This document shows, one piece after another, positions 1 to 64,000 of a stretch of 64,000 nucleotides of DNA; within the stretch, counting starts at the first letter, position 1, and each line of letters begins with the position of its first letter. Where the stretch lies: contig CP151667.1 of the NCBI GenBank assembly GCA_038400315.1, positions 682,001 to 746,000 of the forward strand, written 5' to 3'. Source of the DNA: Isosphaeraceae bacterium EP7 (GTDB lineage Bacteria > Planctomycetota > Planctomycetia > Isosphaerales > Isosphaeraceae). The notes beneath the pieces are model-generated. The model had not been told where the DNA came from. It saw nothing but the letters and a program-made list of their open reading frames with translations, and did not search any database. The position numbers were made by a program, and so were the translations under genes.

Positions 1-63
1 CTCGGCGACAAGAAGGTCCTCCTCATGCGTGAGGATGACATCCTCGCCGTGATCGAAGACTGA
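1..63 (+). CDS. groES: Co-chaperonin GroES, C-terminal fragment
   Basis: The first 20 codons read LGDKKVLLMREDDILAVIED followed by TGA, the typical end of GroES (last beta strand and tail). The gene enters from outside the window, so its start and any CIRCE/HrcA operator are not visible. GroES caps the GroEL ring during ATP-driven protein folding in the cytoplasm. It lies 190 bp upstream of groEL in the same direction, the usual groESL order with a longer gap than in most bacteria. Confidence 0.9.
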   Translation, partial: LGDKKVLLMREDDILAVIED

Positions 64-253
64 ACCGAGCCGAGCACGCCGCTCGCACGTTGAAACAACC
101 AATCCCGACCGGGCGAGCCCGGCCGAAGACGCGCCGCGGTGAAACGAAACGAACCCGGCGCGGGTCTCGGCTTGTCCCCTCGGGCCGATCATTCCAGCAA
201 GACAGTGTCGTACCTAGACGCACACGCATCCCCAGAGCAGGAGTCGACCGTCC

Positions 254-1882
<1,629 letters not shown>

Positions 1883-1931
1883 TCCAGGCCGCGACGCGGG
1901 GTTAACCCTCCGCCGAGCAACCTGATACGAA

Positions 1932-1966
1932 CGAAGGGGGCCGGGCACAACGCCCGGCCCCCTTCG
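1932..1966 (+). terminator. Terminator hairpin after groEL
   Basis: A perfect 15-bp stem (CGAAGGGGGCCGGGC and its complement) with a 5-nt ACAAC loop, followed by CGTTTCG. It sits between groEL (+) and the convergent DUF1501 gene (-) and could end transcription from both sides. Confidence 0.8.
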
Positions 1967-2005
1967 CGTTTCGAACCCAGTCAGATCGGGCCGGCTCCGA
2001 TTAGA

Positions 2006-3427
2006 TCAGGCCAGCACCGGCCTGATGACCTCGCCGTGCACGTTCGTCAGCCGGCGCTGGATGCCGTTGTGATAATGGGTCAGGCGGGTGTGGTCGATGC
2101 CCAGCAGGTGCAGAACGGTGGCGTGGAAGTCGGGCCAGGTGACGGGGTCCTCGGCGGCCTTCCAGCCGATCTCGTCGGTCGAGCCGTGGGCCATCCCCCC
2201 TTTCAGGCCGGCGCCGGCCATCCAGACGCTGAAGCCGTACTGGTTGTGGTCGCGGCCCGGGCCCACGATGTCGGCGCCCGACTGGGCGAACGGGGTGCGG
2301 CCGAACTCGGTGGTGAACAGGACGAGCGTGTCGTCGAGCAGGCCGCGCCGCCGCAGGTCGCGCAGCAGGCCGGCGACGGGCCGGTCGATCCGCAGGGCTT
2401 CCTGCCCGTGATTGAGCTTCACGTTCTCGTGCCCGTCCCAGTTGCGCCTGGGGCTGCCGAAGGTGCCGCCCGAGAAGAGCTGGACGAACCGGACGCCTCG
2501 CTCCAGCAGCCTGCGGGCGATCAGGCAGGAGCGGCCGAAGTCCTCGGTCTCGGGCCGATCCATGCCGTAAAGCTCATGCGTCTCGGGGCTCTCACCCTTG
2601 ATCTCGGTGACCAGCGGCACCGATGCCTGCATGCGGGCGGCCAGCTCGTAGCCGCGGATGCGGGCGCCCAGTGTGTCGTCGCCGGGGTGCAGGCCGAGGT
2701 GGCGGCGGTTCATCCCCTGGACCAGCCCGCGCGCGGCCGACTCGGCCCCCGCGGAGACTGGCCGCGCCGGGAAGAGGTCGTCGATCGGCTCGCCGCGGGG
2801 GCGGATCATCACGCCTTGATGTTTGGCGGGGAGGAATCCGTTGCTCCAGTTGATCGACCCGCCCGCGGGCAGCTCTCGGGCGTCGGGGATGACGACGAAT
2901 GCGGGCAGGTCGTCGGTCTCGCTCCCCAGGCCGTAGCTCATCCACGCGCCCAGGCTGGGGAACCCGTTCAGGCGGAACCCGCTGTTCTCATGGAACGTCG
3001 CCGGCGTGTGGTTCGACGTCTCGGCGACCATCGATCGGATGACGGTCAGCTCGTCGGCCACGCCGCCGATGTGCGGGAACAGGTCCGAGACCCAGAGGCC
3101 GGAGTCGCCGCGCTGCTTGAAGTCCCAGTCCGGGCGCCTGAGCCGCCCCACCTGGCCGAAGAAGACGTCGGGCTTGGTGGGCGAGACGAGCGACTGGCCG
3201 TGCGCCTTGAACAGGCCGGGCTTGTAGTCGAACGAGTCGACCTGGCTCATGGCGCCGCACAGGCAGATGTGGATGGCTCGGGTGGCCCTGGGGGCGAAAT
3301 GCGGGCCCGCCGGCAGGCCCTCGCCGGCCTCCGACCCGCGCACCGTGCCGTCGCGCAGCATCAAGGAGGCCGCCGCCGCGCCCGCCAGGCCATCCCGCAT
3401 CCAGCTGAAGAAGTCGCGTCGGTCCAT
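2006..3427 (-). CDS. DUF1501 family protein (secreted sulfatase-like fold)
   Basis: A 473-residue member of DUF1501, a family greatly expanded in planctomycetes and distantly related to alkaline phosphatase/sulfatase folds. The N-terminus (MDRRDFFSWMRDGLAGAAAA) is a twin-arginine-like signal, so export is likely. The conserved family blocks are present: HICLCGAMSQVDSFDYKP, the central RLLERGVRFVQLFSGG region and TEFGRTPFAQ near the end, which is the family hallmark. The ATG at 3427 follows an AGGAAG ribosome-binding site. It lies 39 bp downstream of the DUF1549/DUF1553 gene on the same strand, the standard two-gene arrangement in these bacteria. Substrate and activity are unknown; a role in breakdown of complex carbohydrate or sulfated material is often proposed but not shown here. 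Confidence 0.92.
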   Translation of the reverse strand: MDRRDFFSWMRDGLAGAAAASLMLRDGTVRGSEAGEGLPAGPHFAPRATRAIHICLCGAMSQVDSFDYKPGLFKAHGQSLVSPTKPDVFFGQVGRLRRPDWDFKQRGDSGLWVSDLFPHIGGVADELTVIRSMVAETSNHTPATFHENSGFRLNGFPSLGAWMSYGLGSETDDLPAFVVIPDARELPAGGSINWSNGFLPAKHQGVMIRPRGEPIDDLFPARPVSAGAESAARGLVQGMNRRHLGLHPGDDTLGARIRGYELAARMQASVPLVTEIKGESPETHELYGMDRPETEDFGRSCLIARRLLERGVRFVQLFSGGTFGSPRRNWDGHENVKLNHGQEALRIDRPVAGLLRDLRRRGLLDDTLVLFTTEFGRTPFAQSGADIVGPGRDHNQYGFSVWMAGAGLKGGMAHGSTDEIGWKAAEDPVTWPDFHATVLHLLGIDHTRLTHYHNGIQRRLTNVHGEVIRPVLA

Positions 3428-3466
3428 GGATGGGCTCGCTTCCTCGGATCGTCTCGTTGGGATCGA

Positions 3467-6451
3467 TCAGTCGAGATAGAGGAATTCGTTGCTGTTGAAG
3501 ATCGCCCGTGCCAGCGTGGCCGCGCCGAATTGCCCGACGACGCCGGCCGCCTCATCCAGCTCGTCCGGCTCGGGCGACCGGCCCAGGGTCAGGCGATAGG
3601 CCAGCCCGGCCTGAGCCCTGGCGTCGCCGCCCGCCTCGCGGAGGAGCCGACCCGCGAGGGCGTCGGAGAGGTGCAGGACCATCGCGTTGTTCATCAGCGA
3701 GAGGGCCTGGAGCGGCGTGGTGGTCGAGGCGCGTCGGGGTGCGGTGGTCGACGGATCGGGGCAGTCGAACGCGTCGAGGAAGGCGCTCCGGCCCCCGCGT
3801 GCCCAGGCCCTGTACAGCGTGCGCCGGTCCTGGCCGGGGGCCGAGGGATCGGCCGGCACGTACAGGATCGAGGTGGTCCCCTTGGCCTGCCTCGGCTCGT
3901 GGTCGCGGAAGCTCGGGCCGCCGATCGCGGGGTCCAGCACGCCGGCCGAGGCCAGCATCGCGTCGCGCACCATCTCGGCCTCCAGCCTCGCGGGCTGCTT
4001 GCGCCAGAGCAGGCGGCTGCCGGCATCCTTCGCCATCGCGGCCGGATCGGGGCGGGAGGATTGCTTGTAGGCGGATGACGTGACCATCAGTCGATGCATG
4101 GCTTTCAGGCTCCAGCGGCGGGCGGCCAGCTCGCCGGCCAGCCATTCCAGCAGCTCGGGGTGCGACGGCACGCCGCCGTTGAATCCGAAGTCGCTGGCGG
4201 TCTCCACCAGGCCCGAGCCGAAGTGGGTCAGCCAGAGCCGATTGACCGCCACCCTGGCGAACAGCGGGTTGCTCGCGTCGGTCATCCAGGCCGCAAGCCG
4301 CATGCGACGGTCGGCCTCGGGGGCGTTGGGGGCGAGGCCGAAATTGGGGTCAAGACCCGCCAGGGAACCGATCCCGCCGGCCGAGACCTCGTCGCCCGGC
4401 TGGCCCGGGTTCCCCCTGATCTGGATGTGCGTCACATCGGCCGTCCTGGGGGACACCGCATAGGCCTTGCGCGGCCCGATCGCCCGCAGTCGCCCGACTT
4501 CGGCGTCGAGACTCGCCCGCTCCGCGCGTCCCTCGGGGCTCAGGGCCGCGATAACTTCCTTGGCGTCGAGGATCGCCCCGCCCGAATCCGCCGAGGCCGC
4601 CACCTCGGCGTCGTTCAGCGCCCGGTCATACAACCTGGCGCGCACGATCGTCCCGCGCAGCATCCGGTTATCGCCGGCCGGCAGGTGGCGGACGCCGAAC
4701 GCCATCCGGCCCTTCTCCGCCGCGAAGATCGCGGGCCCCTTTGACGTATAGGGTTTTCCATACGCCTTGCCGTCGCGGAAGATGCGTATGGTTCCGGCGG
4801 CGGAATAGCAGATCGCGACGTGCACGGGCCGCTTGGCAGCGTCTTCCTCGGCCTCGCCCCCCACGGCTTGCGTCCTGGCGAAGTTCTCGCTGCCGGCCAT
4901 CCAGCGGCCGGGCTCGGCCTCGCCGAAGACGATCGCGTCGAACCGCCCGCCGCCGTCCTCGATGACGCTCGCCACGCCCCCGCCGCGCTGGTCGGTCCCA
5001 TCCAGGTGCACCCAGGCTTCGATCGTCTTCGGCCCCAGGTCGAAGCCCAGCGGCGGCGTGATCGCGTAGCCGCTCTTGCCGTCCAGCACCAGGCCGTCGG
5101 CCGACAGCGTGGCGCCCCCTTTCAGCGTCACATCGGCATGCCCAACGCGATCCTTGACGCCGCGATCGAAGTCCCAGGCCGCCACCGGCGAAGGTGGGGC
5201 GGGGCCGCTTTTCTTCGTCCGCCCCGCGATCAGAGCCGCCCGCGCGGGGGCCTCGATGGCAACGATGCGGGCCTCGACCGCCTCCAGCCGCCGTCTCTTC
5301 TCGACGATCGACGGGTCCAGGTCCGACAGGTCGCGCTCGCCGTGGCGGACGCCGTCCAGGGCCGAGGCGAACTGGTAGTATTCGGCCTGGCGGATGGGGT
5401 CGAACTTGTGGTCGTGGCAGCGGGCGCAGTGGACGGTCAGGCCCAGGAAGGTCTGCGAGACGGTGCCGATCAGGTCTTCCAGCTCGTCGGCCCGCACCAC
5501 GGCCTTCATCGTCTTGCTGATCTGGTTCTGGCCGGCCGTGTCGTAGGCTCCGGCCACCAGGAAGCCGGTGGCCTCCACCGCCTCGGCGTCGCCGGGTCGC
5601 AGCACGTCGCCGGCGATCTGCATCCGGGCGAACTCGTCGTAGGGCACGTCGCTGTTCAGCGCCTTCACCACCCAGTCGCGGTAGCGCCAGGCCGACGGCC
5701 GGAACTCGTCATATTCGAATCCGCCGCTCTCGCCAAATCGCGCCAGGTCCAGCCACCACCGTGCCCACCTCACCCCATACTGCGGCGAAGCCAGCAGCCG
5801 GTCCGCCAGCGTCTCATACGCATTCTCCGATCGATCGGCCAGGAACGCATCCATCTCGGCCGGCGTGGGGGGCAGGCCCGTCAGGTCGAAGGTCAGCCGC
5901 CGGATCAGCTCGCGCCGGCCCGCCTCGGGCGCCGGCTTCAGCCCGTTCGCCTCCAGCGTCTTCAGCACGAACGCGTCGATCGGCGTTCTCGCCCAGCCCC
6001 TCTCCGCGATCGGCGGCGGCGTCACCTTCTGGATCGGCTGCAACGACCACCAGTCGCGCCCGGCCCGCCTGGCGGTCGTCACCTGAAAGGCGTCGATCGG
6101 GTCGGTGCCCCAATTCGCCCCGGCCGCAATCCAACCCTTCAGCGCCTGCTTCTCGGCATCCGTCAGCGTCACCTTGGGGGGCATCTCTCCCGACTCGACC
6201 ATCTCCCAGACCGGGCTCTCCTCCGGCTTGCCCTCCACGATCGCCGGGCCCCCCTCGCCCCCTGCAAAGGCCGAGGCCCGCCCGGAGAGGTCGAGCTTCC
6301 CCTTGGGGTCGGCCCCCGAGTGGCAGTCCAGGCAATACCGGGCCAGGATGGGCGCGACCGCGACATCAAAGCCTCGATCCGGCGCACCAGCCCGCGCCGT
6401 CGTCGTCGCGGCCAGGGCCAGAAACGCCCCGAGAATCGCCCATCGGTTCAT
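3467..6451 (-). CDS. PSCyt1/DUF1549-LamG-DUF1553 c-type cytochrome protein
   Basis: A large (994 aa) planctomycete-type exported protein. After a hydrophobic signal ([18 protein letters not shown]) comes a PSCyt1 domain with a single heme c-binding CLDCH motif near residue 40-45, then the DUF1549 domain (about 145-390) containing a second [11 protein letters not shown] motif, a laminin-G/concanavalin-like insert (about 430-620), and the C-terminal DUF1553 domain. The ATG at 6451 (MNRWAILG) is preferred over an upstream TTG. The partner DUF1501 gene follows at 39 bp, forming the usual pair. The heme motifs imply electron transfer in the periplasm; the LamG insert suggests binding of a polysaccharide or other surface ligand. 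No substrate can be assigned. Confidence 0.92.
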
Positions 6452-6646
6452 GGCATTCGACCCAAATCCCGCCAAGCCGGACGCCCAAGCCCCTCCTCGG
6501 CATCCAAACCGAGTTTAACACCTCCCGACCGCCCGGTCTCTCCCCGGCCGCCGGCCGTTTCCCCGCACCAGTCCGGCCCGTTATGCTGCACGCCCATCTC
6601 CAAGACATGCGGATTCCATCCCGATTCCTCCAAAGGGCAATTCACC

Positions 6647-6976
6647 ATGGACCGATCGACCCGCCGCACTGCCGTCCTCGTCGCGGCCGCCGTCGTCATC
6701 ACCTTCCTCCTCTGCCGCACGGCCCCGCTCGCCGCGCGGACGCAGGCGGGGCCTTCAAGCTGGGTGAAGGTTGGTTACTACTTCATCAATGGCAACTCGA
6801 TCAACCACGTCGTCGACCGCGGGCCCATCCTGGACGTCTACCTCGGCGACGGAGACAACGCCCACGCGATCCACCTCCAGGGGGCGGATGTCGAGCCGAT
6901 GCGTCGCTGGCTCAACGTCCGCGCCGACCATCCCGGGGTGGGCGAGGCCCCGCCGTCGGCCCCGGCCCCGCGATAG
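6647..6976 (+). CDS. Small exported hypothetical protein
   Basis: A 109-residue protein beginning at an ATG with a clear N-terminal hydrophobic segment (VLVAAAVVITFLLC), so secreted or membrane-anchored. The mature part contains VKVGYYFINGNSINHVVD and a DVYLGDGDNAHAIHL segment, then a Pro/Ala-rich tail. I do not recognise a family. It diverges from the DUF1549 gene with about 195 bp between the starts and stands alone. Codon use fits the surrounding genes, which supports it being real. Confidence 0.6.
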   Translation: MDRSTRRTAVLVAAAVVITFLLCRTAPLAARTQAGPSSWVKVGYYFINGNSINHVVDRGPILDVYLGDGDNAHAIHLQGADVEPMRRWLNVRADHPGVGEAPPSAPAPR

Positions 6977-7147
6977 TCCTCCGTTGATGAGGCCTAGCCT
7001 CGGGACGAGTCGGCCATCCCAGCCCGAGACTCGGGTTGCCGCCTCGTTCCACCTGACGGGGTGATTGTTGCCGGCAAGGTGCTTGCGTCGGGGGCCATCC
7101 TGGTTCATAACATTATTTTGAAAATTTGATATGGCGAGACCACAGTC

Positions 7148-8251
7148 ATGACGGATCCGACTCACGAAGATCTCTTCAGGAGCTTCCGTGTGATCGCCCA
7201 GCGTTTCGGCCTAGGCCGGCTTGTGCCTACCAGAAGCTTGCTGGTGCCGCTCATCCTCTGGCTGGCCGCCTCGGCTGTGGCATGTTTTGTCATCAACAGT
7301 CAGGTCTGGCCAGAGTATGAGGCCTTCACATTGATTCAGGTCAGCCCGAGCTGGCCGAACCCGTTCTCGGCCCAGCAATCGACGGACACGCTCCGCCGCG
7401 CGCAATTCCTCCGCGACCAGGTCGCGTTGATTTCGTCCCCGTTCGTACTCTCTAACGCGGCCTTAAAGCCCAGGATTGCCGCAATCCCCGAGATCAGGGA
7501 CTCGGCTTCCCCGCCCGACCTCCTGAAGAGCAAGCTGACGGTGGTGAACATCCCCGAGACGACGTTGATCCGCGTCTCCTACCTGTCCTGGTCTCCGTCG
7601 GAATCGCAGCAGATCGTCGCGGGGATCGTTGATGAATACTTGAGATTTGTTGTGTTACGATCCGAAAGCTCACAAATGAAGTTGAGGTCCAATCTGGAGA
7701 AATTTGCACAGGAGTTCGAGCGCGAACTGCAGGAGGATCGTAAGGAATTGCTAGAGTTGTTGCACGACGTCAAGGAGGCGGGGGTCGTGCCTGCCGACAA
7801 GGATTCCCCCTCGTCCTTCACGTTTCTGACCAAGGAGCTTCATCGGTCGGCAGCCGAGCGATTGATCCAGGTCGACATCGAACTTGCGGAGGGCTCTTCG
7901 AAGACGGAAGAGTTGAAGCGAGCACGCGCCTACCTGCGAACGTTGCTCTCGAGGCCGATCAGGGAAGTCGATCAAGTCAAGGTGGATTTTCTCACGAAAG
8001 AGATCGAATCCAAGTCCCGGGAGTTGGAGTCCATCCGTCGAAAAATCCAGGAGCTGGAATTCGGCTCCCAAAGCGAGGCCCGGATTTTGAAGGTCGATGA
8101 TACGCCGCTACCGGGGCTCCCGATCAGCGATCGACGGGTGCCGCTCATGGCGCTGGCGTCCTTCGGCATCCTGTGCCTCGTGCTGGCGATCAGGAGGATT
8201 GGCCTGGTCCCCGCCCTGCTCCCAAGGGGGGGTAATGAGTCGGCAGGCTGA
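7148..8251 (+). CDS. Wzz/chain-length-determinant-like membrane protein
   Basis: A 367-residue protein with the layout of polysaccharide co-polymerases: a TM helix near 28-50 (VPLILWLAASAVACFVI), a periplasmic region with a long coiled coil (about 180-310, rich in Glu/Lys/Leu), and a C-terminal TM helix (about 330-352) preceded by the proline-containing DDTPLPGLPISDRR, which resembles the P-rich motif before TM2 in Wzz proteins. No Walker motif follows, so it is not a fused BY-kinase. Such proteins set chain length of exported polysaccharides, but no glycosyltransferase, Wzx or Wzy gene lies beside it, so it is an orphan. Its base composition is somewhat less GC-rich than the neighbours, consistent with transfer. 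Confidence 0.65.
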   Translation: MTDPTHEDLFRSFRVIAQRFGLGRLVPTRSLLVPLILWLAASAVACFVINSQVWPEYEAFTLIQVSPSWPNPFSAQQSTDTLRRAQFLRDQVALISSPFVLSNAALKPRIAAIPEIRDSASPPDLLKSKLTVVNIPETTLIRVSYLSWSPSESQQIVAGIVDEYLRFVVLRSESSQMKLRSNLEKFAQEFERELQEDRKELLELLHDVKEAGVVPADKDSPSSFTFLTKELHRSAAERLIQVDIELAEGSSKTEELKRARAYLRTLLSRPIREVDQVKVDFLTKEIESKSRELESIRRKIQELEFGSQSEARILKVDDTPLPGLPISDRRVPLMALASFGILCLVLAIRRIGLVPALLPRGGNESAG

Positions 8252-8350
8252 GACTCGCACTCCGAGGTGGTCGACGGCCTGACGACCAATTTCACGAGGG
8301 AGCGACGCCGGGTGCCGTGCGCTTCCGCTCCTTCATCCCGCCGCTTGAGG

Positions 8351-8385
8351 GATGACCATCGGACGAGGGATATGGATAACAGCGA
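8351..8385 (+). repeat. Imperfect direct repeat, left copy
   Basis: These 35 bases match 9342-9376 at about 28 of 35 positions, with the core CCGGACGAGGG/ATCGGACGAGGG and GGATAACA. The two copies bracket the RAYT remnant and the hypothetical gene at 8424. They may be older repeat elements or the trace of a duplication. Confidence 0.45.
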
Positions 8386-8423
8386 TGCACGTGCCAAATC
8401 GGTCTCGGCGTATGGTTAGGTTC

Positions 8424-8780
8424 TCACAAGCCTCGCAACGTGTCGTGCGACCGACCACATGGGCAGGAGACGACCCACGCCCGCCCGCCTCCCTTATCCT
8501 CGACCGCTAATGGCCCGCTGAAATATGGACAACACTCGACGACCTCCAATCTGCTCGTGTGTTGCATGAACGCCAAGACCACAGCCTTGGCGTGCGTTGG
8601 CAGCGGGCGACCGCCAGACGCGATGATGCGGGAAGCCTCGGCTTCGATCTCTTCATAGGTCACGGGCGGAGCCACCTCACCAGTGACTTCGAAGTCCGGT
8701 AGGGTCCGCTGTGCGGACCTTATTTGGTCATTCGCCAGTATCCTTGATCGGCGATTTCTGGAATGAGAGGCACTCCTCAC
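8424..8780 (-). CDS. Hypothetical protein, possibly truncated at its 5' end
   Basis: The reading frame encodes 118 residues, of which the last ~83 (from VAPPVTYEEIEAEASRIIAS onward) look like genuine coding sequence; it ends with a Cys-rich segment (VECCPYFSG, VVSCPCGRSHD). A GTG at 8675 would start that part. The upstream portion runs through a REP-like palindrome (8699-8719) and into the RAYT remnant, so the original N-terminus may have been lost when that element arrived. I do not recognise a family. It could be a gene fragment rather than an expressed gene. Confidence 0.35.
   Translation of the reverse strand: MRSASHSRNRRSRILANDQIRSAQRTLPDFEVTGEVAPPVTYEEIEAEASRIIASGGRPLPTHAKAVVLAFMQHTSRLEVVECCPYFSGPLAVEDKGGGRAWVVSCPCGRSHDTLRGL
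8699..8719 (+). repeat. REP-like palindrome, left arm of RAYT unit
   Basis: This 21-base element contains the internal palindrome GGTCCGCTGTGCGGACC and is an exact inverted copy of 9312-9332. The pair encloses the RAYT pseudogene, the usual arrangement of REP sequences and their tyrosine transposase. Confidence 0.8.
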
Positions 8781-9288
8781 TTCGTCCCCACTCGATCGGA
8801 TACGCGCCGAGTCTCACGAATCGGTGGAAGGAACTGTAAGGCCACTCCCTTGGGGCGTGGACAGGCCGTGCTTCACCGGATTGTAGTGGATGTAGTCGTA
8901 GTGCCGCTCCAGGTCGTCGACGTCCTCGATACTGTGCTCCCAGAACCGTCGTTGCCAGACACCCCTCCGCCGGTTCCGGCGCGCGAAGCGGAAACGGCCT
9001 CCTCCGCACCGCCACCGGACACCCACGTTTTGGAGAATTCCTTCTTGATCCATGCCCAGCGCAAGGAGTACGCGGCATCGCCACGCGGGAGCGCCCAGAC
9101 CGTATGAAGGTGATCGGGCAAGAGGACGATCGCTTCGAGCCGGAATGGCCAGCGCGAGCGGCAGTCCACGAGCGCCCGGCGCAACGATCGGCGGGCGAGC
9201 GGCTCCGTGAGGATGGGGGCCCGTTGTTCGGTCACCAAGGTGAAGTGGACATTCCACCCGGAACGTACGCCCGGCGGTAGTTCGGCAT
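8728..9288 (-). pseudogene. REP-associated tyrosine transposase (RAYT), frameshifted
   Basis: Three reading frames must be joined to recover a RAYT (Y1 transposase, TnpA_REP). The start at 9288 reads [12 protein letters not shown]; the next segment reads [21 protein letters not shown]...[14 protein letters not shown] and includes the HUH-type DHLH motif; then [16 protein letters not shown]...[13 protein letters not shown]; and finally [22 protein letters not shown]. Each block is a RAYT hallmark, so at least three indels have broken the gene. These enzymes process REP palindromes. The perfect inverted REP-like repeats on either side confirm the identity. It is no longer functional unless supplied in trans. 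Confidence 0.85.
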
Positions 9289-9311
9289 CGCGAGACCTGG
9301 GCTTCCAAATG

Positions 9312-9332
9312 GGTCCGCACAGCGGACCCTAC
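9312..9332 (-). repeat. REP-like palindrome, right arm of RAYT unit
   Basis: Exact 21-base inverted copy of 8699-8719, located about 24 bp upstream of the RAYT start codon. With the left arm it forms a BIME-like unit of roughly 630 bp. Confidence 0.8.
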
Positions 9333-9407
9333 TCCTCACTCGATGGTCGCCGGACGAGGGTTAGGGATAACACCGACACAGCAGCGGAAGTGCGCCCGAA
9401 TTCGAGC

Positions 9408-9923
9408 TTATCCATCCGGGAAATCCCAGCCGAATTCCTCGGTGAACCAACGTCTCGCCGTGTCGCGATCCAGTTCGATGTAGGCTCTGGCAAACCAACG
9501 CTGGCCGCGAGCCAGAGCGATACAAGCGACTGCCGCTCCGACGACATCTTCGTCCCAGTCACGATCGGGGTGGGTGCCCAGAACTTCGGCAAGCGACCGA
9601 ATCGCCCTGAAGTAACCGTCGGCAAGCTCTGGGGCGACGGTGGGATTCCTGAGTTGGTCACGCTGGAGTTCGATGGTGGCAATCAGGCCCACGGGGTTCC
9701 AGTCGAGCTTGATGCTGCGTCGTATGAATTCGATCAGCCAAGGGACCGCCGCGTAAGACGCCTGGTGGACATCACCCTGGTGGTGCAATTCATTCCAGAA
9801 CTCCTCCCAGATGGGATTGGGCGGCTTGCCGGCAATGAGGCTCCTGAGGCCGACCGAGGCATCGAAGGGGACTCGATAGCCGCCGAGGTACGACGGCCAT
9901 CGCGGATCGTCGAGGCGTAACAA
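9408..9923 (-). CDS. Conserved hypothetical protein, possibly immunity-like
   Basis: A 171-residue acidic, soluble protein without signal peptide or TM helix. The segment WEEFWNELHHQGDVHQASYAAVPWLIEFIRR resembles a motif (LxHQGxVYxASYAAVPHLV) seen in small alpha-helical bacterial proteins often found next to SMI1/KNR4-type and polymorphic-toxin immunity genes. I know this motif from memory and cannot confirm a family. No toxin gene is visible beside it. It lies between the RAYT unit and the first HGLAG paralog, in accessory DNA. Confidence 0.6.
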   Translation of the reverse strand: MLRLDDPRWPSYLGGYRVPFDASVGLRSLIAGKPPNPIWEEFWNELHHQGDVHQASYAAVPWLIEFIRRSIKLDWNPVGLIATIELQRDQLRNPTVAPELADGYFRAIRSLAEVLGTHPDRDWDEDVVGAAVACIALARGQRWFARAYIELDRDTARRWFTEEFGWDFPDG

Positions 9924-10234
9924 CGGTGATCCTTCTCAGGCTGCATGCCCGATAGTTCTGCGAACACATGAAAGGGATTTTGGAAAATTATCGGATAGCG
10001 TCATCCATTATACGTTCAGAACGTCGGTCGAGCCGCATTGGCCGGATGCTGTTACAAGACGCTTGCGAGATTTCGGGATTTTTCGCCAATTTTCCAAGAA
10101 AGTAGGGAGGAAGCTCGCGCAAATTCAGATTATCTCCAATAGAGAGCCCAATGGCGCGATGCCGCGCCACGGCCCTTACGCCAACGTCGGCGACACCTTT
10201 TGAGTTCTCACCCAAGGGAAGCGACGCAGCACCG
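9924..10234. other. Intergenic region with conserved leader
   Basis: About 310 bp with a locally AT-rich stretch (9970-10150) that could hold promoters for the genes on both sides. The last ~60 bases contain an AACGTCGGCGA block and AAGCGACGCAGCACC directly before the next ATG; matching blocks precede the paralog at 42847. No gene is seen. Confidence 0.6.
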
Positions 10235-11386
10235 ATGGGCAAAATCAACGTCAGCCAGAAGCGGATCGACGCCAACCGCCGGAATGCCTTGCGCAGCACG
10301 GGGCCGAAGACGGTGGAGGGGAAGGAGAAGTCTCGGCGGAATAGCCTTGTTCATGGGCTGGCCGGCGAGGGCGTGGTGTTGCCCAAGGACGAGACGGCGG
10401 CGGCCTGCGCTCGGGCCGAGCAGTGGATGTCGTCGTTGCGGCCGACGAATGCGTTCGAGCTGGGCCTGGTCGAGACGATCGCGGTAGAGAGCGTGCGGAT
10501 TGAACGGTGCCGGATCGAGGAGCGGGTGGCTCGCGACCTCAGGGCTCGCAGGGCGGTGCATTGCTGGGGGAGCGAGCGCACGGCCGCGATCGAGAAGGTC
10601 GCGCGAGGGCTGCCGAAGCGGCCGGCCGAGATCAGGGCGACGCTGGAGATGTCGGCGCCGGGCTGCGACTGGCTGATCGCGCGGTGGCGGATGCTCGGCG
10701 CTGCGCTCGACAAGGGGAGCGAGTGGACCGACGAGCAGGAAGGGCTGGCGCTCGACCTGCTGGGCATCGCCGCCGAGCTGCGCGACCTGGACAGCCCGAT
10801 CGAGGCCAACGACGGCGGCAGCACGCTCGAACATCGGCAAGACCTGGTTGATGACCAGCTCGAGCGCCTCATACGGATCAAGGACGAATGCCTCGACGAG
10901 GTCGAGGACGCCTTGCAGGAGGCGACGATCCAGGGGTTGTCGACCGTGGATGATCCGACGCTGGTGCTGTTGCGCCGGTATGAGACGGCCAGCATGCGGC
11001 GGTTGAAGTGGGCGCTCGACCTGATGCATAAGGGGAACAAGACGCGGCCCGACGATCACGGGTTCGGCAAGCGCGACTTCGACCCGCCCGCCTGGAAAGG
11101 CCCCAACCCGGCCGCCGTTCCCAACTTCCCGACCCCCCGCCAGATGCCGCCTTCGTCCCCCGCACCCGGCGCCGAACGAAGCCATTTTGGCCAGCCAGGC
11201 ACCACCGCCCAGGCCGGCCCCGACCCGTACTTCGGCCTGAATGCCCGGATTTCGCCGCAAATCCAGGCTGCGAGGCCGCTCGATCCGGAACCGAGGCCCC
11301 GGCCCGAGGCCCGGCCGACCAGCGATCGGGCGCGACGCGCACGCGCGGCCCGTCGTGCGGCGATGGCCGAGCTGGTCCTGAGCTAG
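10235..11386 (+). CDS. HGLAG-type hypothetical protein, paralog 1
   Basis: A 383-residue protein of unknown function. The N-terminus (residues 1-50) has the motif SQKRIDANRRNALRSTGPKT, then EGKEKSRRNSLVHGLAG, basic and strongly conserved with the gene at 42847. The middle (about 60-270) is alpha-helical with VETIAVESVRIERCRIEERV and LLRRYETASMRRLKWALD; the tail is Pro/Arg-rich and ends in an Arg/Ala-rich helix. The basic head suggests nucleic-acid contact, but this is inference. Proteins with this head are widespread in planctomycetes and acidobacteria, often in many copies. The ATG at 10235 is chosen because the homology with the second copy begins there; the frame stays open upstream. Confidence 0.8.
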   Translation: MGKINVSQKRIDANRRNALRSTGPKTVEGKEKSRRNSLVHGLAGEGVVLPKDETAAACARAEQWMSSLRPTNAFELGLVETIAVESVRIERCRIEERVARDLRARRAVHCWGSERTAAIEKVARGLPKRPAEIRATLEMSAPGCDWLIARWRMLGAALDKGSEWTDEQEGLALDLLGIAAELRDLDSPIEANDGGSTLEHRQDLVDDQLERLIRIKDECLDEVEDALQEATIQGLSTVDDPTLVLLRRYETASMRRLKWALDLMHKGNKTRPDDHGFGKRDFDPPAWKGPNPAAVPNFPTPRQMPPSSPAPGAERSHFGQPGTTAQAGPDPYFGLNARISPQIQAARPLDPEPRPRPEARPTSDRARRARAARRAAMAELVLS

Positions 11387-11639
11387 CCGCCCGCCTCCGT
11401 CGGATTTGCGGGACACCGTCCTGCCCGATCGGCAGGTTCCCGCTCGGATGCGCCCGGCAAAACGCCGGATGTCCCCATACTAGGCGGGGCGCCGCGCATT
11501 CGTTGGTATTAGATAAGCCGGTGCGTCGAGTCCGTCGGCGGTAAATCCTCGTCATTTCCATTTTCGTTGCTACGACAGGCCGCGATCCCTATGCTCACCC
11601 CCGGCGGCGTCGTCCCCCTACATCTCCGGAGCCACAGCG

Positions 11640-12266
11640 ATGATCCGATCCTTCGGTCCGTCAGCGATTGCGATGGCCCTCATCTGTCTCGGTTTTAGCT
11701 CAAGCTCTCGGGCGGAGTTCCTCACCTACGTTGCCGTCCTCGACGGTCCCAGCGAGGCTCCGCCGGTCGACTCGCCCGGCACCGGCTTCGCGACGCTCCA
11801 GTTCGACTCCGTCGCCCACACCTTGCACCTCAGCGTGACTTTCAGCGGCCTGATCGGCGAGACGACCGCGTCTCATATTCACGGCCCCACCGCCGTGCCG
11901 GGTGCAGGGACGGCCGGCGTCGCCACGCAGGTCCCGACGTTCGTCGACTTCCCGCTCGGCGTGACGAGCGGGTCGTACGACCATACGTTCGACACGAGCC
12001 TGGACTCGTTCTACAACCCGGCCTTCCTCAACAACAACGGCGGCACGGCCCTCCTGGCCGAGGCGGCCCTCGCCTCGTCCCTCGCGGCGGGCACCGCCTA
12101 CCTCAACATCCACAGCACGTTCGCGCGCGGCGGCGAGATCCGAGGCTTCTTCACCCTCGTCCCGGAACCTTCGAGCGTCGTGATGATGGGCCTCGGCATC
12201 GCCGGCCTGATGGGCTATGCCGGCCGTGGCCTGCGGCGTGCGTCCGTCGTGCGGCAATCATCCTGA
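11640..12266 (+). CDS. CHRD domain protein with PEP-CTERM sorting signal
   Basis: A 208-residue exported protein: signal peptide (MIRSFGPSAIAMALICLGFSSSSRA), a CHRD (chordin-type) domain from about 27 to 170 with the typical SHIHGP, AYLNIHSTFARGGEIRGFF signature, and a C-terminal VPEPSSVVMMGLGIAGLMGYAGR segment with the PEP motif, hydrophobic helix and basic end expected for exosortase-dependent sorting. The role of bacterial CHRD proteins is unknown; surface or exopolysaccharide-matrix attachment is likely from the sorting signal. The exosortase gene is not in this window. The gene stands alone and ends in a hairpin terminator. Confidence 0.9.
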   Translation: MIRSFGPSAIAMALICLGFSSSSRAEFLTYVAVLDGPSEAPPVDSPGTGFATLQFDSVAHTLHLSVTFSGLIGETTASHIHGPTAVPGAGTAGVATQVPTFVDFPLGVTSGSYDHTFDTSLDSFYNPAFLNNNGGTALLAEAALASSLAAGTAYLNIHSTFARGGEIRGFFTLVPEPSSVVMMGLGIAGLMGYAGRGLRRASVVRQSS

Positions 12267-12284
12267 ATCCTGACGCCTGACTCG

Positions 12285-12328
12285 CCCCGATCGTCCCCCG
12301 CCGATGCAATGGAGGCGGACGATCGGGG
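12285..12328 (+). terminator. Hairpin between convergent genes
   Basis: A perfect 12-bp stem (CCCCGATCGTCC / GGACGATCGGGG) with a 20-nt loop lies 18 bp after the CHRD gene and 44 bp beyond the end of the convergent transporter gene. There is no long T-run, so it may work in either direction or only protect 3' ends. Confidence 0.6.
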
Positions 12329-12372
12329 TCGTCCAAGCAGGTCACTTCTCTTCTTTGACAATTCGGATGCGA

Positions 12373-13275
12373 CTATTCGGAAGGGAGCGTTGCGCGCCTC
12401 GCGGGCAGGTAGCGCACGGCGACCCCGGCCAGGAGGAAGACGCCGCCGACGACGGTGGCAAGCTCGGGATATTCGCCGACGAAGAGGATGACCCAGATGG
12501 GGCTCAGGACCGGTTCCAGCAGGCCGAGCAGTGCGGCCTCGGGGGCGTGGATCGTGCGGAGGCCGCGGGCGAAGAGGACGTAGGGGATGGCCAGTTGGAT
12601 GGCGCCGAAGGCGACGAGGACGGGGACTTGCCCGGGGGTCGGCACGGTGATGGCGCCGGCGGTCAGCAGCAGCCAGGCACCCAGGGTGGCGGCCGCGACG
12701 AGGTTTCCGGCTGCGCTGGTCCAGAGGGGGTCGAGGTCGCGCAGGGCCCGGAGGCCCACGACGACGGCGGCGTAGGCGATGCCGCTGGTCAGGCCCAGGA
12801 GGATGCCTTCGCCGTCTCGCGGGCGGATGTTCCCCTCGGCGCGGCCCCAGGCGACGATCGTGATGATGCCGACCATCGCCATCGCGATGCCGGCCATCTC
12901 GCGGCGGCTGGGGCGCTCGCGCAGCAGGATCAGGCCGATGGGGACGGTCCAGAGGGTGGCGGTGCACTGGAGGAAGATGGCGTTGGCCGCCGAGGTCAGC
13001 TTGACCGAGGTGAGGTAGAGGCCGGTCATCGCGCCGAAGGCCAGCCCGAGCGGGAGGAGGCTGGGGCGGAAGACCAGCTTCGACCGGGGGACGAGCGGGA
13101 GCAGGGCCAGGCCGGCGAAGAGGCTGCGGTAGAAGGCGATGGACAGCGGGTCCATCTCCAGCCGCTTGGTGATGAAGCCGCCGGCACTCCAGAGCGTCGC
13201 CGCCCCCAGGATGTAGAGCCGACCCCGTCGCCTGTCGGCGGCGCCCTGGGTGCCGGGGGGGGAAAGTTGGGTCAC
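12373..13275 (-). CDS. EamA/DMT-family membrane transporter
   Basis: About 300 residues with ten predicted TM helices in two EamA repeats (first repeat LYILGAATLWSAGGFITKRL...; second GILLGLTSGIAYAAVVVGLRAL...IPYVLFARGLRTIHAPEAALLGLLEPVLSPIWVILFVGEYP). These drug/metabolite transporter proteins export amino acids, purines or other small metabolites; the substrate cannot be read from sequence. The GTG at 13275 (VTQLSPPG) is preferred because the residues before it are low-complexity; an upstream GTG at 13350 is possible. It diverges from the RING-type gene, so the two share a promoter region of about 50-120 bp. Confidence 0.88.
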   Translation of the reverse strand: MTQLSPPGTQGAADRRRGRLYILGAATLWSAGGFITKRLEMDPLSIAFYRSLFAGLALLPLVPRSKLVFRPSLLPLGLAFGAMTGLYLTSVKLTSAANAIFLQCTATLWTVPIGLILLRERPSRREMAGIAMAMVGIITIVAWGRAEGNIRPRDGEGILLGLTSGIAYAAVVVGLRALRDLDPLWTSAAGNLVAAATLGAWLLLTAGAITVPTPGQVPVLVAFGAIQLAIPYVLFARGLRTIHAPEAALLGLLEPVLSPIWVILFVGEYPELATVVGGVFLLAGVAVRYLPARRATLPSE

Positions 13276-13397
13276 GCCTGGTCTTGCTCCTGCGGCCCTG
13301 ACGCTGGAAGGAACGCGGTCGATCGGCGAAGATCGTACAGGGGGCCGCACGCCGGGGGGAAGCCCGGCCGGCTCGTCTCGCCTCCCGAGGCCCGTCG

Positions 13398-14222
13398 ATG
13401 GAACTGCTGCTGCTCAGCTTCCTGGCCCTGCTCGCCTACTTCGCCCTCCGCTGGATGTCCACGGCGCGGTCATGGATGCTCGGCGGTCGGTTCGCCGCCT
13501 ACCGACACCTGGCCTCGAGGGTGAGCGGCCGTTACGAGGGGCGTGGCCTGTATGACCCGCCGACGGTCAGCTTCAACCACGAGGGGTCGAGCGTCAGGGT
13601 CGGGCTTGCCCCGCAGGTCCCCGGGCACCCGCCGCAGGCCAGGACCCGGGTGGTCGCCCGGTTCGCCGAGGGGATCCCGCTGAGGCTGGAGCTGGCGCCG
13701 GTCAACCGCCCCGCCCCGCCGCAGATTCCCCGAGGCACCCAGTTCGTGCGCTGCGGCGACGCGGCCTTCGACCGCGCCTTCGTGATCCAGGCCAACGACC
13801 CGGAGATGGCCCGCAGCTTCCTGACCCTGCTGCCCAGGCTGGCCATCGAGACCCTGGCCCGGATGGGGCCCCCCGGCGGGATGCTGCTGTCGGTGAACCC
13901 GGACCGGATGCTGGTGCAGGTGGACAAGAACTTCGGCCAGTCGGCCGAGGCGCTCTACGGCGTCGTCAGCCAGGCCCTGATGGTCCACGACGCGTTGCGG
14001 CAAGGGGTGCTGGCCCGGGTGAACCAGGGGATCTCGATCGTCGAGGTGGGCGCCCCGCACCCCGAGACCGGCCCGCCGATCTGCAAGGTCTGCGGCGAGC
14101 CGATCGACGGCCCGTCGGTGCTCTGCACGACCTGCAAGACGCCGCATCACGCCGACTGCTGGGAGTTCGTCGGGACTTGCTCCATCTTCGGCTGCCGGGG
14201 CAAGCAGGCGACGCCCGCCTGA
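13398..14222 (+). CDS. Membrane-anchored RING-type zinc protein (candidate E3)
   Basis: A 274-residue protein with an N-terminal TM helix (residues 2-20), a central domain (about 45-215) of unknown type that lacks Cys clusters, and a C-terminal treble-clef/RING-like zinc domain: C229-x2-C232, C243-x2-C246, H250/H251, C254, C261, C266. This Cys/His order matches the prokaryotic RING/PHD-like domains reported in bacterial ubiquitin-like operons. It is the first gene of a co-directional set followed by Ubl, E2 and E1 genes, which supports a ligase or adaptor role at the membrane. The 216-bp gap to the Ubl gene may contain a second promoter. Ligase activity is inference; a purely structural zinc domain is the alternative. 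Confidence 0.75.
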   Translation: MELLLLSFLALLAYFALRWMSTARSWMLGGRFAAYRHLASRVSGRYEGRGLYDPPTVSFNHEGSSVRVGLAPQVPGHPPQARTRVVARFAEGIPLRLELAPVNRPAPPQIPRGTQFVRCGDAAFDRAFVIQANDPEMARSFLTLLPRLAIETLARMGPPGGMLLSVNPDRMLVQVDKNFGQSAEALYGVVSQALMVHDALRQGVLARVNQGISIVEVGAPHPETGPPICKVCGEPIDGPSVLCTTCKTPHHADCWEFVGTCSIFGCRGKQATPA

Positions 14223-14438
14223 GCCGCTCGTGCCGGCCGCCCGGAATCGCCGCGGGGCCATTCCTGGAGGGACGGCGTCTCAGTATCATGGAGGCACCCG
14301 GCCCATGCGTTGGCCCGGGGCCCGGTCGTCCGGAGCATCCACCCCCCGGGCGAGACGACGGGCCGACGAAATTCGGAGCATCGGGCCGGAATATCGGCGG
14401 GCCCGGGACGAATCGGATGCAGAGGAGGTATCCCGACG

Positions 14439-14732
14439 ATGTCCTATGGTAGCCCTGCCGATCCCAGCGGAATCCAGGTGACCTTCCTGGACCAGACCGG
14501 CGCCAAGAGCGTGAAGGCCGTCATCGCCTTCAGCGTCCCTGTCAGCCGGATCTTGCCAAACATCATCACCAAGATGAACCTGCCGGCGACCAGCCCCGAC
14601 GGCCAGCCGATGAGCTACTCGCTCGACCACAAAGAAGGGGGCAAGCGCCTGCTCGAGAACCAGACCCTGGTCGAGGCCAACGTCCGGGACGGTGACCACC
14701 TGATCGTGTACCCCGAGGTGGTGGCCGGCTGA
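14439..14732 (+). CDS. Ubiquitin-like modifier ending in Ala-Gly
   Basis: A 97-residue beta-grasp protein: strand GIQVTFLDQTGAKSVKAVIAF, helix SRILPNIITKMNLP, then MSYSLDHKEGGKRLLENQTL and DGDHLIVYPEVVAG. The order of strands, helix and the LxENQTLVEANVRDGDHL segment matches YukD/EsaB-like and ubiquitin-like folds. The chain ends in VVAG, so a C-terminal glycine is already exposed and no processing protease would be needed before E1 activation. An AGAGGAGG ribosome-binding site lies 8 nt before the ATG, which fixes the start. The genes that follow are E2 and E1, which identifies it as the conjugated modifier. Targets are unknown. Confidence 0.85.
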   Translation: MSYGSPADPSGIQVTFLDQTGAKSVKAVIAFSVPVSRILPNIITKMNLPATSPDGQPMSYSLDHKEGGKRLLENQTLVEANVRDGDHLIVYPEVVAG

Positions 14733-14789
14733 CCCAACCCCCCGAGCGGCGACGCCGCCGACCCAACGCCCGAGCCGAGCCCGAGGCCC

Positions 14790-15452
14790 ATGAGCTACGA
14801 GTCGCCGCGCATCCGCCGCCTCCGCAACGACCTGCTCGCGCTGGAGCGCCTGACCGGCGAGAGCTCGGTCTTCCGCTTCAAGGCCTCGGGCAAGCCGCCG
14901 CAGACCTTCCTGATCGAGTTCCGCGGGCAGGGGCTGGCGCGTGAGCGGGGCAAGATGGTCGTCCGAGACACCCACGAGATCGAGGTCAAGCTCGACGCCT
15001 CGTATCCCCGGACGATGCCCAACCTGCGCTGGGTCTCGCCCATCTATCACCCGAATATCTCCGAGATCGGCATGGTCTGCCTGGGCGGGTACGGCACCCA
15101 TTGGGTCCCCAGTCTGATGCTCGACGAGCTCTGCGTGATGCTCTGGGACATGGTCCGTTACCACAACTACGACATCCGCAGCCCCTACAACCGCGAGGCC
15201 GCCTTCTGGGCCGCCAACCAGACCAGGTTCACCTTTCCGCTCGACACCAGGCCGCTGCGAGACCGCCGCGTGGCCCTCGGCCGAGTTGACCACTACCCCG
15301 CGGCCGAAGCCATCCCCCTGCCCGGCCCGACGACCGAGCCCGACCGCGGCTCGATGATCCAGATTCTCGACCTCGAGCTGGACCTGAACCCGCGCAAGGC
15401 CCCGCCGCCGAGCCCCGGCCGCCCCGACTCCGACGTCTTCTTCCTCGACTGA
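14790..15452 (+). CDS. E2 ubiquitin-conjugating enzyme-like protein
   Basis: A 220-residue protein with a remarkably canonical UBC fold: YPRTMPNLRWVSPIYHPNI carries the Y-P...P spacing and the HPN motif (residues 87-89), followed by GMVCLGG with the predicted catalytic Cys97, then THWVPSLMLDEL (W105, P107), and the helix-2 type SPYNREAAFWAANQ. It would accept the Ubl from the E1 as a thioester and pass it to a target or to the RING-type protein. Residues from about 160 form an extra C-terminal tail ending in acidic DSDVFFLD, absent from minimal E2s. It is 57 bp after the Ubl gene and 67 bp before the E1 start. Confidence 0.92.
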   Translation: MSYESPRIRRLRNDLLALERLTGESSVFRFKASGKPPQTFLIEFRGQGLARERGKMVVRDTHEIEVKLDASYPRTMPNLRWVSPIYHPNISEIGMVCLGGYGTHWVPSLMLDELCVMLWDMVRYHNYDIRSPYNREAAFWAANQTRFTFPLDTRPLRDRRVALGRVDHYPAAEAIPLPGPTTEPDRGSMIQILDLELDLNPRKAPPPSPGRPDSDVFFLD

Positions 15453-15519
15453 CCGGTCCGGAATGGGCCCGGGGCCCTCCGACGCGACCCGCGCGAACCC
15501 GCGAGATCGGCCACCCACG

Positions 15520-16740
15520 ATGGACGACACGCTCCGCTTCCTCGACGACGAGACCGACCTCACCACGGGCGCAGGCCCCGAGGCCGGCGACGACGCCCCG
15601 CTGATCATCGACGACGACGACCGCTACGGCCGGCTTCGCCTGATCCCCTGGTGGCGGCAGGAACGGCTCGCCGCGTCGAAGATCCTGGTGGTGGGCGCCG
15701 GGGCCCTGGGCAATGAGGTCCTTAAGAACCTGGCGCTCGTGGGGGTCGGCAAGGTCTACGTGATCGATCTGGATGCGGTCGAGCCGTCGAACCTGTCCCG
15801 CTCGGTCCTCTTCCGCGCCCGCGACGCGGGCCTGGGCAAGGCCGAGGTCGCCGCGCGGCGTGCCGCCGAGATCAACCCCGACGTCCGGCTCGTGCCGCTG
15901 CGGGGCGACGTGATCACCGACGTGGGCCTGGGCCTCTTCGCCGAGGTCGACGTGGTCATCGGCTGCCTGGACAACCGCGAGGCCCGGCTCTGGGTCAACC
16001 GCCAGTGCTGGAAGGTGACGACCCCCTGGGTCGACGCCGGCATCCAGGAGATCCAGGGGGTCGTCAAGGTCTTCGTCCCGCCCGACAGCGCCTGCTACGA
16101 GTGCGCCATGACGGCCCGCGATTATCAACTCCTGAACCTGCGCTACAGTTGCCCGCTGCTGACCCGCGAGCAGATGCAGCAGGGCAAGGTGCCCACGGCC
16201 CCCACGATCGCCTCGATGATGGGCGCCTTGCAGGTGCAGGAGGCCCTGAAGCTGATCCACGGCCTTCCCGTGGCCGCCGGCTCGGCCCTGGTCTTCAACG
16301 GGGTCAGCAACCAGTTCTACTCGACCAGGCTTCCCCACCGAGACGACTGCCTGAGCCACGAGACCTATCCGACCCCGACTCCCCTGCCCCTCTCCGCGAG
16401 CTCGCCCGCGTCCAACCTCTTCGCCCTGGCCCGCACGCACCTTGCGGGCCCACTGACTTTGGCCCTGGACCGGGACCTGGTCACCACCATCGGCTGCCCC
16501 GCCTGCGGCTGGACGACGGACGTGTTCCGCCCCCGGACCAAGGTCCGCGCCGCCGAGGCCACCTGCCCCAGCTGCCGCACCGAGGCCCGCGCCGAGAGCG
16601 TCCACGAGGTGCCCGAAGGGTCGCCGCTGGCGGCCCGATCGCTGGCCGAGCTGGGCATCCCCGTCTACGACATCGTCAGGGTCGATGGACCCGACGAGTC
16701 GGCCTTCTTCCTGCTGGCCGACGACCGCCCCGAAGCCTGA
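15520..16740 (+). CDS. E1-like Ubl-activating enzyme (ThiF/MoeB superfamily)
   Basis: A 406-residue ThiF-fold enzyme: Rossmann GAGALGNEVLKNL (nucleotide binding, 59-71), VYVIDLDAVEPSNLSRSVLF (80-98), the GCLDNREARLWVNR segment (148-161), a CYEC pair at 192/195, and YSCPLL with Cys211 as the likely catalytic or zinc residue. A C-terminal zinc ribbon (C326/C329, C349/C352) follows and may recruit the Ubl or E2. It would adenylate the C-terminal glycine of the Ubl and load it on a cysteine. An in-frame ATG at 15463 would add 19 weakly conserved residues; neither start has an obvious ribosome-binding site. It is the last gene of the cluster and converges with the MMPL gene 16 bp away. Confidence 0.92.
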   Translation: MDDTLRFLDDETDLTTGAGPEAGDDAPLIIDDDDRYGRLRLIPWWRQERLAASKILVVGAGALGNEVLKNLALVGVGKVYVIDLDAVEPSNLSRSVLFRARDAGLGKAEVAARRAAEINPDVRLVPLRGDVITDVGLGLFAEVDVVIGCLDNREARLWVNRQCWKVTTPWVDAGIQEIQGVVKVFVPPDSACYECAMTARDYQLLNLRYSCPLLTREQMQQGKVPTAPTIASMMGALQVQEALKLIHGLPVAAGSALVFNGVSNQFYSTRLPHRDDCLSHETYPTPTPLPLSASSPASNLFALARTHLAGPLTLALDRDLVTTIGCPACGWTTDVFRPRTKVRAAEATCPSCRTEARAESVHEVPEGSPLAARSLAELGIPVYDIVRVDGPDESAFFLLADDRPEA

Positions 16741-16756
16741 AGCCGCCCGCCGGATC

Positions 16757-19339
16757 TCAGTCGCCGACCATGACCAGCTCGGTCCTGGCCTTGGCCGGCT
16801 GCGTGCCGTTCTCGCGCCTGGGCGACTTGCGGGAATTCATCAGCCAGTGACCGCAGGGGACCAGCAGCGGCCTGACGAGCATCGCATCGACGGCGATGCC
16901 GATGACCAGCGCGAAGCCGAGCTGCCGGATGCTCTCCAGTGGGCTGGTCAGGAACGAGGCGAAGCTGCATGCGGTGATCGCCGCGGCCGAGCTGATCAGC
17001 CCGCCCGTCCCCGCAACCGCCCGGATGATCCCGCGCCTCAGCCCCGACGTCTCGACCTCTTCCTGGAGCCTCGCCATCAGGAAGACGTTGTAATCCACGC
17101 CCACCGCCACCAGCAGCACGAACAGGAAATACGGGACCTTCCAGTCCAGCCCATGCGACCCCAGCATCCCCACGAAGACGGCATGCGTGGCACCCAACGC
17201 GAACGCATATGTCAGCAGCATGGTCGCCACCAGGTTCAGGCACGCCATCACGTCCCGAAGCGCCACCAGCAGGACCACGAAGACGCCCGCCGGGATCAGG
17301 ATCCAGCTCTGCCACTGGTCGGCCCGGGTCATGCTGCGGATGTCGGCCGAGCCCGCATTGGGCCCCGCCAGGGTGGCCCGCGTCGCCGGCCCCGAGGCAT
17401 CGGCGAGGAAGTCATTCAAGATCCGCCGCAGCCGCTCGACCTGGTCGAGCGCGGCCTCCGAGAACAAGGGCGCGGCCTGCGCCAGGTCGATCCGGGCGCG
17501 TCGGCCGTCCCGGGAGATGTAGACGCCGAAGGCGCGGAGCAGCTCGGGGTGTGCCTTGACGGTCGCCTGATGGATCAGGAGCCGGTCCAGGGCACGCTTG
17601 CCCACCGGGTCGTCCAGGATGCCGGCGATCTCGTCGCGCCCCAGCTTCGCACCGTCGGCAATCTGCCCGGCGCCCTCGGCGGCGCGGGTCAGCTCGCGGA
17701 GCATCTCCTCGGCCGGCTTGGGGGTGCGGGCGTCGGTCGTGGACGCCGATCCGGTCAGCTTCAGGCCGGTCTTGGACTCCAGCCAGATCGCCGCCCGCAG
17801 CTTGCCCGCTCCCTGGTCCAGCCCCGCCCGCAACTGCGAGGCCCCCGCGGCGATCCGCCCCAGGCCGTCGCCCACCTGGTCGAGCCTCGAACCGAGCCTG
17901 GCCGATGCGAGCTGCTCACCCCGGCCCAGCGGCTGGGTGGCCGACCGCACCTCGGCGATTTGCTTTTGTCTTGCCAGGAACCGGCTCACGTCGTCGATCA
18001 GGGCCAGCCCTTCCGAGCTCCGCAGGTCGCCCACTGACTCCAGGACCACCGTCAAGGGGGCCGTCAGGCCGGGCCCGAACGCCTCGTCCACCCGCTTGAG
18101 CACCTCCACCGAGCGGGTCCCGCTGGGCAGCTCGGCGAGCATGTCATAAGTGATATGCGTCATGAACCCGTAGGCCGCCAGGGGCAGCATGAACGCCAGC
18201 GTCAGGGCCCAGTTCCGGCCCGGGCGGGCCATCGCCCGCCTGCCGAACGCGTGCCAGAAGCCGCTCGGCGCCGCGATCAGCCCCTTGAACGACGCGGGCC
18301 GTTTCTGCGCCAGCAAGACCAGCAGCGCGGGGGTCAGGGTCAGGGTGGCGGCCAGGGTCAGCATCAGGCCCAGGGCCACGCTCGGGCCGGTCCTGGAGAA
18401 CAGCTTGAACCGCGTCGTTCCCATCAGCAACTGCCCGATTATCACCGTCCCGGCGCTCGTCAGCAGAGCCAGGCTGCCGCGCCGCAAGGTGAGACGCATC
18501 GCCCCCGCGGGGTTGCTCGGCGTCCAGTGGTCGGCGTACCGCCACGACACGAACAGGCAGAAATCGGTCCCGCAGCCGAACAGCACGGCCACCAGGAATA
18601 GCTCCACCAGCGGCGAGACCTCCCAGCCGGCCACGACCAGCCAGGCCAGAATCCCGCGCGTCAGCAGCAGGCTTAGCCCGATCGTCGCCAGCGGGATCAA
18701 GGCCAGCCAGCACGACCGATAGACGACCAGCAGGACGCCCATCAGCAGCACGACCGTGGCGAGCGCCGCCCGATCGAGCGAGGCCTGCACGCCGGCCATG
18801 TAGTCGCGGCCAATCACCGCGTCGCCCGTCCAGCGCAGGGCCAGGCCTTCCGGCGCGGGCATTGCCCTGCTCTGGGCTTCCAGCCAGGCCACCGTCTCGT
18901 GCGACGCCGGCGCCACCAGTGACGTGGCCAGCGTGACGGCCAGCAACTGCATCGTCCCATCGCGCGAGACCAGCCGCTCGGCAAGTTCGGGTTCGCTGCC
19001 GGGGCCCAGGACCCGCAGGATGGGCGCCGGCCGAGGCTTCACGTCGAACCGACCGGCGAGTTTCCTGGCGAAGTCGCGGTCGGCCTCGGTCAGGCCCCCG
19101 GGCCGGCCAATCACCAGCGCGGCCAGCGAATCGAATGACTGCGCCGGCCATGTCTCGTCCACGATCTTCGCGGCCCGGACGCTCTCCGCGTCGCCGGCCA
19201 TCAGCTTGGCCTGCCCCTCGGCCGCAAGCCGGGTCAGGTTGGGCGAGGTCAGGCCCACACCCAGGGCCAGGACCACCCAGGCACTCACCACCCAGCCCGG
19301 ACGCCTGGTGACGATCGATCGCAGACGTTCGAGGCTCAT
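16757..19339 (-). CDS. MMPL-family RND transporter
   Basis: An 860-residue membrane protein with two MMPL halves, each with a TM helix, a large extracytoplasmic loop and a five- to six-helix bundle (e.g. LFLVAVLFGCGTDFCLFVSWRYADHW and VPYFLFVLLVAVGVDYNVFLMARLQEE, both with the conserved GxDYxxFL-type core). These proton-driven exporters move lipids, hopanoids or hydrophobic compounds. The second periplasmic loop contains a helical, coiled-coil-prone stretch (about 500-620). The ATG at 19339 (MSLERLRSIVTRRP) is chosen; a longer frame from 19510 is low-complexity. It is convergent with the E1 gene and probably unrelated to it. Confidence 0.92.
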   Translation of the reverse strand: MSLERLRSIVTRRPGWVVSAWVVLALGVGLTSPNLTRLAAEGQAKLMAGDAESVRAAKIVDETWPAQSFDSLAALVIGRPGGLTEADRDFARKLAGRFDVKPRPAPILRVLGPGSEPELAERLVSRDGTMQLLAVTLATSLVAPASHETVAWLEAQSRAMPAPEGLALRWTGDAVIGRDYMAGVQASLDRAALATVVLLMGVLLVVYRSCWLALIPLATIGLSLLLTRGILAWLVVAGWEVSPLVELFLVAVLFGCGTDFCLFVSWRYADHWTPSNPAGAMRLTLRRGSLALLTSAGTVIIGQLLMGTTRFKLFSRTGPSVALGLMLTLAATLTLTPALLVLLAQKRPASFKGLIAAPSGFWHAFGRRAMARPGRNWALTLAFMLPLAAYGFMTHITYDMLAELPSGTRSVEVLKRVDEAFGPGLTAPLTVVLESVGDLRSSEGLALIDDVSRFLARQKQIAEVRSATQPLGRGEQLASARLGSRLDQVGDGLGRIAAGASQLRAGLDQGAGKLRAAIWLESKTGLKLTGSASTTDARTPKPAEEMLRELTRAAEGAGQIADGAKLGRDEIAGILDDPVGKRALDRLLIHQATVKAHPELLRAFGVYISRDGRRARIDLAQAAPLFSEAALDQVERLRRILNDFLADASGPATRATLAGPNAGSADIRSMTRADQWQSWILIPAGVFVVLLVALRDVMACLNLVATMLLTYAFALGATHAVFVGMLGSHGLDWKVPYFLFVLLVAVGVDYNVFLMARLQEEVETSGLRRGIIRAVAGTGGLISSAAAITACSFASFLTSPLESIRQLGFALVIGIAVDAMLVRPLLVPCGHWLMNSRKSPRRENGTQPAKARTELVMVGD

Positions 19340-19606
19340 GATCGGGGGAGACTCCCAGGCTATCGACGCCGGGCGTTGTCCCCTCAAAGCCCCCAAGCCC
19401 CGCATCGTGCGGGTCATGGCGGGACCGTCGCGGGACCGGCGGGCCGCGACGCGAAAGGAGTGGGCGAGACCGGCAAGCCCGATTCGACGAGGACGAGCGA
19501 CGCGATGCATCCTTCATCGGATCGAGAGTCACGGACACGTTAGGACGATTGTGAGGATTTACGCAACCCCTTATCGCAACGAAAAGTCGTCCCAGAACAC
19601 CGCTCT

Positions 19607-20923
19607 TCACTCGCTTCGCGCCGGTCGAGATCCTCCACCGGCCGAGAACAGCCCCTCGTACCACAGCGGCTGGCCCGTTTCCCACGGCCTGTAGGCGTTG
19701 CAAAAGTCGATCCGTTCGCCGATGGACGGGTGCGTGGACCGCCAGAATTTCACCAGCGGGTGGGGATACGGGATCGACAGATTCTCGCCCTGTAGCTTGG
19801 CGAACGCCAGCGCCGCGGGCCGGTTGGCCCGGATCAGCTCCAGCGAGAACCGGTCGGCCTCGTGCTCCTGCGCCCGGCTGTACGCCAGCGCCACCGGAGA
19901 GGTCAGCAGCGCCACCCCCTGGATCAAGACCGCCAGCAGCGGCAAGGCGGCCGGATCGTGCAGCACCGAGATGCCTAGCGACGGGCCGAACCGTCGCAGC
20001 GCGGACCCAGCCAGGCGATGCACCGCATACAGGACCAGCAGGGCACCGAAGGTGGACAGGGCGATGCTCCGCACGACGTGGCCCAGCACATAATGCCCCA
20101 TCTCGTGGCCCATCACGGCCAGCACCTCGTCGGGCTCCAGCTTCGCGATCAGGGTGTCCCAGAGCACGATCCGCTTGGTGCCCATGAACCCGGTGACATA
20201 AGCGTTCACCGTCTTCGTGTCGCGGCTCTTGTCCACCTCGAAGACCCGGCTCCCCTGGATTCCCGCCCTCGACGCCAGGTCCAGGATGCGCCCTTCCAGC
20301 GCCCGGTCCTTCATCGGGCCGAACTCATTGAACAGGGGGTCGAAGGCGATCGGCTTGGCCAGCAGCGTCAGGCAGAGCAGCGGCAAGACCAGCAACCCGG
20401 CCCAGAGCCACCAGAGCCTGGGGCTCCGGCGCAGCAGCCAGAACGGGATCCAGGCCAGCAACGGCGCCAAGACCAGGGCCACCGCCGTCCCCTTCGCCAC
20501 GTTCCCCAGCCAGTGCCCCAGCGTCTGCACCGACAGCCCGTACGCATGCGGCCGGACATACCCCAGGTAGTAGCCCAGGGGCAGGTCGACCAGCTCCGTC
20601 AGAAGAATGTAGAGGACGACATACCCGCCCACGATCAGGGGGCCGAATCTCAATCGCCCGGCCAGGTCGCGCATCCGCACCGACGCCCCGCTCGCCAGGA
20701 TGACCAGCGGCACGGCGAACGACCAAGCCATCCCCGCCAGCCAGAGCATGTTCCCCGTCCGGTGGTACTCCACTGCCCGCGCGGTCGGCTCGGGCACGGG
20801 GACCGGGGCCTCGACGACGGCCGGCGCAGGGGCGGCGGCGGGGCTTTCGCCGCGTGCCGTCGTCGCACATAGATAGAAGCAAGCAAGGCAGGCAACGATC
20901 AGGCGGGCGGCTGCATTCAGCAT
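19607..20923 (-). CDS. M48 family (Ste24/CAAX-like) membrane zinc protease
   Basis: A 438-residue protein with a signal or TM segment at the N-terminus, further TM helices between about 60 and 200, and a cytoplasm- or periplasm-facing metalloprotease domain with HEMGH (about 273-277) in VMGHEMGHYVLGHVVRS and the third zinc ligand in AQEHEADRFSLEL. The combination with the N-terminal Peptidase_M48_N-type helices matches the Ste24/HtpX-like group, which degrade or clip membrane proteins. The ATG at 20923 lies 29 bp after the JAB gene stop on the same strand; an upstream TTG at 20956 would overlap that stop. Likely co-transcribed with the JAB gene, suggesting a linked envelope function. Confidence 0.92.
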   Translation of the reverse strand: MLNAAARLIVACLACFYLCATTARGESPAAAPAPAVVEAPVPVPEPTARAVEYHRTGNMLWLAGMAWSFAVPLVILASGASVRMRDLAGRLRFGPLIVGGYVVLYILLTELVDLPLGYYLGYVRPHAYGLSVQTLGHWLGNVAKGTAVALVLAPLLAWIPFWLLRRSPRLWWLWAGLLVLPLLCLTLLAKPIAFDPLFNEFGPMKDRALEGRILDLASRAGIQGSRVFEVDKSRDTKTVNAYVTGFMGTKRIVLWDTLIAKLEPDEVLAVMGHEMGHYVLGHVVRSIALSTFGALLVLYAVHRLAGSALRRFGPSLGISVLHDPAALPLLAVLIQGVALLTSPVALAYSRAQEHEADRFSLELIRANRPAALAFAKLQGENLSIPYPHPLVKFWRSTHPSIGERIDFCNAYRPWETGQPLWYEGLFSAGGGSRPARSE

Positions 20924-20952
20924 CGGGCGTCGGCTCGCGGTGTCGGGAGAAA

Positions 20953-22320
20953 TCAACGGGACGGCTCGTCGGCCGCCATCGGCTTCGGGTCGCGGCGGGA
21001 GAGCAGCGCGAACAGGCTGGCGATCAGCACCCCGGACGTGATCCAGCCCGCAAGGGCGGAGTACCAGGCGGTCGAATAGAGGCCCACCAGCGCGACGGCC
21101 CCCTTGCCGTCCAGGGCGTCGAGGGCTAGCTCCTGGTCGGCGATCGTCCGGGCCTGCCGGTCGGCCTGGCCGGTCACCTCGTCGACCTTCGCGCGGAGCG
21201 ACTTCGCCTCCTTCGAGTCGGCCTCATACTTCTTGGCCGTCTCGGTCGCGGTGGCCAGTTGGGCGGCCGCCTTTTCGTAAGAGGCGCGCGACGCCCTGAG
21301 ATCCTCGGCCATCGCCTGGTTGGCCACGAGCTGACCTTCGAGCCTGACCTTCGCCTCGTCGCGCTCCCTGGCCGCCTTGCCGTACTGGGCCACTAGCTTC
21401 TCGGCCGCCGCCTCGCCCAGTTGATCGTTCAGCGCATCGATCGCCATCCGGCTCGCGTCCTTGGCGACAACCATGCCCTCCTGTGCCTCCGACAGCGACC
21501 GCAACTGGTGGGTCAGTTGGTTGGCCCACATCACGGCCATGACGAGCGCCACCCCCCCCAGGATGCCGAGGAGGCCCGCGAGCGAGGCGATTCTCGGGGT
21601 CTCCCCGTGGCGCATTGCGTGGCCCTGGTTCCGCGTCCCGGAGAGCATGGCAACAAGCTCCGCTTCGAGTCTGGGGGAGAGGCCCGCGCCGCCCGGCTCG
21701 GACTGGGGCACCGACTCAAGGTCGTTCACCGTCCGCGCCAGCGCCGACCGATCGGCCCGGGGCGCAACCACATGGAAGCCTTCGAGTTGCACCAGGCCGC
21801 CGTCGCGCGACTGGAAGAACCCTCGCGCCATCCGGATCGGGTCGATCACATAGGCGACCTGCAACGGCTGGCCGAAGAAGCTGTTGTGCAGGAACTGGTC
21901 GTGGCCCGAGAGGAAGATGCCGAAGTCGGGATGCGTATGATACCAGCCGACGATGTCCAGGTCGGGGTACTTCGCCTCGCGTTCCCGGGTGATCTCCTCC
22001 CAGGCGTCGTGCGTGTACGTGAAGCTCGCCTGGGTATTCTCGTAATGCCGGGCTTCCAGCGACCGCGTGACCCAGACGAACGGCAGCCCCGTCCGGTCGT
22101 CGATCCCCTCGAACCCCAGCATCACCCCGCCCAGCTCCACCGACGTATCCGACAGCGCGTGCCGCTCCATCGAGTCCACCGCGACCCGATCCACGAACAC
22201 GGGCAAATCCCGCGGCCCGGGTGTGCCGCAGGCCAGGCAGGCCCAGCGCGCATCGCCGTCCGGCCGCCGCATCTTCCGCGGCTCGCGGTAGGTCACCTCA
22301 TTGAAGACGATCTCATCCAT
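20953..22320 (-). CDS. Membrane JAB/JAMM (MPN) protein, candidate deconjugase
   Basis: A 455-residue protein. Residues 40-185 form a JAB/MPN metalloprotease domain with the full JAMM signature: Glu62 in VELGG, H128-T-H130-P, S138 and D141 in HTHPDFGIFLSGHD. A short CLACG motif lies just before it at 28-32. Two TM segments follow (about 247-265 and 410-440) enclosing a coiled coil (about 275-400). JAMM enzymes of this type remove ubiquitin or Ubl chains or trim precursors. The ATG at 22320 is preferred; a GTG at 22539 would run through a hairpin and add non-conserved residues. The Ubl-E2-E1-RING cluster lies 4.2 kb away on the other strand, so a functional link is inferred, not shown. Confidence 0.88.
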   Translation of the reverse strand: MDEIVFNEVTYREPRKMRRPDGDARWACLACGTPGPRDLPVFVDRVAVDSMERHALSDTSVELGGVMLGFEGIDDRTGLPFVWVTRSLEARHYENTQASFTYTHDAWEEITREREAKYPDLDIVGWYHTHPDFGIFLSGHDQFLHNSFFGQPLQVAYVIDPIRMARGFFQSRDGGLVQLEGFHVVAPRADRSALARTVNDLESVPQSEPGGAGLSPRLEAELVAMLSGTRNQGHAMRHGETPRIASLAGLLGILGGVALVMAVMWANQLTHQLRSLSEAQEGMVVAKDASRMAIDALNDQLGEAAAEKLVAQYGKAARERDEAKVRLEGQLVANQAMAEDLRASRASYEKAAAQLATATETAKKYEADSKEAKSLRAKVDEVTGQADRQARTIADQELALDALDGKGAVALVGLYSTAWYSALAGWITSGVLIASLFALLSRRDPKPMAADEPSR

Positions 22321-22466
22321 GCGGCGGCCAACCGGGTCAATAAAAGTCCAATCCGGGGCCAGCCAGCATACCGCCCGGCCCATAGCCCCGAAAGCGGCGC
22401 TCAACACAACCTCAAGTTCGCCCTCGCCCCCCGATTCTTGGCCCTCGCACCGCGCGGCAAACGAGA

Positions 22467-22503
22467 TCGGGCCGGCGCACCCTGTGAAGGGAGGCCGGCC
22501 CGA
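22467..22503 (-). terminator. Hairpin between PDZ and JAB genes
   Basis: A perfect 10-bp stem (TCGGGCCGGC / GCCGGCCCGA) with a 17-nt loop, 33 bp after the PDZ gene stop on the minus strand. It argues that the JAB gene starts downstream of it (22320) and that transcription from the PDZ side may be attenuated here. Confidence 0.55.
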
Positions 22504-22535
22504 CGTCTGTTTCCATCCATCGTCCTGATCGCGAG

Positions 22536-23996
22536 TCACTTCTTCTCGGACTTCGCCAACTCGCGGATCGCCTCTCGCAGCTCCTTGATCTCGCGGCTCA
22601 GGTCGTCCAGCCGCTGGTCGAGCTTGCCCTGATCCTCGCGACGGGCAGTGTCCGCGAAGGTGAGGTTGGTAAACGCCTGCCCGACGACGGCCGCCGGATC
22701 CCTCGCGAACTGGCCATTCGCCGGATTTCCAAAGAGTCGGAAGGTCTGGCCCGCACCCTCGAACGCCCTGCCTTGTTCGAGCTGAAGCTGCCGGAACGGC
22801 ACTGCGGCCGGGATACTCTCCCCTGGTCGCCGGGCCGAACGCGCTGCCGTGGAACTCCTCACCGCCGTCTGGTCGGACTGGATCGTCATGAGGAGATGAG
22901 GCACGGGCTCGATGGTCACGGTCTGTGGCTTCCCGGTCCTGAACAACATCACCTCGACCGGGTTCTTGCCGGCGCTCTGCACGGCGTTCCTCATCGCCTG
23001 GGGATCACGCAGCGGCTTGCCCGCCATCTCCGTAAGGATGTCGTTGACCTTCACGCCCGCCTTCTCGCCGGGGCTATCCTTCGCCACGTCATTGACGATC
23101 AAGCCCTGGCCTTGCGGCAGGCTGAGCTGGGATTTGATCAGGTCGTCCACCTCGGAAACCGAGACGCCGATCCAGAACGCGGTCGACACGTCCTCGACGG
23201 GGTCGATCTGGACTTTGAGCCTGGGCCTGACCTTGATGGTGATCGGCTTGCCGCCGCGCAGGACCTTCAGCTCGGCCGGCTTCTCGGCCCTGGCCTTCAG
23301 CTTCGAGATCAGCTCGCCTTGATCCTTGAGTGGCTCCGAATCGAGGTTGAGGATGATATCGTTGACACGGAGGCCCGTTTTCGCCGCCGGGCTCTCGGGG
23401 CTGATCCCCGAGACGACCAGACCCTGGCCCTCGGGCAACTCCAGGTGGAGTCGGATCGCGGCATCGGGGGCCGTGAGGTTCAGGCCAAGCTCGTTGTTCA
23501 GGCTGATGACGTAGGAGATGCGGCTTACGGCATCCTGGCCCGGAGCCGGGTCAATCGTGATGACACCCAGCTGCGGTCGTTCGGTCTTCACCCCCCCCTG
23601 CGCGATGGTATAGGCCGGGACCTGCTCCGACCGGGACTTCGAGGAGGAGACCGTCACCTTGCCGAGCTTGAACTGATCCTGAATGGGCTCGGCGAGCCTC
23701 AGCACGGTCCTCGCCGAATCAATCTCGATGTCGCCCGCGTTCTTCTCCGCCTGGATGGCCTCATCGCGGACCGACGCGATCCGATCGGAGAAGCGACCCT
23801 CGGGCGTCCCGTCTCCGCTCGAAGCGGGCGAACTGTCGGGCCGCCTTGCGACCTGGCCTTCGATTCGGACGCCCTTGATCACGGTGTTCTCGCCGGGTTC
23901 CTCGGCGGCCCAGGCGGCGGGAGCGAGGCCGGAGGCGCCGAGCAGGGCGAACGCGAGGCGACGGGCCGTTTTAAGTGAAGATCGCTGAGAAGTCAT
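22536..23996 (-). CDS. Exported double-PDZ protein without protease domain
   Basis: A 486-residue protein with a signal peptide (ARRLAFALLGASGLAPAAWA), a region of about 160 residues without known motifs, two PDZ domains (about 180-270, with GLVVSGISPESPAAKTGLRVNDIILNLD; and 280-370, with GLIVNDVAKDSPGEKAGVKVNDILTEM), and a C-terminal coiled coil (RREDQGKLDQRLDDLSREIKELREAI). There is no His-Asp-Ser triad, so it can bind but not cut. PDZ domains usually recognise C-terminal tails. It lies 57 bp after the anti-sigma gene on the same strand, suggesting it senses or scaffolds envelope signals for that pair. ATG at 23996; a GTG one codon upstream is possible. Confidence 0.85.
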   Translation of the reverse strand: MTSQRSSLKTARRLAFALLGASGLAPAAWAAEEPGENTVIKGVRIEGQVARRPDSSPASSGDGTPEGRFSDRIASVRDEAIQAEKNAGDIEIDSARTVLRLAEPIQDQFKLGKVTVSSSKSRSEQVPAYTIAQGGVKTERPQLGVITIDPAPGQDAVSRISYVISLNNELGLNLTAPDAAIRLHLELPEGQGLVVSGISPESPAAKTGLRVNDIILNLDSEPLKDQGELISKLKARAEKPAELKVLRGGKPITIKVRPRLKVQIDPVEDVSTAFWIGVSVSEVDDLIKSQLSLPQGQGLIVNDVAKDSPGEKAGVKVNDILTEMAGKPLRDPQAMRNAVQSAGKNPVEVMLFRTGKPQTVTIEPVPHLLMTIQSDQTAVRSSTAARSARRPGESIPAAVPFRQLQLEQGRAFEGAGQTFRLFGNPANGQFARDPAAVVGQAFTNLTFADTARREDQGKLDQRLDDLSREIKELREAIRELAKSEKK

Positions 23997-24056
23997 CACT
24001 CGTTGTCCTGAATGCCTGTGAAGGCCCCGGCATCGTGCCAGGGCGACGGGGCGGGG

Positions 24057-24680
24057 TCAGAGGGCCTGGATGCCCACATATTCAAAGGAGACCTGATCGA
24101 CGGGCACCTCCAGGAGGCGGCCGTCCTCGAGAGGGACGTCCACGAGCATCCGCCGCTGCTCGACCTTGTAGCCCTGGCTAGCGAGCTGACGCCGGACGTG
24201 GCCGGGGATGGCGTTCATACCGTGGTCGAATTCCTCAGCATGCGGATTCGAGGCGAGTTCGGCGGATTCAGGCGCCGGCGTCTCCACGAGTGGTTGGGGC
24301 GATGTGATCGGGACGGAAGACGCGATCGATGGCCGATCCGGGGGCGTCGGGCGGTTGGCCAGCAGGCCGGCGCCGAAGGCAGACGCCAGGAGACTGGCGG
24401 CGAGGCCGTATTTCAGGATCGAACGGAGCGGGCGCCTTGCGGCGGGAACGCGGAGGGGCGAATGGAAAGGGATCGTCGCGGCCGGATGGTCGGCGAGCGG
24501 GGCGAGGGCCTGGGTCCAGGCTTGCGCTTCGAGGAAGGCCAGGGCGCAGCGGCGCCAGCCTTCGAGGTCGGCTTCCAGGGCGAGCAGGAGCGCGCGGCGT
24601 CGGTCGTCGTCGAGGGTGCCGTCGACCAGGGCGTCGATGGACTCATCGGAGATGGCGTTGAGGTCGTCGTCGGCAGTCAT
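24057..24680 (-). CDS. Probable membrane anti-sigma factor
   Basis: A 207-residue single-pass membrane protein: cytoplasmic N-terminal part (residues 1-90) rich in acidic/Leu helices (ISDESIDALVDGTLDDDRRRALLLALEADLEGW), a TM helix at about 91-108 (YGLAASLLASAFGAGLLA), and a periplasmic part of about 95 residues. It lacks the HxxxCxxC zinc motif of many anti-sigma factors. Its ATG overlaps the stop of the sigma gene by four bases (ATGA), implying translational coupling, the main reason for this call. It would hold the sigma factor at the membrane until an envelope signal releases it. Confidence 0.75.
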   Translation of the reverse strand: MTADDDLNAISDESIDALVDGTLDDDRRRALLLALEADLEGWRRCALAFLEAQAWTQALAPLADHPAATIPFHSPLRVPAARRPLRSILKYGLAASLLASAFGAGLLANRPTPPDRPSIASSVPITSPQPLVETPAPESAELASNPHAEEFDHGMNAIPGHVRRQLASQGYKVEQRRMLVDVPLEDGRLLEVPVDQVSFEYVGIQAL

Positions 24681-25225
24681 TCGGGCACCTCGATGACGCT
24701 GGAGCGGGCGAGTTCTTGCCGCAGGCGGGCCCGGGATCGGTGCAGGCGGGCGTCGACCGCGTTGGGGGAGACGCCCAGGTGGTCGGCCAGGGCGCGGGCG
24801 GACCAGTTCTCGGTGTACTTCAGCAGGAGGATCTCGGCGTCACGCGGTGGGAGCCGCGCCAGGGCTTCGCGCACGGCCCGCTTCCGCTCGTCGGCCAGCA
24901 GCCAGCCGAGCGGGTCGGGCCGGCCTGATGTGTCGACTTCGGAGAGGCTGGCGTAGCGCTCGACCAGTCGGATTCGCCGGCCGAGGCCACGGCGATACAT
25001 CAGGGCTTGTCGCAACGCCAGGCGATAGAGCCAGGCTCCCACGCGGGCCGGGTCGGCCAGCGGTTCGCGGCGGGCGACGGCGGCGAGGGCGACTTCCTGC
25101 AAGACCTCCTCGACCGCCTGCGGGTGCCCGAGCCTGGCCCGCAGCACCGTCCGCAGCCATCGGCCGTGCTCGGCCAGGGAGGCGGCCCAGTCGATCGGGG
25201 TCGGCGGGTGGAGGTCGGGATCCAT
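24677..25225 (-). CDS. ECF-type RNA polymerase sigma factor
   Basis: A 182-residue sigma-70 family protein with region 2 (LGHPQAVEEVLQEVALAAVARREP...VGAWLYRLALRQALMYRR) and region 4 (ALARLPPRDAEILLLKYTENWSARALADHLGVSPNAVDARLHRSRARLRQEL) and no regions 1 or 3, so it is of the extracytoplasmic-function or SigZ/planctomycete ECF kind. It directs RNA polymerase to a small stress regulon that often includes its own operon. The following gene overlaps by 4 bp and is the likely anti-sigma factor. The upstream gene ends 89 bp before the ATG. Confidence 0.9.
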   Translation of the reverse strand: MDPDLHPPTPIDWAASLAEHGRWLRTVLRARLGHPQAVEEVLQEVALAAVARREPLADPARVGAWLYRLALRQALMYRRGLGRRIRLVERYASLSEVDTSGRPDPLGWLLADERKRAVREALARLPPRDAEILLLKYTENWSARALADHLGVSPNAVDARLHRSRARLRQELARSSVIEVPE

Positions 25226-25314
25226 CGTCGCGTCTCGCGGCCAATCCGTCGGTCACGGGAGGTACTTGCCGCGGGGCCGGATTTCTTACGCGCCGATGGC
25301 CGATTTGCCGGGGA

Positions 25315-26067
25315 TCAGTCGGTCGAATCCTCGTCTTCGGCCTTCGGATCAGGCTCCGTCGGGGCCTCGTAGCCGCTGATCCTGCCGATGCGGTACGACT
25401 CGGTGAGCATCTGCTTGGCGCGGTCGGGGAGTTCGGAGGCCTGGATGTGGGCGACGGTTTCTTCGATGGGATACTCGATCCGCCTGAGCGAGATCTTGTT
25501 GTCCTCGATGATCGCGTAGGCGGCGCGCGGGTCGCCGTCGCGGGGCTGGCCGACGCTGCCTGGGTTCAGGACGACGGTGCCGTCGGTGGCGACGAGGTTG
25601 AATTGCATGTGGGAATGGCCAACGCAGACGATGTCGGCGTCGGCGTCGCGCACCCGGCGGGACCAGGCCTCGGTGTCGCGCATCAGGTATTCGTCGAGCG
25701 GGTCGCGGGGGGTGCCGTGGACCAGGAGAAACCGCTTGCCGGCGATGGTCACGCGGCGGGTCAGCGGCAGTTGCAGCAGGTATCGGCGCTCGTCGGCATC
25801 CAGCGATTCCCACATGAACGGCCGGCTGGCCTGGGTCAGGTAGCGGTAGCCACGGCTGCCAACGACCGGGATTCCCTGCGCCACGCCGTGGTCGTGGTTG
25901 CCGCGGATCGCAAAATTGGCGTTGTCCATCGCCCAGCGAACGCAGGGCTTGGGGTCTGGGCCGTAGTCGACCAGGTCGCCCAGGCAGAGGCAGACGTCGT
26001 ACGGCTCGCGGATGGCGGCGAGCGCGGCGTAGTTGGCGTGGATGTCGGAGAGGACGAGGATACGCAT
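25315..26067 (-). CDS. Calcineurin-like metallophosphoesterase (YfcE/MJ0936 type)
   Basis: A 250-residue cytoplasmic enzyme with the metal-binding motifs DIHANYAAL, GDLVDYGPDP, GNHDHG, HGTPRDP and GHSHMQF in the correct order for the dinuclear metallophosphoesterase fold of the diadenosine-tetraphosphatase/YfcE group. The C-terminal ~45 residues are acidic (TEPDPKAEDEDSTD). Substrate is unknown; phosphodiesters are the usual target. ATG at 26067 starts 9 bp after the asnB stop, so the two genes are probably co-transcribed. Confidence 0.9.
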   Translation of the reverse strand: MRILVLSDIHANYAALAAIREPYDVCLCLGDLVDYGPDPKPCVRWAMDNANFAIRGNHDHGVAQGIPVVGSRGYRYLTQASRPFMWESLDADERRYLLQLPLTRRVTIAGKRFLLVHGTPRDPLDEYLMRDTEAWSRRVRDADADIVCVGHSHMQFNLVATDGTVVLNPGSVGQPRDGDPRAAYAIIEDNKISLRRIEYPIEETVAHIQASELPDRAKQMLTESYRIGRISGYEAPTEPDPKAEDEDSTD

Positions 26068-26076
26068 TGGAATCAA

Positions 26077-27960
26077 TCAGCCCGTCGGTTCCAGCCAGCG
26101 ATCGTACCAGAGCTGGAACATCAGCAGGGTCCAGAGCGGCTTGCGGTGGTCGCGGACGCCCGCGAGGTGCTCGCCCACCAGTCGGCCGACCTCCTCGGGC
26201 CGGAAGATGCCCTGCCGCGCCAGGCGGCCGGGTTCGAGCAGGCGGCCGAGCAGCGGGCCGAGCGGGCCGCGCAGCCAGCGCGCCACGGGGATGCCGAACC
26301 CCTTCTTGGGCCGGCGCAGGATCGAGTCGGGCAGCCTGCCCTGCACCGCCCGCCGGAGGATGCGCTTGGTCTGGCCGCCGCCCGACTTGAACGCCGCCGG
26401 CATCCGCGCGATCGAGTCGACCAGCTCCGCGTCGAGCAGGGGCGCACGCACTTCCAGGCCGCAGGCCATGCTGGCGCGATCGACCTTGGCCAGGATGTCA
26501 TCCGGCAGATAGGTGTCCTGATACAAGGCCAGCGAGCGGCTGAGCGCATCCGACCCCGCGAGCAAGTGAGAGGCCCGCAGCAGGTGCTCGGCCTCGACGT
26601 CGACGCCCGGCGGCTGGGCCAGAAGCCGGGCGATCTCGGGGCCCGAGAACGAGCCCAGCCAGCGCTGATGGGCGAGGGCCGACGGCTCGGCGGCTCCCCG
26701 GAGGAACTGCTTCAGCTTGAAGTCGAAGCTGAGATTGGCGTGGTCCACCGGCAGGCGGCCCACGGCGGCGCCGGCCAGGGATCGCGCGGGTTTCGGGAGT
26801 CTGCGAAAGACACCGGCCAGGCGCTCGGCGGCGAACGTGGGATAGCCGGCGAGCAGCTCGTCGCTGCCGTCGCCCCCCAGGGCCACCGTGACCTCCTCGC
26901 GGGCGAACCGGCTGAGCAGGTGCGTCGGCAAGATCGAGGCGTCGCCCATCGGCTCGTCGAGCCAGTCGGGCACCTCGGGGAGCAGCCCCAAGACCGTCTC
27001 GGCCGAGACAATCCGCTCGCGGTGGTCGGTCCCCAGGTGCGCGGCCACGGCGCGGGCGTGCGGACTCTCGTCGAAGCTCGGGTCGTCGAAGCCGATCGAG
27101 AAGGTCCGGATGCCCGAGGCGGGCTCAAGCTCCGCGAGCGCCGCGGCCACGCTCGACGAGTCGAGGCCGCCCGACAGGAAGACCCCCAGCGGCACATCGC
27201 TGCGCCTGTGCCGGCCGACCGCCGCGCGGAAGTCGCCCCAGAATCGCCGTGCGGCGGCTTCGAACGGCTCGGCGGCGGGCTCGGGGGTCGGCGAGGTCCA
27301 GTGCCGCCTGATCTCGACTCGCCCGGCGTTCCAGACCAGGGAATGCGCCGGCGGCAGCTTCTTCAGGCCCGCCCAGATCGAGTGGGGCGCGGGCACATAT
27401 TCATAGAAGAGGTAGCGAGCCAGGCCCGAAGGGTCGAGCCTCCGGGGGACGTCGGGATGTTCCAGCAGGGCCTTGGGCTCGGACCCGAAGACGAGGCCGC
27501 CGTCGGGCAGGCTCGCGTAGTAGAGCGGCTTCTGGCCCATCCGGTCTCGGGCCAGCACCAGCGTCGCTCGCGGGGCGTCCCAGATGGCCAGGGCGTACAT
27601 GCCGTTGAGCTTCGAAGTGAAGCTCGGCCCGTCCTCTTCATACAGGTGGACGAGCGCCTCGGTGTCGGAGGCGGTCTTGAATCGGTGGCCGCGGGCAAGC
27701 AGGCCGGCCCTCAAGTGGGGCTCGTTGTAGAGCTCGCCGTTGTAGGAGACCCAGACGGTGCCGTCTTCGTTACAGAGGGGCTGCGCACCCCCGTCGACGT
27801 CGACGATGGCCAGCCGGCGGTGGCCGAGCGCGACGGGGCCGTCGACGAAGAGGCCGTCGCCGTCGGGCCCGCGGCGGCGCAGCGACCGGGTCATCCTGTC
27901 GAGGATCGCGCGATCGGCCGGCGAGCCGTCGCCGTTGACGAATCCGGCGATGCCGCACAT
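26077..27960 (-). CDS. asnB: Asparagine synthase, glutamine-hydrolysing
   Basis: A 627-residue class B asparagine synthetase. The N-terminal Ntn glutaminase domain starts with the catalytic Cys2 (MCGIAGF) and includes RRGPDGDG and YNGELYN; the C-terminal synthetase domain has the PP-loop SGGLDSSSVAA and the FSIGFDD, LGGDGSDELLAGYPTF and VDRASMACGLEVRAPLLD blocks. It converts aspartate, glutamine and ATP to asparagine; family members also amidate cell-surface or secondary metabolites. Length and motifs match the long AsnB type. It starts a minus-strand run with the phosphoesterase and diverges from htrA. Confidence 0.95.
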   Translation of the reverse strand: MCGIAGFVNGDGSPADRAILDRMTRSLRRRGPDGDGLFVDGPVALGHRRLAIVDVDGGAQPLCNEDGTVWVSYNGELYNEPHLRAGLLARGHRFKTASDTEALVHLYEEDGPSFTSKLNGMYALAIWDAPRATLVLARDRMGQKPLYYASLPDGGLVFGSEPKALLEHPDVPRRLDPSGLARYLFYEYVPAPHSIWAGLKKLPPAHSLVWNAGRVEIRRHWTSPTPEPAAEPFEAAARRFWGDFRAAVGRHRRSDVPLGVFLSGGLDSSSVAAALAELEPASGIRTFSIGFDDPSFDESPHARAVAAHLGTDHRERIVSAETVLGLLPEVPDWLDEPMGDASILPTHLLSRFAREEVTVALGGDGSDELLAGYPTFAAERLAGVFRRLPKPARSLAGAAVGRLPVDHANLSFDFKLKQFLRGAAEPSALAHQRWLGSFSGPEIARLLAQPPGVDVEAEHLLRASHLLAGSDALSRSLALYQDTYLPDDILAKVDRASMACGLEVRAPLLDAELVDSIARMPAAFKSGGGQTKRILRRAVQGRLPDSILRRPKKGFGIPVARWLRGPLGPLLGRLLEPGRLARQGIFRPEEVGRLVGEHLAGVRDHRKPLWTLLMFQLWYDRWLEPTG

Positions 27961-28182
27961 GGGCCGGTGTGTCGCTCCGCGCAGGGGGTTAGAAGGAGAG
28001 TCGTCGGACTCGGGAGTCCGGGCTCCAGCCTAACGCGGGCGATGCTTCCGGGCCAGGCCCAAGGGGCGTGGCGCCAAGGGTCGGCGCGGGTTGATTTCGG
28101 GCTCGGGAGGGTCTAGGCTTTCCGGTTCGAGGACCGGCCGCGAACGTGGCGCATGCAGACGCCCCGCCCAGGAGCACCGCCG

Positions 28183-29682
28183 ATGGCGTCGTTTGAGCCC
28201 CAGGACGATTTCGACTACCTGGACGCGCCCCCAAGGCCGACCACCCCGCCGATCAGGCGCGGGTTCGTCGTCGTCTTCGGGCTGCTGGCCATCGCCGCCA
28301 CGCTCGTCTACGGCATTCCCTACCTGTCCGAGCAGATTGGCTATTCCTACGAGGTCGGCCGCAGCCGCGCGTCCATCGAGGCGCTCGCCAAGCTGGAGAA
28401 GGGCGGGCTCATCCAGGGGGCGTCCAACCTGTTCCGCATCGCCTCGAATGCCGTCGCGCCGGCCGTCGTCCACATCAGCACCCAGCGAAGGGCCAAGCTC
28501 GACGGCGACCGGATCGGCGAGATGCTCGTCCCGCTCGAAGTCGGCTCGGGCGTGGTGATCGACAAGGTTAACGGCTACATCGTCACCAACAACCACGTCA
28601 TCCGCGACCCCGAGCAGGGCCTTGCCAGCAGCATCAACGTCCGCATCGGCCGTGGGACCGAGATGCCCGCGCGGATCGTGGGCACCGACCCCAAGACCGA
28701 CCTGGCCGTGCTCCAGGTGCGCGGGGACATCAGGGTGGCCGCCGAGTGGGGCGACGCCGAGACCCTGGACATCGGCGACTGGGTGCTGGCCATCGGCAGC
28801 CCGTTCAACCTCGACCAGACCGTCACCGCGGGGATCGTCTCGGCCACCGGCCGGAGCAACCTGCGGCTCGGGGGCGAGGACGCCTACGAGGATTTCATCC
28901 AGACCGACGCGTCCATCAACCCGGGCAACTCGGGCGGCCCGCTGATCGGCCTTGACGGCAAGGTCATCGGCATCAACACCGCGATCTACTCGGAGAATGG
29001 CAGCAACCAGGGGATCGGCCTGGCCATCTCGTCGACCATGGCCAGGCGGGTGGTCGACCAGATCATCAAGAGCGGCAAGGCGGTCCGCGGCTATCTGGGT
29101 GTCCGCATCCAGAGCATCACCCCGGCCCTGGCCCGCGAGTTCAACCTGCCCGAGCCCCGAGGCGTGCTTGTTGAAGGAGTCCAGCCCGGCAGCCCCGCCG
29201 AGTCCGTCGGCCTGAAGGCCGGCGACGTGCTGGTCAGGCTCGGCGGCAAGCCCGTCGATGATCAGTCGGCCCTGCGTAACCGGGCCGCCTCGCTGGAGAT
29301 CGGCGCCAAGACCGCCGTCGAGTTCTACCGAGACGGCAAGAAGCAGTCGCTCGACGTCGTCATCGCCGAGCAGCCCGACTCGCGGCCCGGCCTCCTCTCG
29401 CTGGGCTTCACCGTCCAGGATATCACCGCCGAGCAGTCCGGCGGCCACCCCGGGACCTACATCGTCGCGGTCGCCCCCGGCAGCCCGGCCGCGGCCGCCA
29501 ACCTCCTGCCCGGCCTCCAGATCGTCGGGGTCGGCCGCCAGCCGATCAAGTCGAAGGCCGAGTTCGACCTATTCTCGGCAAAGTACGACCTGACCCAGGG
29601 GCTCCCGCTCCAGATCCGCGGGCCCAAAGGCCAGCCGGTCTTCGTCACCGTCGGCGGCCCCGACGGCGACGGACGCCGCTGA
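28183..29682 (+). CDS. HtrA/DegP-like serine protease with two PDZ domains
   Basis: A 499-residue S1C protease: N-terminal TM anchor at 28-48, trypsin-like domain with His138 (TNNHVI), Asp173 (DPKTDLAVL) and Ser250 (NPGNSGGPL), then PDZ1 (about 315-400, with GVLVEGVQPGSPAESVGLKAGDVLVRL) and PDZ2 (about 410-495). It would degrade or refold damaged proteins on the periplasmic side. The ATG at 28183 follows an AGGAG site by 9 nt; an in-frame ATG at 28153 has no such site. It diverges from asnB with about 220 bp between starts. In other bacteria such proteases process anti-sigma factors; the sigma/anti-sigma pair 3 kb away is a possible client, by inference only. Confidence 0.95.
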   Translation: MASFEPQDDFDYLDAPPRPTTPPIRRGFVVVFGLLAIAATLVYGIPYLSEQIGYSYEVGRSRASIEALAKLEKGGLIQGASNLFRIASNAVAPAVVHISTQRRAKLDGDRIGEMLVPLEVGSGVVIDKVNGYIVTNNHVIRDPEQGLASSINVRIGRGTEMPARIVGTDPKTDLAVLQVRGDIRVAAEWGDAETLDIGDWVLAIGSPFNLDQTVTAGIVSATGRSNLRLGGEDAYEDFIQTDASINPGNSGGPLIGLDGKVIGINTAIYSENGSNQGIGLAISSTMARRVVDQIIKSGKAVRGYLGVRIQSITPALAREFNLPEPRGVLVEGVQPGSPAESVGLKAGDVLVRLGGKPVDDQSALRNRAASLEIGAKTAVEFYRDGKKQSLDVVIAEQPDSRPGLLSLGFTVQDITAEQSGGHPGTYIVAVAPGSPAAAANLLPGLQIVGVGRQPIKSKAEFDLFSAKYDLTQGLPLQIRGPKGQPVFVTVGGPDGDGRR

Positions 29683-30183
29683 GAGGCCCTCCCGATCGAG
29701 GATCGGAGACTTTCGATCGGCGGCCCGGCATTTGCCCGAGTTGCGTCGATGTTCACCCGTCGACTGAGTTCGCGAAATTCCCCATCCCGGGGCTTGACTT
29801 GGACACCTGGTTTGCGGGACGCCAAGTTTCGTCGTTCCGGGGTGTTTGAGCGTTGTCGGAAGGGTAGATGGGGCTTGGAGATGCGTGGATCGGGTGGTGG
29901 CGTCTTGTCAAGCCCCTAGAAGGCGAATCGGATGGGGGGCCGGATGGGCGAGATGGGCCCGACGTAACCTGATTTGCGGATTGAGAGTTAAGAAATTCCG
30001 GCGGGGTCCGTGGGCGCCTCCTTGAAACTTGACCAATACTTTCCCTGAGCTATAATTTTTTCGCCGACGGGGGAGAGGGCATGGTCGATCGAGGCCGGGA
30101 TTGCGGGTCCGCGAGGGCCGGTTTCTCGGGGTCGGTCGGTTGTGGACCTGGGCTTCACCTGAGACGTCGTTCAGGAGAAGCCG
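29683..30183. other. Intergenic region upstream of dnaG
   Basis: Five hundred bases without a convincing gene. It contains a 10-bp inverted repeat (GGGGCTTGAC at 29789 and its complement at 29907), a near-consensus promoter at 30029-30056 and a long leader before dnaG. Nothing else could be assigned. Confidence 0.6.
30029..30056 (+). promoter_or_regulatory. Sigma70-type promoter for dnaG-rpoD
   Basis: TTGACC (-35), a 16-base spacer and TATAAT (-10) give a near-consensus housekeeping promoter, rare in such GC-rich DNA. The expected start is near 30063, about 120 bases before the dnaG GTG codon. Confidence 0.75.
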
Positions 30184-32103
30184 GTGCCCCGACACGCCGA
30201 ATCGACGCTCGCCGCGATCAAAAACGCAGTCGACATCGTCTCCCTGGTGGGGGAGTACCTCCCGCTTCATCGAGCGGGCTCCAGATATAAGGCCTTGTGC
30301 CCGTTTCACGACGACCACAAGCCGTCGCTCGAGATCAATCCCGATCGGCAATCTTATAAGTGCTGGAGCTGCGGCGCGGGGGGGGACGTCTTCGATTTCG
30401 TCAAGGAGTTCGAGCGGGTCGAATTCTCCGAGGCCCTGAGGATGCTCGCCGACAAGGCGGGGATCCCGCTGGACAAGCCCACGAGGGCCGACGAGGGCGG
30501 GCCGACCAAGTCGGACCTCTTCGCGGTGCTGGCCTGGGCGGAGACGGCATTCATCGAGGCGCTTTCGCGATCCCAGGAGGCACGAGACTACATCGTCCGT
30601 CGCGGCCTGACCCCTCAGAGCGTCACGCAGTTCGGCCTGGGGTATGCCCCCGAGGAGAACGGCTGGCTGGTCTCGAAGGCCGGCCGCGCGGGCTACGGGC
30701 CCGATCTGCTCGAGAAGGCCGGGCTCATCGCCCAGCGAGTCGACCCACCCCACGGCTGGCGCGAGCGATTTCGAGGACGACTGATCTTCCCGATCCGAGA
30801 CCCGAAAGGGCGTGCGCTGGGCTTCGGCGGCCGAATCCTGCCGGGTCCCGAAGCCAAGTTAGCCGCCGCGGGCAAGAATGTCGCTAAGTACTTGAACTCA
30901 CCCGAGACGAGCCTGTTCCAGAAACGTAGGGTACTGTACGCGGCCGATCAGGCCCGTCCGGCCGCCCGGCGCGACGGGTTCGTCGCCGTTGTCGAAGGTT
31001 ATACCGACGTGATTGCTGCACACCAGGTTGGACTCTCGAACGTCGTCGGAACCCTGGGCACCGCCCTGGGCGATGACCACGTTGCCGAGCTGCGCCGCCT
31101 GGCCGACCGCGTCGTGCTGGTCTTCGACGGCGACGAGGCGGGCCAGCGTGCCGCCGACCGCACCCTCGAGCTGTTCCTCCGCCACGAGCTGGACGCCCGC
31201 GTCCTGAGCCTGCCCGACAAGCTCGACCCCTGCGACTTCCTGCTGGAGCACGGCGCCGACGCATTCAACGCCCTGATCGCCCGCGCCGTGGACCCGCTGG
31301 AGTTCGCCATCGGCCGCGCCGGCGGCAAGTTCGACCTGGACTCCGCCGAAGGGGCCCGCAAGGCGGCCGAGTGGGTCCTGTCGATCTGCGGCTGCATCCC
31401 GCCCGACCGCATGGGCGGCATGAACGTGAAGGTGGCCAAGGCGCTCGACGTCCTGTCCCGCCGCACCGGCGTCTCGGTCGATGAACTCAAGCGCAGCTGG
31501 TCCCGGATCCAGGCCGCCCCGCGCCGGCCGGCCGCCGAGATCTCCCGCGACCGCCCCCACGACGTCCCCCCCGCAATGCACGGCGAGCCCCGCGACGAGC
31601 CCGCGGCGCCGGCGCCACCCATCCGGCTGGACGAACTCGACCGAGTCGACCGCGAAGTTGTGCAGATCGCTCTGGATGAGCCGGGCGCCGTGCCGATCCT
31701 GGTCACTCGGGTTGCCGTGAATTCGCTCCGCGATCCCGCGCTGCGGCGGGTGCTCCAGGCCTGTTACGACCTCCATGCCGAAGGCCAGCCGGCGACCGCC
31801 GAGCGGGCGATGCTCCGGCTGGACGCCCCCGAGCTGCGTGCCCTGGTCGTTGACATGACCTCGGCGCTCCGGGGCCAGCCCCTATCGAAGGGGACGCCGC
31901 CCCCCCCGCCCCTCCACGAGCGACTCGTCGCACTCTTCGTGACGCTGGCCGAGCGGGACCGGCAGAAATACATCAGAGACCTCGATCATGCCCTGAAAGA
32001 GACCGACCCCAACGCCGACCCCGAGACCTATCGGGCTTTGATCCTCGAGCGCCAACGACTCATCCAACAGCGGCCGGGCACCAAGGCGAAGCACGCGTCC
32101 TGA
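30184..32103 (+). CDS. dnaG: DNA primase DnaG
   Basis: A 639-residue primase: CHC2 zinc finger (C39, H42, C60, C63 in LCPFHDDHKPSLEI...YKCWSCGAGGDVF), the primase core and Toprim domain (VAVVEGYTDVIAAHQVG and VFDGDEAGQRAADRTLELF), and a C-terminal helicase-interacting part (about 450-630). It makes the RNA primers for replication with DnaB. The start is GTG at 30184 with an AGGAGAAG site 5 nt upstream. rpoD follows 30 bp later, the conserved macromolecular-synthesis arrangement. Confidence 0.95.
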   Translation: MPRHAESTLAAIKNAVDIVSLVGEYLPLHRAGSRYKALCPFHDDHKPSLEINPDRQSYKCWSCGAGGDVFDFVKEFERVEFSEALRMLADKAGIPLDKPTRADEGGPTKSDLFAVLAWAETAFIEALSRSQEARDYIVRRGLTPQSVTQFGLGYAPEENGWLVSKAGRAGYGPDLLEKAGLIAQRVDPPHGWRERFRGRLIFPIRDPKGRALGFGGRILPGPEAKLAAAGKNVAKYLNSPETSLFQKRRVLYAADQARPAARRDGFVAVVEGYTDVIAAHQVGLSNVVGTLGTALGDDHVAELRRLADRVVLVFDGDEAGQRAADRTLELFLRHELDARVLSLPDKLDPCDFLLEHGADAFNALIARAVDPLEFAIGRAGGKFDLDSAEGARKAAEWVLSICGCIPPDRMGGMNVKVAKALDVLSRRTGVSVDELKRSWSRIQAAPRRPAAEISRDRPHDVPPAMHGEPRDEPAAPAPPIRLDELDRVDREVVQIALDEPGAVPILVTRVAVNSLRDPALRRVLQACYDLHAEGQPATAERAMLRLDAPELRALVVDMTSALRGQPLSKGTPPPPPLHERLVALFVTLAERDRQKYIRDLDHALKETDPNADPETYRALILERQRLIQQRPGTKAKHAS

Positions 32104-32133
32104 CCCGTCGTCGATACCGAGGGAGATTTCCGG

Positions 32134-33813
32134 ATGGAAAAGATGGACGATGGACTCAAGACGCTCCTCGAATTGGGCAAGCGGCGCGGGTTCCTGACCT
32201 TCGACCAGGTCAATGACGCCCTGCCCGATGAGGCTTCCAGCCCCGAGAAGATGCAGAGCCTGCTCGAGACCCTCGAAGAGTTGAGCATCGACCTTCTGAC
32301 CGAGGAAGAGGCCGAGGCCCGCTCCGTCGCCGCCGGCACCGCCGACGACGATGACGACGAGGATGAGGCCGTTGACGAACCGGCCGACGACGACGACGGC
32401 GAGCTCTCCCCCGAGGACCTCGACGAGATCTCGCGCCGGATCGACGACCCCGTCCGCATGTATCTCACCCAGATGGGCGAGATCCCGCTGCTGACGCGAG
32501 ACCAGGAAATCAGCCTGGCCAAGCAGATCGAGGTCACCCGCAAGCGGTTCCGCCGCAAGGTCCTCGAGTGCGATTGGGCCCTGGGCATCGTCTATGACGT
32601 GCTCAAGAAGGTCGACAGCGGCGAGCTGCCGTTCGACCGGACCGTCAAGGTGAGCGTCACCGAGAACCTGGAGAAAGACCAGATCCTCGGCCGGATGCCG
32701 CACAACCTCAAGACGCTCCGGCACCTGATGGACCTCAACCGGGTCGACTTCAAGACCTTCATCCGCGCCAAGCACGACCCCAACGCCCGCCGGGTCCTCC
32801 GCCGCACCCTGAAGGTCCGCCGCCACAAGGCCGTCACCCTGGTCGAAGAGCTCTCCATCCGCACGCAGAAGGTCCAGCCGCTGATGAAGCGCCTGGAAAG
32901 CGCCAGCGAGCGGATGCAGGAGATCCTCGCCCAGCTGAACGACCGCCACGCCGACCGGGTCAGCAAGGACGACCGCGCCAACCTCCAGAAGGAGCTGCGC
33001 GACCTGATGAACATGACCCTGGAGACCCCGGCGAGCCTTCGCCAGCGGGTCACGGTCATGAACGTCCGGTACCGCCAGTACGAGCAGGCCAAGCGCGAGC
33101 TCTCCGGCGGTAACCTGCGGCTGGTCGTCTCCATCGCCAAGAAGTACCGCAACCGCGGCCTCTCCTTCCTGGACCTGATCCAGGAGGGGAACACCGGCCT
33201 GATGCGGGCGGTGGACAAGTACGAGTATCGCCGCGGCTACAAGTTCAGCACCTACGCGACGTGGTGGATCCGCCAGGCGATCACCCGGGCCATCGCCGAC
33301 CAGGCCCGGACGATCCGCATCCCGGTCCACATGATCGAGACGATGTCCAAGCTGCGCAACGTCTCCAAGAAGCTGCTCCAGGAGAAGGGCCGCGAGCCCA
33401 CCATCGAGGAGACGGCCAAGGCGGCGAACATCTCCGTTGAGGAGACGCGCCGGGTGATGAAGATCAGCCGGCACCCGATCTCGCTGGACCGCCCGGTCGG
33501 CGAGAGCGAGGACAGCTACTTCGGCGACTTCATCGAGGACGAGGCGGCCGAGAGCCCGATCAACGCCGCCACGCAGGAGATGCTCAAGGACAAGATCGAC
33601 CAGGTCCTGAAGACCCTGACCTACCGCGAGCGAGAGATCATCAAGCTCCGCTACGGCCTGGGAGACGGCTACACCTACACCCTCGAGGAGGTGGGCCGGA
33701 TCTTCAAGGTGACCCGCGAACGAGTCCGCCAGATCGAGGCCAAAGCCGTCCGCAAGCTCCAGCACCCGGTGCGGAGCAGGCAACTCGAGGGCTTCCTCGA
33801 GAGTACCGGTTGA
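32134..33813 (+). CDS. rpoD: Primary sigma factor RpoD (sigma-70)
   Basis: A 559-residue housekeeping sigma factor: region 1.1-like N-terminus with an acidic low-complexity stretch ([25 protein letters not shown]), region 1.2 ([23 protein letters not shown]), non-conserved insert, region 2 ([61 protein letters not shown]), region 3 and region 4 ([18 protein letters not shown]...[25 protein letters not shown]). It directs transcription of most genes. It is 30 bp downstream of dnaG and ends in a strong terminator. Confidence 0.97.
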
Positions 33814-33828
33814 TCTCCGGCCCACATA

Positions 33829-33865
33829 CCGCCGGTCGCCCCTCACGGGCGGCCGGCGGTTTTTT
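33829..33865 (+). terminator. Rho-independent terminator after rpoD
   Basis: A GC-rich 13-bp stem (CCGCCGGTCGCCC / GGGCGGCCGGCGG, one T-G type mismatch) with a 5-nt loop CTCAC, followed by six T residues, 15 bp after the rpoD stop. It is a textbook intrinsic terminator for the dnaG-rpoD operon. Confidence 0.92.
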
Positions 33866-34111
33866 GTTGGCAGGCGCGCCGGCCGCGGCGAAGCTGGAAC
33901 TGTCTCGCTTCGAACAGAAGGGAAATCGGGGACCGGCTCCGGGGCGAAGCGAAGTGCGGTGCCCGCCCCCGTTTTCCTCGCCGTAGAATCCGCCGCCGCC
34001 CGGCATCGAAACCGGGCCCACGACCACTCGACCGCTCGGCACGCATAGACGGACGACGGCGTCCCCCGAGAGCCGTGATCCGCAGGGACCGAACCAAGGA
34101 GTGAGCCAGCG

Positions 34112-34849
34112 ATGCCCGTGTCCGCCGACAACCTCCGCGAGCTGCACCAACTCCACCAGCGGGCCAGGGCCCTGCGCGACCGCATGACCTCGGCGCCCAA
34201 GACCCTGGCCGCTCGCCTCGCCGCCCTGGAAGGCCGCAAGGCCGCGCTGGAGGCCGCCCGCAAGGCGCTCCAGGACGACAAGGTCCAGCAGAAGAAGCAT
34301 GAGCATATGCTTCAGACCCACCAGTCGAAGATCGACGACCTCAAGGTCAAGCTCAACTCGGTCAAGAAGAACGAGGAATACAAGGCGATCCAGAACCAGA
34401 TCGCCCTCGACCAGAGCCACATGAACAAGACCGAGGGCGAAGTCCTCGAGGCCATGATGCGCATCGACGAGAAGAACGCCGGGCTGGCCACCCTGGAGGC
34501 CGAGTTCAAGACCTTCGCCGCCGGTGTCGAGGCCCTCAAGGCGCAGATCGAGGCGCAAGCCGGCCAGCAGCAGCTCCAGCTCAAGGAGCTGGAAACCGGG
34601 ATCATCGAGGCCGAGAACATCATCAGCGAGGAAGAGCGCGACCGCTATCGCCGCACCGTCAAGCAGCGCGGCGACGACGCCATGGCCGCCGTCGAGAACG
34701 GGGCCTGCGCCGGCTGCTACGTCGCCGTGACCCCGCAAGGCATCAACGAGCTGATGAACGGCCGAACCATGACCTTCTGCCTCACCTGCGGCCGAATCCT
34801 CTACCTGGCCGAGGAAGAGCACAACGTCACCCAGCGAACCGGCCGCTGA
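34112..34849 (+). CDS. Coiled-coil protein with C-terminal C4 zinc ribbon
   Basis: A 245-residue cytoplasmic protein: a long helical coiled coil (about 10-170, rich in Lys/Glu/Gln) followed by a C-terminal zinc ribbon with CAGC (near residue 204) and CLTC (near 229), as in the C4-type zinc-ribbon proteins of COG1579 (zf-RING_7). Members are widespread, and binding of nucleic acid or ribosome-associated roles is suspected but not established. It stands as a single gene after the dnaG-rpoD operon. Confidence 0.85.
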   Translation: MPVSADNLRELHQLHQRARALRDRMTSAPKTLAARLAALEGRKAALEAARKALQDDKVQQKKHEHMLQTHQSKIDDLKVKLNSVKKNEEYKAIQNQIALDQSHMNKTEGEVLEAMMRIDEKNAGLATLEAEFKTFAAGVEALKAQIEAQAGQQQLQLKELETGIIEAENIISEEERDRYRRTVKQRGDDAMAAVENGACAGCYVAVTPQGINELMNGRTMTFCLTCGRILYLAEEEHNVTQRTGR

Positions 34850-34859
34850 GCCAACCTCA

Positions 34860-34887
34860 CCCGCGGGTCCACAAAGCGGCCCGCGGG
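34860..34887 (+). terminator. Weak hairpin after zinc-ribbon gene
   Basis: Two copies of the self-complementary CCCGCGGG lie 12 bases apart and can pair; no T-run follows. It starts 10 bp after the stop and is possibly a terminator. Confidence 0.4.
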
Positions 34888-34896
34888 GGCTCCGGT

Positions 34897-34967
34897 CTGC
34901 ATCTCGCATTCGGTCGCCGTATCCAGGTCACGGTAAGAACGGCCTGGTCGCCACTCTCAACCTTCCG
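34897..34967 (+). repeat. 71-bp dispersed repeat, copy A
   Basis: Matches 39983-40053 at 65 of 71 positions in the same orientation. It is followed directly by an AGAATGTCCCCTTTCC motif like those clustered at 38.3-42.7 kb, indicating that both belong to one repeat family. Confidence 0.85.
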
Positions 34968-35039
34968 AGAATGTCCCCTTTCCCCCCCTTTTCCCCGAGT
35001 TGCGAGGCTTTTCGCTCAGCCCGCCCGAGGAACCGCACC

Positions 35040-36398
35040 ATGCCCACCGCGTCTTGCAACGGCCAGATCCCACGCCGGGAGTTCCTCCGCCTCGGCTCCC
35101 TCGCCCTCGGCGGCCTCGGCCTGGCCGACTTGCTCGCCGCACGGGCCGCCGCATCGCGACCCGACCCCGATACCTCGGTCATCCTCTTCTGGATGTGGGG
35201 CGGACCCAGCCAGTTCGAGACCTACGACCCCAAGCCCGACGCCCCCTCCGAGATCATGGGTCCTTTCCGACCCATCTCCACCACCGTGCCCGGCATGGAC
35301 CTCTGCGAACTCTTCCCGCTCCAGGCCCGGCTCGCCGACAAGATCGCCCTGGTCCGCTCCCTGCACCACGAGATGTCGGCCCACAATGACGGCTCGATCG
35401 AGGTGCTGACCGGCAAGACCCCGGTACGCCCCGATCCCACCTCCACCGCCCTCTCGGAGCACCCGGACTTCGGCATGATCGCCAGCCGGGTGCGGGGGAG
35501 CCGGCCCGACGGCATGCCCCGCTATGTCGGCATTCCCCAGCAGCCGTTCATGACCCGCCCGGCCTATCTGGGTGTGGCCCATTCGGCCTTCGCCACCGGC
35601 GACCCCTCGGCCCCCGACCCTCGCCCGCCCGCCTTGAGGCTCGTCGGCGGGCTCGACGGTCGGCGGCTGGATGACCGCCGTGGCCTGATGAATCAGTTCG
35701 ACGGGTTCCGCAGGGGGCTGGACGGTCGAGGCTCGGGGAGCGTCGATCCGTTCCGGGACTCAGCCTTCCAGATGCTCACCAGCCCCAAGGTCGCCAGGGC
35801 CTTCGACCTGTCCCGCGAGGACCCCCGGCTGAGGGACCGTTATGGCCGCCACCTCTGGGGCCAGAGCTGCCTCCTGGCCCGGAGGCTCGCCGAGGCCGGG
35901 TCCTCGGTGATCACGATCGACGCCCTGGCTCCCTCGCTCTCCGAGCGATATTTCAGCTGGGACGACCACATCAACGTGCAGACCCGCTGGGACTTGGGCG
36001 AGGCGATGAAGCACCGGGCACCCTACATGGACCAGGCCCTCTCCACGCTGATCGAGGACGTCTACGCTCGGGGGCTTGACCGTAAGGTACTGATCGTCGC
36101 GGCCGGGGAGTTCGGGCGCACTCCCCGGCTGTCGCATGCCGATGGGCTGATCGGGCGGGACCACTGGCCCTCCGCCCAATCGGCGTTGCTCAGCGGTGGT
36201 GGGTTGCGGATGGGGCAGGTCATCGGGGCGACGAACCGGTGCGGTGAACACCCGGTCGACCGCCCGCTCACGCCGAAGGACCTGCTGGCGACGATCTACC
36301 GCCATCTGGGGATCGATCACGGGGACGTATTCCGGGACCTCTCGGGCAGGCCATTCCCGATCCTGCCGGAAGGCGAGCCGATCCGCGAGCTGATCTGA
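35040..36398 (+). CDS. DUF1501 family protein, Tat-exported, unpaired
   Basis: A 452-residue DUF1501 protein with a twin-arginine-like signal (RREFLRLGSLALGGLGLADLL), the block SVILFWMWGGPSQFETYDPKPDAPSEIMGPF, the LCELFPLQARLADKIALVRSLHHEMSAHNDGS region and the family end-motif AAGEFGRTPRLSHADG. Unlike the gene at 2006 it has no DUF1549 neighbour, and its sequence is of a different subgroup. The ATG at 35040 is chosen because the signal peptide begins there. Activity is unknown. It directly follows copy A of the 71-bp repeat, so its promoter lies within or next to that repeat. Confidence 0.9.
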   Translation: MPTASCNGQIPRREFLRLGSLALGGLGLADLLAARAAASRPDPDTSVILFWMWGGPSQFETYDPKPDAPSEIMGPFRPISTTVPGMDLCELFPLQARLADKIALVRSLHHEMSAHNDGSIEVLTGKTPVRPDPTSTALSEHPDFGMIASRVRGSRPDGMPRYVGIPQQPFMTRPAYLGVAHSAFATGDPSAPDPRPPALRLVGGLDGRRLDDRRGLMNQFDGFRRGLDGRGSGSVDPFRDSAFQMLTSPKVARAFDLSREDPRLRDRYGRHLWGQSCLLARRLAEAGSSVITIDALAPSLSERYFSWDDHINVQTRWDLGEAMKHRAPYMDQALSTLIEDVYARGLDRKVLIVAAGEFGRTPRLSHADGLIGRDHWPSAQSALLSGGGLRMGQVIGATNRCGEHPVDRPLTPKDLLATIYRHLGIDHGDVFRDLSGRPFPILPEGEPIRELI

Positions 36399-36448
36399 GC
36401 GGGCCTCATCATCATGGCCGGGTCCGCTTCGGCGCAAGGTTAATCGGG

Positions 36449-36760
36449 TCAGCCGAACGAGAGCAGCAACCGTTCGACCTCCGCAACCATCGGGAGATGG
36501 TTTGGCGTGCGATACTCGTGCAATCGCTCGCTCCGGAAGTCACCGCGATGCACGACGACGCTGTATTCCCCGTCGGGGTCGCCCTCCGGATACCATCCGA
36601 CATCGACGAAGACGTCTGTCCTGCCGTTTCTGAGATGAAGCAAGTCCTCGCGGAGCCAGGAGCCGGCGAACGCCTCCGGCGAGGGGTCGATCTCCCTGAG
36701 GTCGTGAGAAAGCACGGCCCAGCCGGCGGGGATTCGAAGCGGCTGCAACGGCGGTTCCAT
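36449..36760 (-). CDS. Conserved hypothetical protein
   Basis: A 103-residue soluble protein with the pattern IPAGWAVLSHDLREIDPSPEAF, then EDLLHLRNGRTDVFVDVGWYPEGDPDGEYSVVVHRGD and a final helix. Small proteins with this IPxGW...LREIDP...DxGWYPExDPxGxY pattern recur in bacteria as unnamed family members, often near toxin or immunity genes. No function can be stated. It converges with the DUF1501 gene and diverges from the serine hydrolase with about 165 bp between starts. Confidence 0.65.
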   Translation of the reverse strand: MEPPLQPLRIPAGWAVLSHDLREIDPSPEAFAGSWLREDLLHLRNGRTDVFVDVGWYPEGDPDGEYSVVVHRGDFRSERLHEYRTPNHLPMVAEVERLLLSFG

Positions 36761-36925
36761 CAGCCAGCGACCTCCAACAATTCATTCTCATTCGTATTGG
36801 ACAGGCGGGACCCCCCTTATAACCCTTGCCATCGGAAACGTCGCCAAGCCGATCGGCCGGTCGGCTTCGATCGTGAGCCATAATGGCAGACGCAAACCAC
36901 CGTTTGGTCTTGAGGGAATCATCCC

Positions 36926-38122
36926 GTGAGTCAGTTGACCGAACGCTCAGGGCTTGGCTCGCCGCGAACGCCCCGTACATTCTCACCCTCGTGCGATTCG
37001 CTCGAGCCCCGCCAGTTGCTGGCGACATCCGCTCTTCGAGTCTCCCAGCAAGCTCAAGCGGCATCCACTCCTAACGCCGGCCATTCCGCTCGATTGATGC
37101 AACAGGCGAGGGCCGCTGCCCTCGGCCAAGCCTTGCAGCGCGTGATGGACGAATTCCAGGTGCCAGGAGCCGTCGCGGGAGTGCTGACGCCGGGCATGCG
37201 CCCCTGGTTGGCGGCCCGGGGCTCGGCCGATGTCGCCAGCGGGCGGCCGATGACGCTGAGGGACAATTTCCAAATCCGCAGCGTCACGAAATCTTACACC
37301 GTGACGGTTGTCCTCGAGTTGGCACGGGCTCGGAGGCTGTCGCTGTCCGACACCATCGGGATGTACGTGCCGGGCATCCCCAACGGGGACCGGATCACCC
37401 TCGCCCAACTCTCCGGGATGCGGAGCGGCGTGGAGAACTACACCAGGGTCCCCGCCTTCGGCGAGGCCTTCGTCGCCGACCCCGGCCGCCAGTGGACTGA
37501 CGAAGAACTCGTGGGCCTGGCGACGCCCGAATCGCCGCTGTTCGAGCCTGGCTCGCAGTACGACTACAGCAATACGAACACGGTGCTCCTGGGCATGGTC
37601 GTCGAGAAGGTGACGGGGCGCCCCCTCGGCCAGGCCCTCCGGGGCTGGCTGCTGTCACCACTGAAGTTGTCCGGCACCAGCTACCCGCGGAGTTTCGCCG
37701 CGAGCCGCCCCGCCCCGACGCCCTACCAGGTCACCCCCGGGACCGGCGAGCTGGAAGCCCTCCCTCAGGCAAATCTCTCGTCGCTGGGCCCGTCCGGCGC
37801 CATCGTCGCGACGCTGCCCGACCTGCTGCGTTGGGGAAAGGCCCTGGGCACCGGCCGACTCATCGGCCCCCGACTTCTCCAGCTCCGCGAGGGGCTCGCC
37901 GTCCCGGCGACGAATGGGCCGGAATACAATCGCTACGGACTGGGGATCGGCGAGCTGAAGGGTTGGTGGGGGCATTCCGGCGACGGATTCGGCTTCCAGG
38001 CCGCTACGTTCTACGACCCTGTGAGCCGCTCGGTGATCGCCGTGGCGCTGAACTCGACCCAGCCGGAGCATGTGGGGGTCGAGATCTTCAAGGCGCTCGC
38101 GGACATCGTGCGGCCGGGCTGA
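36926..38122 (+). CDS. Serine beta-lactamase-like hydrolase (class C/DD-peptidase family)
   Basis: A 398-residue member of the beta-lactamase/esterase EstB/D-Ala-D-Ala carboxypeptidase superfamily: SxxK in SVTKSYTV (nucleophile Ser), YxN in YDYSNTN and the third motif HSGDGFGF (HxG instead of KTG). The N-terminus lacks a normal signal peptide but has SCDSLEPRQLLATS, the LEPRxLLA motif that starts many planctomycete extracellular proteins. The start is GTG at 36926. Likely a secreted peptidase or esterase; beta-lactam hydrolysis is not supported specifically. Confidence 0.9.
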   Translation: MSQLTERSGLGSPRTPRTFSPSCDSLEPRQLLATSALRVSQQAQAASTPNAGHSARLMQQARAAALGQALQRVMDEFQVPGAVAGVLTPGMRPWLAARGSADVASGRPMTLRDNFQIRSVTKSYTVTVVLELARARRLSLSDTIGMYVPGIPNGDRITLAQLSGMRSGVENYTRVPAFGEAFVADPGRQWTDEELVGLATPESPLFEPGSQYDYSNTNTVLLGMVVEKVTGRPLGQALRGWLLSPLKLSGTSYPRSFAASRPAPTPYQVTPGTGELEALPQANLSSLGPSGAIVATLPDLLRWGKALGTGRLIGPRLLQLREGLAVPATNGPEYNRYGLGIGELKGWWGHSGDGFGFQAATFYDPVSRSVIAVALNSTQPEHVGVEIFKALADIVRPG

Positions 38123-38480
38123 GGCATGGCGTTCTCGCAGGGGACGATCCGACACCCAGTGCCTCGAAGCGTTCATGACCCCGCGGCAGCCCGCGCTTGA
38201 AAATCCAGACGGGCGTGGTGCTGCCAGGGGCCGCCGAGACACTCCCGCAGGTCGATCGCTTCGACACGGGCGACTCCGTGAATTCACGGGAATCAATCAA
38301 GCAATGACAATGCTTTGTGCCTTAGCGTAATGCCATTCGAGAATGTCCCATTTCCGCCCCTCTTAAGCCCGTGAACGGCCATGCCAAGGCGGTGACGAAT
38401 CGTCGGCAGGGTGCCGGGGAGCAATTGCGGTTATTCTAAGTCCTCCAAGTCGCCGAAGATCGACCATTGTGGGGCGAAGG
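38123..38480. other. Intergenic region with palindromes
   Basis: About 360 bp without a credible gene. It holds a 14-bp palindrome CCGTGAATTCACGG at 38276-38289 and, near 38340, an AGAATGTCCCATTTCCGC motif of the repeat family seen at 39.8-42.7 kb. It must contain the promoter of the Crp/Fnr gene. Confidence 0.55.
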
Positions 38481-39170
38481 ATGCTTCTGAAGTCCGAATG
38501 GGCCGAGCGATTCCTGGATGCCTGTTCGAGGGTCAAATCGGCCCGCCGAAGAACCCTGGCTCCCGGCACGCTGGTCTATTCGGCAGTCCCGGATGGTCAG
38601 TGCTGGGCGGTCACGAGCGGTTACGTGAAGGTCCTCGACCCGCGTTTCGACGGGGGCCGCGCCATTCGACTGATCCTCGGACACGGCGGGCTCTTCGGCG
38701 ATCGGCCTTTCGGGGCGGTCGCGTTCCGCGGGTTCTCGGTGGTGCAACCGGAGCAGGCCATCGCTCACGGCCCCGCAACGGTCATCGCACTGGACCGGAG
38801 TGAGCTCGAAACCGCGTCGCGTGCCGACTCCGAACTGGCGAGTCTCATGCTGGAATCAACGACGGCCCGCGCGCAATTCCTCGAACGGCGTCTGCTCTGG
38901 CAGCTCACCACCCCAATCCGGGCCCGCGTCGCCGCCACGCTCCGCGACCTGATCTGCTTCGAGGGACAGCGGTGCAAGCACGGCCACACGATCGACATCC
39001 GCCTGAGCCACCAGGATCTCTCCGAGCTCGTCGGCGCCGCCCGCCCCGTGGTCAGTGCCGAACTGGTCCGGATGAAGCGAGAGGGTGTGCTCGAATACAC
39101 ACGCTGTTACTTCTGCGTGGACGATCTTGGTGGCCTCGACCGCATCGCCACCGCCCACCCGGCTGATTGA
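38481..39170 (+). CDS. Crp/Fnr-family transcriptional regulator
   Basis: A 229-residue regulator with an N-terminal cyclic-nucleotide-type beta-barrel (about 20-120: TLAPGTLVYSAVPDGQCWAVTSGYVKVLD), dimerisation helix, and C-terminal HTH (IDIRLSHQDLSELVGAARPVVSAELVRMKREGVLE). It lacks the N-terminal four-Cys cluster of FNR, so the effector is not an Fe-S cluster of that type. GTG at 38469 is an alternative start four codons upstream. It is followed by the DUF417 gene, whose upstream region has an FNR-box-like inverted repeat, so this is a likely local regulator. Confidence 0.88.
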   Translation: MLLKSEWAERFLDACSRVKSARRRTLAPGTLVYSAVPDGQCWAVTSGYVKVLDPRFDGGRAIRLILGHGGLFGDRPFGAVAFRGFSVVQPEQAIAHGPATVIALDRSELETASRADSELASLMLESTTARAQFLERRLLWQLTTPIRARVAATLRDLICFEGQRCKHGHTIDIRLSHQDLSELVGAARPVVSAELVRMKREGVLEYTRCYFCVDDLGGLDRIATAHPAD

Positions 39171-39219
39171 GCGGCCCGTGCGGGGCCATCCGGTCATGGC
39201 GGGGGATCAATCCCGGCCA

Positions 39220-39233
39220 GTCATTTGGATGAC
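39220..39233 (+). promoter_or_regulatory. FNR-type inverted repeat upstream of DUF417 gene
   Basis: GTCAT-TTGG-ATGAC is a perfect 5-4-5 inverted repeat with the spacing of Crp/Fnr-family operators, 78 bp before the ATG and 49 bp after the regulator's stop. It is a candidate binding site for the neighbouring regulator. Confidence 0.45.
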
Positions 39234-39311
39234 AGAACCGGCCCGCCTCTCCGGTTAGGATCTCCGGCATAGGGCCGCCTCAATCAGAAGACCAGAGATG
39301 CGAGGATTGTG

Positions 39312-39773
39312 ATGAGTGACCGCTTGAAGTTGATCGGGCTCAATGTTTCACGCTACGGTCTGGTGATCGTCCTGCTCTGGATAGGCGGGATGAAGTTCAC
39401 CGCCTACGAGGCCGAGGGGATCAAGCCGCTGGTGGCGAATAGCCCGCTGATGGGATGGGCCTACAAGGTCATGAGCGTCGGCGCATTCTCCGCGTTCCTT
39501 GGCGTCGTGGAGATCATTGTCGGGCTATTGATCGCCCTTCGACCGGCATGGCCCCTCGGCTCGGCCATCGGAAGCGGTCTCGCCTCCGGGATGTTCCTGA
39601 GCACGCTGACCTTCCTGATCACCACGCCGGGGTGGGAGCCAAGCCTGGGCGGATTCCCTGCTCTCTCCGCCATGCCGGGCCAGTTCGTCCTCAAGGACGT
39701 CGTCCTGTTGGGCGTGGCGATATTCACCGCCGGTGAGGCGCTCGGAGCGGTTCGGCCGCGTGGCGCGGTTTGA
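39312..39773 (+). CDS. DUF417 (YkgB/RclC-like) inner-membrane protein
   Basis: A 153-residue protein with four predicted TM helices; ISRYGLVIVLLWIGGMKFTAYEAEGIKPLVANSPLMGW-type sequence is the DUF417 signature, followed by GAFSAFLGVVEIIVGLLIAL and FPALSAMPGQFVLKDVVLLGVA. In E. coli the related RclC belongs to the reactive-chlorine-stress operon; its mechanism is unknown. ATG at 39312. Control by the adjacent Crp/Fnr protein is plausible. Confidence 0.88.
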   Translation: MSDRLKLIGLNVSRYGLVIVLLWIGGMKFTAYEAEGIKPLVANSPLMGWAYKVMSVGAFSAFLGVVEIIVGLLIALRPAWPLGSAIGSGLASGMFLSTLTFLITTPGWEPSLGGFPALSAMPGQFVLKDVVLLGVAIFTAGEALGAVRPRGAV

Positions 39774-39806
39774 TCGAGGACGAAACGCTCACCCGCTGGA
39801 TATTGC

Positions 39807-39841
39807 AAAGGGGGCATTCTAAAAAGTAGAATGCCCCCTTT
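39807..39841. repeat. Perfect palindrome of the AATGCCCCC family
   Basis: A perfect 15-bp stem (AAAGGGGGCATTCTA / TAGAATGCCCCCTTT) with loop AAAAG, 33 bp after the DUF417 stop. It may act as a terminator for that gene, but its sequence also matches the dispersed AGAATGTCCCCTTT motifs, so it is probably a REP-type element. Confidence 0.8.
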
Positions 39842-39935
39842 GGCCTCCCCCTGTCCCCTTTGCCTCCCCCTAAATTGTAGAATGTCCACTTTGCCCAGAC
39901 TCATGACTCACCGCGTCCGCACCCCGAAGTATTGC

Positions 39936-39970
39936 ATGGTTCGGTTCAAAATATGAATGCATAATGTCCC
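39936..39970 (+). repeat. Local repeat X, copy 1
   Basis: A 35-base block with AATATGAATGCATAATGTCCC that matches 40077-40113 with three substitutions and one indel. The two copies flank copy B of the 71-bp repeat. Confidence 0.75.
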
Positions 39971-39982
39971 ATTTCCGCTCCC

Positions 39983-40053
39983 CTGCATCTCGCCTTCGGT
40001 CGCCGTATCCAGGTCACGGTAAGAACAGTCTGGATGCCACTCTCAATCTTCCG
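39983..40053 (+). repeat. 71-bp dispersed repeat, copy B
   Basis: Same orientation as copy A (34897-34967), 65 of 71 identical. It lies between the two copies of repeat X. Confidence 0.85.
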
Positions 40054-40076
40054 CGTGCCCGTCCGCAAAGAATGGT

Positions 40077-40113
40077 ATGGTTCGATTCAGAATATGAAAT
40101 GCAGAATGTCCCC
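40077..40113 (+). repeat. Local repeat X, copy 2
   Basis: Matches copy 1 at 39936 (AATATGAAATGCAGAATGTCCC core). It continues directly into the pyrimidine-rich minisatellite. Confidence 0.75.
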
Positions 40114-40130
40114 TTCTCCCCTTTTCCCCT

Positions 40131-40262
40131 CCTGTCCCCTTTTCCCCTCCTGTCCCCTTTCGGCCCTCCTGTCCCCTTTCGGCCCTCCTGTCCCCTTTCG
40201 GCCCTCCTGTCCCCTTTCGGCCCTCCTGTCCCCTTTCGGCCCTCCTGTCCCCTTTCGGCCCT
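40131..40262 (+). repeat. 19-bp tandem repeat upstream of TIR-like gene
   Basis: One 18-bp variant unit followed by six exact copies of CCTGTCCCCTTTCGGCCCT, ending 17 bp before the ATG of the TIR-like gene. The unit includes the TGTCCCCTTT core of the nearby dispersed motif, so it probably grew by slippage from that motif. Confidence 0.95.
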
Positions 40263-40279
40263 TACTTCCGCGAAAAATT

Positions 40280-41107
40280 ATGAAGCACACCATGTTCGTC
40301 GGTTCGTCGGTCGAAGGAATTGAGTTGGCTCGAGCTGTTCAATCCGAACTAGCATATGACCTAGATGTTACCTTGTGGAACCAGGATACTTTCGCGCCTA
40401 GCAACAACACGCTAGAGAGTCTGCTCATCTCAGCAAAGCAGTTCGATTTTGGATTATTTGTCTTTTCAGCCGACGACGTTGCGACCATACGTAAAAAGAG
40501 ACACATGGTAGCGAGGGACAACGTTCTCTTCGAATGTGGTTTGTTTTTCGGAGTACTTGGAAGGGATCGCAGCTTCTTCCTCGTTCCTCAAGGCCTCAAA
40601 AACTTCCACATCCCGAGCGATTTGTGGGGGATCACTCCCGCGACTTACACCCCCAACAGTCATGGGGGCAACTTGAGAGCGGCAGTTGGGCCGGCCTGCA
40701 CTCAGATTAGGAATGCCATCAGGAGTCTGGTTGGACAGAACGAGTCATCCCACTCATTGACGGGGTCTTGGACACAGTGCTGGCATTACGAAGGAGGCAC
40801 TTATGCGAACCGAAATGAATCGCGTGTAGAAGTGCGTCAGATCGGAAGCAAAGTTTCTGCAGTCTTCCAAGCGAAGCCGCCTAATGGAGATCGCGCCACG
40901 AATTACTCGATCGAGGGCACAATCGATCACGGTCGCTATGTCACGGGCGTTTGGGGTGATCCGAAGCGTGGCCCCACTTATTATGGATCTTTTCAGTTAT
41001 ACATACACCCCGAGGGCGATTCGATGACTGGTCGATGGGTCGGCTTTCGAGCCAACAATGAAATTTATGGCAATGTTTGGGAGTGGGCTCGCTTACCGAG
41101 CAAATAG
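40280..41107 (+). CDS. TIR-like nucleotide-binding protein with C-terminal beta-rich domain
   Basis: A 275-residue protein. Residues 1-150 match the TIR-like CAP12/Pycsar-type domain (PF10137): MFVGSSVEGIELARAVQSEL, VTLWNQDTFAPSNNTLESLL, FDFGLFVFSADD and RDNVLFECGLFFGVLGRDRSFFLVP, with Glu85 in the conserved RDNVxFExGLF position. Residues 155-275 form an unrecognised beta-rich domain with LTGSWTQCW and MTGRWVGF (lipocalin-like G-x-W pattern), perhaps a sensor. TIR domains of this class cleave NAD or bind nucleotide in antiphage systems. The gene is visibly AT-richer than its surroundings. The ATG at 40280 starts right after the minisatellite. A paired cyclase is not visible, so the trigger is unknown. 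Confidence 0.85.
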   Translation: MKHTMFVGSSVEGIELARAVQSELAYDLDVTLWNQDTFAPSNNTLESLLISAKQFDFGLFVFSADDVATIRKKRHMVARDNVLFECGLFFGVLGRDRSFFLVPQGLKNFHIPSDLWGITPATYTPNSHGGNLRAAVGPACTQIRNAIRSLVGQNESSHSLTGSWTQCWHYEGGTYANRNESRVEVRQIGSKVSAVFQAKPPNGDRATNYSIEGTIDHGRYVTGVWGDPKRGPTYYGSFQLYIHPEGDSMTGRWVGFRANNEIYGNVWEWARLPSK

Positions 41108-41441
41108 CTTAGATCTCTCTTGCCGGCATCAACACGACCTCCACCCTCCGAGAGCGGCGGTAGCGGGGGACCGGCTGACTACCGGCCTCCGCCCTCCGGT
41201 TAAGCCTCGCTCGGCACGACCACTCAGGCCCGCGATGCGGCCCTCCATCCGGGGAGAGGTTTGGGTGACTGGAGAGCGATCCGGGCTAATCAGCCGCTGA
41301 ACAGGGTTTCCACCCTGGTTGGATGGCAATTTCCGACAAGCGTCAAAGTAGGGGACTGGAAATTAGGCACAGACTAACTGGAAAGGCGTAGCCCCAGCGT
41401 GGTACGATTGCTTAATCTGGAGTTTTCTTGGAGAGCAGCGA
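41108..41441. other. Intergenic region between TIR-like and SIR2-like genes
   Basis: About 330 bp. The first 200 are GC-rich and host-like, with no readable gene; the last 100 are AT-richer and probably carry the promoter of the next gene. The composition break suggests that the two flanking genes were not a compact operon. Confidence 0.5.
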
Positions 41442-42479
41442 ATGGCAGTTATCGTCGACGACAGCTTAGAAAATTATGCCGACGTTCTTGATCGCTTTAA
41501 GGACAAGAGACCAGCTCTGCTACTGGGGAATGGCGCAAGTCGCGCAGTTTGGGATGATTTCAAATATCCCTCATTGTTCGATAAGGCTTGCGACGCTAAT
41601 CGCCCATTCTGCTTGAGCGAAGACGACATTGATGTCTTTCGAGAGCTTGATGACACGCATAACTTCGAGCTGGTTCTTTCTTCCTTGATGACTTCGAAGA
41701 GAATAAACGAAATCTTCAGAATGCCGACAGTCGAAATAACAAATAGCTATTACAACATTCGCCAGGCCTTATTCTCAGCCGTTGGCGAAATTCATGTTCC
41801 GTACGCACTGATAAAGCCCAAAACAAAACGGGCCATCAAAGCAGAGCTATCAAATTACAGGACAATTTTTACGACAAATTATGATCTTCTAGCCTATTGG
41901 AGTTACATGGAAGAATCTTCTCCGTTTAAAGATTTTTTTTGGGGCGATGACAATATTTTCGACCCCGGCAACACTTCGCTTTGGGATGACAAGACAACAA
42001 TTCTCTATTTGCACGGTGCGCTACACCTGTATAAAGAAAAAGGCGGTCATACAAGAAAGCATGTAACCGAGGAGGACGGTGACTCGTTGCTGGAATTGAT
42101 TCGCAAAAGCGACCAGATCCCCTTGTTTGTCAGCGAAGGGCACTGGAAGGACAAAAGAGCAGCAATCCTTGCGAATGACTACCTAGCGTTTGCTTATAGG
42201 ACCTTCTCCCAAAACCGCATCAACCTCGTTGTGTTCGGACAAGCACTGAATCAAGAATTCGATAAACACATCGTCGATTCCATCCATAAAATGCGTGGCT
42301 GGAACAATTTAGCTTCCGCTGCTTTTGAGATAGCGATCTCAATATTCCCTGAAGACTCTTATGATGTGATTGAAATAAAGCGGCGGCTTCTCAAAGCGTT
42401 CCCGAATAAGACCTTGTATTTTTATGACAGCAGAACCCATCCGCTCGGCAATTCCGCACTTCGCGTGGGGAGGAGCTAA
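41442..42479 (+). CDS. DUF4917/SIR2-like protein
   Basis: A 345-residue soluble protein resembling DUF4917, a SIR2-related Rossmann family: LLLGNGASRAVWDDF at about 27-40 (nucleotide-binding G-N-G), IFTTNYDLLAYW near 144-155 and ILYLHGALHLYKEKGG near 187-202, followed by LVVFGQALNQEFDKHIVDSI. SIR2-like proteins of defence systems deplete NAD+ on infection; DUF4917 members occur next to such genes, but their activity is not proven. Codon use is strongly AT-rich (many AAT, AAA, TTT codons), unlike the host genes, which indicates recent transfer. It may act with the TIR-like gene 334 bp upstream. Confidence 0.8.
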   Translation: MAVIVDDSLENYADVLDRFKDKRPALLLGNGASRAVWDDFKYPSLFDKACDANRPFCLSEDDIDVFRELDDTHNFELVLSSLMTSKRINEIFRMPTVEITNSYYNIRQALFSAVGEIHVPYALIKPKTKRAIKAELSNYRTIFTTNYDLLAYWSYMEESSPFKDFFWGDDNIFDPGNTSLWDDKTTILYLHGALHLYKEKGGHTRKHVTEEDGDSLLELIRKSDQIPLFVSEGHWKDKRAAILANDYLAFAYRTFSQNRINLVVFGQALNQEFDKHIVDSIHKMRGWNNLASAAFEIAISIFPEDSYDVIEIKRRLLKAFPNKTLYFYDSRTHPLGNSALRVGRS

Positions 42480-42846
42480 CGACCAGAGGCCGTAAAGGGG
42501 ACATTCTGCATTTCAGAATTCCCCATCCGATCGAGAAGCTGTCCCTGAGCGACAAACCTTCATTCTGGCCTTTTGCCCATCTCATTCATTGTCCTAGTCT
42601 ACGACACGACTGCACTCACAGTGCTTTGAGCAAGCCCGCTAACGGGCGGATCGTGGACTGTTTGCTTCGGGATAATGGAATTATTTCCCATTTTGTCCAT
42701 TTTTCAGATGCAGAACGTCCCTCTTAGGGGATATTCTCTAAAAAGGTCCAAAACTCGCGCAACGCCGCGCGGGCCGGCCCGCTTCGCCGACGTCGGCGAA
42801 ACTCTCGCACAACTCGGATTCCGCACCCAGGAAGCGACGCAGCACC
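42480..42846. other. Repeat-bearing region after SIR2-like gene
   Basis: About 370 bp with an imperfect hairpin (42497-42524), a second degenerate copy of the motif near 42710-42737 and, from 42770, the GACGTCGGCGAAA / AAGCGACGCAGCACC leader of the following HGLAG paralog. No gene is seen. Confidence 0.6.
42497..42524 (-). repeat. AATGTCCCC-family hairpin, right flank of AT-rich insert
   Basis: GGGGACATTCTG pairs with CAGAATTCCCC with one bulge. Its conserved arm is in opposite orientation to the AGAATGTCCCC copy at 40103, so the TIR/SIR2 pair lies between inverted copies. Confidence 0.6.
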
Positions 42847-44109
42847 ATGGGCAAGCTCGAAGTCAGCCAGAGGCGCATCGACGCCAATCGCCGCAACGCC
42901 ATGCGCAGCACCGGGCCGAAGACCGAGGAGGGGAAGGCCCAGTCTCGCCGCAATAGCCTGATTCATGGGCTGGCCGGCAATGGGGTGGTCGTTCCCGAGA
43001 ACGAGGCGCAGGCGGCTCGCGAGCTGGGCGAGCAACTGGTTTCGTCGCTGCGGCCGATGAATGCGTTCGAGATGGGGCTGGTCGAGACGATCGCGATTGA
43101 AGGGGTGCGGATCGATCGGTGTCGGATCGAGGAGCGGCTGGTGCGGGATGTTCGGGCTCGCAGGGCCGGGGCTTGCTGGCGGGATGAGCGGAAGGCCGAG
43201 GCGGCGAAGTTGGGGAAGACTCTGGCGGGTTGTCCCGATGAGGTGGCGTCGCGGTTGTCGACGACCTCGGCGGGCTGTGAATGGCTGGGGGTTCGCTGGC
43301 GGGCGTTGGGGAAAGTGCTGGAGAAGAAGGGGTTCTGGACGGATGAGCAGAAATCGCTGGCCCTGGATCTGATGGGGGTCTCGGCCGAGGTTCGGGAGAT
43401 GGACAGCCCGCTCGATGCTCCCGAGGGGATCGATGCGGCGATCTATCTTCGTGAGCTTGTCGAGTCTGAGTTGGAGAGTCTGTCGATGCGTCAGGAGGAG
43501 TCGCTGGACGCGATTGATGATGACCTGCGCGAGGCGACTTCGCTTGGATTGATCGCCGTGGATGACCCGACGCTGGTGCTGCTGCGGCGGTACGAGACGG
43601 CCAGTTTCAGGCGTCAGCGTTGGGCGCTGGACATGCTACGCAAGGGACGCCAGAAGCCCGCGCCCGCTCCGGTGATGACCCACGACTATGTCGAGCGGCC
43701 CCGCCCCGATTTCTCGGTCTGGGGTGCCCCGGATCCGGTTCCTTACAGCGATGATCCCTCGCCGCGCCCCGATCCCGAGACACCCTCGCCCGGCCCCGGT
43801 CGGACTCAACCCGGGACCGACCAGGCCCAGCCCGCCGGGGTCGCCCGGCCTGCCACTCGCCAGCCATCCGCCCCGCCTCCTCGGGGTGGTCGGATCACTG
43901 GGGCCTGCTCGGGGCGATTCGCGGAACGAAGCCATCTGAATGGCCTTTTCCGCCGTTTGGCCAGGTCGATGGCGGGCCTGAATGTGAGGATCGCGCCCGC
44001 CGCAACGCCGCTCGTCAGGCCCGATCGACGCCTTTCACGGCCCTCGATGGTGGCGATTCGGCCGGGCCGCCCGGAAATACTCCGCGTTGTCGATGCCCCG
44101 GCCGCCTGA
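42847..44109 (+). CDS. HGLAG-type hypothetical protein, paralog 2
   Basis: A 420-residue paralog of the gene at 10235. The head reads SQRRIDANRRNAMRSTGPKT, EGKAQSRRNSLIHGLAG, followed by LRPMNAFEMGLVETIAIEGVRIDRCRIEERLVRD; the LVLLRRYETASFRRQRWALDML block is also shared. The Pro-rich C-terminal part is longer and diverged, but both end with an AERSH...GLN-RI segment. The shared 5' leader shows that the duplicated unit included upstream DNA. Function is unknown; multi-copy occurrence suggests either a mobile or a repeatedly duplicated gene. No transposase motif is present. Confidence 0.8.
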   Translation: MGKLEVSQRRIDANRRNAMRSTGPKTEEGKAQSRRNSLIHGLAGNGVVVPENEAQAARELGEQLVSSLRPMNAFEMGLVETIAIEGVRIDRCRIEERLVRDVRARRAGACWRDERKAEAAKLGKTLAGCPDEVASRLSTTSAGCEWLGVRWRALGKVLEKKGFWTDEQKSLALDLMGVSAEVREMDSPLDAPEGIDAAIYLRELVESELESLSMRQEESLDAIDDDLREATSLGLIAVDDPTLVLLRRYETASFRRQRWALDMLRKGRQKPAPAPVMTHDYVERPRPDFSVWGAPDPVPYSDDPSPRPDPETPSPGPGRTQPGTDQAQPAGVARPATRQPSAPPPRGGRITGACSGRFAERSHLNGLFRRLARSMAGLNVRIAPAATPLVRPDRRLSRPSMVAIRPGRPEILRVVDAPAA

Positions 44110-44292
44110 ACGGCGGTTGGATTCGCTGGACATGTCTTGATCTTTGACAATTCGGGCGAATGACGGCCGCGTTGCGCGCCGGGCGGCATTGTTTTCGTTG
44201 CTTCCATGCTCCGGGGGGCCCCGCGAGGACAGGGAAACGTGGAAGCTTCTATCATGTGATCATGTAGAGAATCCCCTCGCCCTCGTCGCTCG

Positions 44293-45024
44293 CTACCAGG
44301 GGATCTCCCCTGCATCATCGAGGAACTTCCCGGTCGGCGGCTCGTCCATCGTCGCCAGCTTCACGGCGATGGCCGCACCCTGCTCGACCGAACGTGGTGC
44401 GGCGTCGGAGCCCATGTCGGTCTTGACCCAGCCGGGGCAGATGGAGTTGACCGAGATGTGATCGCCGGCGAGGTCCTTGGAAAAGGCCAGGGTCAGGCCG
44501 TTGAGGGCGGATTTGGACGAGTTGTAGGCGAGGAGGTTGTTGCCGTAATAGGGCGAGGCGGGGTCGCTCAGCGTGGCCAGGGAGCCGAGCGTCGAGGACT
44601 GGTTGAGGATCCGGGCCGAGGGCGATTTGCGGAGCAACGGGAGCAAGGCTCGGATGACGGTGAAGGCGCCGAAGACGTTGGTGTCGTAGGTCTCCTTGAG
44701 CATCGACAGGTCAAGGCCGGTCGGCCTGGTGCCCGTGGCGAACTCGGGACCGATCCCGGCGTTATTGACCAGCACGTCGAGTCGACCGAATCGCTCGTCG
44801 AGCCATCGGGCGGCGGCTTCGGCGGTGGAGGGGTCGGTGACGTCCAACCGAACCGCGTGAACGTCCAGGCCCTCGCCCCGGAGCAGATCGGCGGCGGCGT
44901 TGACCTTGGCCTCGTCGCGGGCGGCGAGGGCGACGGTGAAGCCGAGTTTTCCGAGTTGGCGACCGATCTCGAAGCCGATCCCCTTGTTCGCACCCGTGAT
45001 CAGGGCCACCTTTTTCTCGGGCAT
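44293..45024 (-). CDS. Short-chain dehydrogenase/reductase (SDR)
   Basis: A 243-residue classical SDR: cofactor motif TGANKGIGFEIGRQL near the N-terminus, NNAGIGPEF, the catalytic Ser in NQSSTLGSLA and YNSSKSALNGL (YxxxK). It oxidises or reduces a small alcohol or carbonyl with NAD(P)H; the NKGIGFEIGRQL form resembles the carbonyl reductase-like subgroup. Substrate unknown. Single gene, convergent with the HGLAG paralog. Confidence 0.92.
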   Translation of the reverse strand: MPEKKVALITGANKGIGFEIGRQLGKLGFTVALAARDEAKVNAAADLLRGEGLDVHAVRLDVTDPSTAEAAARWLDERFGRLDVLVNNAGIGPEFATGTRPTGLDLSMLKETYDTNVFGAFTVIRALLPLLRKSPSARILNQSSTLGSLATLSDPASPYYGNNLLAYNSSKSALNGLTLAFSKDLAGDHISVNSICPGWVKTDMGSDAAPRSVEQGAAIAVKLATMDEPPTGKFLDDAGEIPW

Positions 45025-45149
45025 CGGTCGACTCCTTCAAACGTCGGTGTGAGTGATTGCACGGCTCAGAAAGTGAGTCCCACGGCCCGACGGAACTCTT
45101 CGAAGAGGCCCATTTCCGCGGTCGCCTGACCCGTTTCCCTGGTCCCGGA

Positions 45150-46391
45150 TCAGCCCGGGGCGTGCACGGCGGCCGGGGCCGCCCCGTGGTGCGAGCCGGG
45201 CGGCGCGGGGAGGAAGAAGAACGCGAGGCCGAGGATGGCGTAGATGATCAGGAGCATCGCCCCTTCCAGCCAGTTGGACTCGCCGTCCTCGGCCACCATC
45301 CGGGCGATGACCACGGTGAGGATCAACGCGGCGACTTCCAGGGTGGAGAAGAGCAGGTCCATCGGCTCGGCCCGCAGGTAGCTGGAGAAGACCAGCACGG
45401 GGGCCACGAACAGGGCGATCTGAAGCGCCGAGCCCATGGCGATGTTGACGGAGAGGTCGGCGTGGTTCTTCATGGCCATCAGCACGGCCGACGAGTGCTC
45501 GGCCGCGTTGCCCACGATCGCCACGACGACGACACCCATGAAGACGCCGGTCAGCCCGAGCTCATGGCCGGTGGCCTCGACGGCTCCGACCAGGATCTCG
45601 CTCATCCAGGCGACGAAGCTGGTGGCCACCAGCAGGACGACGGTCGAGGTACGGATCGTCCAGGCAGGTTCGTCGGCCTCGCCCCGCTCCTCGGCCCGCT
45701 TCAACTGGGCGGGAGTCGGCTCGGGCTTGCCGTTGAAGTGCTCGCGGTGGGTGCCCAGGCTGAAGATCAGGTTGAGCGCGTAGGCCAGGATCAGGAGCCC
45801 GCAGACCGAGACGCTCAGCTTGTGCTCCAGGCCGACGGCACCGGGCCCGACCAGGTAGTGGAAGATTGCCGGCACCAGCATGCCCATGGCGGCCAGCACC
45901 ATCAGCACGGAGCCCGCGCTGGCCGCCGTCCTGTTGAACCGCTGGATTGGATACTTCAGGCCGCCAGCCAGGAAGCTCGCCCCCATCACCAGCAGCAGGT
46001 TGCCGATGATGCTCCCGGTCAGCGACGCCTTGACCACGTCATCGAGCCCACGCCGCAGCGCCAGCAGCGCCAGGATGAGTTCGGCCGCGTTGCCGAAGGT
46101 CGCGTTGAGCAGGCCGCCGATTCCCGAGCCCATCCGGTGGGCCAGTTGCTCGGTCGCCCGCCCCATGTAGCCCGCCAGCGGGATGATGGCCAGGGCCGAG
46201 AAGGCGAACCGCCAGGCCGGCTTAGCCTCCGAGAGAGAGAGCCCGATAGCCACCGGCAATGCGAGGAGCAGCACGGACAGCCATCCGATTTTCCTCGGGT
46301 CGATCCAGTCTCTCCAGCTTGCCGGTTCAACCGTCAGGGTGTCTGCATCGGCCCGTCGGGGGTGGCCTTGGTTGACTCGGTTTGAGACCAA
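45150..46391 (-). CDS. Calcium/proton exchanger (CaCA family, Cax type)
   Basis: A 413-residue membrane protein with about eleven TM helices and the two alpha-repeat signatures [16 protein letters not shown] and [16 protein letters not shown] that form the cation site of Ca2+/H+ antiporters. A hydrophilic loop (about 215-245) separates the halves. It exports Ca2+ in exchange for protons. The start appears to be TTG at 46391 because no ATG or GTG lies before the first TM helix; the frame could start slightly later. Confidence 0.9.
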
Positions 46392-46558
46392 CTTATAATA
46401 CCCTCAAGGTGGCAGGTCCGACTTCGGTTCGCCTTGGTCGGGATCATGCCGCGATTATCGAGCAACGAGTCACAAGATCCGACCGGCCGGGCGTTTCCGA
46501 GAATCTCGGCGTCAGTCCCGCCCCGGTCGTTTTTCTTCGATCTCTCTGGGGCGCAGCC

Positions 46559-46891
46559 ATGGCCGAGAACGTCGTGGAGTTTACCGACGCCAACTGGAAG
46601 TCGGAAGTCCTTGATTCACAAGTCCCCGTCATCGTCGACTTCTGGGCCCCCTGGTGCGGCCCTTGTCGCATGCTGGCGCCGACGATCGCCAAGCTGGCCG
46701 GCGAGTTCGGCTCCAAGATCAAGGTCGGCAAGCTGAACACCGACGAGAATCAGGATACCCCCGTGGGCCTGCGCATCTCGGCGATCCCCACCGTCCTGGT
46801 CTTCCAGGGTGGCAAGGAAGTCGACCGCCTCGTCGGGGTCAACTCCGAGACCAAGTTCAAGGACGCCCTGAGCAAGCTCGGCGTCTCCTGA
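46559..46891 (+). CDS. trxA: Thioredoxin
   Basis: A 110-residue protein with the full thioredoxin fold and active site WCGPC (Cys33, Cys36), the cis-proline block ISAIPTVLVFQGGKEVDRLVG and normal length. It reduces cytoplasmic disulfides with thioredoxin reductase. The ATG at 46559 gives the standard N-terminus; the open frame upstream is not conserved. trpF follows 18 bp later, possibly in one transcript. Confidence 0.96.
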   Translation: MAENVVEFTDANWKSEVLDSQVPVIVDFWAPWCGPCRMLAPTIAKLAGEFGSKIKVGKLNTDENQDTPVGLRISAIPTVLVFQGGKEVDRLVGVNSETKFKDALSKLGVS

Positions 46892-46909
46892 ACGACCGGA
46901 CGAGAACGT

Positions 46910-47692
46910 TTGAATGCCGAGGCTCGGATCGAAGTCGGTCCGAGCCCTATCGACCGCCAACGCCGCGCCGGGGGCCGAATCACCGTGCCGCCCGACCACC
47001 CCTGGCCCGACTGCACACCCCCTCGCGTTCTCGTCAAGGTCTGCGGCCTGACGAGCGTCGCCGAGGCTCGCGCCGCGCTTGCCGCGGGCGCCGACTGGAT
47101 CGGCCTGAATTTCCATCCGGCCTCTCCCCGATCTGTCAGCCCGGATGCCGCGAGGGCGATCGTCGAGGCCCTTGACGAACCGGCCCGAGCCGTCGGCCTC
47201 TTCGTCGATCGGCCCGCCTCCGAGGTCGCCGCCATCGCGCGTGATGTCGGCCTGACGACGGTCCAGCTCCACGGGCACGAGCCGCCCGAGGACTACGTTG
47301 CCCTGTCCGGGCTGAGGCTCATCCGGGCCTATCGCCTCTCCGACGAGGCCAGCGTCGCGGCGATGATCCTCGACCTGGAGCGATCGGCCTCGCTCGGCCG
47401 CACGCCCGACGCTGTGCTCGTCGATGCGCACGTCCCCGGCCTGATGGGCGGGACCGGCCACTCGATCGCGGTCGACCTGTTCCGGCTCCTGCCCCCCCTG
47501 CCTCGTCTGATCCTCGCCGGCGGCCTGACGCCCGCAAACGTCGCGGAGCGTGCGGCCCTGATCCGCCCCTGGATGGTCGACACCGCCAGCGGCGTCGAGT
47601 CGGCGCCCGGTCGCAAGGATCCCGCCCTGGTCTCCACCTTCATCGCCGCAGCCCGCGCCGGCTGGGTCTCCGCCGGGCACGTCGCTCGCTGA
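46910..47692 (+). CDS. trpF: Phosphoribosylanthranilate isomerase
   Basis: A TIM-barrel enzyme with the TrpF motifs VKVCGLTSVAEAR (catalytic Cys), GLNFHPASPRSVS, TTVQLHGHEPPE, DAHVPGLMGGTG and LILAGGLTPANVAE, DTASGVES. It converts PRA to CdRP in tryptophan synthesis. The TTG at 46910 gives 260 residues; a GTG at 46985 (VPPDHPWPD) would give about 235, closer to the usual 200-230, and may be the true start. No other trp genes lie nearby. Confidence 0.93.
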   Translation: MNAEARIEVGPSPIDRQRRAGGRITVPPDHPWPDCTPPRVLVKVCGLTSVAEARAALAAGADWIGLNFHPASPRSVSPDAARAIVEALDEPARAVGLFVDRPASEVAAIARDVGLTTVQLHGHEPPEDYVALSGLRLIRAYRLSDEASVAAMILDLERSASLGRTPDAVLVDAHVPGLMGGTGHSIAVDLFRLLPPLPRLILAGGLTPANVAERAALIRPWMVDTASGVESAPGRKDPALVSTFIAAARAGWVSAGHVAR

Positions 47693-47741
47693 GCGACGTA
47701 TCTCGCCTCGATCGGGTCGCAAGAGAAGGCTGGGGGTGGAC

Positions 47742-48221
47742 ATGGGACTCTGGTGGTCGCAGATCGAGGCCGCGATTCGCGAGGATTTCGCCGACATTCC
47801 GGACCTCAAGAATGTCGTCAAGCTGATCCTCCGACTTCTCATGGCCGCGACCCTCGGCGGGCTGCTGGGCTACCAGAGGGAACGTGTCGGCAAGCCGGCG
47901 GGGCTGAAGACGCACATGCTCGTCGCCACCGGGGCCGCGCTCTTCATCCTGATCCCGCAGCAGGCCGGCGCGACCACCTCGGATCTTTCCCGCGTGATCC
48001 AGGGCATGATCGCGGGCATCGGATTCCTGGGCGCGGGAGCCATCCTGAAGCAAGACGAGACCGGAGAGATTAAGGGTCTGACGACCGCCGCCGGAATCTG
48101 GCTGACGGCGGCGATCGGGATGGCCGCGGGCATGGGCCGCGAGACCTCCGCCACCCTCGGGACGATCCTGGCCTTGCTGATCCTGACCCTCCTTCGGCGC
48201 ATCGAGAAGTTCATGCGCTAG
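47742..48221 (+). CDS. MgtC/SapB family membrane protein
   Basis: A 159-residue protein with four to five TM helices and the MgtC signature: RLLMAATLGGLLGYQRERVGKPAGLKTHMLVATGAALF, then RVIQGMIAGIGFLGAGAILK and GLTTAAGIWLTAAIGMAAG. Family members influence Mg2+ homeostasis and membrane energetics. A GTG six bases upstream is an alternative start. It is the last gene before a gap of about 190 bp. Confidence 0.92.
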   Translation: MGLWWSQIEAAIREDFADIPDLKNVVKLILRLLMAATLGGLLGYQRERVGKPAGLKTHMLVATGAALFILIPQQAGATTSDLSRVIQGMIAGIGFLGAGAILKQDETGEIKGLTTAAGIWLTAAIGMAAGMGRETSATLGTILALLILTLLRRIEKFMR

Positions 48222-48412
48222 GACGCATCGGGCATCCACATCACTTCCCCCTGCCTCGCCTGCCAGGAGATCGCCCGTCGACGTGCAGGTTGATTGCGCC
48301 GCTCAAATTTCTTGACACACGCGTACGCACGTCATTACTCTGAATCCCTGTGCGATGCGATGGCGGCCGAGTGATTCGGCCGGCGCGACGTGATCGAATG
48401 CGAGTCGGCGTG

Positions 48413-48718
48413 ATGGAGCAGGATCGTCTGGGGCGACGGCGTAAGCCGGAACAAGGGCGTGGGCTCAGGCCCTTGCACCCTGTCTTGCCGGTCCAGTGGA
48501 ACAGCAAGGCGTTGCGACTGGCGATGTCGGAGGCCGACTGGGCCCGGTTCGATGCCCTGGTCCGCGATGCCAAGCTCATCGCCCCCACCCATGCCCGTGC
48601 CTGTGGCCTGGTCCTCTCCAAACTGCTCCAGCAGGCCCCAAACCCTTCGACTGGGCCAGCCAACTGGATGGACTGGGAGCGGCAGAAGACGCTGCGACTC
48701 CTGCGTTCGGCCCTGTAG
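48413..48718 (+). CDS. Small basic hypothetical protein upstream of ahcY
   Basis: A 101-residue reading frame with host-like third-position GC bias (e.g. SEADWARFDALVRDAKLIAPTHARACGLVLSKLL). It is basic at the N-terminus and has no recognised domain. It lies 113 bp before the ahcY start on the same strand. The codon bias favours a real gene, but no family is known to me. Confidence 0.45.
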   Translation: MEQDRLGRRRKPEQGRGLRPLHPVLPVQWNSKALRLAMSEADWARFDALVRDAKLIAPTHARACGLVLSKLLQQAPNPSTGPANWMDWERQKTLRLLRSAL

Positions 48719-48801
48719 ATCGGCCGGACCGATGCCGCCTTGATGGCGACTCGGGCCGAGCCCCTCTGATAGCGAGTGCCTGGCGGGCTGTTGCCGCCTA
48801 G

Positions 48802-50172
<1,371 letters not shown>

Positions 50173-50315
50173 TCGCCGCTTGATCTCGGTTCAGCGTGAT
50201 CCCGGATGCGACCGCCCCTGCCCCTCGCTAGTTCCCAAGTCGTCCCCGTTTCACGTCTCCCCATCGATTCAAAATGCGCCGGCGCGGCCGGCCCACGACG
50301 GACCAAAGCCCCGCC

Positions 50316-51614
<1,299 letters not shown>

Positions 51615-51629
51615 ACGAACGGACGAAGG

Positions 51630-51661
51630 CCGTCGGATCGGGGGCTTCCCGGATCCGACGG
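51630..51661 (+). terminator. Hairpin between convergent genes
   Basis: CCGTCGGATC pairs with GATCCGACGG, extended by GGG/CCC around a GCTT loop. It lies 15 bp after the DUF1015 gene and 17 bp beyond the end of the alpha/beta-hydrolase gene. Confidence 0.75.
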
Positions 51662-51678
51662 ACTTCGACGAGATGCGT

Positions 51679-52977
51679 TCAGAGCGACCGGCCGGCCGAG
51701 GTGGAACCGACCTTCGGCGTGTGCATGTTCACGAATTCGGCCACGAGGTCGGAGAACTGGTCGTTGCGCTCGATCAGGCCCATGTGCCGGGCGGGGGCAA
51801 GTGCGACGAGCCTGGCATTCGGGATATCCCGGCGCATCCACTCGCTCGCTTCCGGCAGGGTCGTGGTGTCGCGGTCGCCCGAAACCACGAGGGTCGGGAT
51901 CTCGATCGTCTGGAGCGTCGCGGAGGCGTCATAGCGGAGCATGCCGAACATGCCCCGGGCGAGCACGGCCGGCCAGGCTTTCAGCATGAACCTGGCGACG
52001 AAATCAACCTGCCCGCGCGTCTCGTTTCCCGCGAACGAGCTCTTGGCCGTCGACCGCTGCAACGACCCGTTGAGGTAGCTCAGCCAGTTCATCAGCCAGA
52101 CCAGCGGGGCCAGGCCGATTGTCAGGTAAAGCAGCGGCTCGACGACCGGCTTCTGAAGGGCCGTGTAGAGGCCCGAGTACTGAGTCGTGCGGACGGGATT
52201 GGTCGGCGTGGTGTGGACCAGGATCATGCCCGAGACCTTGGCGGCGAGCGTCTCGTGGAAGAGGCGGCAGTACGTCAGGCAGATCATGCCGCCGATGCTG
52301 TGCCCCAGCATGACCACAGGCCCGATGGCCGTCCGCTCGATGACCGCCTCCAGGTCACGGGCCATCTTCTCGACGCTGTAATCGTTATTGTCCGGTCCCT
52401 TTGAGAGCCCGAGCCCGGGAAGGTCCCAGGTAATCAGTCTGAAGCGGCCTCCCAGCTGCTTCTTGAGGTAGTACCACTCGGTGGCGTCCGAGCCCCAACC
52501 GTGGACCACGACCAACGGGGGCGCCTCGGCCGGCCCGTACATCTCGACCTGGAGTTCCGACCCGTCGGGACGCCGGATTCGCTCGACAACCCCACCGCGG
52601 TCGGCGCTCGGCTCATCGTCCCCCCGACGCCGCAGGAGCGGCCAGGCAAGCGACCCTCCGCCCGCCGCGAGGCCGGCCAGGAGCAGGCCGCCCGCGAGCA
52701 TCGCCGTTGGGACATCCCAGCCCGGTCGCCACTCGGACAGGGGAACTGCCCTGGCACGACGGACGACGACCTCGGACCGCGGCCCGGCGCCGCCGGGCTT
52801 CTGGAGGACCGGATCGGTCTGAGGTTCCCCGGCCGCGACGGCTGCGGGCAAGGGTTCGTAGACGGTGGTGGCACGCTGGTGCCATTCGCGCAGGAGGTAG
52901 GCCGCAAGGCCGATCAGGGCCAGCGCGACGAGGCCGCGCAGCCAGAGGCCGAGGATTTGGAACGGCATGAAGATCAT
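51679..52977 (-). CDS. Membrane-anchored alpha/beta hydrolase
   Basis: A 432-residue protein with two N-terminal TM segments (about 9-26 and 90-112) separated by a hydrophilic loop, followed by an alpha/beta-hydrolase domain (about 140-420): oxyanion HGWGS, nucleophile elbow GHSIGG (Ser), acid DRDTTT near 378 and His in ARHMGL near 400. Likely an esterase or lipase at the membrane. It lies 39 bp after the DUF1440-like gene, so they probably form one transcript. Confidence 0.9.
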   Translation of the reverse strand: MIFMPFQILGLWLRGLVALALIGLAAYLLREWHQRATTVYEPLPAAVAAGEPQTDPVLQKPGGAGPRSEVVVRRARAVPLSEWRPGWDVPTAMLAGGLLLAGLAAGGGSLAWPLLRRRGDDEPSADRGGVVERIRRPDGSELQVEMYGPAEAPPLVVVHGWGSDATEWYYLKKQLGGRFRLITWDLPGLGLSKGPDNNDYSVEKMARDLEAVIERTAIGPVVMLGHSIGGMICLTYCRLFHETLAAKVSGMILVHTTPTNPVRTTQYSGLYTALQKPVVEPLLYLTIGLAPLVWLMNWLSYLNGSLQRSTAKSSFAGNETRGQVDFVARFMLKAWPAVLARGMFGMLRYDASATLQTIEIPTLVVSGDRDTTTLPEASEWMRRDIPNARLVALAPARHMGLIERNDQFSDLVAEFVNMHTPKVGSTSAGRSL

Positions 52978-53016
52978 GGTTTGGCGCCTTTTCAGGTCGA
53001 TCGGTGTTGAGAATGT

Positions 53017-53523
53017 TCAGCGAGGCGCCGTCGTCTCATGGCCCGAGGCGGATGACCTCGGATGTCGTTGCAGTCGATCGAACAGGACACCGGCGGACGC
53101 CCCCCAGACCAGGTGCGCCCCGATCATCAGGGCCGTTCGCCGCCTCGGGTGCTCGGTCGCGGGGCTCAGCACGCCCAGGGCGGGCATCAGGGCGAGATAA
53201 CTGACTGCCCAGACGCCCAGGCCGAACGCCGCACCGCGGACGGCGGGCGAGGCCGGCAATCGGGCCGCGATTGTGCCGTAGACCGCACCGGCGCCGGCAC
53301 CGTAGGCAAGGTGGCTCGCCAGCGTCAGGGCCGTTTCCTGCGACTCATCGAGTTCGTGGCGGATCGATGCCGCTCGCTCGAACTGCTCCGAGATCTGGCG
53401 CGGAGGCAGGGGATAACGCTCCCAGTCGGGGAGCATGGCGTGCATCCCCTCCATCGCCAGGGTCATCGGGATCGTGGCCAGCAGGCCCGAGGCCGCTCCG
53501 CGAGCCAGGTCGGAACCGTCCAT
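53017..53523 (-). CDS. DUF1440/YagU-like membrane protein
   Basis: A 168-residue protein with about four TM helices: GAASGLLATIPMTLAMEGMHAMLP, TLASHLAYGAGAGAVYGTIAAR, GAAFGLGVWAVSYLALMPALGVL and GAHLVWGASAGVLFDRL. The repeated glycine-rich helices and H-x2-YG motif resemble the YagU/DUF1440 group, whose role is not settled. ATG at 53523; an upstream extension to 53595 is low-complexity. It is between the Rrf2 regulator and the hydrolase on the same strand. Confidence 0.75.
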   Translation of the reverse strand: MDGSDLARGAASGLLATIPMTLAMEGMHAMLPDWERYPLPPRQISEQFERAASIRHELDESQETALTLASHLAYGAGAGAVYGTIAARLPASPAVRGAAFGLGVWAVSYLALMPALGVLSPATEHPRRRTALMIGAHLVWGASAGVLFDRLQRHPRSSASGHETTAPR

Positions 53524-53680
53524 CGTGCTGTCTCGCGGTCCAGTGGCGCGAACGGACCCGGATCGCGTCGGGACGAGGCGCAAGATTGGATTCAAGGACG
53601 CCCGAGGCGCGTCGGGGACAAGGGCATCGGGAACTCAGGGAAGCAAGTCCGATGCCGGCGTTTCGCGCAAAGGCCCCGCG

Positions 53681-54115
53681 TCAGTCGGCCTGCATCCTGG
53701 CAAGGATGGTGTCCGTGACGCTGCCGATGGTCGACCTCGCGAGCTGCTGGGTCATTCCCGCCTGGACATCGGCGTAGAGGTCAACCAGGACTCCCTGGAT
53801 GTGTCGTCCGCAGGGGCACTCGGGGTTCGGCTCGGCGCGGTGGAGGGCGAAGATCTCGTTGTCGGGCTCGACCGCCTTGAGCACGTCCAGCAGGGAGATC
53901 TGCTTCGGGTCGACGAGCAGCATCCAGCCGCCGCCGACCCCCTTCTTGGAATCGACGTAGCCGGCCTCGCGCAGCAGGCCGAGCAGCCTGCGGATGACCA
54001 CCGGGTTCGTGTTCACGCTCTCGGCGATGAACTCCGAGGTCGAGGTCCCGCACTCGGGCTTGTGCAGGGCGAGCACCGTCAGGATGTGGATGGCGACGCT
54101 CAGCTTCGAACTCAT
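53681..54115 (-). CDS. Rrf2-family transcriptional regulator
   Basis: A 144-residue winged-helix regulator: SSKLSVAIHILTVLAL, TSEFIAESVNTNPVVIRRLLGLLREAGYVDSKKGVGGGWMLL and a C-terminal PECPCGRHIQGVLVDLYADVQ part. Only two closely spaced Cys residues (C-P-C) are present in the sensor region, unlike the three-Cys cluster of IscR/NsrR, closer to YwnA/CymR-type members. It is followed by the DUF1440-like gene 157 bp downstream and preceded by the terminator of the RND operon, so it likely controls itself and the two genes after it. Confidence 0.88.
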   Translation of the reverse strand: MSSKLSVAIHILTVLALHKPECGTSTSEFIAESVNTNPVVIRRLLGLLREAGYVDSKKGVGGGWMLLVDPKQISLLDVLKAVEPDNEIFALHRAEPNPECPCGRHIQGVLVDLYADVQAGMTQQLARSTIGSVTDTILARMQAD

Positions 54116-54172
54116 TCGAGCCTCACCGGCAAAGACGATCGAGTTTTCGCGGACGGGATCGAACGGAGGGGA

Positions 54173-54203
54173 GCCCTCGCCCCTTCAGCGTAGGGGCGAG
54201 GGC
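54173..54203 (-). terminator. Terminator of the RND efflux operon
   Basis: A perfect 11-bp stem (GCCCTCGCCCC / GGGGCGAGGGC) with a 9-nt loop, 27 bp after the efflux permease stop on the minus strand. Confidence 0.75.
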
Positions 54204-54229
54204 GGCCGCTTACAACCCCGTCTGCAACC

Positions 54230-57200
54230 TTAGTGGCTGCTCGTGAGTTCCACGCCGGCGAAGATCGGTGCCCCATTCGAGTGGGCCGCGACGACGTCGT
54301 GCTCGCCCGACGGGTCGTCCTTGATCGCGGCCTGCTCGCCGCCCCGCTTCGAAGCGAAGAAGTCGATCAGGCGCTCACCCAGGACATAATAGATCGGGAT
54401 CACGAACCGGCCGAGCACGGTGCTCACCGCGATGCCGAATGCGATCACGATGCCCAGCGAGTTGCGGCTGTAGGCTCCGGCGCCTGTGGCTCGGGCCATC
54501 GGCAAGACGCCCATGACGAAGGCGAACGACGTCATCAGGATCGGCCTGAGCCGCTCGCGCGACGCCGCCTTGGCGCTGTCGATGATGCTCATCCCATGCT
54601 TTTCGCGCATCTCGACGCCGAACTCGACGATCAGGATCGCGTTCTTGGTCTCCAGGCCGATGAGCATGACCAGGCCGATCTGGCCGAAGACGTCAAGCGG
54701 CATGTCGAAGAGCCAGAGGCCGACGATGGCGCCGAACATGGCCAGCGGCACCGTCAGGATGATGACCGTGGGCCTGATCCAGCTCTCATACAGGGCGGCC
54801 ATGAACAGGAAGACGCAGACCACCGACAGGCCGAAGATGTAGGTCGCCTGGTTGCCCGTCTTCTGCTCCTGATAGGTCGTGCCGGTCCACTCGTAGCCGA
54901 ACCCGGTGGGCAGCACCTTGGCCGCGACCTCTTCCATCGCGATCAGGGCCTGGCCCGAGCTGTACCCCGGCGCGGGCGCCCCGTTCATCTTCGCCGTGCC
55001 ATAAAGGTTGTAGTGCGGCACGTCGATGGGGCCTAGCGCGTAGCGGACCTCGCCCAGAGAGCTGAGCGGGACGCGATCTCCTTTGCGGTTCAGGACGTAG
55101 AGATTCTGGATGTCCTCGGGCTTGGTTCGGACGCTCCCCTCGGCCTGGAGGATCACCTTCCAGACCTTGCCGTAGAGGTCAAAGTCATTGATGTAATAGC
55201 CGCCGAGGTTGGCCTGGAGCACGGCGAAGACGTCGCTGATCGGCACGTCGAGCCGGCGCGACTTGGTGCGGTCGACCTCGAACTTGAGCTGGGGGACGCG
55301 GGCCGAGAAGGTCGAGAAGACCCCCGCCAGCTCGGGACGCTTCCGTGCCTCGTCCTGGAAGCGGTCGACGACCCCTTGGATGGCGTCGACTCCCTTGCCG
55401 GCGCGGTCTTCGATCATCAGCTCGAAGCCGCCGGTCTGGCTCAGGCCGCGGATCGGCGGGGGCTGGAGCACCAGGACCATGGCGTCTCGCACCTTCGACG
55501 AGAGCAAGCCCTGGAGGGATTTCGCCAGGCCCGCGGCCCTCAGCTCGGGCGTCGTGCGTTCGCCCCACTCCTGCAACGGCATGAAGACGACGCCGCAGTT
55601 GGTCTGGTTGGCCGACGTGATGACGTTCAGGCCCTCGATCATCACCGTGTGCTTGACCCCTTCCAGGCCTCGGCAGTACCCTTCGACCCGCTTCAAGACC
55701 TGCTCGGTCTTCTCGCCGCTGGTCCCGTCGGGCGTCTGGACCACGACGATCAGGTACCCTTGGTCCTCCGTGGGGATGAACGTCTTGGGCCGGGCGTTGA
55801 TCATCCAGCCGGTCAGCACCAGCAGCCCAAGCGACGGGACAACGATCGTCCACCAGTGATGCGCGGTGAAGTCGAGCACCGAGTCATAGGAGTCTTCGAT
55901 CCACTTGAGCCCCCGATTGAACCAGCGGAAGAGGAAGAACTTCGTCTCTCCGTGCTTGGTCTTCAGGAACAGGCGGGCCATCGCGGGGCTGAAGCTCAAG
56001 GAGTTGAACGCCGAGAAGACGAACGAGAAGACGATCGTCATGGCGAACTGGTTGTACAGCTTGCCGGTCATCCCGGGCATGAACGAGACGGGCACGAACA
56101 CGGCGGCCAGCACCAGCGTGATCGTCACGATGGGCGTGGTGATCTCGGCCATGGCGGCGCGAGTGGCTTCGAGCGGCGGCAGCCCTCGATGCAGGAACTT
56201 CTCGACGTTCTCGACCACGATGATCGCGTCGTCGACCACCAGGCCGATGGCCAGCACCAGGCCGCAGAGCGTGAGCGAGTTGATCGAGAAGCCGAACGCC
56301 TTCATGACGGCGAAGGTGGCGACCAGCGAGACGGGGATCGCCAGCATCGGGATGAGCGTGGCGCGGAACCCCTGGAGGAAGACGAACACGACGATCATGA
56401 CCAGGACGAACGACTCGATCAGCGTATGCTCGACCTCGCTGATGTTCTCGTGCACATAGTCGGTCGTGTTGTAGACGATCGTGTACTCGAGGCCCTCGGG
56501 GAAGCTGGCCGTCAGGTGGTCCATCTCGACCTTGATCTGGTCGACGATCGCCAGCGCGTTGGCGTCGGCATACTGGAAGATCAGGATGCCGCCGGCCGGC
56601 TTGCCGTCGATGTAGCTGGCGCTCTCGTAATTCTCCGAGGCCAGCTCGACCCGGGCGACGTCCTTGAGCCGGACAATCGAGCCGTCGTCGTTGCGACGGA
56701 CGACGATCTCCTCGAACTCGCTGGCCTTCTCCAACCGCCCTTTCACCGTGATCGGCAGCTCGAAATCCTGCCCGGTCGGCACGGGCCGGCCCCCGATTTT
56801 GCCGGCGGCGGCCTGGACGTTCTCCTGCTGCACGGCCTGGACGATCTCGGTGGGGGCGATCTTCATGTTCGCCAGCCGGTCCGGGTCGATCCAGATCCGC
56901 ATCGCATACTTGCGGCCGAGGACCGTGGCGTCGCTGATGCCGGGGATGCGCTTGAGCGCGTCGGCGATGTAAATCTGGCCGTAGTTGTCCAGGAAGGTGG
57001 CGTCGTAGCGCCCATCGGGCGAGATCAGGTTGACGACGCAGACCATGTCGGTCGACGTCTTCTTGATCGAGACGCCGTACTGCTTGACCTCCGGCGGGAG
57101 CTGCGCCTGGGCTGTCTGCACCTTGTTCTGGATGTCGACGGCGGCCATGTCCTGCGAGTAGCCGACGTCGAAGGTGGCGACGATGTTGGAGACGCCGTTG

Positions 57201-57451
57201 CTGGTGCTGTCCGAGTTGTAATAGATCAGGCCCTTCGTGCCATTGATCTGCTGCTCGATCGGCGTGGTGACGGTGCGCGCGACGCTCAGGGCGTCGGCCC
57301 CGGTGTAGGTGGTTGTCACCTGCACCTGGGGGGGCGCGATCTGCGGATACTGGGCGATCGGCAGTTGGAACGCGCAGATCCCGCCGATGAGCAGCATCAA
57401 GAGGGCCGACACCGTGGCGAAGATGGGCCGGCGGATGAAGAAGTCGACCAT
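54230..57451 (-). CDS. RND efflux permease (AcrB/MexB, HAE1 type)
   Basis: A 1073-residue inner-membrane transporter with twelve TM helices and two large periplasmic loops; FFIRRPIFATVSALLMLLIGGICAFQLPIAQYPQIAPPQV is the HAE1 start, and the TM4 proton relay appears as GLVLAIGLVVDDAIIVVENVE. It pumps drugs or other amphipathic compounds using the proton gradient, with an adaptor and an outer-membrane channel. The adaptor gene is 63 bp upstream; no TolC-like gene follows, so the channel must be encoded elsewhere. Confidence 0.97.
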   Translation of the reverse strand: MVDFFIRRPIFATVSALLMLLIGGICAFQLPIAQYPQIAPPQVQVTTTYTGADALSVARTVTTPIEQQINGTKGLIYYNSDSTSNGVSNIVATFDVGYSQDMAAVDIQNKVQTAQAQLPPEVKQYGVSIKKTSTDMVCVVNLISPDGRYDATFLDNYGQIYIADALKRIPGISDATVLGRKYAMRIWIDPDRLANMKIAPTEIVQAVQQENVQAAAGKIGGRPVPTGQDFELPITVKGRLEKASEFEEIVVRRNDDGSIVRLKDVARVELASENYESASYIDGKPAGGILIFQYADANALAIVDQIKVEMDHLTASFPEGLEYTIVYNTTDYVHENISEVEHTLIESFVLVMIVVFVFLQGFRATLIPMLAIPVSLVATFAVMKAFGFSINSLTLCGLVLAIGLVVDDAIIVVENVEKFLHRGLPPLEATRAAMAEITTPIVTITLVLAAVFVPVSFMPGMTGKLYNQFAMTIVFSFVFSAFNSLSFSPAMARLFLKTKHGETKFFLFRWFNRGLKWIEDSYDSVLDFTAHHWWTIVVPSLGLLVLTGWMINARPKTFIPTEDQGYLIVVVQTPDGTSGEKTEQVLKRVEGYCRGLEGVKHTVMIEGLNVITSANQTNCGVVFMPLQEWGERTTPELRAAGLAKSLQGLLSSKVRDAMVLVLQPPPIRGLSQTGGFELMIEDRAGKGVDAIQGVVDRFQDEARKRPELAGVFSTFSARVPQLKFEVDRTKSRRLDVPISDVFAVLQANLGGYYINDFDLYGKVWKVILQAEGSVRTKPEDIQNLYVLNRKGDRVPLSSLGEVRYALGPIDVPHYNLYGTAKMNGAPAPGYSSGQALIAMEEVAAKVLPTGFGYEWTGTTYQEQKTGNQATYIFGLSVVCVFLFMAALYESWIRPTVIILTVPLAMFGAIVGLWLFDMPLDVFGQIGLVMLIGLETKNAILIVEFGVEMREKHGMSIIDSAKAASRERLRPILMTSFAFVMGVLPMARATGAGAYSRNSLGIVIAFGIAVSTVLGRFVIPIYYVLGERLIDFFASKRGGEQAAIKDDPSGEHDVVAAHSNGAPIFAGVELTSSH

Positions 57452-57514
57452 GGTCTTACGAGACCCTTCCGGTGGATGGGGATCGAGTCGGGAGGACGCT
57501 GCCCGGCGCCGGGC

Positions 57515-58897
57515 TCAGGACCTGGGCGGCGTTGAGTCCAGGGGGCCCGGGTCTCCCCCGGGTCGCGTTGCGGTGACCTTGGACCCCTCGCTGACGGATC
57601 TGGGCACGATCGCCGGCTCGGTCTTCACGACGACCCCGGGGCGGACCGCCTGCATCCCCTCGACGATGACCGGCACGCCGGAGTCGAGGCCCTTGGTGAT
57701 GACCCGCATCCCTTCAAAGACCTGGGCGGCGTCCACCCTCTGGACGGCAACCTTTCCGCCGGCGTCGACGATATAAACCACGGGGCCCGAGTCGGTCTCG
57801 GAGACCGCCGGAGACGGGACGACGACGGCGTCGGCCAGGTGGTCGACCACCATGCGCAGCTTGACGTATTCACCGGGCAGCAGAGTCCCGCCCGGGTTGG
57901 GCATCCGCGCCTTGGCCAGGAAGGTGGAGGTCGTCTCGTCGATCGTGTTGTCGATGAAGTCGCAGGTCCCCTGCTGGGGATGCTCCTGCTCGCCGGCCGA
58001 TCCCGGACGCGAGAGCCTGACGGCCAGGCCCTGGCGAATCAGGCGCCTGGTGCGGTCGAGGTCGCGTGAGCTGATCCGGATGTCAACACCCATGGGGTCG
58101 AGCTGCTGGATGGTCGCCAGCTCGGAGAAGGCCCCCCCTCCGCTCATGTCGGGGCCGACGAGATTGCCGACCTTGACCTTCGCCTGGCCGATCTGGCCGT
58201 CGATGGGGGCCTCCATCCGGCAGTAGCCCAGGTTCAGCTCGGCCTCGCGGACGGCGGCCCTGGCGGCCGAGACCTGCGCCTTGGCCGCGGCGATCCCCAC
58301 GGCATAATCGGCCTTCGACTGATCGTGGTTGGCCAGGTCGGCCTCGACCTGCGCCTCCCAACGGCGGCGGTCGGCCGCTGCCTTGTCGAGGTCCTCGGCC
58401 GACCCCGCCTTGCGTGAGAGCAGGTTCTGGCTGCGGTGCTCCTGGATCTGGCCGAGCGCCAGTTGCGCCCGGCTCAGCTCGACCTGCGCCGAGGCGACCT
58501 CACGCCCCTTGGACTGCTCCGACTTCTCGAGCGAGGCCTCGGCCTCGGCCAGCTTGGCGCGGGCCGATTCGAGCGCGATCTTGTACGGCTCCTCGTCGAT
58601 GACCAGGAGCAGCTGCCCTTTCTTCACGAGCGACCCCTCGGCGAAATGCCGTTCGGTCAGGAACCCGCGGACCCTGGCCCGGATGGTCACGTCTTCCAGG
58701 GCCCTGGTCGTGCCGTTGGGGGTGACCATCACCGGCACGCTCATGCGCCTGGACTCGACGACGCCGACGATCGGCGGCGGTGCTTCGGCCACGACGGCCG
58801 GCTTCTGGCAACCCGCCACCGACAGGATGCCCGCGACGAGGAGGGCATATCCCGCGAGCCGACCCGGGCCGGTCTTCTGGTCGAATTCGGTTCTCAT
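57515..58897 (-). CDS. RND efflux periplasmic adaptor, lipoprotein
   Basis: A 460-residue membrane-fusion protein with lipobox LLVAGILSVAGC, barrel-sandwich segment (VTIRARVRGFLTERHFAEGSLVKKGQLLLVID), a long coiled-coil hairpin (about 100-200) and C-terminal beta-barrel and membrane-proximal regions (VVVPSPAVSETDSGPVVYIVD). It bridges the permease to the outer membrane. ATG at 58897 is chosen from the lipoprotein signal; the longer frame to 59116 is not signal-like. First gene of the RND operon. Confidence 0.95.
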   Translation of the reverse strand: MRTEFDQKTGPGRLAGYALLVAGILSVAGCQKPAVVAEAPPPIVGVVESRRMSVPVMVTPNGTTRALEDVTIRARVRGFLTERHFAEGSLVKKGQLLLVIDEEPYKIALESARAKLAEAEASLEKSEQSKGREVASAQVELSRAQLALGQIQEHRSQNLLSRKAGSAEDLDKAAADRRRWEAQVEADLANHDQSKADYAVGIAAAKAQVSAARAAVREAELNLGYCRMEAPIDGQIGQAKVKVGNLVGPDMSGGGAFSELATIQQLDPMGVDIRISSRDLDRTRRLIRQGLAVRLSRPGSAGEQEHPQQGTCDFIDNTIDETTSTFLAKARMPNPGGTLLPGEYVKLRMVVDHLADAVVVPSPAVSETDSGPVVYIVDAGGKVAVQRVDAAQVFEGMRVITKGLDSGVPVIVEGMQAVRPGVVVKTEPAIVPRSVSEGSKVTATRPGGDPGPLDSTPPRS

Positions 58898-59321
58898 GAC
58901 GCTTGGATCCTGAAAGTCCTGGCCACGTCCGGATGGCGCAGCGGCGCACGTCCACCGCGGCGAAGCGAGCTTCGCCGTCGCGGTTCTCACGCAAATCTCT
59001 TCCTCACCTGCGAGGCCGATGCGAACCCGGGGGGCCGCACGTTGTGCATCGGAGGGGAGTCCGATGCCGAGACGGGCCGGAGATGTAGGCCGCCTCGCTC
59101 CTCGAATTGGAACCATGTTAGTTACAATTCGATCGAAGTCAATCCTGGCCGCTTCTGATGGGCCGGTGCTCGATTCTTGTTCGTTCCATAACGTGTTTTC
59201 AGAAAACGAGATCGATGCATCGAGTGAATTTGTGTCGGCGATCCAGTACGAAACGAACCCGCCGGGGCCTACAATTCATGGTTGCCCACAACGGTGCCGG
59301 ACATCTCGACGGGAGGCCATC
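58898..59321. other. Divergent promoter region
   Basis: About 420 bp between the efflux operon and the Gly/Trp-rich gene. It contains an 8-bp hairpin GGCGAAGC-GA-GCTTCGCC near 58959-58976 and an AT-richer stretch (59110-59250, including GTTAGTTACAATTCGATCG) where promoters and an efflux-regulator operator could lie. No regulator gene is next to it. Confidence 0.5.
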
Positions 59322-59912
59322 ATGAATCCTCGGCTCGGAAGCTTGGTTGTGTCGCTCCTGATGGCCTCGCCGGTCGTCGCGGGCGAGATGGATTCGGAAT
59401 TCACCGCGAGACCGGCTCGCACAACGCTCGCAATGGCATTCGCGCCGCAACTGCCGCGATCGATTGCCGTCGGGGCGACCGAGATGGATGCCGAGGGCCC
59501 CGCGCAGGCCTGGAGCCGTGGCGGTTTTGGTCGCGGCGGATTCGGCGGAGGGTTCGGTCGCGTCGGCTGGGGTGGTGGCGGATGGGGCGGCGGCTGGAAC
59601 CGAGGTTGGGGCGGCGGCTGGGGTGGCGGCGGTTGGAATCGAGGCTGGGGCGGTGGCTGGAATCGAGGTTGGGGCGGTTGGGGCGGCGGCTGGGGTGGCG
59701 GTTGGGGCGGCGGCTGGGGTGGCGGCTGGGGTGGCGGTTGGAACAGCGGTTGGGGTGGCGGTTGGAATAGCGGATTTGGCCTTGGGTTCAACAGCTTTGG
59801 TTATGGGGGCCTGGGCTACGGCGGTTTTGGTGGGCTCGGGTTTGCGTACTCGCCGGTGAGCTACGTCGTGTACTCGCCCTTCTCCAGCTTCGGCTATGGC
59901 CTCTGCTACTGA
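59322..59912 (+). CDS. Secreted Gly/Trp-repeat protein
   Basis: A 196-residue exported protein: signal peptide (SLVVSLLMASPVVAG), a short linker, then from about 65 to 160 an almost pure Gly/Trp/Asn/Arg repeat (units like GGWNRGWGGGW), and a C-terminal GFGLGFNSFGYGGLGYGGFGGLGF and Tyr-rich end. An AGG-type site (GGGAGG) lies before the ATG. Such low-complexity Gly/aromatic proteins often form surface or structural material, but no family is assigned. The DNA repeat unit makes length variation by slippage likely. Confidence 0.8.
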   Translation: MNPRLGSLVVSLLMASPVVAGEMDSEFTARPARTTLAMAFAPQLPRSIAVGATEMDAEGPAQAWSRGGFGRGGFGGGFGRVGWGGGGWGGGWNRGWGGGWGGGGWNRGWGGGWNRGWGGWGGGWGGGWGGGWGGGWGGGWNSGWGGGWNSGFGLGFNSFGYGGLGYGGFGGLGFAYSPVSYVVYSPFSSFGYGLCY

Positions 59913-59965
59913 ACCCCTCAACGATGGCCAGCCAGGCGGCCGGTCTCCCGCGCAGGAGGCATCGA

Positions 59966-61474
59966 ATGCGTTGGAGAACGGCCCTGTTTCTGGCGTTGGT
60001 CCTCGTCCCCGCCAGGCTCGGGCTGGGGCAGGCTGAGGTCGTCGAAAACGGCCGCGCGGGGGCCCTTCCCGCCGGCCGGGTCTCGGCCGCGCGGATGATG
60101 AACGGTCCCGAGATCCGGGCCAAGCTGGGACTGACCCGCGAGTATGAGGGGGGCGCAGGACTCAGCTCGGTGAAGGTGGCCGTGCTCGACTCCGGCTTCG
60201 AGGGTGTCGGCGGAGGTCGCGCCTATCTGCCCGCCGATGCGGTGATCGTCGAGCATTATGACCCGGAACTCATCCGTCGGTTCAATCTGGGCGATCCCGA
60301 GTTCCGCAAAGGATTCGAGCCCGGGAACCGCCACGGGCGGGTCATGGCCCAGATCGTCTGGGGAGTCACCGGCGCCCGGCCTGAGGGGCCCAGGTTCTAT
60401 CTGCTCAACGCCAACGGCCCGACCATGCTCCGACGCGCCGTGCGTTATGCCATCGAGAGCAAGGTCGACCTCATCCTCTTCAGCGGGTCATTTGAAGGGG
60501 GAGGCAATGGTGACGGCCGCGGGCCAATCAACCGGGTGGTCGACGACGCCCTCGCGGCGGGCATCCCATGGATCAATGCCGCGGGCAACTACGGCGGCCG
60601 GGTCTTTAACGGGCCGATTCGACCCCTCGACGACGGCTATCTCAGGCTCCGCAAGGGGGCCGACGTGGCCTCTCTGCGGTTCCGTAACCACGTCGACGAG
60701 AACAACGTCAACGTCACGCTGACCTGGAACGACTACCGCGAAGACGAGGACGCAGGCACCGAGAAAGACCTCGACCTGTTCGTCGAGGACTGGGCCGGCC
60801 GCCGCGTGGGATCGGGCGAGAAGGTCCAGGTGACGGGGGTGCCACAGGCCGATTCGGAGCAGAGCCGCAACCCGCGCGAGCGGGTCGTCCTGGAGAGCCT
60901 GCCGGCGATCCCCTATTTCCCGAAAGACCCCGACTACTGCTACCGGATCAGGATCCGCGCGAAGGGAGGGCGGTTCACCTCGGAAGATCGCCTGCGCGTC
61001 CTGGTCACGGCGAGCCGGGAGGCTTACACCCCGCCCGACGGTGGTCCGCCGCGGTCTGCGTTCGAGTTCGTCGACGCGTCGGATCAGGGGGAGCTCTACC
61101 CGCCGGCCGACAATTTGCTGGCCCTGACGGTCGGCGACGGCAGCCCCTCGTCGTCGATGGGCCCGACGGTCGACGGCAGGACCAAGCCCGACGTGCTTCT
61201 GGAAGACTCGCGCGCCTACTTCAGCGACGGCGAGGTCTCCTCGGGCTCCTCGAACGCCGCCGCCTACGTGGCCGGTGCCGTCGCGATCCTGAAGGCGGCC
61301 GCCCCCGACCTTGGCCCCGGCCCGCTCCTGAGGATCGCCAGGCAGGGGCCGCCGCTGCCGGCGAGCATCCTGGCCGACCGGCCCAGGGCCGTGAATGCGA
61401 CCTCCTCCGTGCTGCGTCTCTGGCAGGCCCCGACCCGTGCGAAGCTTGTCGAGGTGATGCGGGCACCTCGCTGA
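59966..61474 (+). CDS. Secreted subtilisin-like serine protease (S8)
   Basis: A 502-residue exported protein with signal peptide (ALFLALVLVPARLGLGQA) and S8 catalytic blocks: Asp75 in VKVAVLDSGF, His123 in NRHGRVMAQIVWG, oxyanion Asn in INAAGNYGG and Ser429 in GSSNAAAYVAGAVA. The Ser motif differs from the usual GTSxAxP by Ser for Thr and Ala for Pro. An insert of about 120 residues (about 215-370) separates the Asn and Ser blocks and resembles a beta-sandwich. AGGAGG six bases before the ATG fixes the start. It is 53 bp after the Gly/Trp gene. Confidence 0.85.
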   Translation: MRWRTALFLALVLVPARLGLGQAEVVENGRAGALPAGRVSAARMMNGPEIRAKLGLTREYEGGAGLSSVKVAVLDSGFEGVGGGRAYLPADAVIVEHYDPELIRRFNLGDPEFRKGFEPGNRHGRVMAQIVWGVTGARPEGPRFYLLNANGPTMLRRAVRYAIESKVDLILFSGSFEGGGNGDGRGPINRVVDDALAAGIPWINAAGNYGGRVFNGPIRPLDDGYLRLRKGADVASLRFRNHVDENNVNVTLTWNDYREDEDAGTEKDLDLFVEDWAGRRVGSGEKVQVTGVPQADSEQSRNPRERVVLESLPAIPYFPKDPDYCYRIRIRAKGGRFTSEDRLRVLVTASREAYTPPDGGPPRSAFEFVDASDQGELYPPADNLLALTVGDGSPSSSMGPTVDGRTKPDVLLEDSRAYFSDGEVSSGSSNAAAYVAGAVAILKAAAPDLGPGPLLRIARQGPPLPASILADRPRAVNATSSVLRLWQAPTRAKLVEVMRAPR

Positions 61475-61655
61475 GCCATGTTTCGAGCACCGAGCTCGGG
61501 ACGTTCGGTCGCCGGAAGTCGGGTGTCGCCATCCCAGAACATGGCCGGTTGTGATCGGATCGTTCGTACTGGCGGGGCGACGTGCCGGGCTCAGGCTTGA
61601 GGGGCCGCGGCTACCCCTGGCGAGTATCGAAGGCGTTGAACGCCAGATTTGCCGG

Positions 61656-64000
61656 TCAGGCCTCAGGGAAGCCGGGAACCAGGCAGGCGGCCATTCGTGC
61701 GGGGTCGCGGATCGACTGGGCGACCATCCAAGCATCGGCGCGTGCGACCAGCTCGCGGCCCTCGTCTCCGCCCAGGACGACGCCCAACTGCCGTCGAGCC
61801 GCCGCCGCGAAGAGGTCGATCTGTTCGGCGTCGGCCCGCTTGATCGCGTCGGCCAGATGCTTCGCCGCCCTGGCCGAGTCTCCGCGGACCGAGGCGGCTC
61901 CGGCCCGGATCAGGCGGGCGGCCACCTGACCCCAGGCCAACCGTTGGCGGTCCAGGCCGCGGGCGAACCGGGCGGCGGCCTTGAGCAACGGGCGCGGGTC
62001 CCTGGCGGTCGAGGCCGCGCCGACGGCACTGCGGCCGCGGATCTGGAGGACGTCGACGGCGACGTGCTGGATGCGCGGAAGCAACGAGGCGCGGATCGCG
62101 GGCCAGGTACGCTCGCTACGCTCCCAGGCGGCGGCCCCATCTCGTTCGTAGAGGTCGATGTAGGTGTGGCCGTAGAAGTGAGTCAGGTGCTGGACGTGGA
62201 ACCCGTGCTGCGACCACCGCCTGATCGACTCGTCGACCATCAGGCGGGCCTCGCGCGGCTCGTCGCCGGCCAGGCGGGCGATCGCGCCGGGGTAGGTGCC
62301 CAGCGTCGATTCCATATAGCGATCGCCACGGTCGCGTGCCTCCTTGTCCAGGGCGGCGAATCGACGCGTCAGATCGGCGATCTCGCCTCGGTAGATCCGC
62401 GCCCAAAGACCGAAGATCTGCGTCGTGTCGAGTTCCCAGACGACCCCAGTGCAGTGGTCGCGGAAGATCGCCTCGGCGGCGTTGAGCTGGGTGATCGCGT
62501 CGCCGAATCGGCCCGCCATGTAATAGGCGGCACCGGCGGAGAGCGTCGCCATGCCCAGCGCGTGCGGCTGCCCCGAGACACGGGCGACCTCATGCGACAG
62601 CGCGATCAGCTTCGCCGTGCGCCGCCCGGTCGACCGCCCCAGGCAGGCCGAGTGCACCCCCTCCCAGGCCAGCGAGAGTGCGATCCGGGTGGGCTCGCCG
62701 GCGTCGAGGGCCAGCCTCAGGCTTCGGGTCTGGAAGTAGGAGCCCTGGATGACGTCGACGACGCTGATCCCCACCGCCACGGCGCGGGCGATGTCCACCC
62801 TGGCAAGGTTCGCCGGAGGGATCTGCTCGGCGTTCCTGGGCCGGTAGCCCATGCCCCTGGCCGCCAGAAAGACCCGCTCCTTGATGAGCTGGAGCAGCGC
62901 CCGCTTGGGGGTCTCGGGCCGTCTCAGGCCGACCCGGTTCAGCACGTCGTCGAAGGCGGCGAGCCCCTCGTCGATCCGGCCGCTGATGAGGAACTGGTAG
63001 GCGGCGCGGGCCTGCAAGTCGTGCACGCTGGCCGGGCCGGCCTCGGCCGCCGCGAGCAGGTACATTTCGCCGGCCTCGGACCCGCGTCCGGCATTGGCCA
63101 GCGCCCCGGCGAGCTGGACCCGCAGCGCGGGGGCTCCGGGGTCATCGGCCGGCGTCAGGTCGAGAGCACGCCGGTAGAGCGTCGCGGCGCGGTCGAAGGC
63201 CAGGGCCTGGACGGCGTCGGCCGCGGCCCTGATCACATACTCGGCGGCGGAGCTTGCCCTGCCCCCGCCGGCGAAGTGCACCGACAGCGTCTCGGGATCG
63301 GCCTCGCCGGTTTCCTCCAATTCCAGAGCGAGCTTGAGGTGCCAGGCCTCGCGCTCGGAGGGGGTTAACCGCCGCTCGACCGTCTCGCGGATCCGGTCGT
63401 GATAGGCTTCGACCACGTCGAGCGCGCCCGGGCCGCGGCCCCGCACCAGGTTGTTGGCCCGCAGGAAGGAGAGCGCGGCGAACCCGTCCGTGCCGAGGCC
63501 CGCGACGCGGCAGGCCGAGGTCTGGCGGACGGGCTGGCCGGCGACCGAGATCGCCTCCAGCAGCCGCCTCGGGCCCGCGGGCAGCTCGCGGACCCGCCGC
63601 CAGAGCACCTCATCGAGGCTGAACTCGCCGCTGCTGGCCAGGCTGTCCGACAGCTCGCCCCCGCCGGTGATGAAGTGCGACAGCTCGTAGACGAAGTAGG
63701 GGCTGCCCCCCGACTCTCGCGCGATCAGATCGACCAGCGGTTCAGGGGCGGGCCCTTCGCGGGCCAGCAGGAGCCTGGCCAGGTCGCGAGCCTCGTCGCC
63801 CGTCAGCGCCTCGACCTCGATCTCGAACCGCTCGGGACTCGGGGCGCCATCCTCGCCGCCGGCACGCAGGCGGATCAGGCAGGGGCTGGCCGAGGCGTAC
63901 TCGCTGCGGAAGCAGCAGAGGAGCAGCAAGGCGGGCGCATCGGGGGGCCGCAGCAGGTCCGAGAGCAGGTCGGCACTGTCCAGGTCGCCCCACTGGAGAT
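61656..64000 (-). CDS. Large AAA-ATPase/TPR regulator, C-terminal part (gene runs past window end)
   Basis: At least 780 residues, open at the window edge. The visible N-terminal part reads LQWGDLDSADLLSDLLRPPDAPALLLLCCFRSEYAS, a Walker B/sensor region of AAA_16 ATPases, followed by winged-helix-like and long helical TPR-type segments (about 250-760). This layout matches the ATPase-TPR half of planctomycete and PknK-like serine/threonine kinase regulators or LuxR-type large regulators; the kinase or output domain would lie beyond 64000. Function as a signalling ATPase is likely; specific role unknown. Confidence 0.8.
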   Translation of the reverse strand, partial: LQWGDLDSADLLSDLLRPPDAPALLLLCCFRSEYASASPCLIRLRAGGEDGAPSPERFEIEVEALTGDEARDLARLLLAREGPAPEPLVDLIARESGGSPYFVYELSHFITGGGELSDSLASSGEFSLDEVLWRRVRELPAGPRRLLEAISVAGQPVRQTSACRVAGLGTDGFAALSFLRANNLVRGRGPGALDVVEAYHDRIRETVERRLTPSEREAWHLKLALELEETGEADPETLSVHFAGGGRASSAAEYVIRAAADAVQALAFDRAATLYRRALDLTPADDPGAPALRVQLAGALANAGRGSEAGEMYLLAAAEAGPASVHDLQARAAYQFLISGRIDEGLAAFDDVLNRVGLRRPETPKRALLQLIKERVFLAARGMGYRPRNAEQIPPANLARVDIARAVAVGISVVDVIQGSYFQTRSLRLALDAGEPTRIALSLAWEGVHSACLGRSTGRRTAKLIALSHEVARVSGQPHALGMATLSAGAAYYMAGRFGDAITQLNAAEAIFRDHCTGVVWELDTTQIFGLWARIYRGEIADLTRRFAALDKEARDRGDRYMESTLGTYPGAIARLAGDEPREARLMVDESIRRWSQHGFHVQHLTHFYGHTYIDLYERDGAAAWERSERTWPAIRASLLPRIQHVAVDVLQIRGRSAVGAASTARDPRPLLKAAARFARGLDRQRLAWGQVAARLIRAGAASVRGDSARAAKHLADAIKRADAEQIDLFAAAARRQLGVVLGGDEGRELVARADAWMVAQSIRDPARMAACLVPGFPEA

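Follow-up and report, generated by a model that had tools for sequence, protein, structure and literature searches.

A near-core gene cluster of the Isosphaeraceae that probably encodes a membrane-linked ubiquitin-like conjugation system

Experimental work on ubiquitin-like conjugation in bacteria has dealt mostly with antiviral systems, and we know of no experiment on bacterial operons of the RING-E2-E1-YukD-JAB type. Prokaryotic systems of this composition were reportedly predicted by Burroughs, Iyer and Aravind in 2011 (Mol Biosyst 7:2261). A literature search returned nothing specific on the conjugation of ubiquitin-like proteins (Ubls) in planctomycetes. An archaeal operon from Caldiarchaeum, comprising Ub, E1, E2, srfp and Rpn11, works in vitro (PMC5654768; PMC6043591).

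The locus analyzed here lies in a window of 64,000 nucleotides of the Isosphaeraceae bacterium EP7 genome (contig CP151667.1, positions 682,001–746,000). It possesses the same parts as the systems reportedly predicted in 2011: a Prok-RING_1 RING, an E2, an E1, a JAB and a YukD-like Ubl. The TtfA/CCDC47-like fold of the RING protein, the near-core status of the set and the inversion of part of it are results of the present analysis.

Layout of the cluster and its enzymes

As the initial annotation had described, the genes for a RING protein, a Ubl, an E2 and an E1 lie co-directionally on the plus strand between 13398 and 16740, and an ORF check agreed with their coordinates and strand (Table 1). 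The genome's sole JAB/MPN isopeptidase gene is found 4.2 kb downstream of this four-gene set, on the minus strand. E2, Ubl, JAB and RING each occur in one copy in the 7.2-Mb genome and all within 9 kb, a clustering far beyond chance. Relatives carry the genes co-directionally as RING-Ubl-E2-E1-JAB-M48 protease-(MMPL), with JAB, M48 and MMPL as parts of the same cluster; gene-order comparison revealed that the JAB-M48-MMPL block (16757–22320) is inverted in the EP7 genome. Scans of the locus for sigma-70 promoters and terminators gave nothing above chance.

Table 1. Features of the cluster, in window coordinates (position 1 is the first nucleotide of the window).
Feature	Coordinates	Strand	Description and evidence
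RING-type E3 candidate, 274 aa	13398..14222	+	N-terminal TM helix, TtfA/CCDC47-like cytosolic domain, C-terminal Cys4-His-Cys3 RING; PF14446 E 1.5e-7, AlphaFold, 27-relative alignment
RING-protein TM helix, aa 2-29	13401..13484	+	AlphaFold helix 2-29; hydropathy 3-21
TtfA/CCDC47-like domain, aa 31-210 of RING protein	13488..14027	+	Structure search, Foldseek, DUF3137
RING zinc ligands C229-C266	14082..14195	+	Alignment of 27 sequences; structure search, RING/U-box/ZZ structures Z 4-5
YukD-type ubiquitin-like modifier, 97 aa, end ...YPEVVAG	14439..14732	+	Gly97 codon 14727-14729; PF08817
E2 conjugating enzyme, 220 aa	14790..15452	+	HPN and catalytic Cys97 (15078-15080); PF00179, Ubc13 alignment
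E1 activating enzyme, 406 aa	15520..16740	+	ThiF adenylation domain, zinc ribbon and another domain at the C-terminus; Cys211 (16150-16152) as candidate catalytic residue; PF00899
Inversion breakpoint 1	16741..16756	.	E1 stop beside MMPL stop; gene order vs relatives
MMPL-family transporter, last gene of inverted block	16757..19510	-	PF03176 E 1.2e-86
M48 membrane metalloprotease, Ste24/HtpX-like, HExxH intact	19607..20956	-	PF01435 E 1.6e-37, PF16491 E 2.1e-16
JAB/MPN (JAMM) isopeptidase	20953..22320	-	JAB domain, TM, coiled coil, TM; PF01398 E 4.5e-8
Inversion breakpoint 2 region	22321..22535	.	JAB start beside PDZ gene; gene order vs relatives and JAB start

The family search proposed in the initial annotation (UBC PF00179, ThiF PF00899, YukD PF08817 and RING) matched all four families. 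The 97-residue protein matches YukD (E 2.6e-15) and has Gly97 as its last residue; YukD, the founder of PF08817, has a beta-grasp structure, and this family match suggests the same fold for the Ubl. Its C-terminal AG does not vary among 21 aligned Ubls and persists in the wider set, where the ending [YQ]PE[VI][VT]AG is retained with 0–25 variable residues beyond it. Archaeal Ub was reached from a Ubl search at E ~0.1 only. The E2 matches UQ_con (PF00179, E 2e-12), and its “IYHPN..GMVCL” aligns in phmmer (E 8e-9) with yeast Ubc13 at its HPN and active-site Cys, which places Cys97 at the catalytic position as first proposed; among 65 relatives, HPN is found in 64–65 and the catalytic Cys in 58.

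The ThiF-type E1 (PF00899, E 7e-58) possesses the adenylation fold and residues, its AlphaFold model (pLDDT 89.6) resembling MoeB (Z 31.8) and UBA3 (Z 29.6), and the zinc ribbon noted initially consists of C326, C329, C349 and C352, with all four Cys in ~47/52 relatives. Cys211 is invariant, but we infer its catalytic role only as a candidate assignment because a Pro occupies the usual catalytic-Cys place before TIAS. A UFD in the E1 C-terminus is reportedly expected from the 2011 predictions of Burroughs, Iyer and Aravind. A profile of this region found no UFD among PDB entries at E 10, and structure alignments against UBA3, SAE2 and UBA1 that reach residue ~402 give a hint of one. Judged by its sequences, the cluster very probably encodes a conjugation system, whose chemical steps would be those proposed below.

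The similarity of the E1 to MoeB/ThiF and the place of the Ubl in Pfam YukD would also suit a system without protein conjugation, in which the Ubl carries sulfur in the manner of ThiS/MoaD or forms part of type VII secretion (YukD-like). We consider this highly improbable: the genome holds two other ThiF-family genes besides the E1, the Ubl never occurs without E2 across 298 genomes, and no role in sulfur transfer is known for E2, RING or JAB. B. subtilis YukD is reported not to be conjugated (PMC1779556), and YukD/EsaB, although of the same Pfam family, is a type VII secretion part without an E2 partner, whereas the EP7 Ubl is not linked to WXG100/EssC secretion genes, the single WXG100 match lying alone 2.3 Mb away.

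The RING protein and the JAB, M48 and MMPL genes

The C-terminal Cys4-His-Cys3 zinc domain reported in the initial annotation corresponds to a Prok-RING_1 match (PF14446) over the cut-off at residues 228–263 of 274. All eight zinc ligands expected of a RING E3 (C229, C232, C243, C246, H251, C254, C261 and C266) are present and conserved, with seven Cys invariant and the His kept in at least 90% of the alignment of 27 relatives, all of which match PF14446. In the AlphaFold model (pLDDT 89.8) the protein begins with a hydrophobic helix, and the basic residues that follow it predict a RING on the cytosolic side.

A structure search with this model found TtfA (6t84) as the best match of the cytosolic domain (Z 14.6 over 159 residues, 3.7 Å), followed by CCDC47 chains (Z 13.1, 10.2 and 10.0) and the next row at 8.5; Foldseek likewise matched TtfA (E 1.2e-6), and DUF3137 was matched by Pfam in 17/27 relatives. 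Comparison at the sequence level gave no link between the RING protein and either CCDC47 or TtfA, no Pfam CCDC47 match is present in it or its relatives, and our literature search found no paper treating CCDC47 and TtfA together. The likeness of the predicted domain, which follows one TM helix, to TtfA and CCDC47 is one of fold. Since the fold match has 5–12% identity, comes from one predicted model and extends more weakly to type III secretion chaperones (Z ~6–7), it is no proof of client binding.

TtfA has the same arrangement of N-terminal TM and cytosolic domain and binds MmpL3 (PMC6593404), and the RING protein might accordingly be a dedicated regulator of the neighboring MMPL transporter, acting as TtfA does on MmpL3 while tagging sets the transporter level. 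About a dozen Isosphaeraceae loci do carry an MMPL gene behind the operon, after M48 or JAB, but several Isosphaeraceae are without one, Pirellulaceae operons have no MMPL neighbor and the M48-MMPL gap is often 128–366 bp, which makes such a dedicated role quite unlikely.

The JAMM motif (E, HxHx7SxxD) of the JAB protein, present as HTHPDFGIFLSGHD plus the Glu, is invariant in 53 sequences. The listed JAB ORF extends to 22539, with the ATG at 22320 as conserved start; translational coupling to the PDZ gene was rejected, as this start lies 215 bp downstream. Two TM segments flank a coiled coil of ~150 residues that is predicted to be periplasmic. The M48 gene, which encodes an integral membrane protein, has a 4-bp overlap with the JAB gene; it adjoins JAB in roughly 20/32 Isosphaeraceae loci and not in Pirellulaceae, and is therefore not an obligate part.

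From these features, we place the E3 and the JAB at the membrane with good confidence. The complete pathway with a membrane E3 that was initially proposed is borne out by sequence, family, conservation, co-occurrence and the N-terminal hydrophobic helix, but not its count of four genes, since the JAB isopeptidase and often the M48 protease belong to it too.

The EP7 genome has no proteasome or HslV, so a degradative outcome would need another protease. Together with the coiled coil between the TM segments of JAB and the position of the JAB block downstream of an ECF sigma factor and a PDZ gene, this could speak for membrane-linked, non-degradative signaling (e.g. adjustment of the cell envelope or of enzymes in the membrane, the predicted periplasmic coiled coil being the sensor). 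We regard such signaling as unlikely, as the ECF/PDZ neighborhood was not seen in the loci of relatives and the M48 link points to proteolysis.

Distribution and inheritance

Fifty-eight of 298 genomes of the class possess the Ubl, and these include E2 in 58/58 and RING in 56/58 cases, in line with the conserved co-occurrence in relatives that the reading of the initial annotation required. Its view that complete RING-bearing sets are uncommon does not apply to this lineage: E2 is found in 38/45 sampled Isosphaeraceae genomes, and E1 relatives amount to 464 loci in hundreds of genomes. Gene order is conserved in Isosphaeraceae and Pirellulaceae, and the catalytic and zinc residues across about 50 loci. 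Unlinked RING genes proved to be full-length orthologues in all 16 of the Isosphaeraceae loci tested, and E2-bearing genomes account for 14 of these loci; in one genome (G068, 99% complete) the operon is present and RING was not detectable. The whole set is near-universal in Isosphaeraceae, i.e. near-core.

Distances for E1, JAB, RING and E2 track those of RecA (rho 0.53, 0.66, 0.54 and 0.36; at most 1/999 permutations as high), and 12/24 splits are shared; a bad RecA row (G096) was left out of the final comparison. The Ubl matrix alone does not track RecA (rho 0.15, 94/999 permutations), probably because the Ubl is short, conserved and ragged-tailed; its mean identity within Isosphaeraceae is 86%, compared to 88% for RecA. 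Inheritance in the family is mainly vertical.

This pattern bears on a further possibility, a Bil/Bub-type antiviral system that puts the Ubl on phage or host proteins during infection. Bil operons, with related Ubl, E1, E2 and JAB genes, are antiphage, and Bub operons lie beside immune regulators (PMC13373217; PMC12687455). We judge an antiviral role improbable for a near-core, mainly vertical cluster with stable flanks and a Ubl nearly as conserved as RecA. PADLOC lacked a model for the RING, Ubl or E2, and its matches to E1 and JAB were weak; its BilA, BilB and BilC models had no match in the cluster, and BilD only a weak one (33.7 bits). No relative was found among 2.9 million viral contigs, nor a full-length match on plasmids. 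No defence genes were seen beside the cluster, and no Bub-type immune regulators (CapW, CapH/P, CapK/S) were noticed among the annotated neighbors.

Proposed role and comparison with known systems

Taken whole, the reading that we mildly favor is a complete Ubl conjugation and deconjugation system centered on the inner membrane and serving membrane-protein quality control. Parts, catalytic residues, linkage, co-occurrence and conservation can be read from the sequences; from them we infer every chemical step and the choice of clients as follows. The E1 would adenylate Gly97 of the Ubl and then hold the Ubl as a thioester, probably on Cys211, before Cys97 of the E2 receives it. The RING protein, anchored by its single N-terminal helix, would bind E2~Ubl via the RING while its TtfA/CCDC47-like domain binds membrane-protein clients, and the Ubl would thereby be joined to membrane or membrane-near proteins. 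Removal of the Ubl would fall to the JAB with its two TM segments, which would also trim Ubl precursors with a tail past the Gly, and membrane proteins that are marked or misfolded may be cleared by the coupled M48 protease. That the role is housekeeping, in membrane-protein quality control or biogenesis, is put forward tentatively.

In the ER, CCDC47 belongs to the multipass translocon; ERAD is attenuated when CCDC47 is lost (PMC7505659). The predicted CCDC47/TtfA-like domain offers a testable idea, that a bacterial RING-Ubl system acts on membrane proteins. A bolder version, rather unlikely in our view, is a bacterial counterpart of ERAD or the PAT/multipass translocon, in which a housekeeping ligase combining a RING and a CCDC47-type domain would tag membrane proteins at the inner membrane with a slow-evolving Ubl, a membrane JAB would edit the tags and a Ste24-type protease would clear the clients, with CCDC47, TtfA and the RING protein forming one family of membrane-client handlers. 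If quality control is indeed the role, this near-core, mainly vertical system, with its RING E3, deubiquitinase-like enzyme and a modifier almost as conserved as RecA, would be a prokaryotic model of ubiquitin-type, membrane-bound quality control, in hosts that include the culturable Singulisphaera, Isosphaera, Tautonia and Paludisphaera.

Like BilABCD, the cluster unites Ubl, E1, E2 and JAB in one operon, but Bil is antiviral, has a two-domain Ubl (BilA) and, as described, no RING, whereas the EP7 Ubl is a single domain of 97 residues and a RING is present. The Caldiarchaeum operon likewise combines Ub, E1, E2, RING and a JAMM protein; its RING, however, is small, soluble and not membrane-anchored, and its modifier is ubiquitin and not of the YukD type. 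In CCDC47 of the PAT complex, too, a TM helix precedes a cytosolic domain with this predicted fold, yet the protein is eukaryotic, lacks a RING and has a ribosome-binding coiled coil at its end. TtfA, the mycobacterial MmpL3 partner, has no RING, no known Ubl system and a disordered C-terminus, but shares with the EP7 RING protein the N-terminal TM, the same predicted cytosolic fold and a link to an MMPL transporter.

Components of the locus and their conserved residues

The four co-directional ORFs described in the initial annotation (RING, Ubl, E2 and E1) lie where it placed them, and its description of them proved accurate. The C-terminal zinc domain of the 274-aa protein is Prok-RING_1 (Pfam, E 1.5e-7, over the cut-off), the 97-aa protein read as a Ubl matches YukD (Pfam, E 2.6e-15) and ends in Gly97, the 220-aa protein read as an E2 matches UQ_con (Pfam, E 2e-12) and aligns with Ubc13 (E 8e-9), HPN and active-site Cys included, and the 406-aa protein, called a ThiF-type E1, matches ThiF (Pfam, E 7e-58) and is 76% identical to the E1 of Singulisphaera sp. 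GP187. It is from these profiles that the Ubl and E2 folds were assigned. The proposal of a complete pathway stood for the four parts, which are real, but overlooked a JAB/MPN metallopeptidase with intact JAMM residues, the sole one of its genome.

Features of the locus in window coordinates
Feature	Position	Strand	Remarks
RING	13398-14222	+	274 aa
Ubl	14439-14732	+	97 aa
E2	14790-15452	+	220 aa
E1	15520-16740	+	406 aa
MMPL transporter	16757-19510	-	
M48 membrane protease	19607-20956	-	
JAB/MPN metallopeptidase	20953-22320	-	455 aa; ATG at 22320, ORF listed to 22539; PF01398 E 4.5e-8
PDZ protein	22536-23999	-	
Putative anti-sigma factor	24057-24680	-	
ECF sigma factor	24677-25225	-	
Trypsin-PDZ (HtrA-like) gene	28153-29682	+	

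Residue conservation was scored over about 50 loci. The E2 keeps HPN in all but a few sequences and Cys in 58/65, those lacking it being second or orphan copies; Glu, HxH, Ser and Asp of JAB are invariant (n=53). Seven Cys of the RING are invariant too, and its His is present in at least 90%. The Ubl ends in [YQ]PE[VI][VT]AG plus 0 to about 25 variable residues, as a modifier would require whose reactive end is the Gly and whose tails are trimmed. GAGALGNE, DNREAR, CYEC, Cys211, Cys277 and His280 of the E1 are (nearly) invariant. The thioester site of UBA3 precedes TIAS, and the same place in the window E1 is Pro; Cys211, in the loop preceding the TIAS-adjacent Pro and in the least certain region of the model (pLDDT about 70), is a candidate thioester Cys. 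No identification by sequence was obtained for the E1 C-terminal domain past the zinc ribbon. Taken from parts, residues and co-occurrence, assignment as a Ubl conjugation and deconjugation system is close to secure.

The RING protein and the membrane

The membrane is the well supported predicted site of this system. The RING protein begins with a TM helix (aa 2-29) and has basic residues after it, which predicts a cytosolic location for the RING; its AlphaFold model (27 sequences) reached pLDDT 89.8. Foldseek returned TtfA (6t84, E 1.2e-6) and a TMCO1 translocon chain (6w6l, E 4.3e-3), and VIA-align gave Z 14.6 for TtfA (159 aa, 3.7 A), 13.1 for 7tm3_4, 10.2 for 9i78_4 and 10.0 for 6w6l_7 (163 aa, 3.6 A), followed by a row at Z 8.5 and then type III secretion chaperones at 6-7. 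We take 7tm3_4, 9i78_4 and 6w6l_7 to be CCDC47, identified by range and known content and not by chain table: residues 76-370 of CCDC47 were docked in the 9i78 study (PMC12572126), in agreement with the chain range 76-372, and 6w6l contains CCDC47 (PMC7505659). No link to TtfA or CCDC47 was found at the sequence level. The TtfA/CCDC47-like region (aa 31-210) matches DUF3137 (PF11335) in 17/27 RING proteins (best 4.8e-6; aa 114-143 and beyond), and the two may have a common fold. TtfA, anchored by a TM segment, partners MmpL3 (PMC6593404); CCDC47 is part of the ER multipass translocon, and ERAD is attenuated in cells without it (PMC7505659). The JAB protein carries a coiled coil between two TM segments, and the M48 protease is an integral membrane protein.

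Taken with the JAB TM segments and the M48 gene that is often next to the operon, the CCDC47/TtfA-like domain speaks for a role in membrane-protein quality control or biogenesis, where both the purpose and the client class are inferred. No proteasome-family (PF00227) gene, 20S or HslV, was found in the window genome (99.9% complete), and 10/14 control genomes have one; any degradation would thus need M48, FtsH or another protease.

Gene order and variant operons

Relatives usually carry RING>Ubl>E2>E1>JAB>M48>(MMPL) on a single strand, and upstream of it lies a divergent EamA gene, as in Singulisphaera acidiphila (locus L093) and Singulisphaera sp. GP187 (L092); genes there were called with a simple script, and M48 and MMPL counts are approximate. 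The window shares the EamA-RING-Ubl-E2-E1 part. JAB, M48 (overlapping JAB by 4 bp) and MMPL occupy the stretch from the E1 stop (16740) to the PDZ gene stop (22536) in reversed orientation, for which a single inversion in this genome (7.0-Mb contig) is the simplest account. The reversed block now lies downstream of the ECF, anti-sigma and PDZ genes (22536-25225, minus strand). With the HtrA-like gene, these surroundings look like an envelope-stress neighbourhood, which was not seen at the relatives' loci.

Pirellulaceae-type operons hold a second E2-like gene with HPN and without the catalytic Cys (L077 13463-14179, L082 5667-6464, L089 11910-12596), recalling the active and inactive E2s of the Ubc13-Mms2 pair. 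Orphan degenerate E2-like genes, also Cys-less, occur at L073, L074 and L076 with no Ubl, RING, E1 or JAB nearby. A second operon type (L047, L050, L055, L075, L078, L080, L083-L086, L088), carried by some Isosphaeraceae as an additional copy, runs Ubl-E1-JAB-(6-TM protein whose C-terminal part is FHA-like)-(zinc ribbon, 2 TM)-RING-RING-E2 and ends in a Cys-rich 2-3 TM protein, DUF2752-like by eye. Versions starting with E1 or E2-JAB (L128, L129, L139, L148, L165, L171) come from records named Abditibacteriales, Riflebacteria, Deltaproteobacteria and Wallbacteria and from two groundwater planctomycetes; no RING of the window's family was found beside them.

Spread, inheritance and relation to predicted operons

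The E2 family occurs in 61 and YukD in 58 of the 298 class genomes. Co-occurrence in relatives was borne out, since all 58 YukD genomes have E2; 56 of them have Prok-RING_1 at E 1e-3 or better, and 9 of the other 240 have it over the cut-off. Among Isosphaeraceae, 38/45 genomes carry E2, and four of the seven without it belong to one genus. When not next to the operon, the RING gene encodes a full-length orthologue with TM, middle domain and RING in 16/16 fetched Isosphaeraceae loci, 14 in E2-carrying genomes and two (G040, G152) in genomes without detected E2. Orphan E3-like TM-TtfA-like-RING proteins are also encoded at L218-L221 (genomes G005, G035, G188, G075, without detectable E2 or Ubl), with a similar match in G055. 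Looking beyond the family, E1 relatives are encoded at 464 loci in GTDB genomes; the best 80, drawn mainly from planctomycetes plus a handful of records named Abditibacteriales, Riflebacteria, Wallbacteria or Deltaproteobacteria, include JAB in 77, E2 in 77 and Ubl in 74, nearly all having E1, E2, Ubl and JAB together.

Within Isosphaeraceae, distances follow those of RecA (rho 0.53 for E1, 0.66 for JAB, 0.54 for RING and 0.36 for E2; 0-1 of 999 permutations as high), and the E1 and RecA trees have 12/24 splits in common. Mean pairwise identity is 88% for RecA, 86% for Ubl, 68% for E1, 62% for E2, 57% for RING and 48% for JAB. These identities and the RecA-like distances fit a housekeeping system whose modifier is strongly constrained. 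Viral contigs yielded no relative of the window E1, plasmid matches to it are mostly MoeB/ThiF-like and do not extend over more than about 80% of the query, and PADLOC matched none of Ubl, E2 and RING.

A 2011 study by Burroughs, Iyer and Aravind reportedly predicted operons of RING, E2, E1, YukD-like Ubl and JAB, a line of work that gave rise to Pfam Prok-RING_1. That study may cover part of the features for which we found no description in the literature searched: the TtfA/CCDC47-like E3 domain, a status in Isosphaeraceae that is near-core with conservation like that of RecA, the M48/MMPL link, and the inversion. The window locus is a member of the RING-E2-E1-YukD-JAB kind predicted at that time.

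What the first reader, a model, noticed from the sequence alone, without database searches (positions are those of the whole stretch)
40280..42479. TIR-like plus SIR2-like pair on AT-rich insert: candidate defence module
Seen: a TIR-like domain (RDNVLFECGLFFG) fused to an unknown beta-rich domain, and 334 bp later a DUF4917/SIR2-like protein, both with AT-rich codon use. Known: TIR and SIR2 domains deplete NAD+ in antiphage systems. Inference: the two form or derive from a defence island. No nucleotide cyclase or sensor gene is visible nearby, so this could be a minimal or partial system.
Basis: partly seen in the sequence, partly recalled or inferred. Interest (0 to 1): 0.7.

Follow-up and report, generated by a model that had tools for sequence, protein, structure and literature searches.

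The report
TIR effector with uncatalogued barrel sensor
Two bacterial genes that probably destroy the cell's NAD+ to stop viruses sit side by side here by chance rather than as a fixed pair, and one of them carries a small barrel-shaped domain that no protein family library names and that also turns up on a different suspected antiviral enzyme and on gene regulators.

Summary
40280-41107 encodes a CAP12/Pycsar-type TIR domain (PF10137, E 1e-27) with the NADase residues of TIR-STING, fused to a C-terminal domain that no Pfam model names. After a 334-bp gap, 41442-42479 encodes DUF4917 (PF16263, E 3e-44; PADLOC candidate PDC-S21), whose model is a SIR2 fold closest to antiphage SIR2-HerA.

The spacer is GC-rich and the genes differ in composition. 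They look like two independent candidate defence genes on a foreign patch bounded by a perfect 21-bp inverted repeat.

The unexpected part is the TIR gene's C-terminus. The same domain is fused to a DS8-like phosphoesterase in another planctomycete and to XRE DNA-binding domains in actinobacteria. Its model (pLDDT 85) is an eight-stranded barrel. Its best natural match is the Cap15 cyclic-dinucleotide receptor (Z 13.9), tied with another barrel; sequence support is sub-threshold. I read it as a sensor gating a TIR NADase. The ligand is unknown: no SMODS cyclase was found in the genome, and sister TIRs carry unrelated C-termini.

The parts
40280..41107 (+). TIR-barrel gene, 275 aa, start ATG 40280 (a longer frame from 40034 runs through the tandem repeat and is less likely)
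   Evidence: alignment to solved Cap12 begins at residue 2
40292..40648 (+). TIR domain, residues 5-123, PF10137 CAP12/Pycsar TIR; R79, N81, E85, D114 at the positions of TIR-STING active-site residues
   Evidence: active-site residues from passages of PMC9402430
40739..41104 (+). C-terminal 'GxW' eight-stranded beta-barrel, residues 154-275, no Pfam family; putative sensor
41108..41441 (.). 334-bp spacer, 60% GC, no terminator-like or Rfam match inside
41442..42479 (+). DUF4917 / PDC-S21 SIR2-fold protein, 345 aa; GNGxS (29-33), N146, D148, H191, D274, H276 conserved
40095..40115 (+). left arm of a perfect 21-bp inverted repeat bracketing both genes
42495..42515 (-). right arm of the perfect 21-bp inverted repeat
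40127..40262 (.). 19-bp tandem repeat, 7.2 copies, directly upstream of the TIR start
39983..40053 (.). left-flank repeat, 92% identical copy at window 34897-34967

Best explanation
Two independently acquired candidate antiphage genes lie next to each other. The first encodes a TIR NADase of the CAP12/Pycsar class whose C-terminal eight-stranded barrel acts as the sensor: when it binds its trigger (a small molecule, perhaps nucleotide-like, or a phage-made ligand), the protein oligomerises, adjacent TIR domains complete each other's active site, NAD+ is cleaved and the infected cell stops supporting the phage. The second encodes a stand-alone SIR2-fold NADase (DUF4917) that works without the TIR. 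Shown: TIR and SIR2 assignment, conserved catalytic residues, barrel fold by prediction, the barrel shared with a DS8-like phosphoesterase and XRE regulators, no conserved pairing in the loci examined. Inferred: NADase activity, that the barrel is the sensor, oligomerisation, defence. Unknown: the trigger.
For: PF10137 E 1.1e-27; closest solved relatives are Cap12 (E 2e-23) and PycTIR (4e-18), aligned through the catalytic glutamate. TIR-STING is activated by filament formation that brings D110 of one TIR into the other's active site (passages of PMC9402430 and PMC12421889); E85, R79, N81 and D114 are present here. Barrel: one domain on three outputs: TIR (window), phosphoesterase G432 (PF00149 6.5e-11; NCBIfam DS8 2.8e-25 over residues 9-337, below its full-length cut-off; PADLOC PDC-S60 1.9e-23) and XRE proteins. 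Model pLDDT 85.4, eight strands. DUF4917: model pLDDT 89.8; top Foldseek matches are E. coli SIR2-HerA chains (E 2.6e-11), VIA Z 17.5 to SIR2/HerA; N146 and H191 invariant over 42 sequences. Independence: 0 of 64 and 0 of 26. A DUF4917 gene in a Vibrio plasmid sits among DUF3265 genes near an Hhe antiphage gene.
Against: No activity, toxicity or phage data exist for these proteins. The two genes lie on one strand 334 bp apart inside one inverted repeat, which would also fit co-acquisition. The barrel alignment used for folding was the window sequence plus 32 actinobacterial XRE proteins at 24-31% identity, and the five models ranged from 66.6 to 85.4 pLDDT. Closest TIR sisters carry quite different C-termini: no Pfam match in most, cNMP-binding in some; repeats or short winged-helix-like tails by eye. 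So the C-terminus might be an oligomerisation or phage-protein-binding part rather than a ligand sensor.
Confidence: 0.6

Rival explanations
1. The pair is a true two-gene system: TIR makes an NAD-derived signal that activates the SIR2 protein, as in Thoeris.
For: Same strand, 334 bp apart, both foreign-looking, inside one 21-bp inverted repeat. TIR signalling to a SIR2-SLOG effector is established for Thoeris (abstract of PMC11204291 in the listing).
Against: No other locus examined has the pair: 0 of 64 DUF4917 loci and 0 of 26 TIR loci. The DUF4917 protein is 345 aa and its Pfam scan shows no SLOG domain. The TIR is of the Cap12/PycTIR class. GC-rich spacer, different GC of the two genes.
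Confidence: 0.1
2. The barrel is a Cap15-type cyclic (di)nucleotide receptor, so this is a CBASS-like effector whose nucleotide comes from elsewhere in the genome.
For: Cap15 is the best natural fold match (Foldseek E 1e-4; VIA Z 13.9, rmsd 2.3, 101 aligned, 17% identity); a viral SMODS-2TM-beta protein is also in the viral list (rank 12, E 0.019). A global hhalign alignment spans the whole barrel colinearly, probability 35.6%. The TIR class is known with nucleotide sensors (STING, cNMP-binding). PADLOC also matches the phosphoesterase half of the G432 fusion to a CBASS effector model (4.9e-16).
Against: Fold tie with a quinohaemoprotein amine dehydrogenase domain (Z 13.5), avidins about 12. 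Sequence link is weak: hhalign probability 6.6-12.4% locally, 35.6% globally before and 11.6% after trimming gapped columns; block-shuffled controls reached the real score in 5 of 150 (local) and 1 of 150 (global); hmmsearch finds nothing either way at E 5; PF18153 not matched. No SMODS gene in G000 or G432.
Confidence: 0.25
3. Decayed or silent horizontally acquired genes without a function in this host.
For: Foreign composition, repeat-rich flanks, tandem repeat upstream, no promoter-like site directly before the TIR (4 found in the 3.2-kb region, 1.9 expected, none just upstream).
Against: Both reading frames are intact and the catalytic residues are conserved. The scan covers sigma-70-type sites only.
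Confidence: 0.1

Closest known systems
Cap12 (bacterial TIR-STING, CBASS)
   Same: N-terminal PF10137 TIR with the same active-site residues, C-terminal regulatory domain
   Different: C-terminal domain is a beta-barrel, not STING; NCBIfam Cap12 score 127 against a cut-off of 450; no SMODS CD-NTase in the genome
PycTIR (Pycsar effector)
   Same: same TIR family
   Different: no cNMP-binding domain; TIR is N-terminal here
Cap15 / S-2TM-beta CBASS effector (PF18153)
   Same: predicted eight-stranded barrel, best natural structural match; shared GxW start, a strand ending in Q and an H/Y-G motif by eye
   Different: output is TIR, not two transmembrane helices; Pfam model not matched; S and Y-x-N positions conserved in Cap15 are absent
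DUF4917 / PADLOC PDC-S21
   Same: second gene is a full member (E 3e-44 and 7e-96)
   Different: nothing evident; ordinary member
SIR2 of SIR2-HerA (Nezha)
   Same: fold and NAD-site motifs of DUF4917
   Different: I saw no HerA-like gene beside it, though neighbours were not all scanned; about 16% sequence identity

Membership tests
CAP12/Pycsar TIR (PF10137) | Pfam gathering score | tested here: met
   96.9 bits against 24.7
CAP12/Pycsar TIR (PF10137) | TIR-STING NADase residues (S10, R78, N80, E84, D110 in SfSTING) | tested here: met
   R79, N81, E85 and D114 present at the matching positions of the alignment; S9/S10 in the first loop (residues from passages of PMC9402430)
CBASS effector Cap12 | C-terminal STING domain | tested here: not met
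   only the TIR matches Pfam; NCBIfam Cap12 models match residues 1-128 only
CBASS effector Cap12 | CD-NTase partner | tested here: not met
   no PF18144 match in the own genome at E 0.001; the control rang in 3 of 14 genomes
Pycsar PycTIR | cNMP-binding domain | tested here: not met
   no PF00027 match, while a family relative, L132, has it at 9.7e-12
Pycsar PycTIR | pyrimidine cyclase partner | not tested
   no genome-wide cyclase search was made beyond PF18144
Cap15 / S-2TM-beta (PF18153) | Pfam cut-off | tested here: not met
   no match; own genome without match
Cap15 / S-2TM-beta (PF18153) | eight-stranded nucleotide-binding barrel | tested here: inconclusive
   Z 13.9 to 7n34 but tied with an unrelated barrel, and sequence support below threshold
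Cap15 / S-2TM-beta (PF18153) | two N-terminal transmembrane helices | tested here: not met
   the N-terminus is the TIR domain; no separate transmembrane prediction was run
DUF4917 / PDC-S21 | family profile | tested here: met
   PF16263 152 bits against 28; PDC-S21 7.2e-96
SIR2-type NADase | SIR2 fold with conserved N and H of the active site | tested here: met
   Foldseek E 2.6e-11, VIA Z 17.5; N146, H191 invariant in 42 sequences
SIR2-type NADase | NAD+ hydrolysis | not testable with these tools
   needs an assay
Conserved TIR-DUF4917 two-gene system | genes adjacent in other genomes | tested here: not met
   0 of 64 and 0 of 26 loci; 23 of the 64 loci are under 9 kb, the shortest 3.8 kb, and most TIR loci reach only 1.5 kb each side

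The most novel reading that the evidence does not exclude
The GxW barrel is an undescribed nucleotide-sensing domain, a soluble cousin of the Cap15 receptor, that bacteria plug onto different outputs: a TIR NADase here, a DS8-like phosphoesterase in another planctomycete, and XRE transcription factors across Streptomyces and Micromonospora. That would add a third sensor type to CAP12-class TIR effectors besides STING and the cNMP-binding domain, and would make the actinobacterial XRE proteins ligand-gated regulators of unknown signal.
Probability: 0.25. Interest if true: 0.75.

Novelty: new variant of a known kind. Interest (0 to 1): 0.5.

Why it matters
CAP12-class TIR effectors are known with STING or cNMP-binding sensors. 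A barrel on the same TIR, and the same barrel on a DS8-like phosphoesterase and on actinobacterial regulators, points to a reusable sensor that the Pfam and NCBIfam libraries searched here do not name. It gives a 120-residue soluble domain that can be purified and screened against nucleotides directly, and it predicts that a widespread group of Streptomyces/Micromonospora XRE regulators responds to a small ligand.

Tried and rejected
Module hypothesis: rejected on adjacency. An earlier, weaker check with single-sequence phmmer gave the same answer but would have missed distant TIRs, so it was repeated with profiles.

Weak barrel hits dropped by inspection: G339 (the matched frame overlaps a long frame that I read as YidC), G430 (a frame that I read as ribosomal protein L6) and G264 (a secreted-looking protein with GxW repeats, E 0.003). 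So 2 of 392 phylum genomes hold the barrel with confidence, the own genome included.

Searches with nothing: TIR protein and TIR part in viral contigs, TIR-barrel in phages, the G432 barrel in plasmids, the Cap15 query in viral contigs, the barrel profile against PDB sequences (best E 0.66, Cap15 not among four hits), Rfam. In the VIA lists a family not shown is not excluded. Avidin control: only one sequence was used (a second was found and not used), so the avidin comparison is thin; single Cap15 sequences scored 11.7-17.7 against 13.6 for the avidin, which does not separate them.

Neighbour clustering of 83 XRE-barrel loci gave no constant partner; a methyltransferase-like frame recurs in 21 other loci, and most top clusters were overlapping frames of the same gene. 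The genome-contig scan used patterns from only three sequences, so other architectures may be missed. Extracting TIR frames took the wrong strand for several loci and was redone.

Literature: no paper describing this fusion was found; DUF4917 appears in one held paper (listing only). The library lacks most subscription journals, and the main Cap15 paper (DOI from recall) was not held.

Full report
What is there. The window is G000:C1:682001-746000 of a 7.2-Mb genome. At 40280-41107 (+) lies a 275-residue protein with a CAP12/Pycsar TIR domain at residues 5-123 (PF10137, 96.9 bits against a cut-off of 24.7, E 1.1e-27). PADLOC names it a TIR effector or PycTIR and NCBIfam's Cap12 models match its first 128 residues but stay far below their full-length cut-offs. 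Its nearest solved relatives are Cap12 (9lmq, E 1.9e-23) and PycTIR (8jsj, E 4.3e-18), aligned over the TIR only. R79, N81 and E85 fall on the RDNVxFE motif and D114 on the PsDLxG loop, matching R78, N80, E84 and D110 that form the SfSTING active site (passages of PMC9402430).

The second gene. At 41442-42479 (+), 334 bp on, lies a 345-residue DUF4917 protein (PF16263, E 3e-44), the PADLOC candidate PDC-S21 (E 7.2e-96). Over 42 sequences GNGxS, N146-Y-D148, H191-G192, G266 and H276 are invariant or nearly so. Its model (pLDDT 89.8) matches E. coli SIR2-HerA chains first (Foldseek E 2.6e-11; VIA Z 17.5, rmsd 4.4, 286 aligned to the SIR2/HerA antiphage complex), then KomC, DSR2 and ThsA.

The pair is not a conserved unit in what I could examine. 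DUF4917 occurs in 8 of 392 phylum genomes, own genome included. I examined the seven others, two plasmid loci and 55 viral-contig loci. A TIR profile built from 22 family members hit none of the 64; the same profile hit 26 of 27 TIR loci, most of which had gone into building it. Conversely a DUF4917 profile hit only the own locus among those 27. Loci vary in length (3.8 to 13 kb for DUF4917; most TIR loci reach 1.5 kb either side), so distant pairing is not excluded. The spacer is 60% GC and the two genes differ (51% and 45%), against third-position GC of 77-88% in five neighbours and 56% and 51% here. DUF4917 travels with other defence genes instead: inside an Hma operon (L128, its closest relative in that set), inside a type III R-M operon (L123), near type I R-M genes (L124) and next to a type II methylase (L129). 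These come from nine ORFs of four loci chosen by eye; the other three of seven loci showed no defence gene that I recognised by eye, and no background rate was measured.

The C-terminal domain of the TIR protein is the new element. No Pfam model matches it. Searched alone it was found in 3 of 392 phylum genomes at E 0.001: the own one, G432 (E 5.8e-14) and a chance frame in G339. A ten-sequence profile gave the own genome, G432 (E 8e-41) and two weak hits dropped on inspection, 4 of 392 at E 0.01. In G432 the domain ends a 482-residue protein whose N-terminal part is a calcineurin-like phosphoesterase (PF00149, E 6.5e-11), best matched in NCBIfam by the DS8 antiphage protein (E 2.8e-25, residues 9-337, below the full-length cut-off) and in PADLOC by PDC-S60 and a CBASS endonuclease effector. 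A plasmid search found it on a Streptomyces XRE regulator (E 3e-3). A scan of 84,980 species genomes with a three-sequence alignment returned 74 loci, all titled as actinobacteria, and a viral-contig scan 9; nearly all read as XRE-type proteins of about 250 residues with the domain at the C-terminus, though in some the automatic start was wrong or the N-terminus short. Thirteen columns are invariant in the ten-sequence set, among them GxW, a strand with Q, TGxW, G-x-x-Q and GxWxGF.

Its fold. From the window sequence plus 32 actinobacterial relatives AlphaFold2 gives eight strands and no helix beyond a short turn (pLDDT 85.4, pTM 0.77; other models down to 66.6). Foldseek ranks a designed barrel first and the Yersinia Cap15 cyclic-dinucleotide receptor second (E 1e-4). 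VIA gives Cap15 Z 13.9 (rmsd 2.3, 101 residues, 17% identity), a quinohaemoprotein amine dehydrogenase domain 13.5 and avidins about 12, so Cap15 leads the natural structures but is tied. In the viral library nothing passes E 0.001; a SMODS-2TM-beta protein is rank 12.

Testing the Cap15 link by sequence. I built a 12-sequence Cap15 alignment, one from G083 and 11 from plasmids; of the 11 short plasmid stretches three touch an annotated nucleotidyltransferase, one a diadenylate cyclase and seven neither. hhalign aligns the two profiles colinearly over 115 columns but with probability 6.6%. A deeper barrel profile against the Cap15 barrel gives 12.4% locally (score 24.4; 200 column shuffles mean 12.2, maximum 23.3) and 35.6% globally. 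With gap-rich columns removed and a stricter null that keeps strand-length blocks, 5 of 150 shuffles reach the local score and 1 of 150 the global score, and the global probability falls to 11.6%. hmmsearch does not connect the families at E 5. I rate common descent with Cap15 as suggestive, not shown.

Mechanism. In TIR-STING a ligand-driven filament brings neighbouring TIRs together and completes the NADase site (passages of PMC9402430, PMC12421889). The same TIR class here keeps those residues, so the simplest reading is that the barrel takes STING's place as the trigger-sensing part. Passages of PMC11229360 and PMC12657218 state that the Cap15/OptE barrel binds cyclic nucleotides; passages of PMC12657230 say the same of its 2TM-beta protein. 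Against a CBASS role: no SMODS gene in G000 or G432, and the closest TIR sisters carry unrelated C-termini. In the same family of genomes L130 has no Pfam match after the TIR (I read it as receiver-like, by eye) and L132 has a cNMP-binding domain. Plasmid sisters have a weak DUF5919 match or, by eye, repeats (Leptospira), winged-helix-like tails (Spartinivicinus, Vibrio) and a helical tail (Desulfosarcina). This TIR subfamily thus looks like an output module joined to many sensors, and its sensors need not all read nucleotides.

Mobility. A perfect 21-bp inverted repeat brackets both genes at 40095-40115 and 42495-42515. Its 18-bp core occurs exactly only at these two places in the genome, with two further sites at two mismatches and none for the reversed control. 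The shorter AAGGGGACATTC occurs 12 times against 0 for the control; a few of the 12 lie inside what look like genes. The left flank has a 92% copy at window 34897-34967, and DNA just right of the element (42677-42850) recurs in whole or part at about 20 places. I recognised no transposase in the element and did not test for target duplication, so acquisition is inferred from composition and repeats.

Verdict. They are not a conserved module. DUF4917 is an ordinary member of a known candidate family. The TIR gene is a new variant of CAP12-class effector with an uncatalogued barrel that deserves a binding screen.

Noticed in passing
window 42847-44109 and 42677-42850: A 420-aa frame without Pfam match whose start and upstream region recur in whole or part at about 20 places in the own genome (mostly 71-85% identity over 55 bases or more), a multi-copy family.
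   Followed up: partly
window 39806-39842; G000:C1:2332620 and 2334134; G000:C1:4238813: GGGGACATTC motifs occur as hairpins or as inverted pairs (one pair about 1.5 kb apart with longer matching arms), like a dispersed palindromic repeat; the cargo of the other pair was not examined.
   Followed up: partly
window 40127-40262: 7.2 near-perfect copies of a 19-bp repeat end just before the TIR start codon.
   Followed up: no
L032-L114: A widespread actinobacterial XRE regulator group shares the barrel; a methyltransferase-like neighbour recurs in 21 other loci, like the annotated neighbour in the Streptomyces xanthophaeus plasmid.
   Followed up: partly
L130:6107-7889: In a genome of the same family a PF10137 TIR with a receiver-like C-terminus (by eye, no Pfam match) overlaps a second gene of 299 aa without Pfam match: a possible two-gene TIR system.
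   Followed up: partly
L193 (G083): A genome of the same phylum carries a Cap15 protein (PF18153) but no SMODS match, so its cyclase may be of another type.
   Followed up: no
window 59574-59773: Tandem repeat array of a 36-bp G-rich unit.
   Followed up: no
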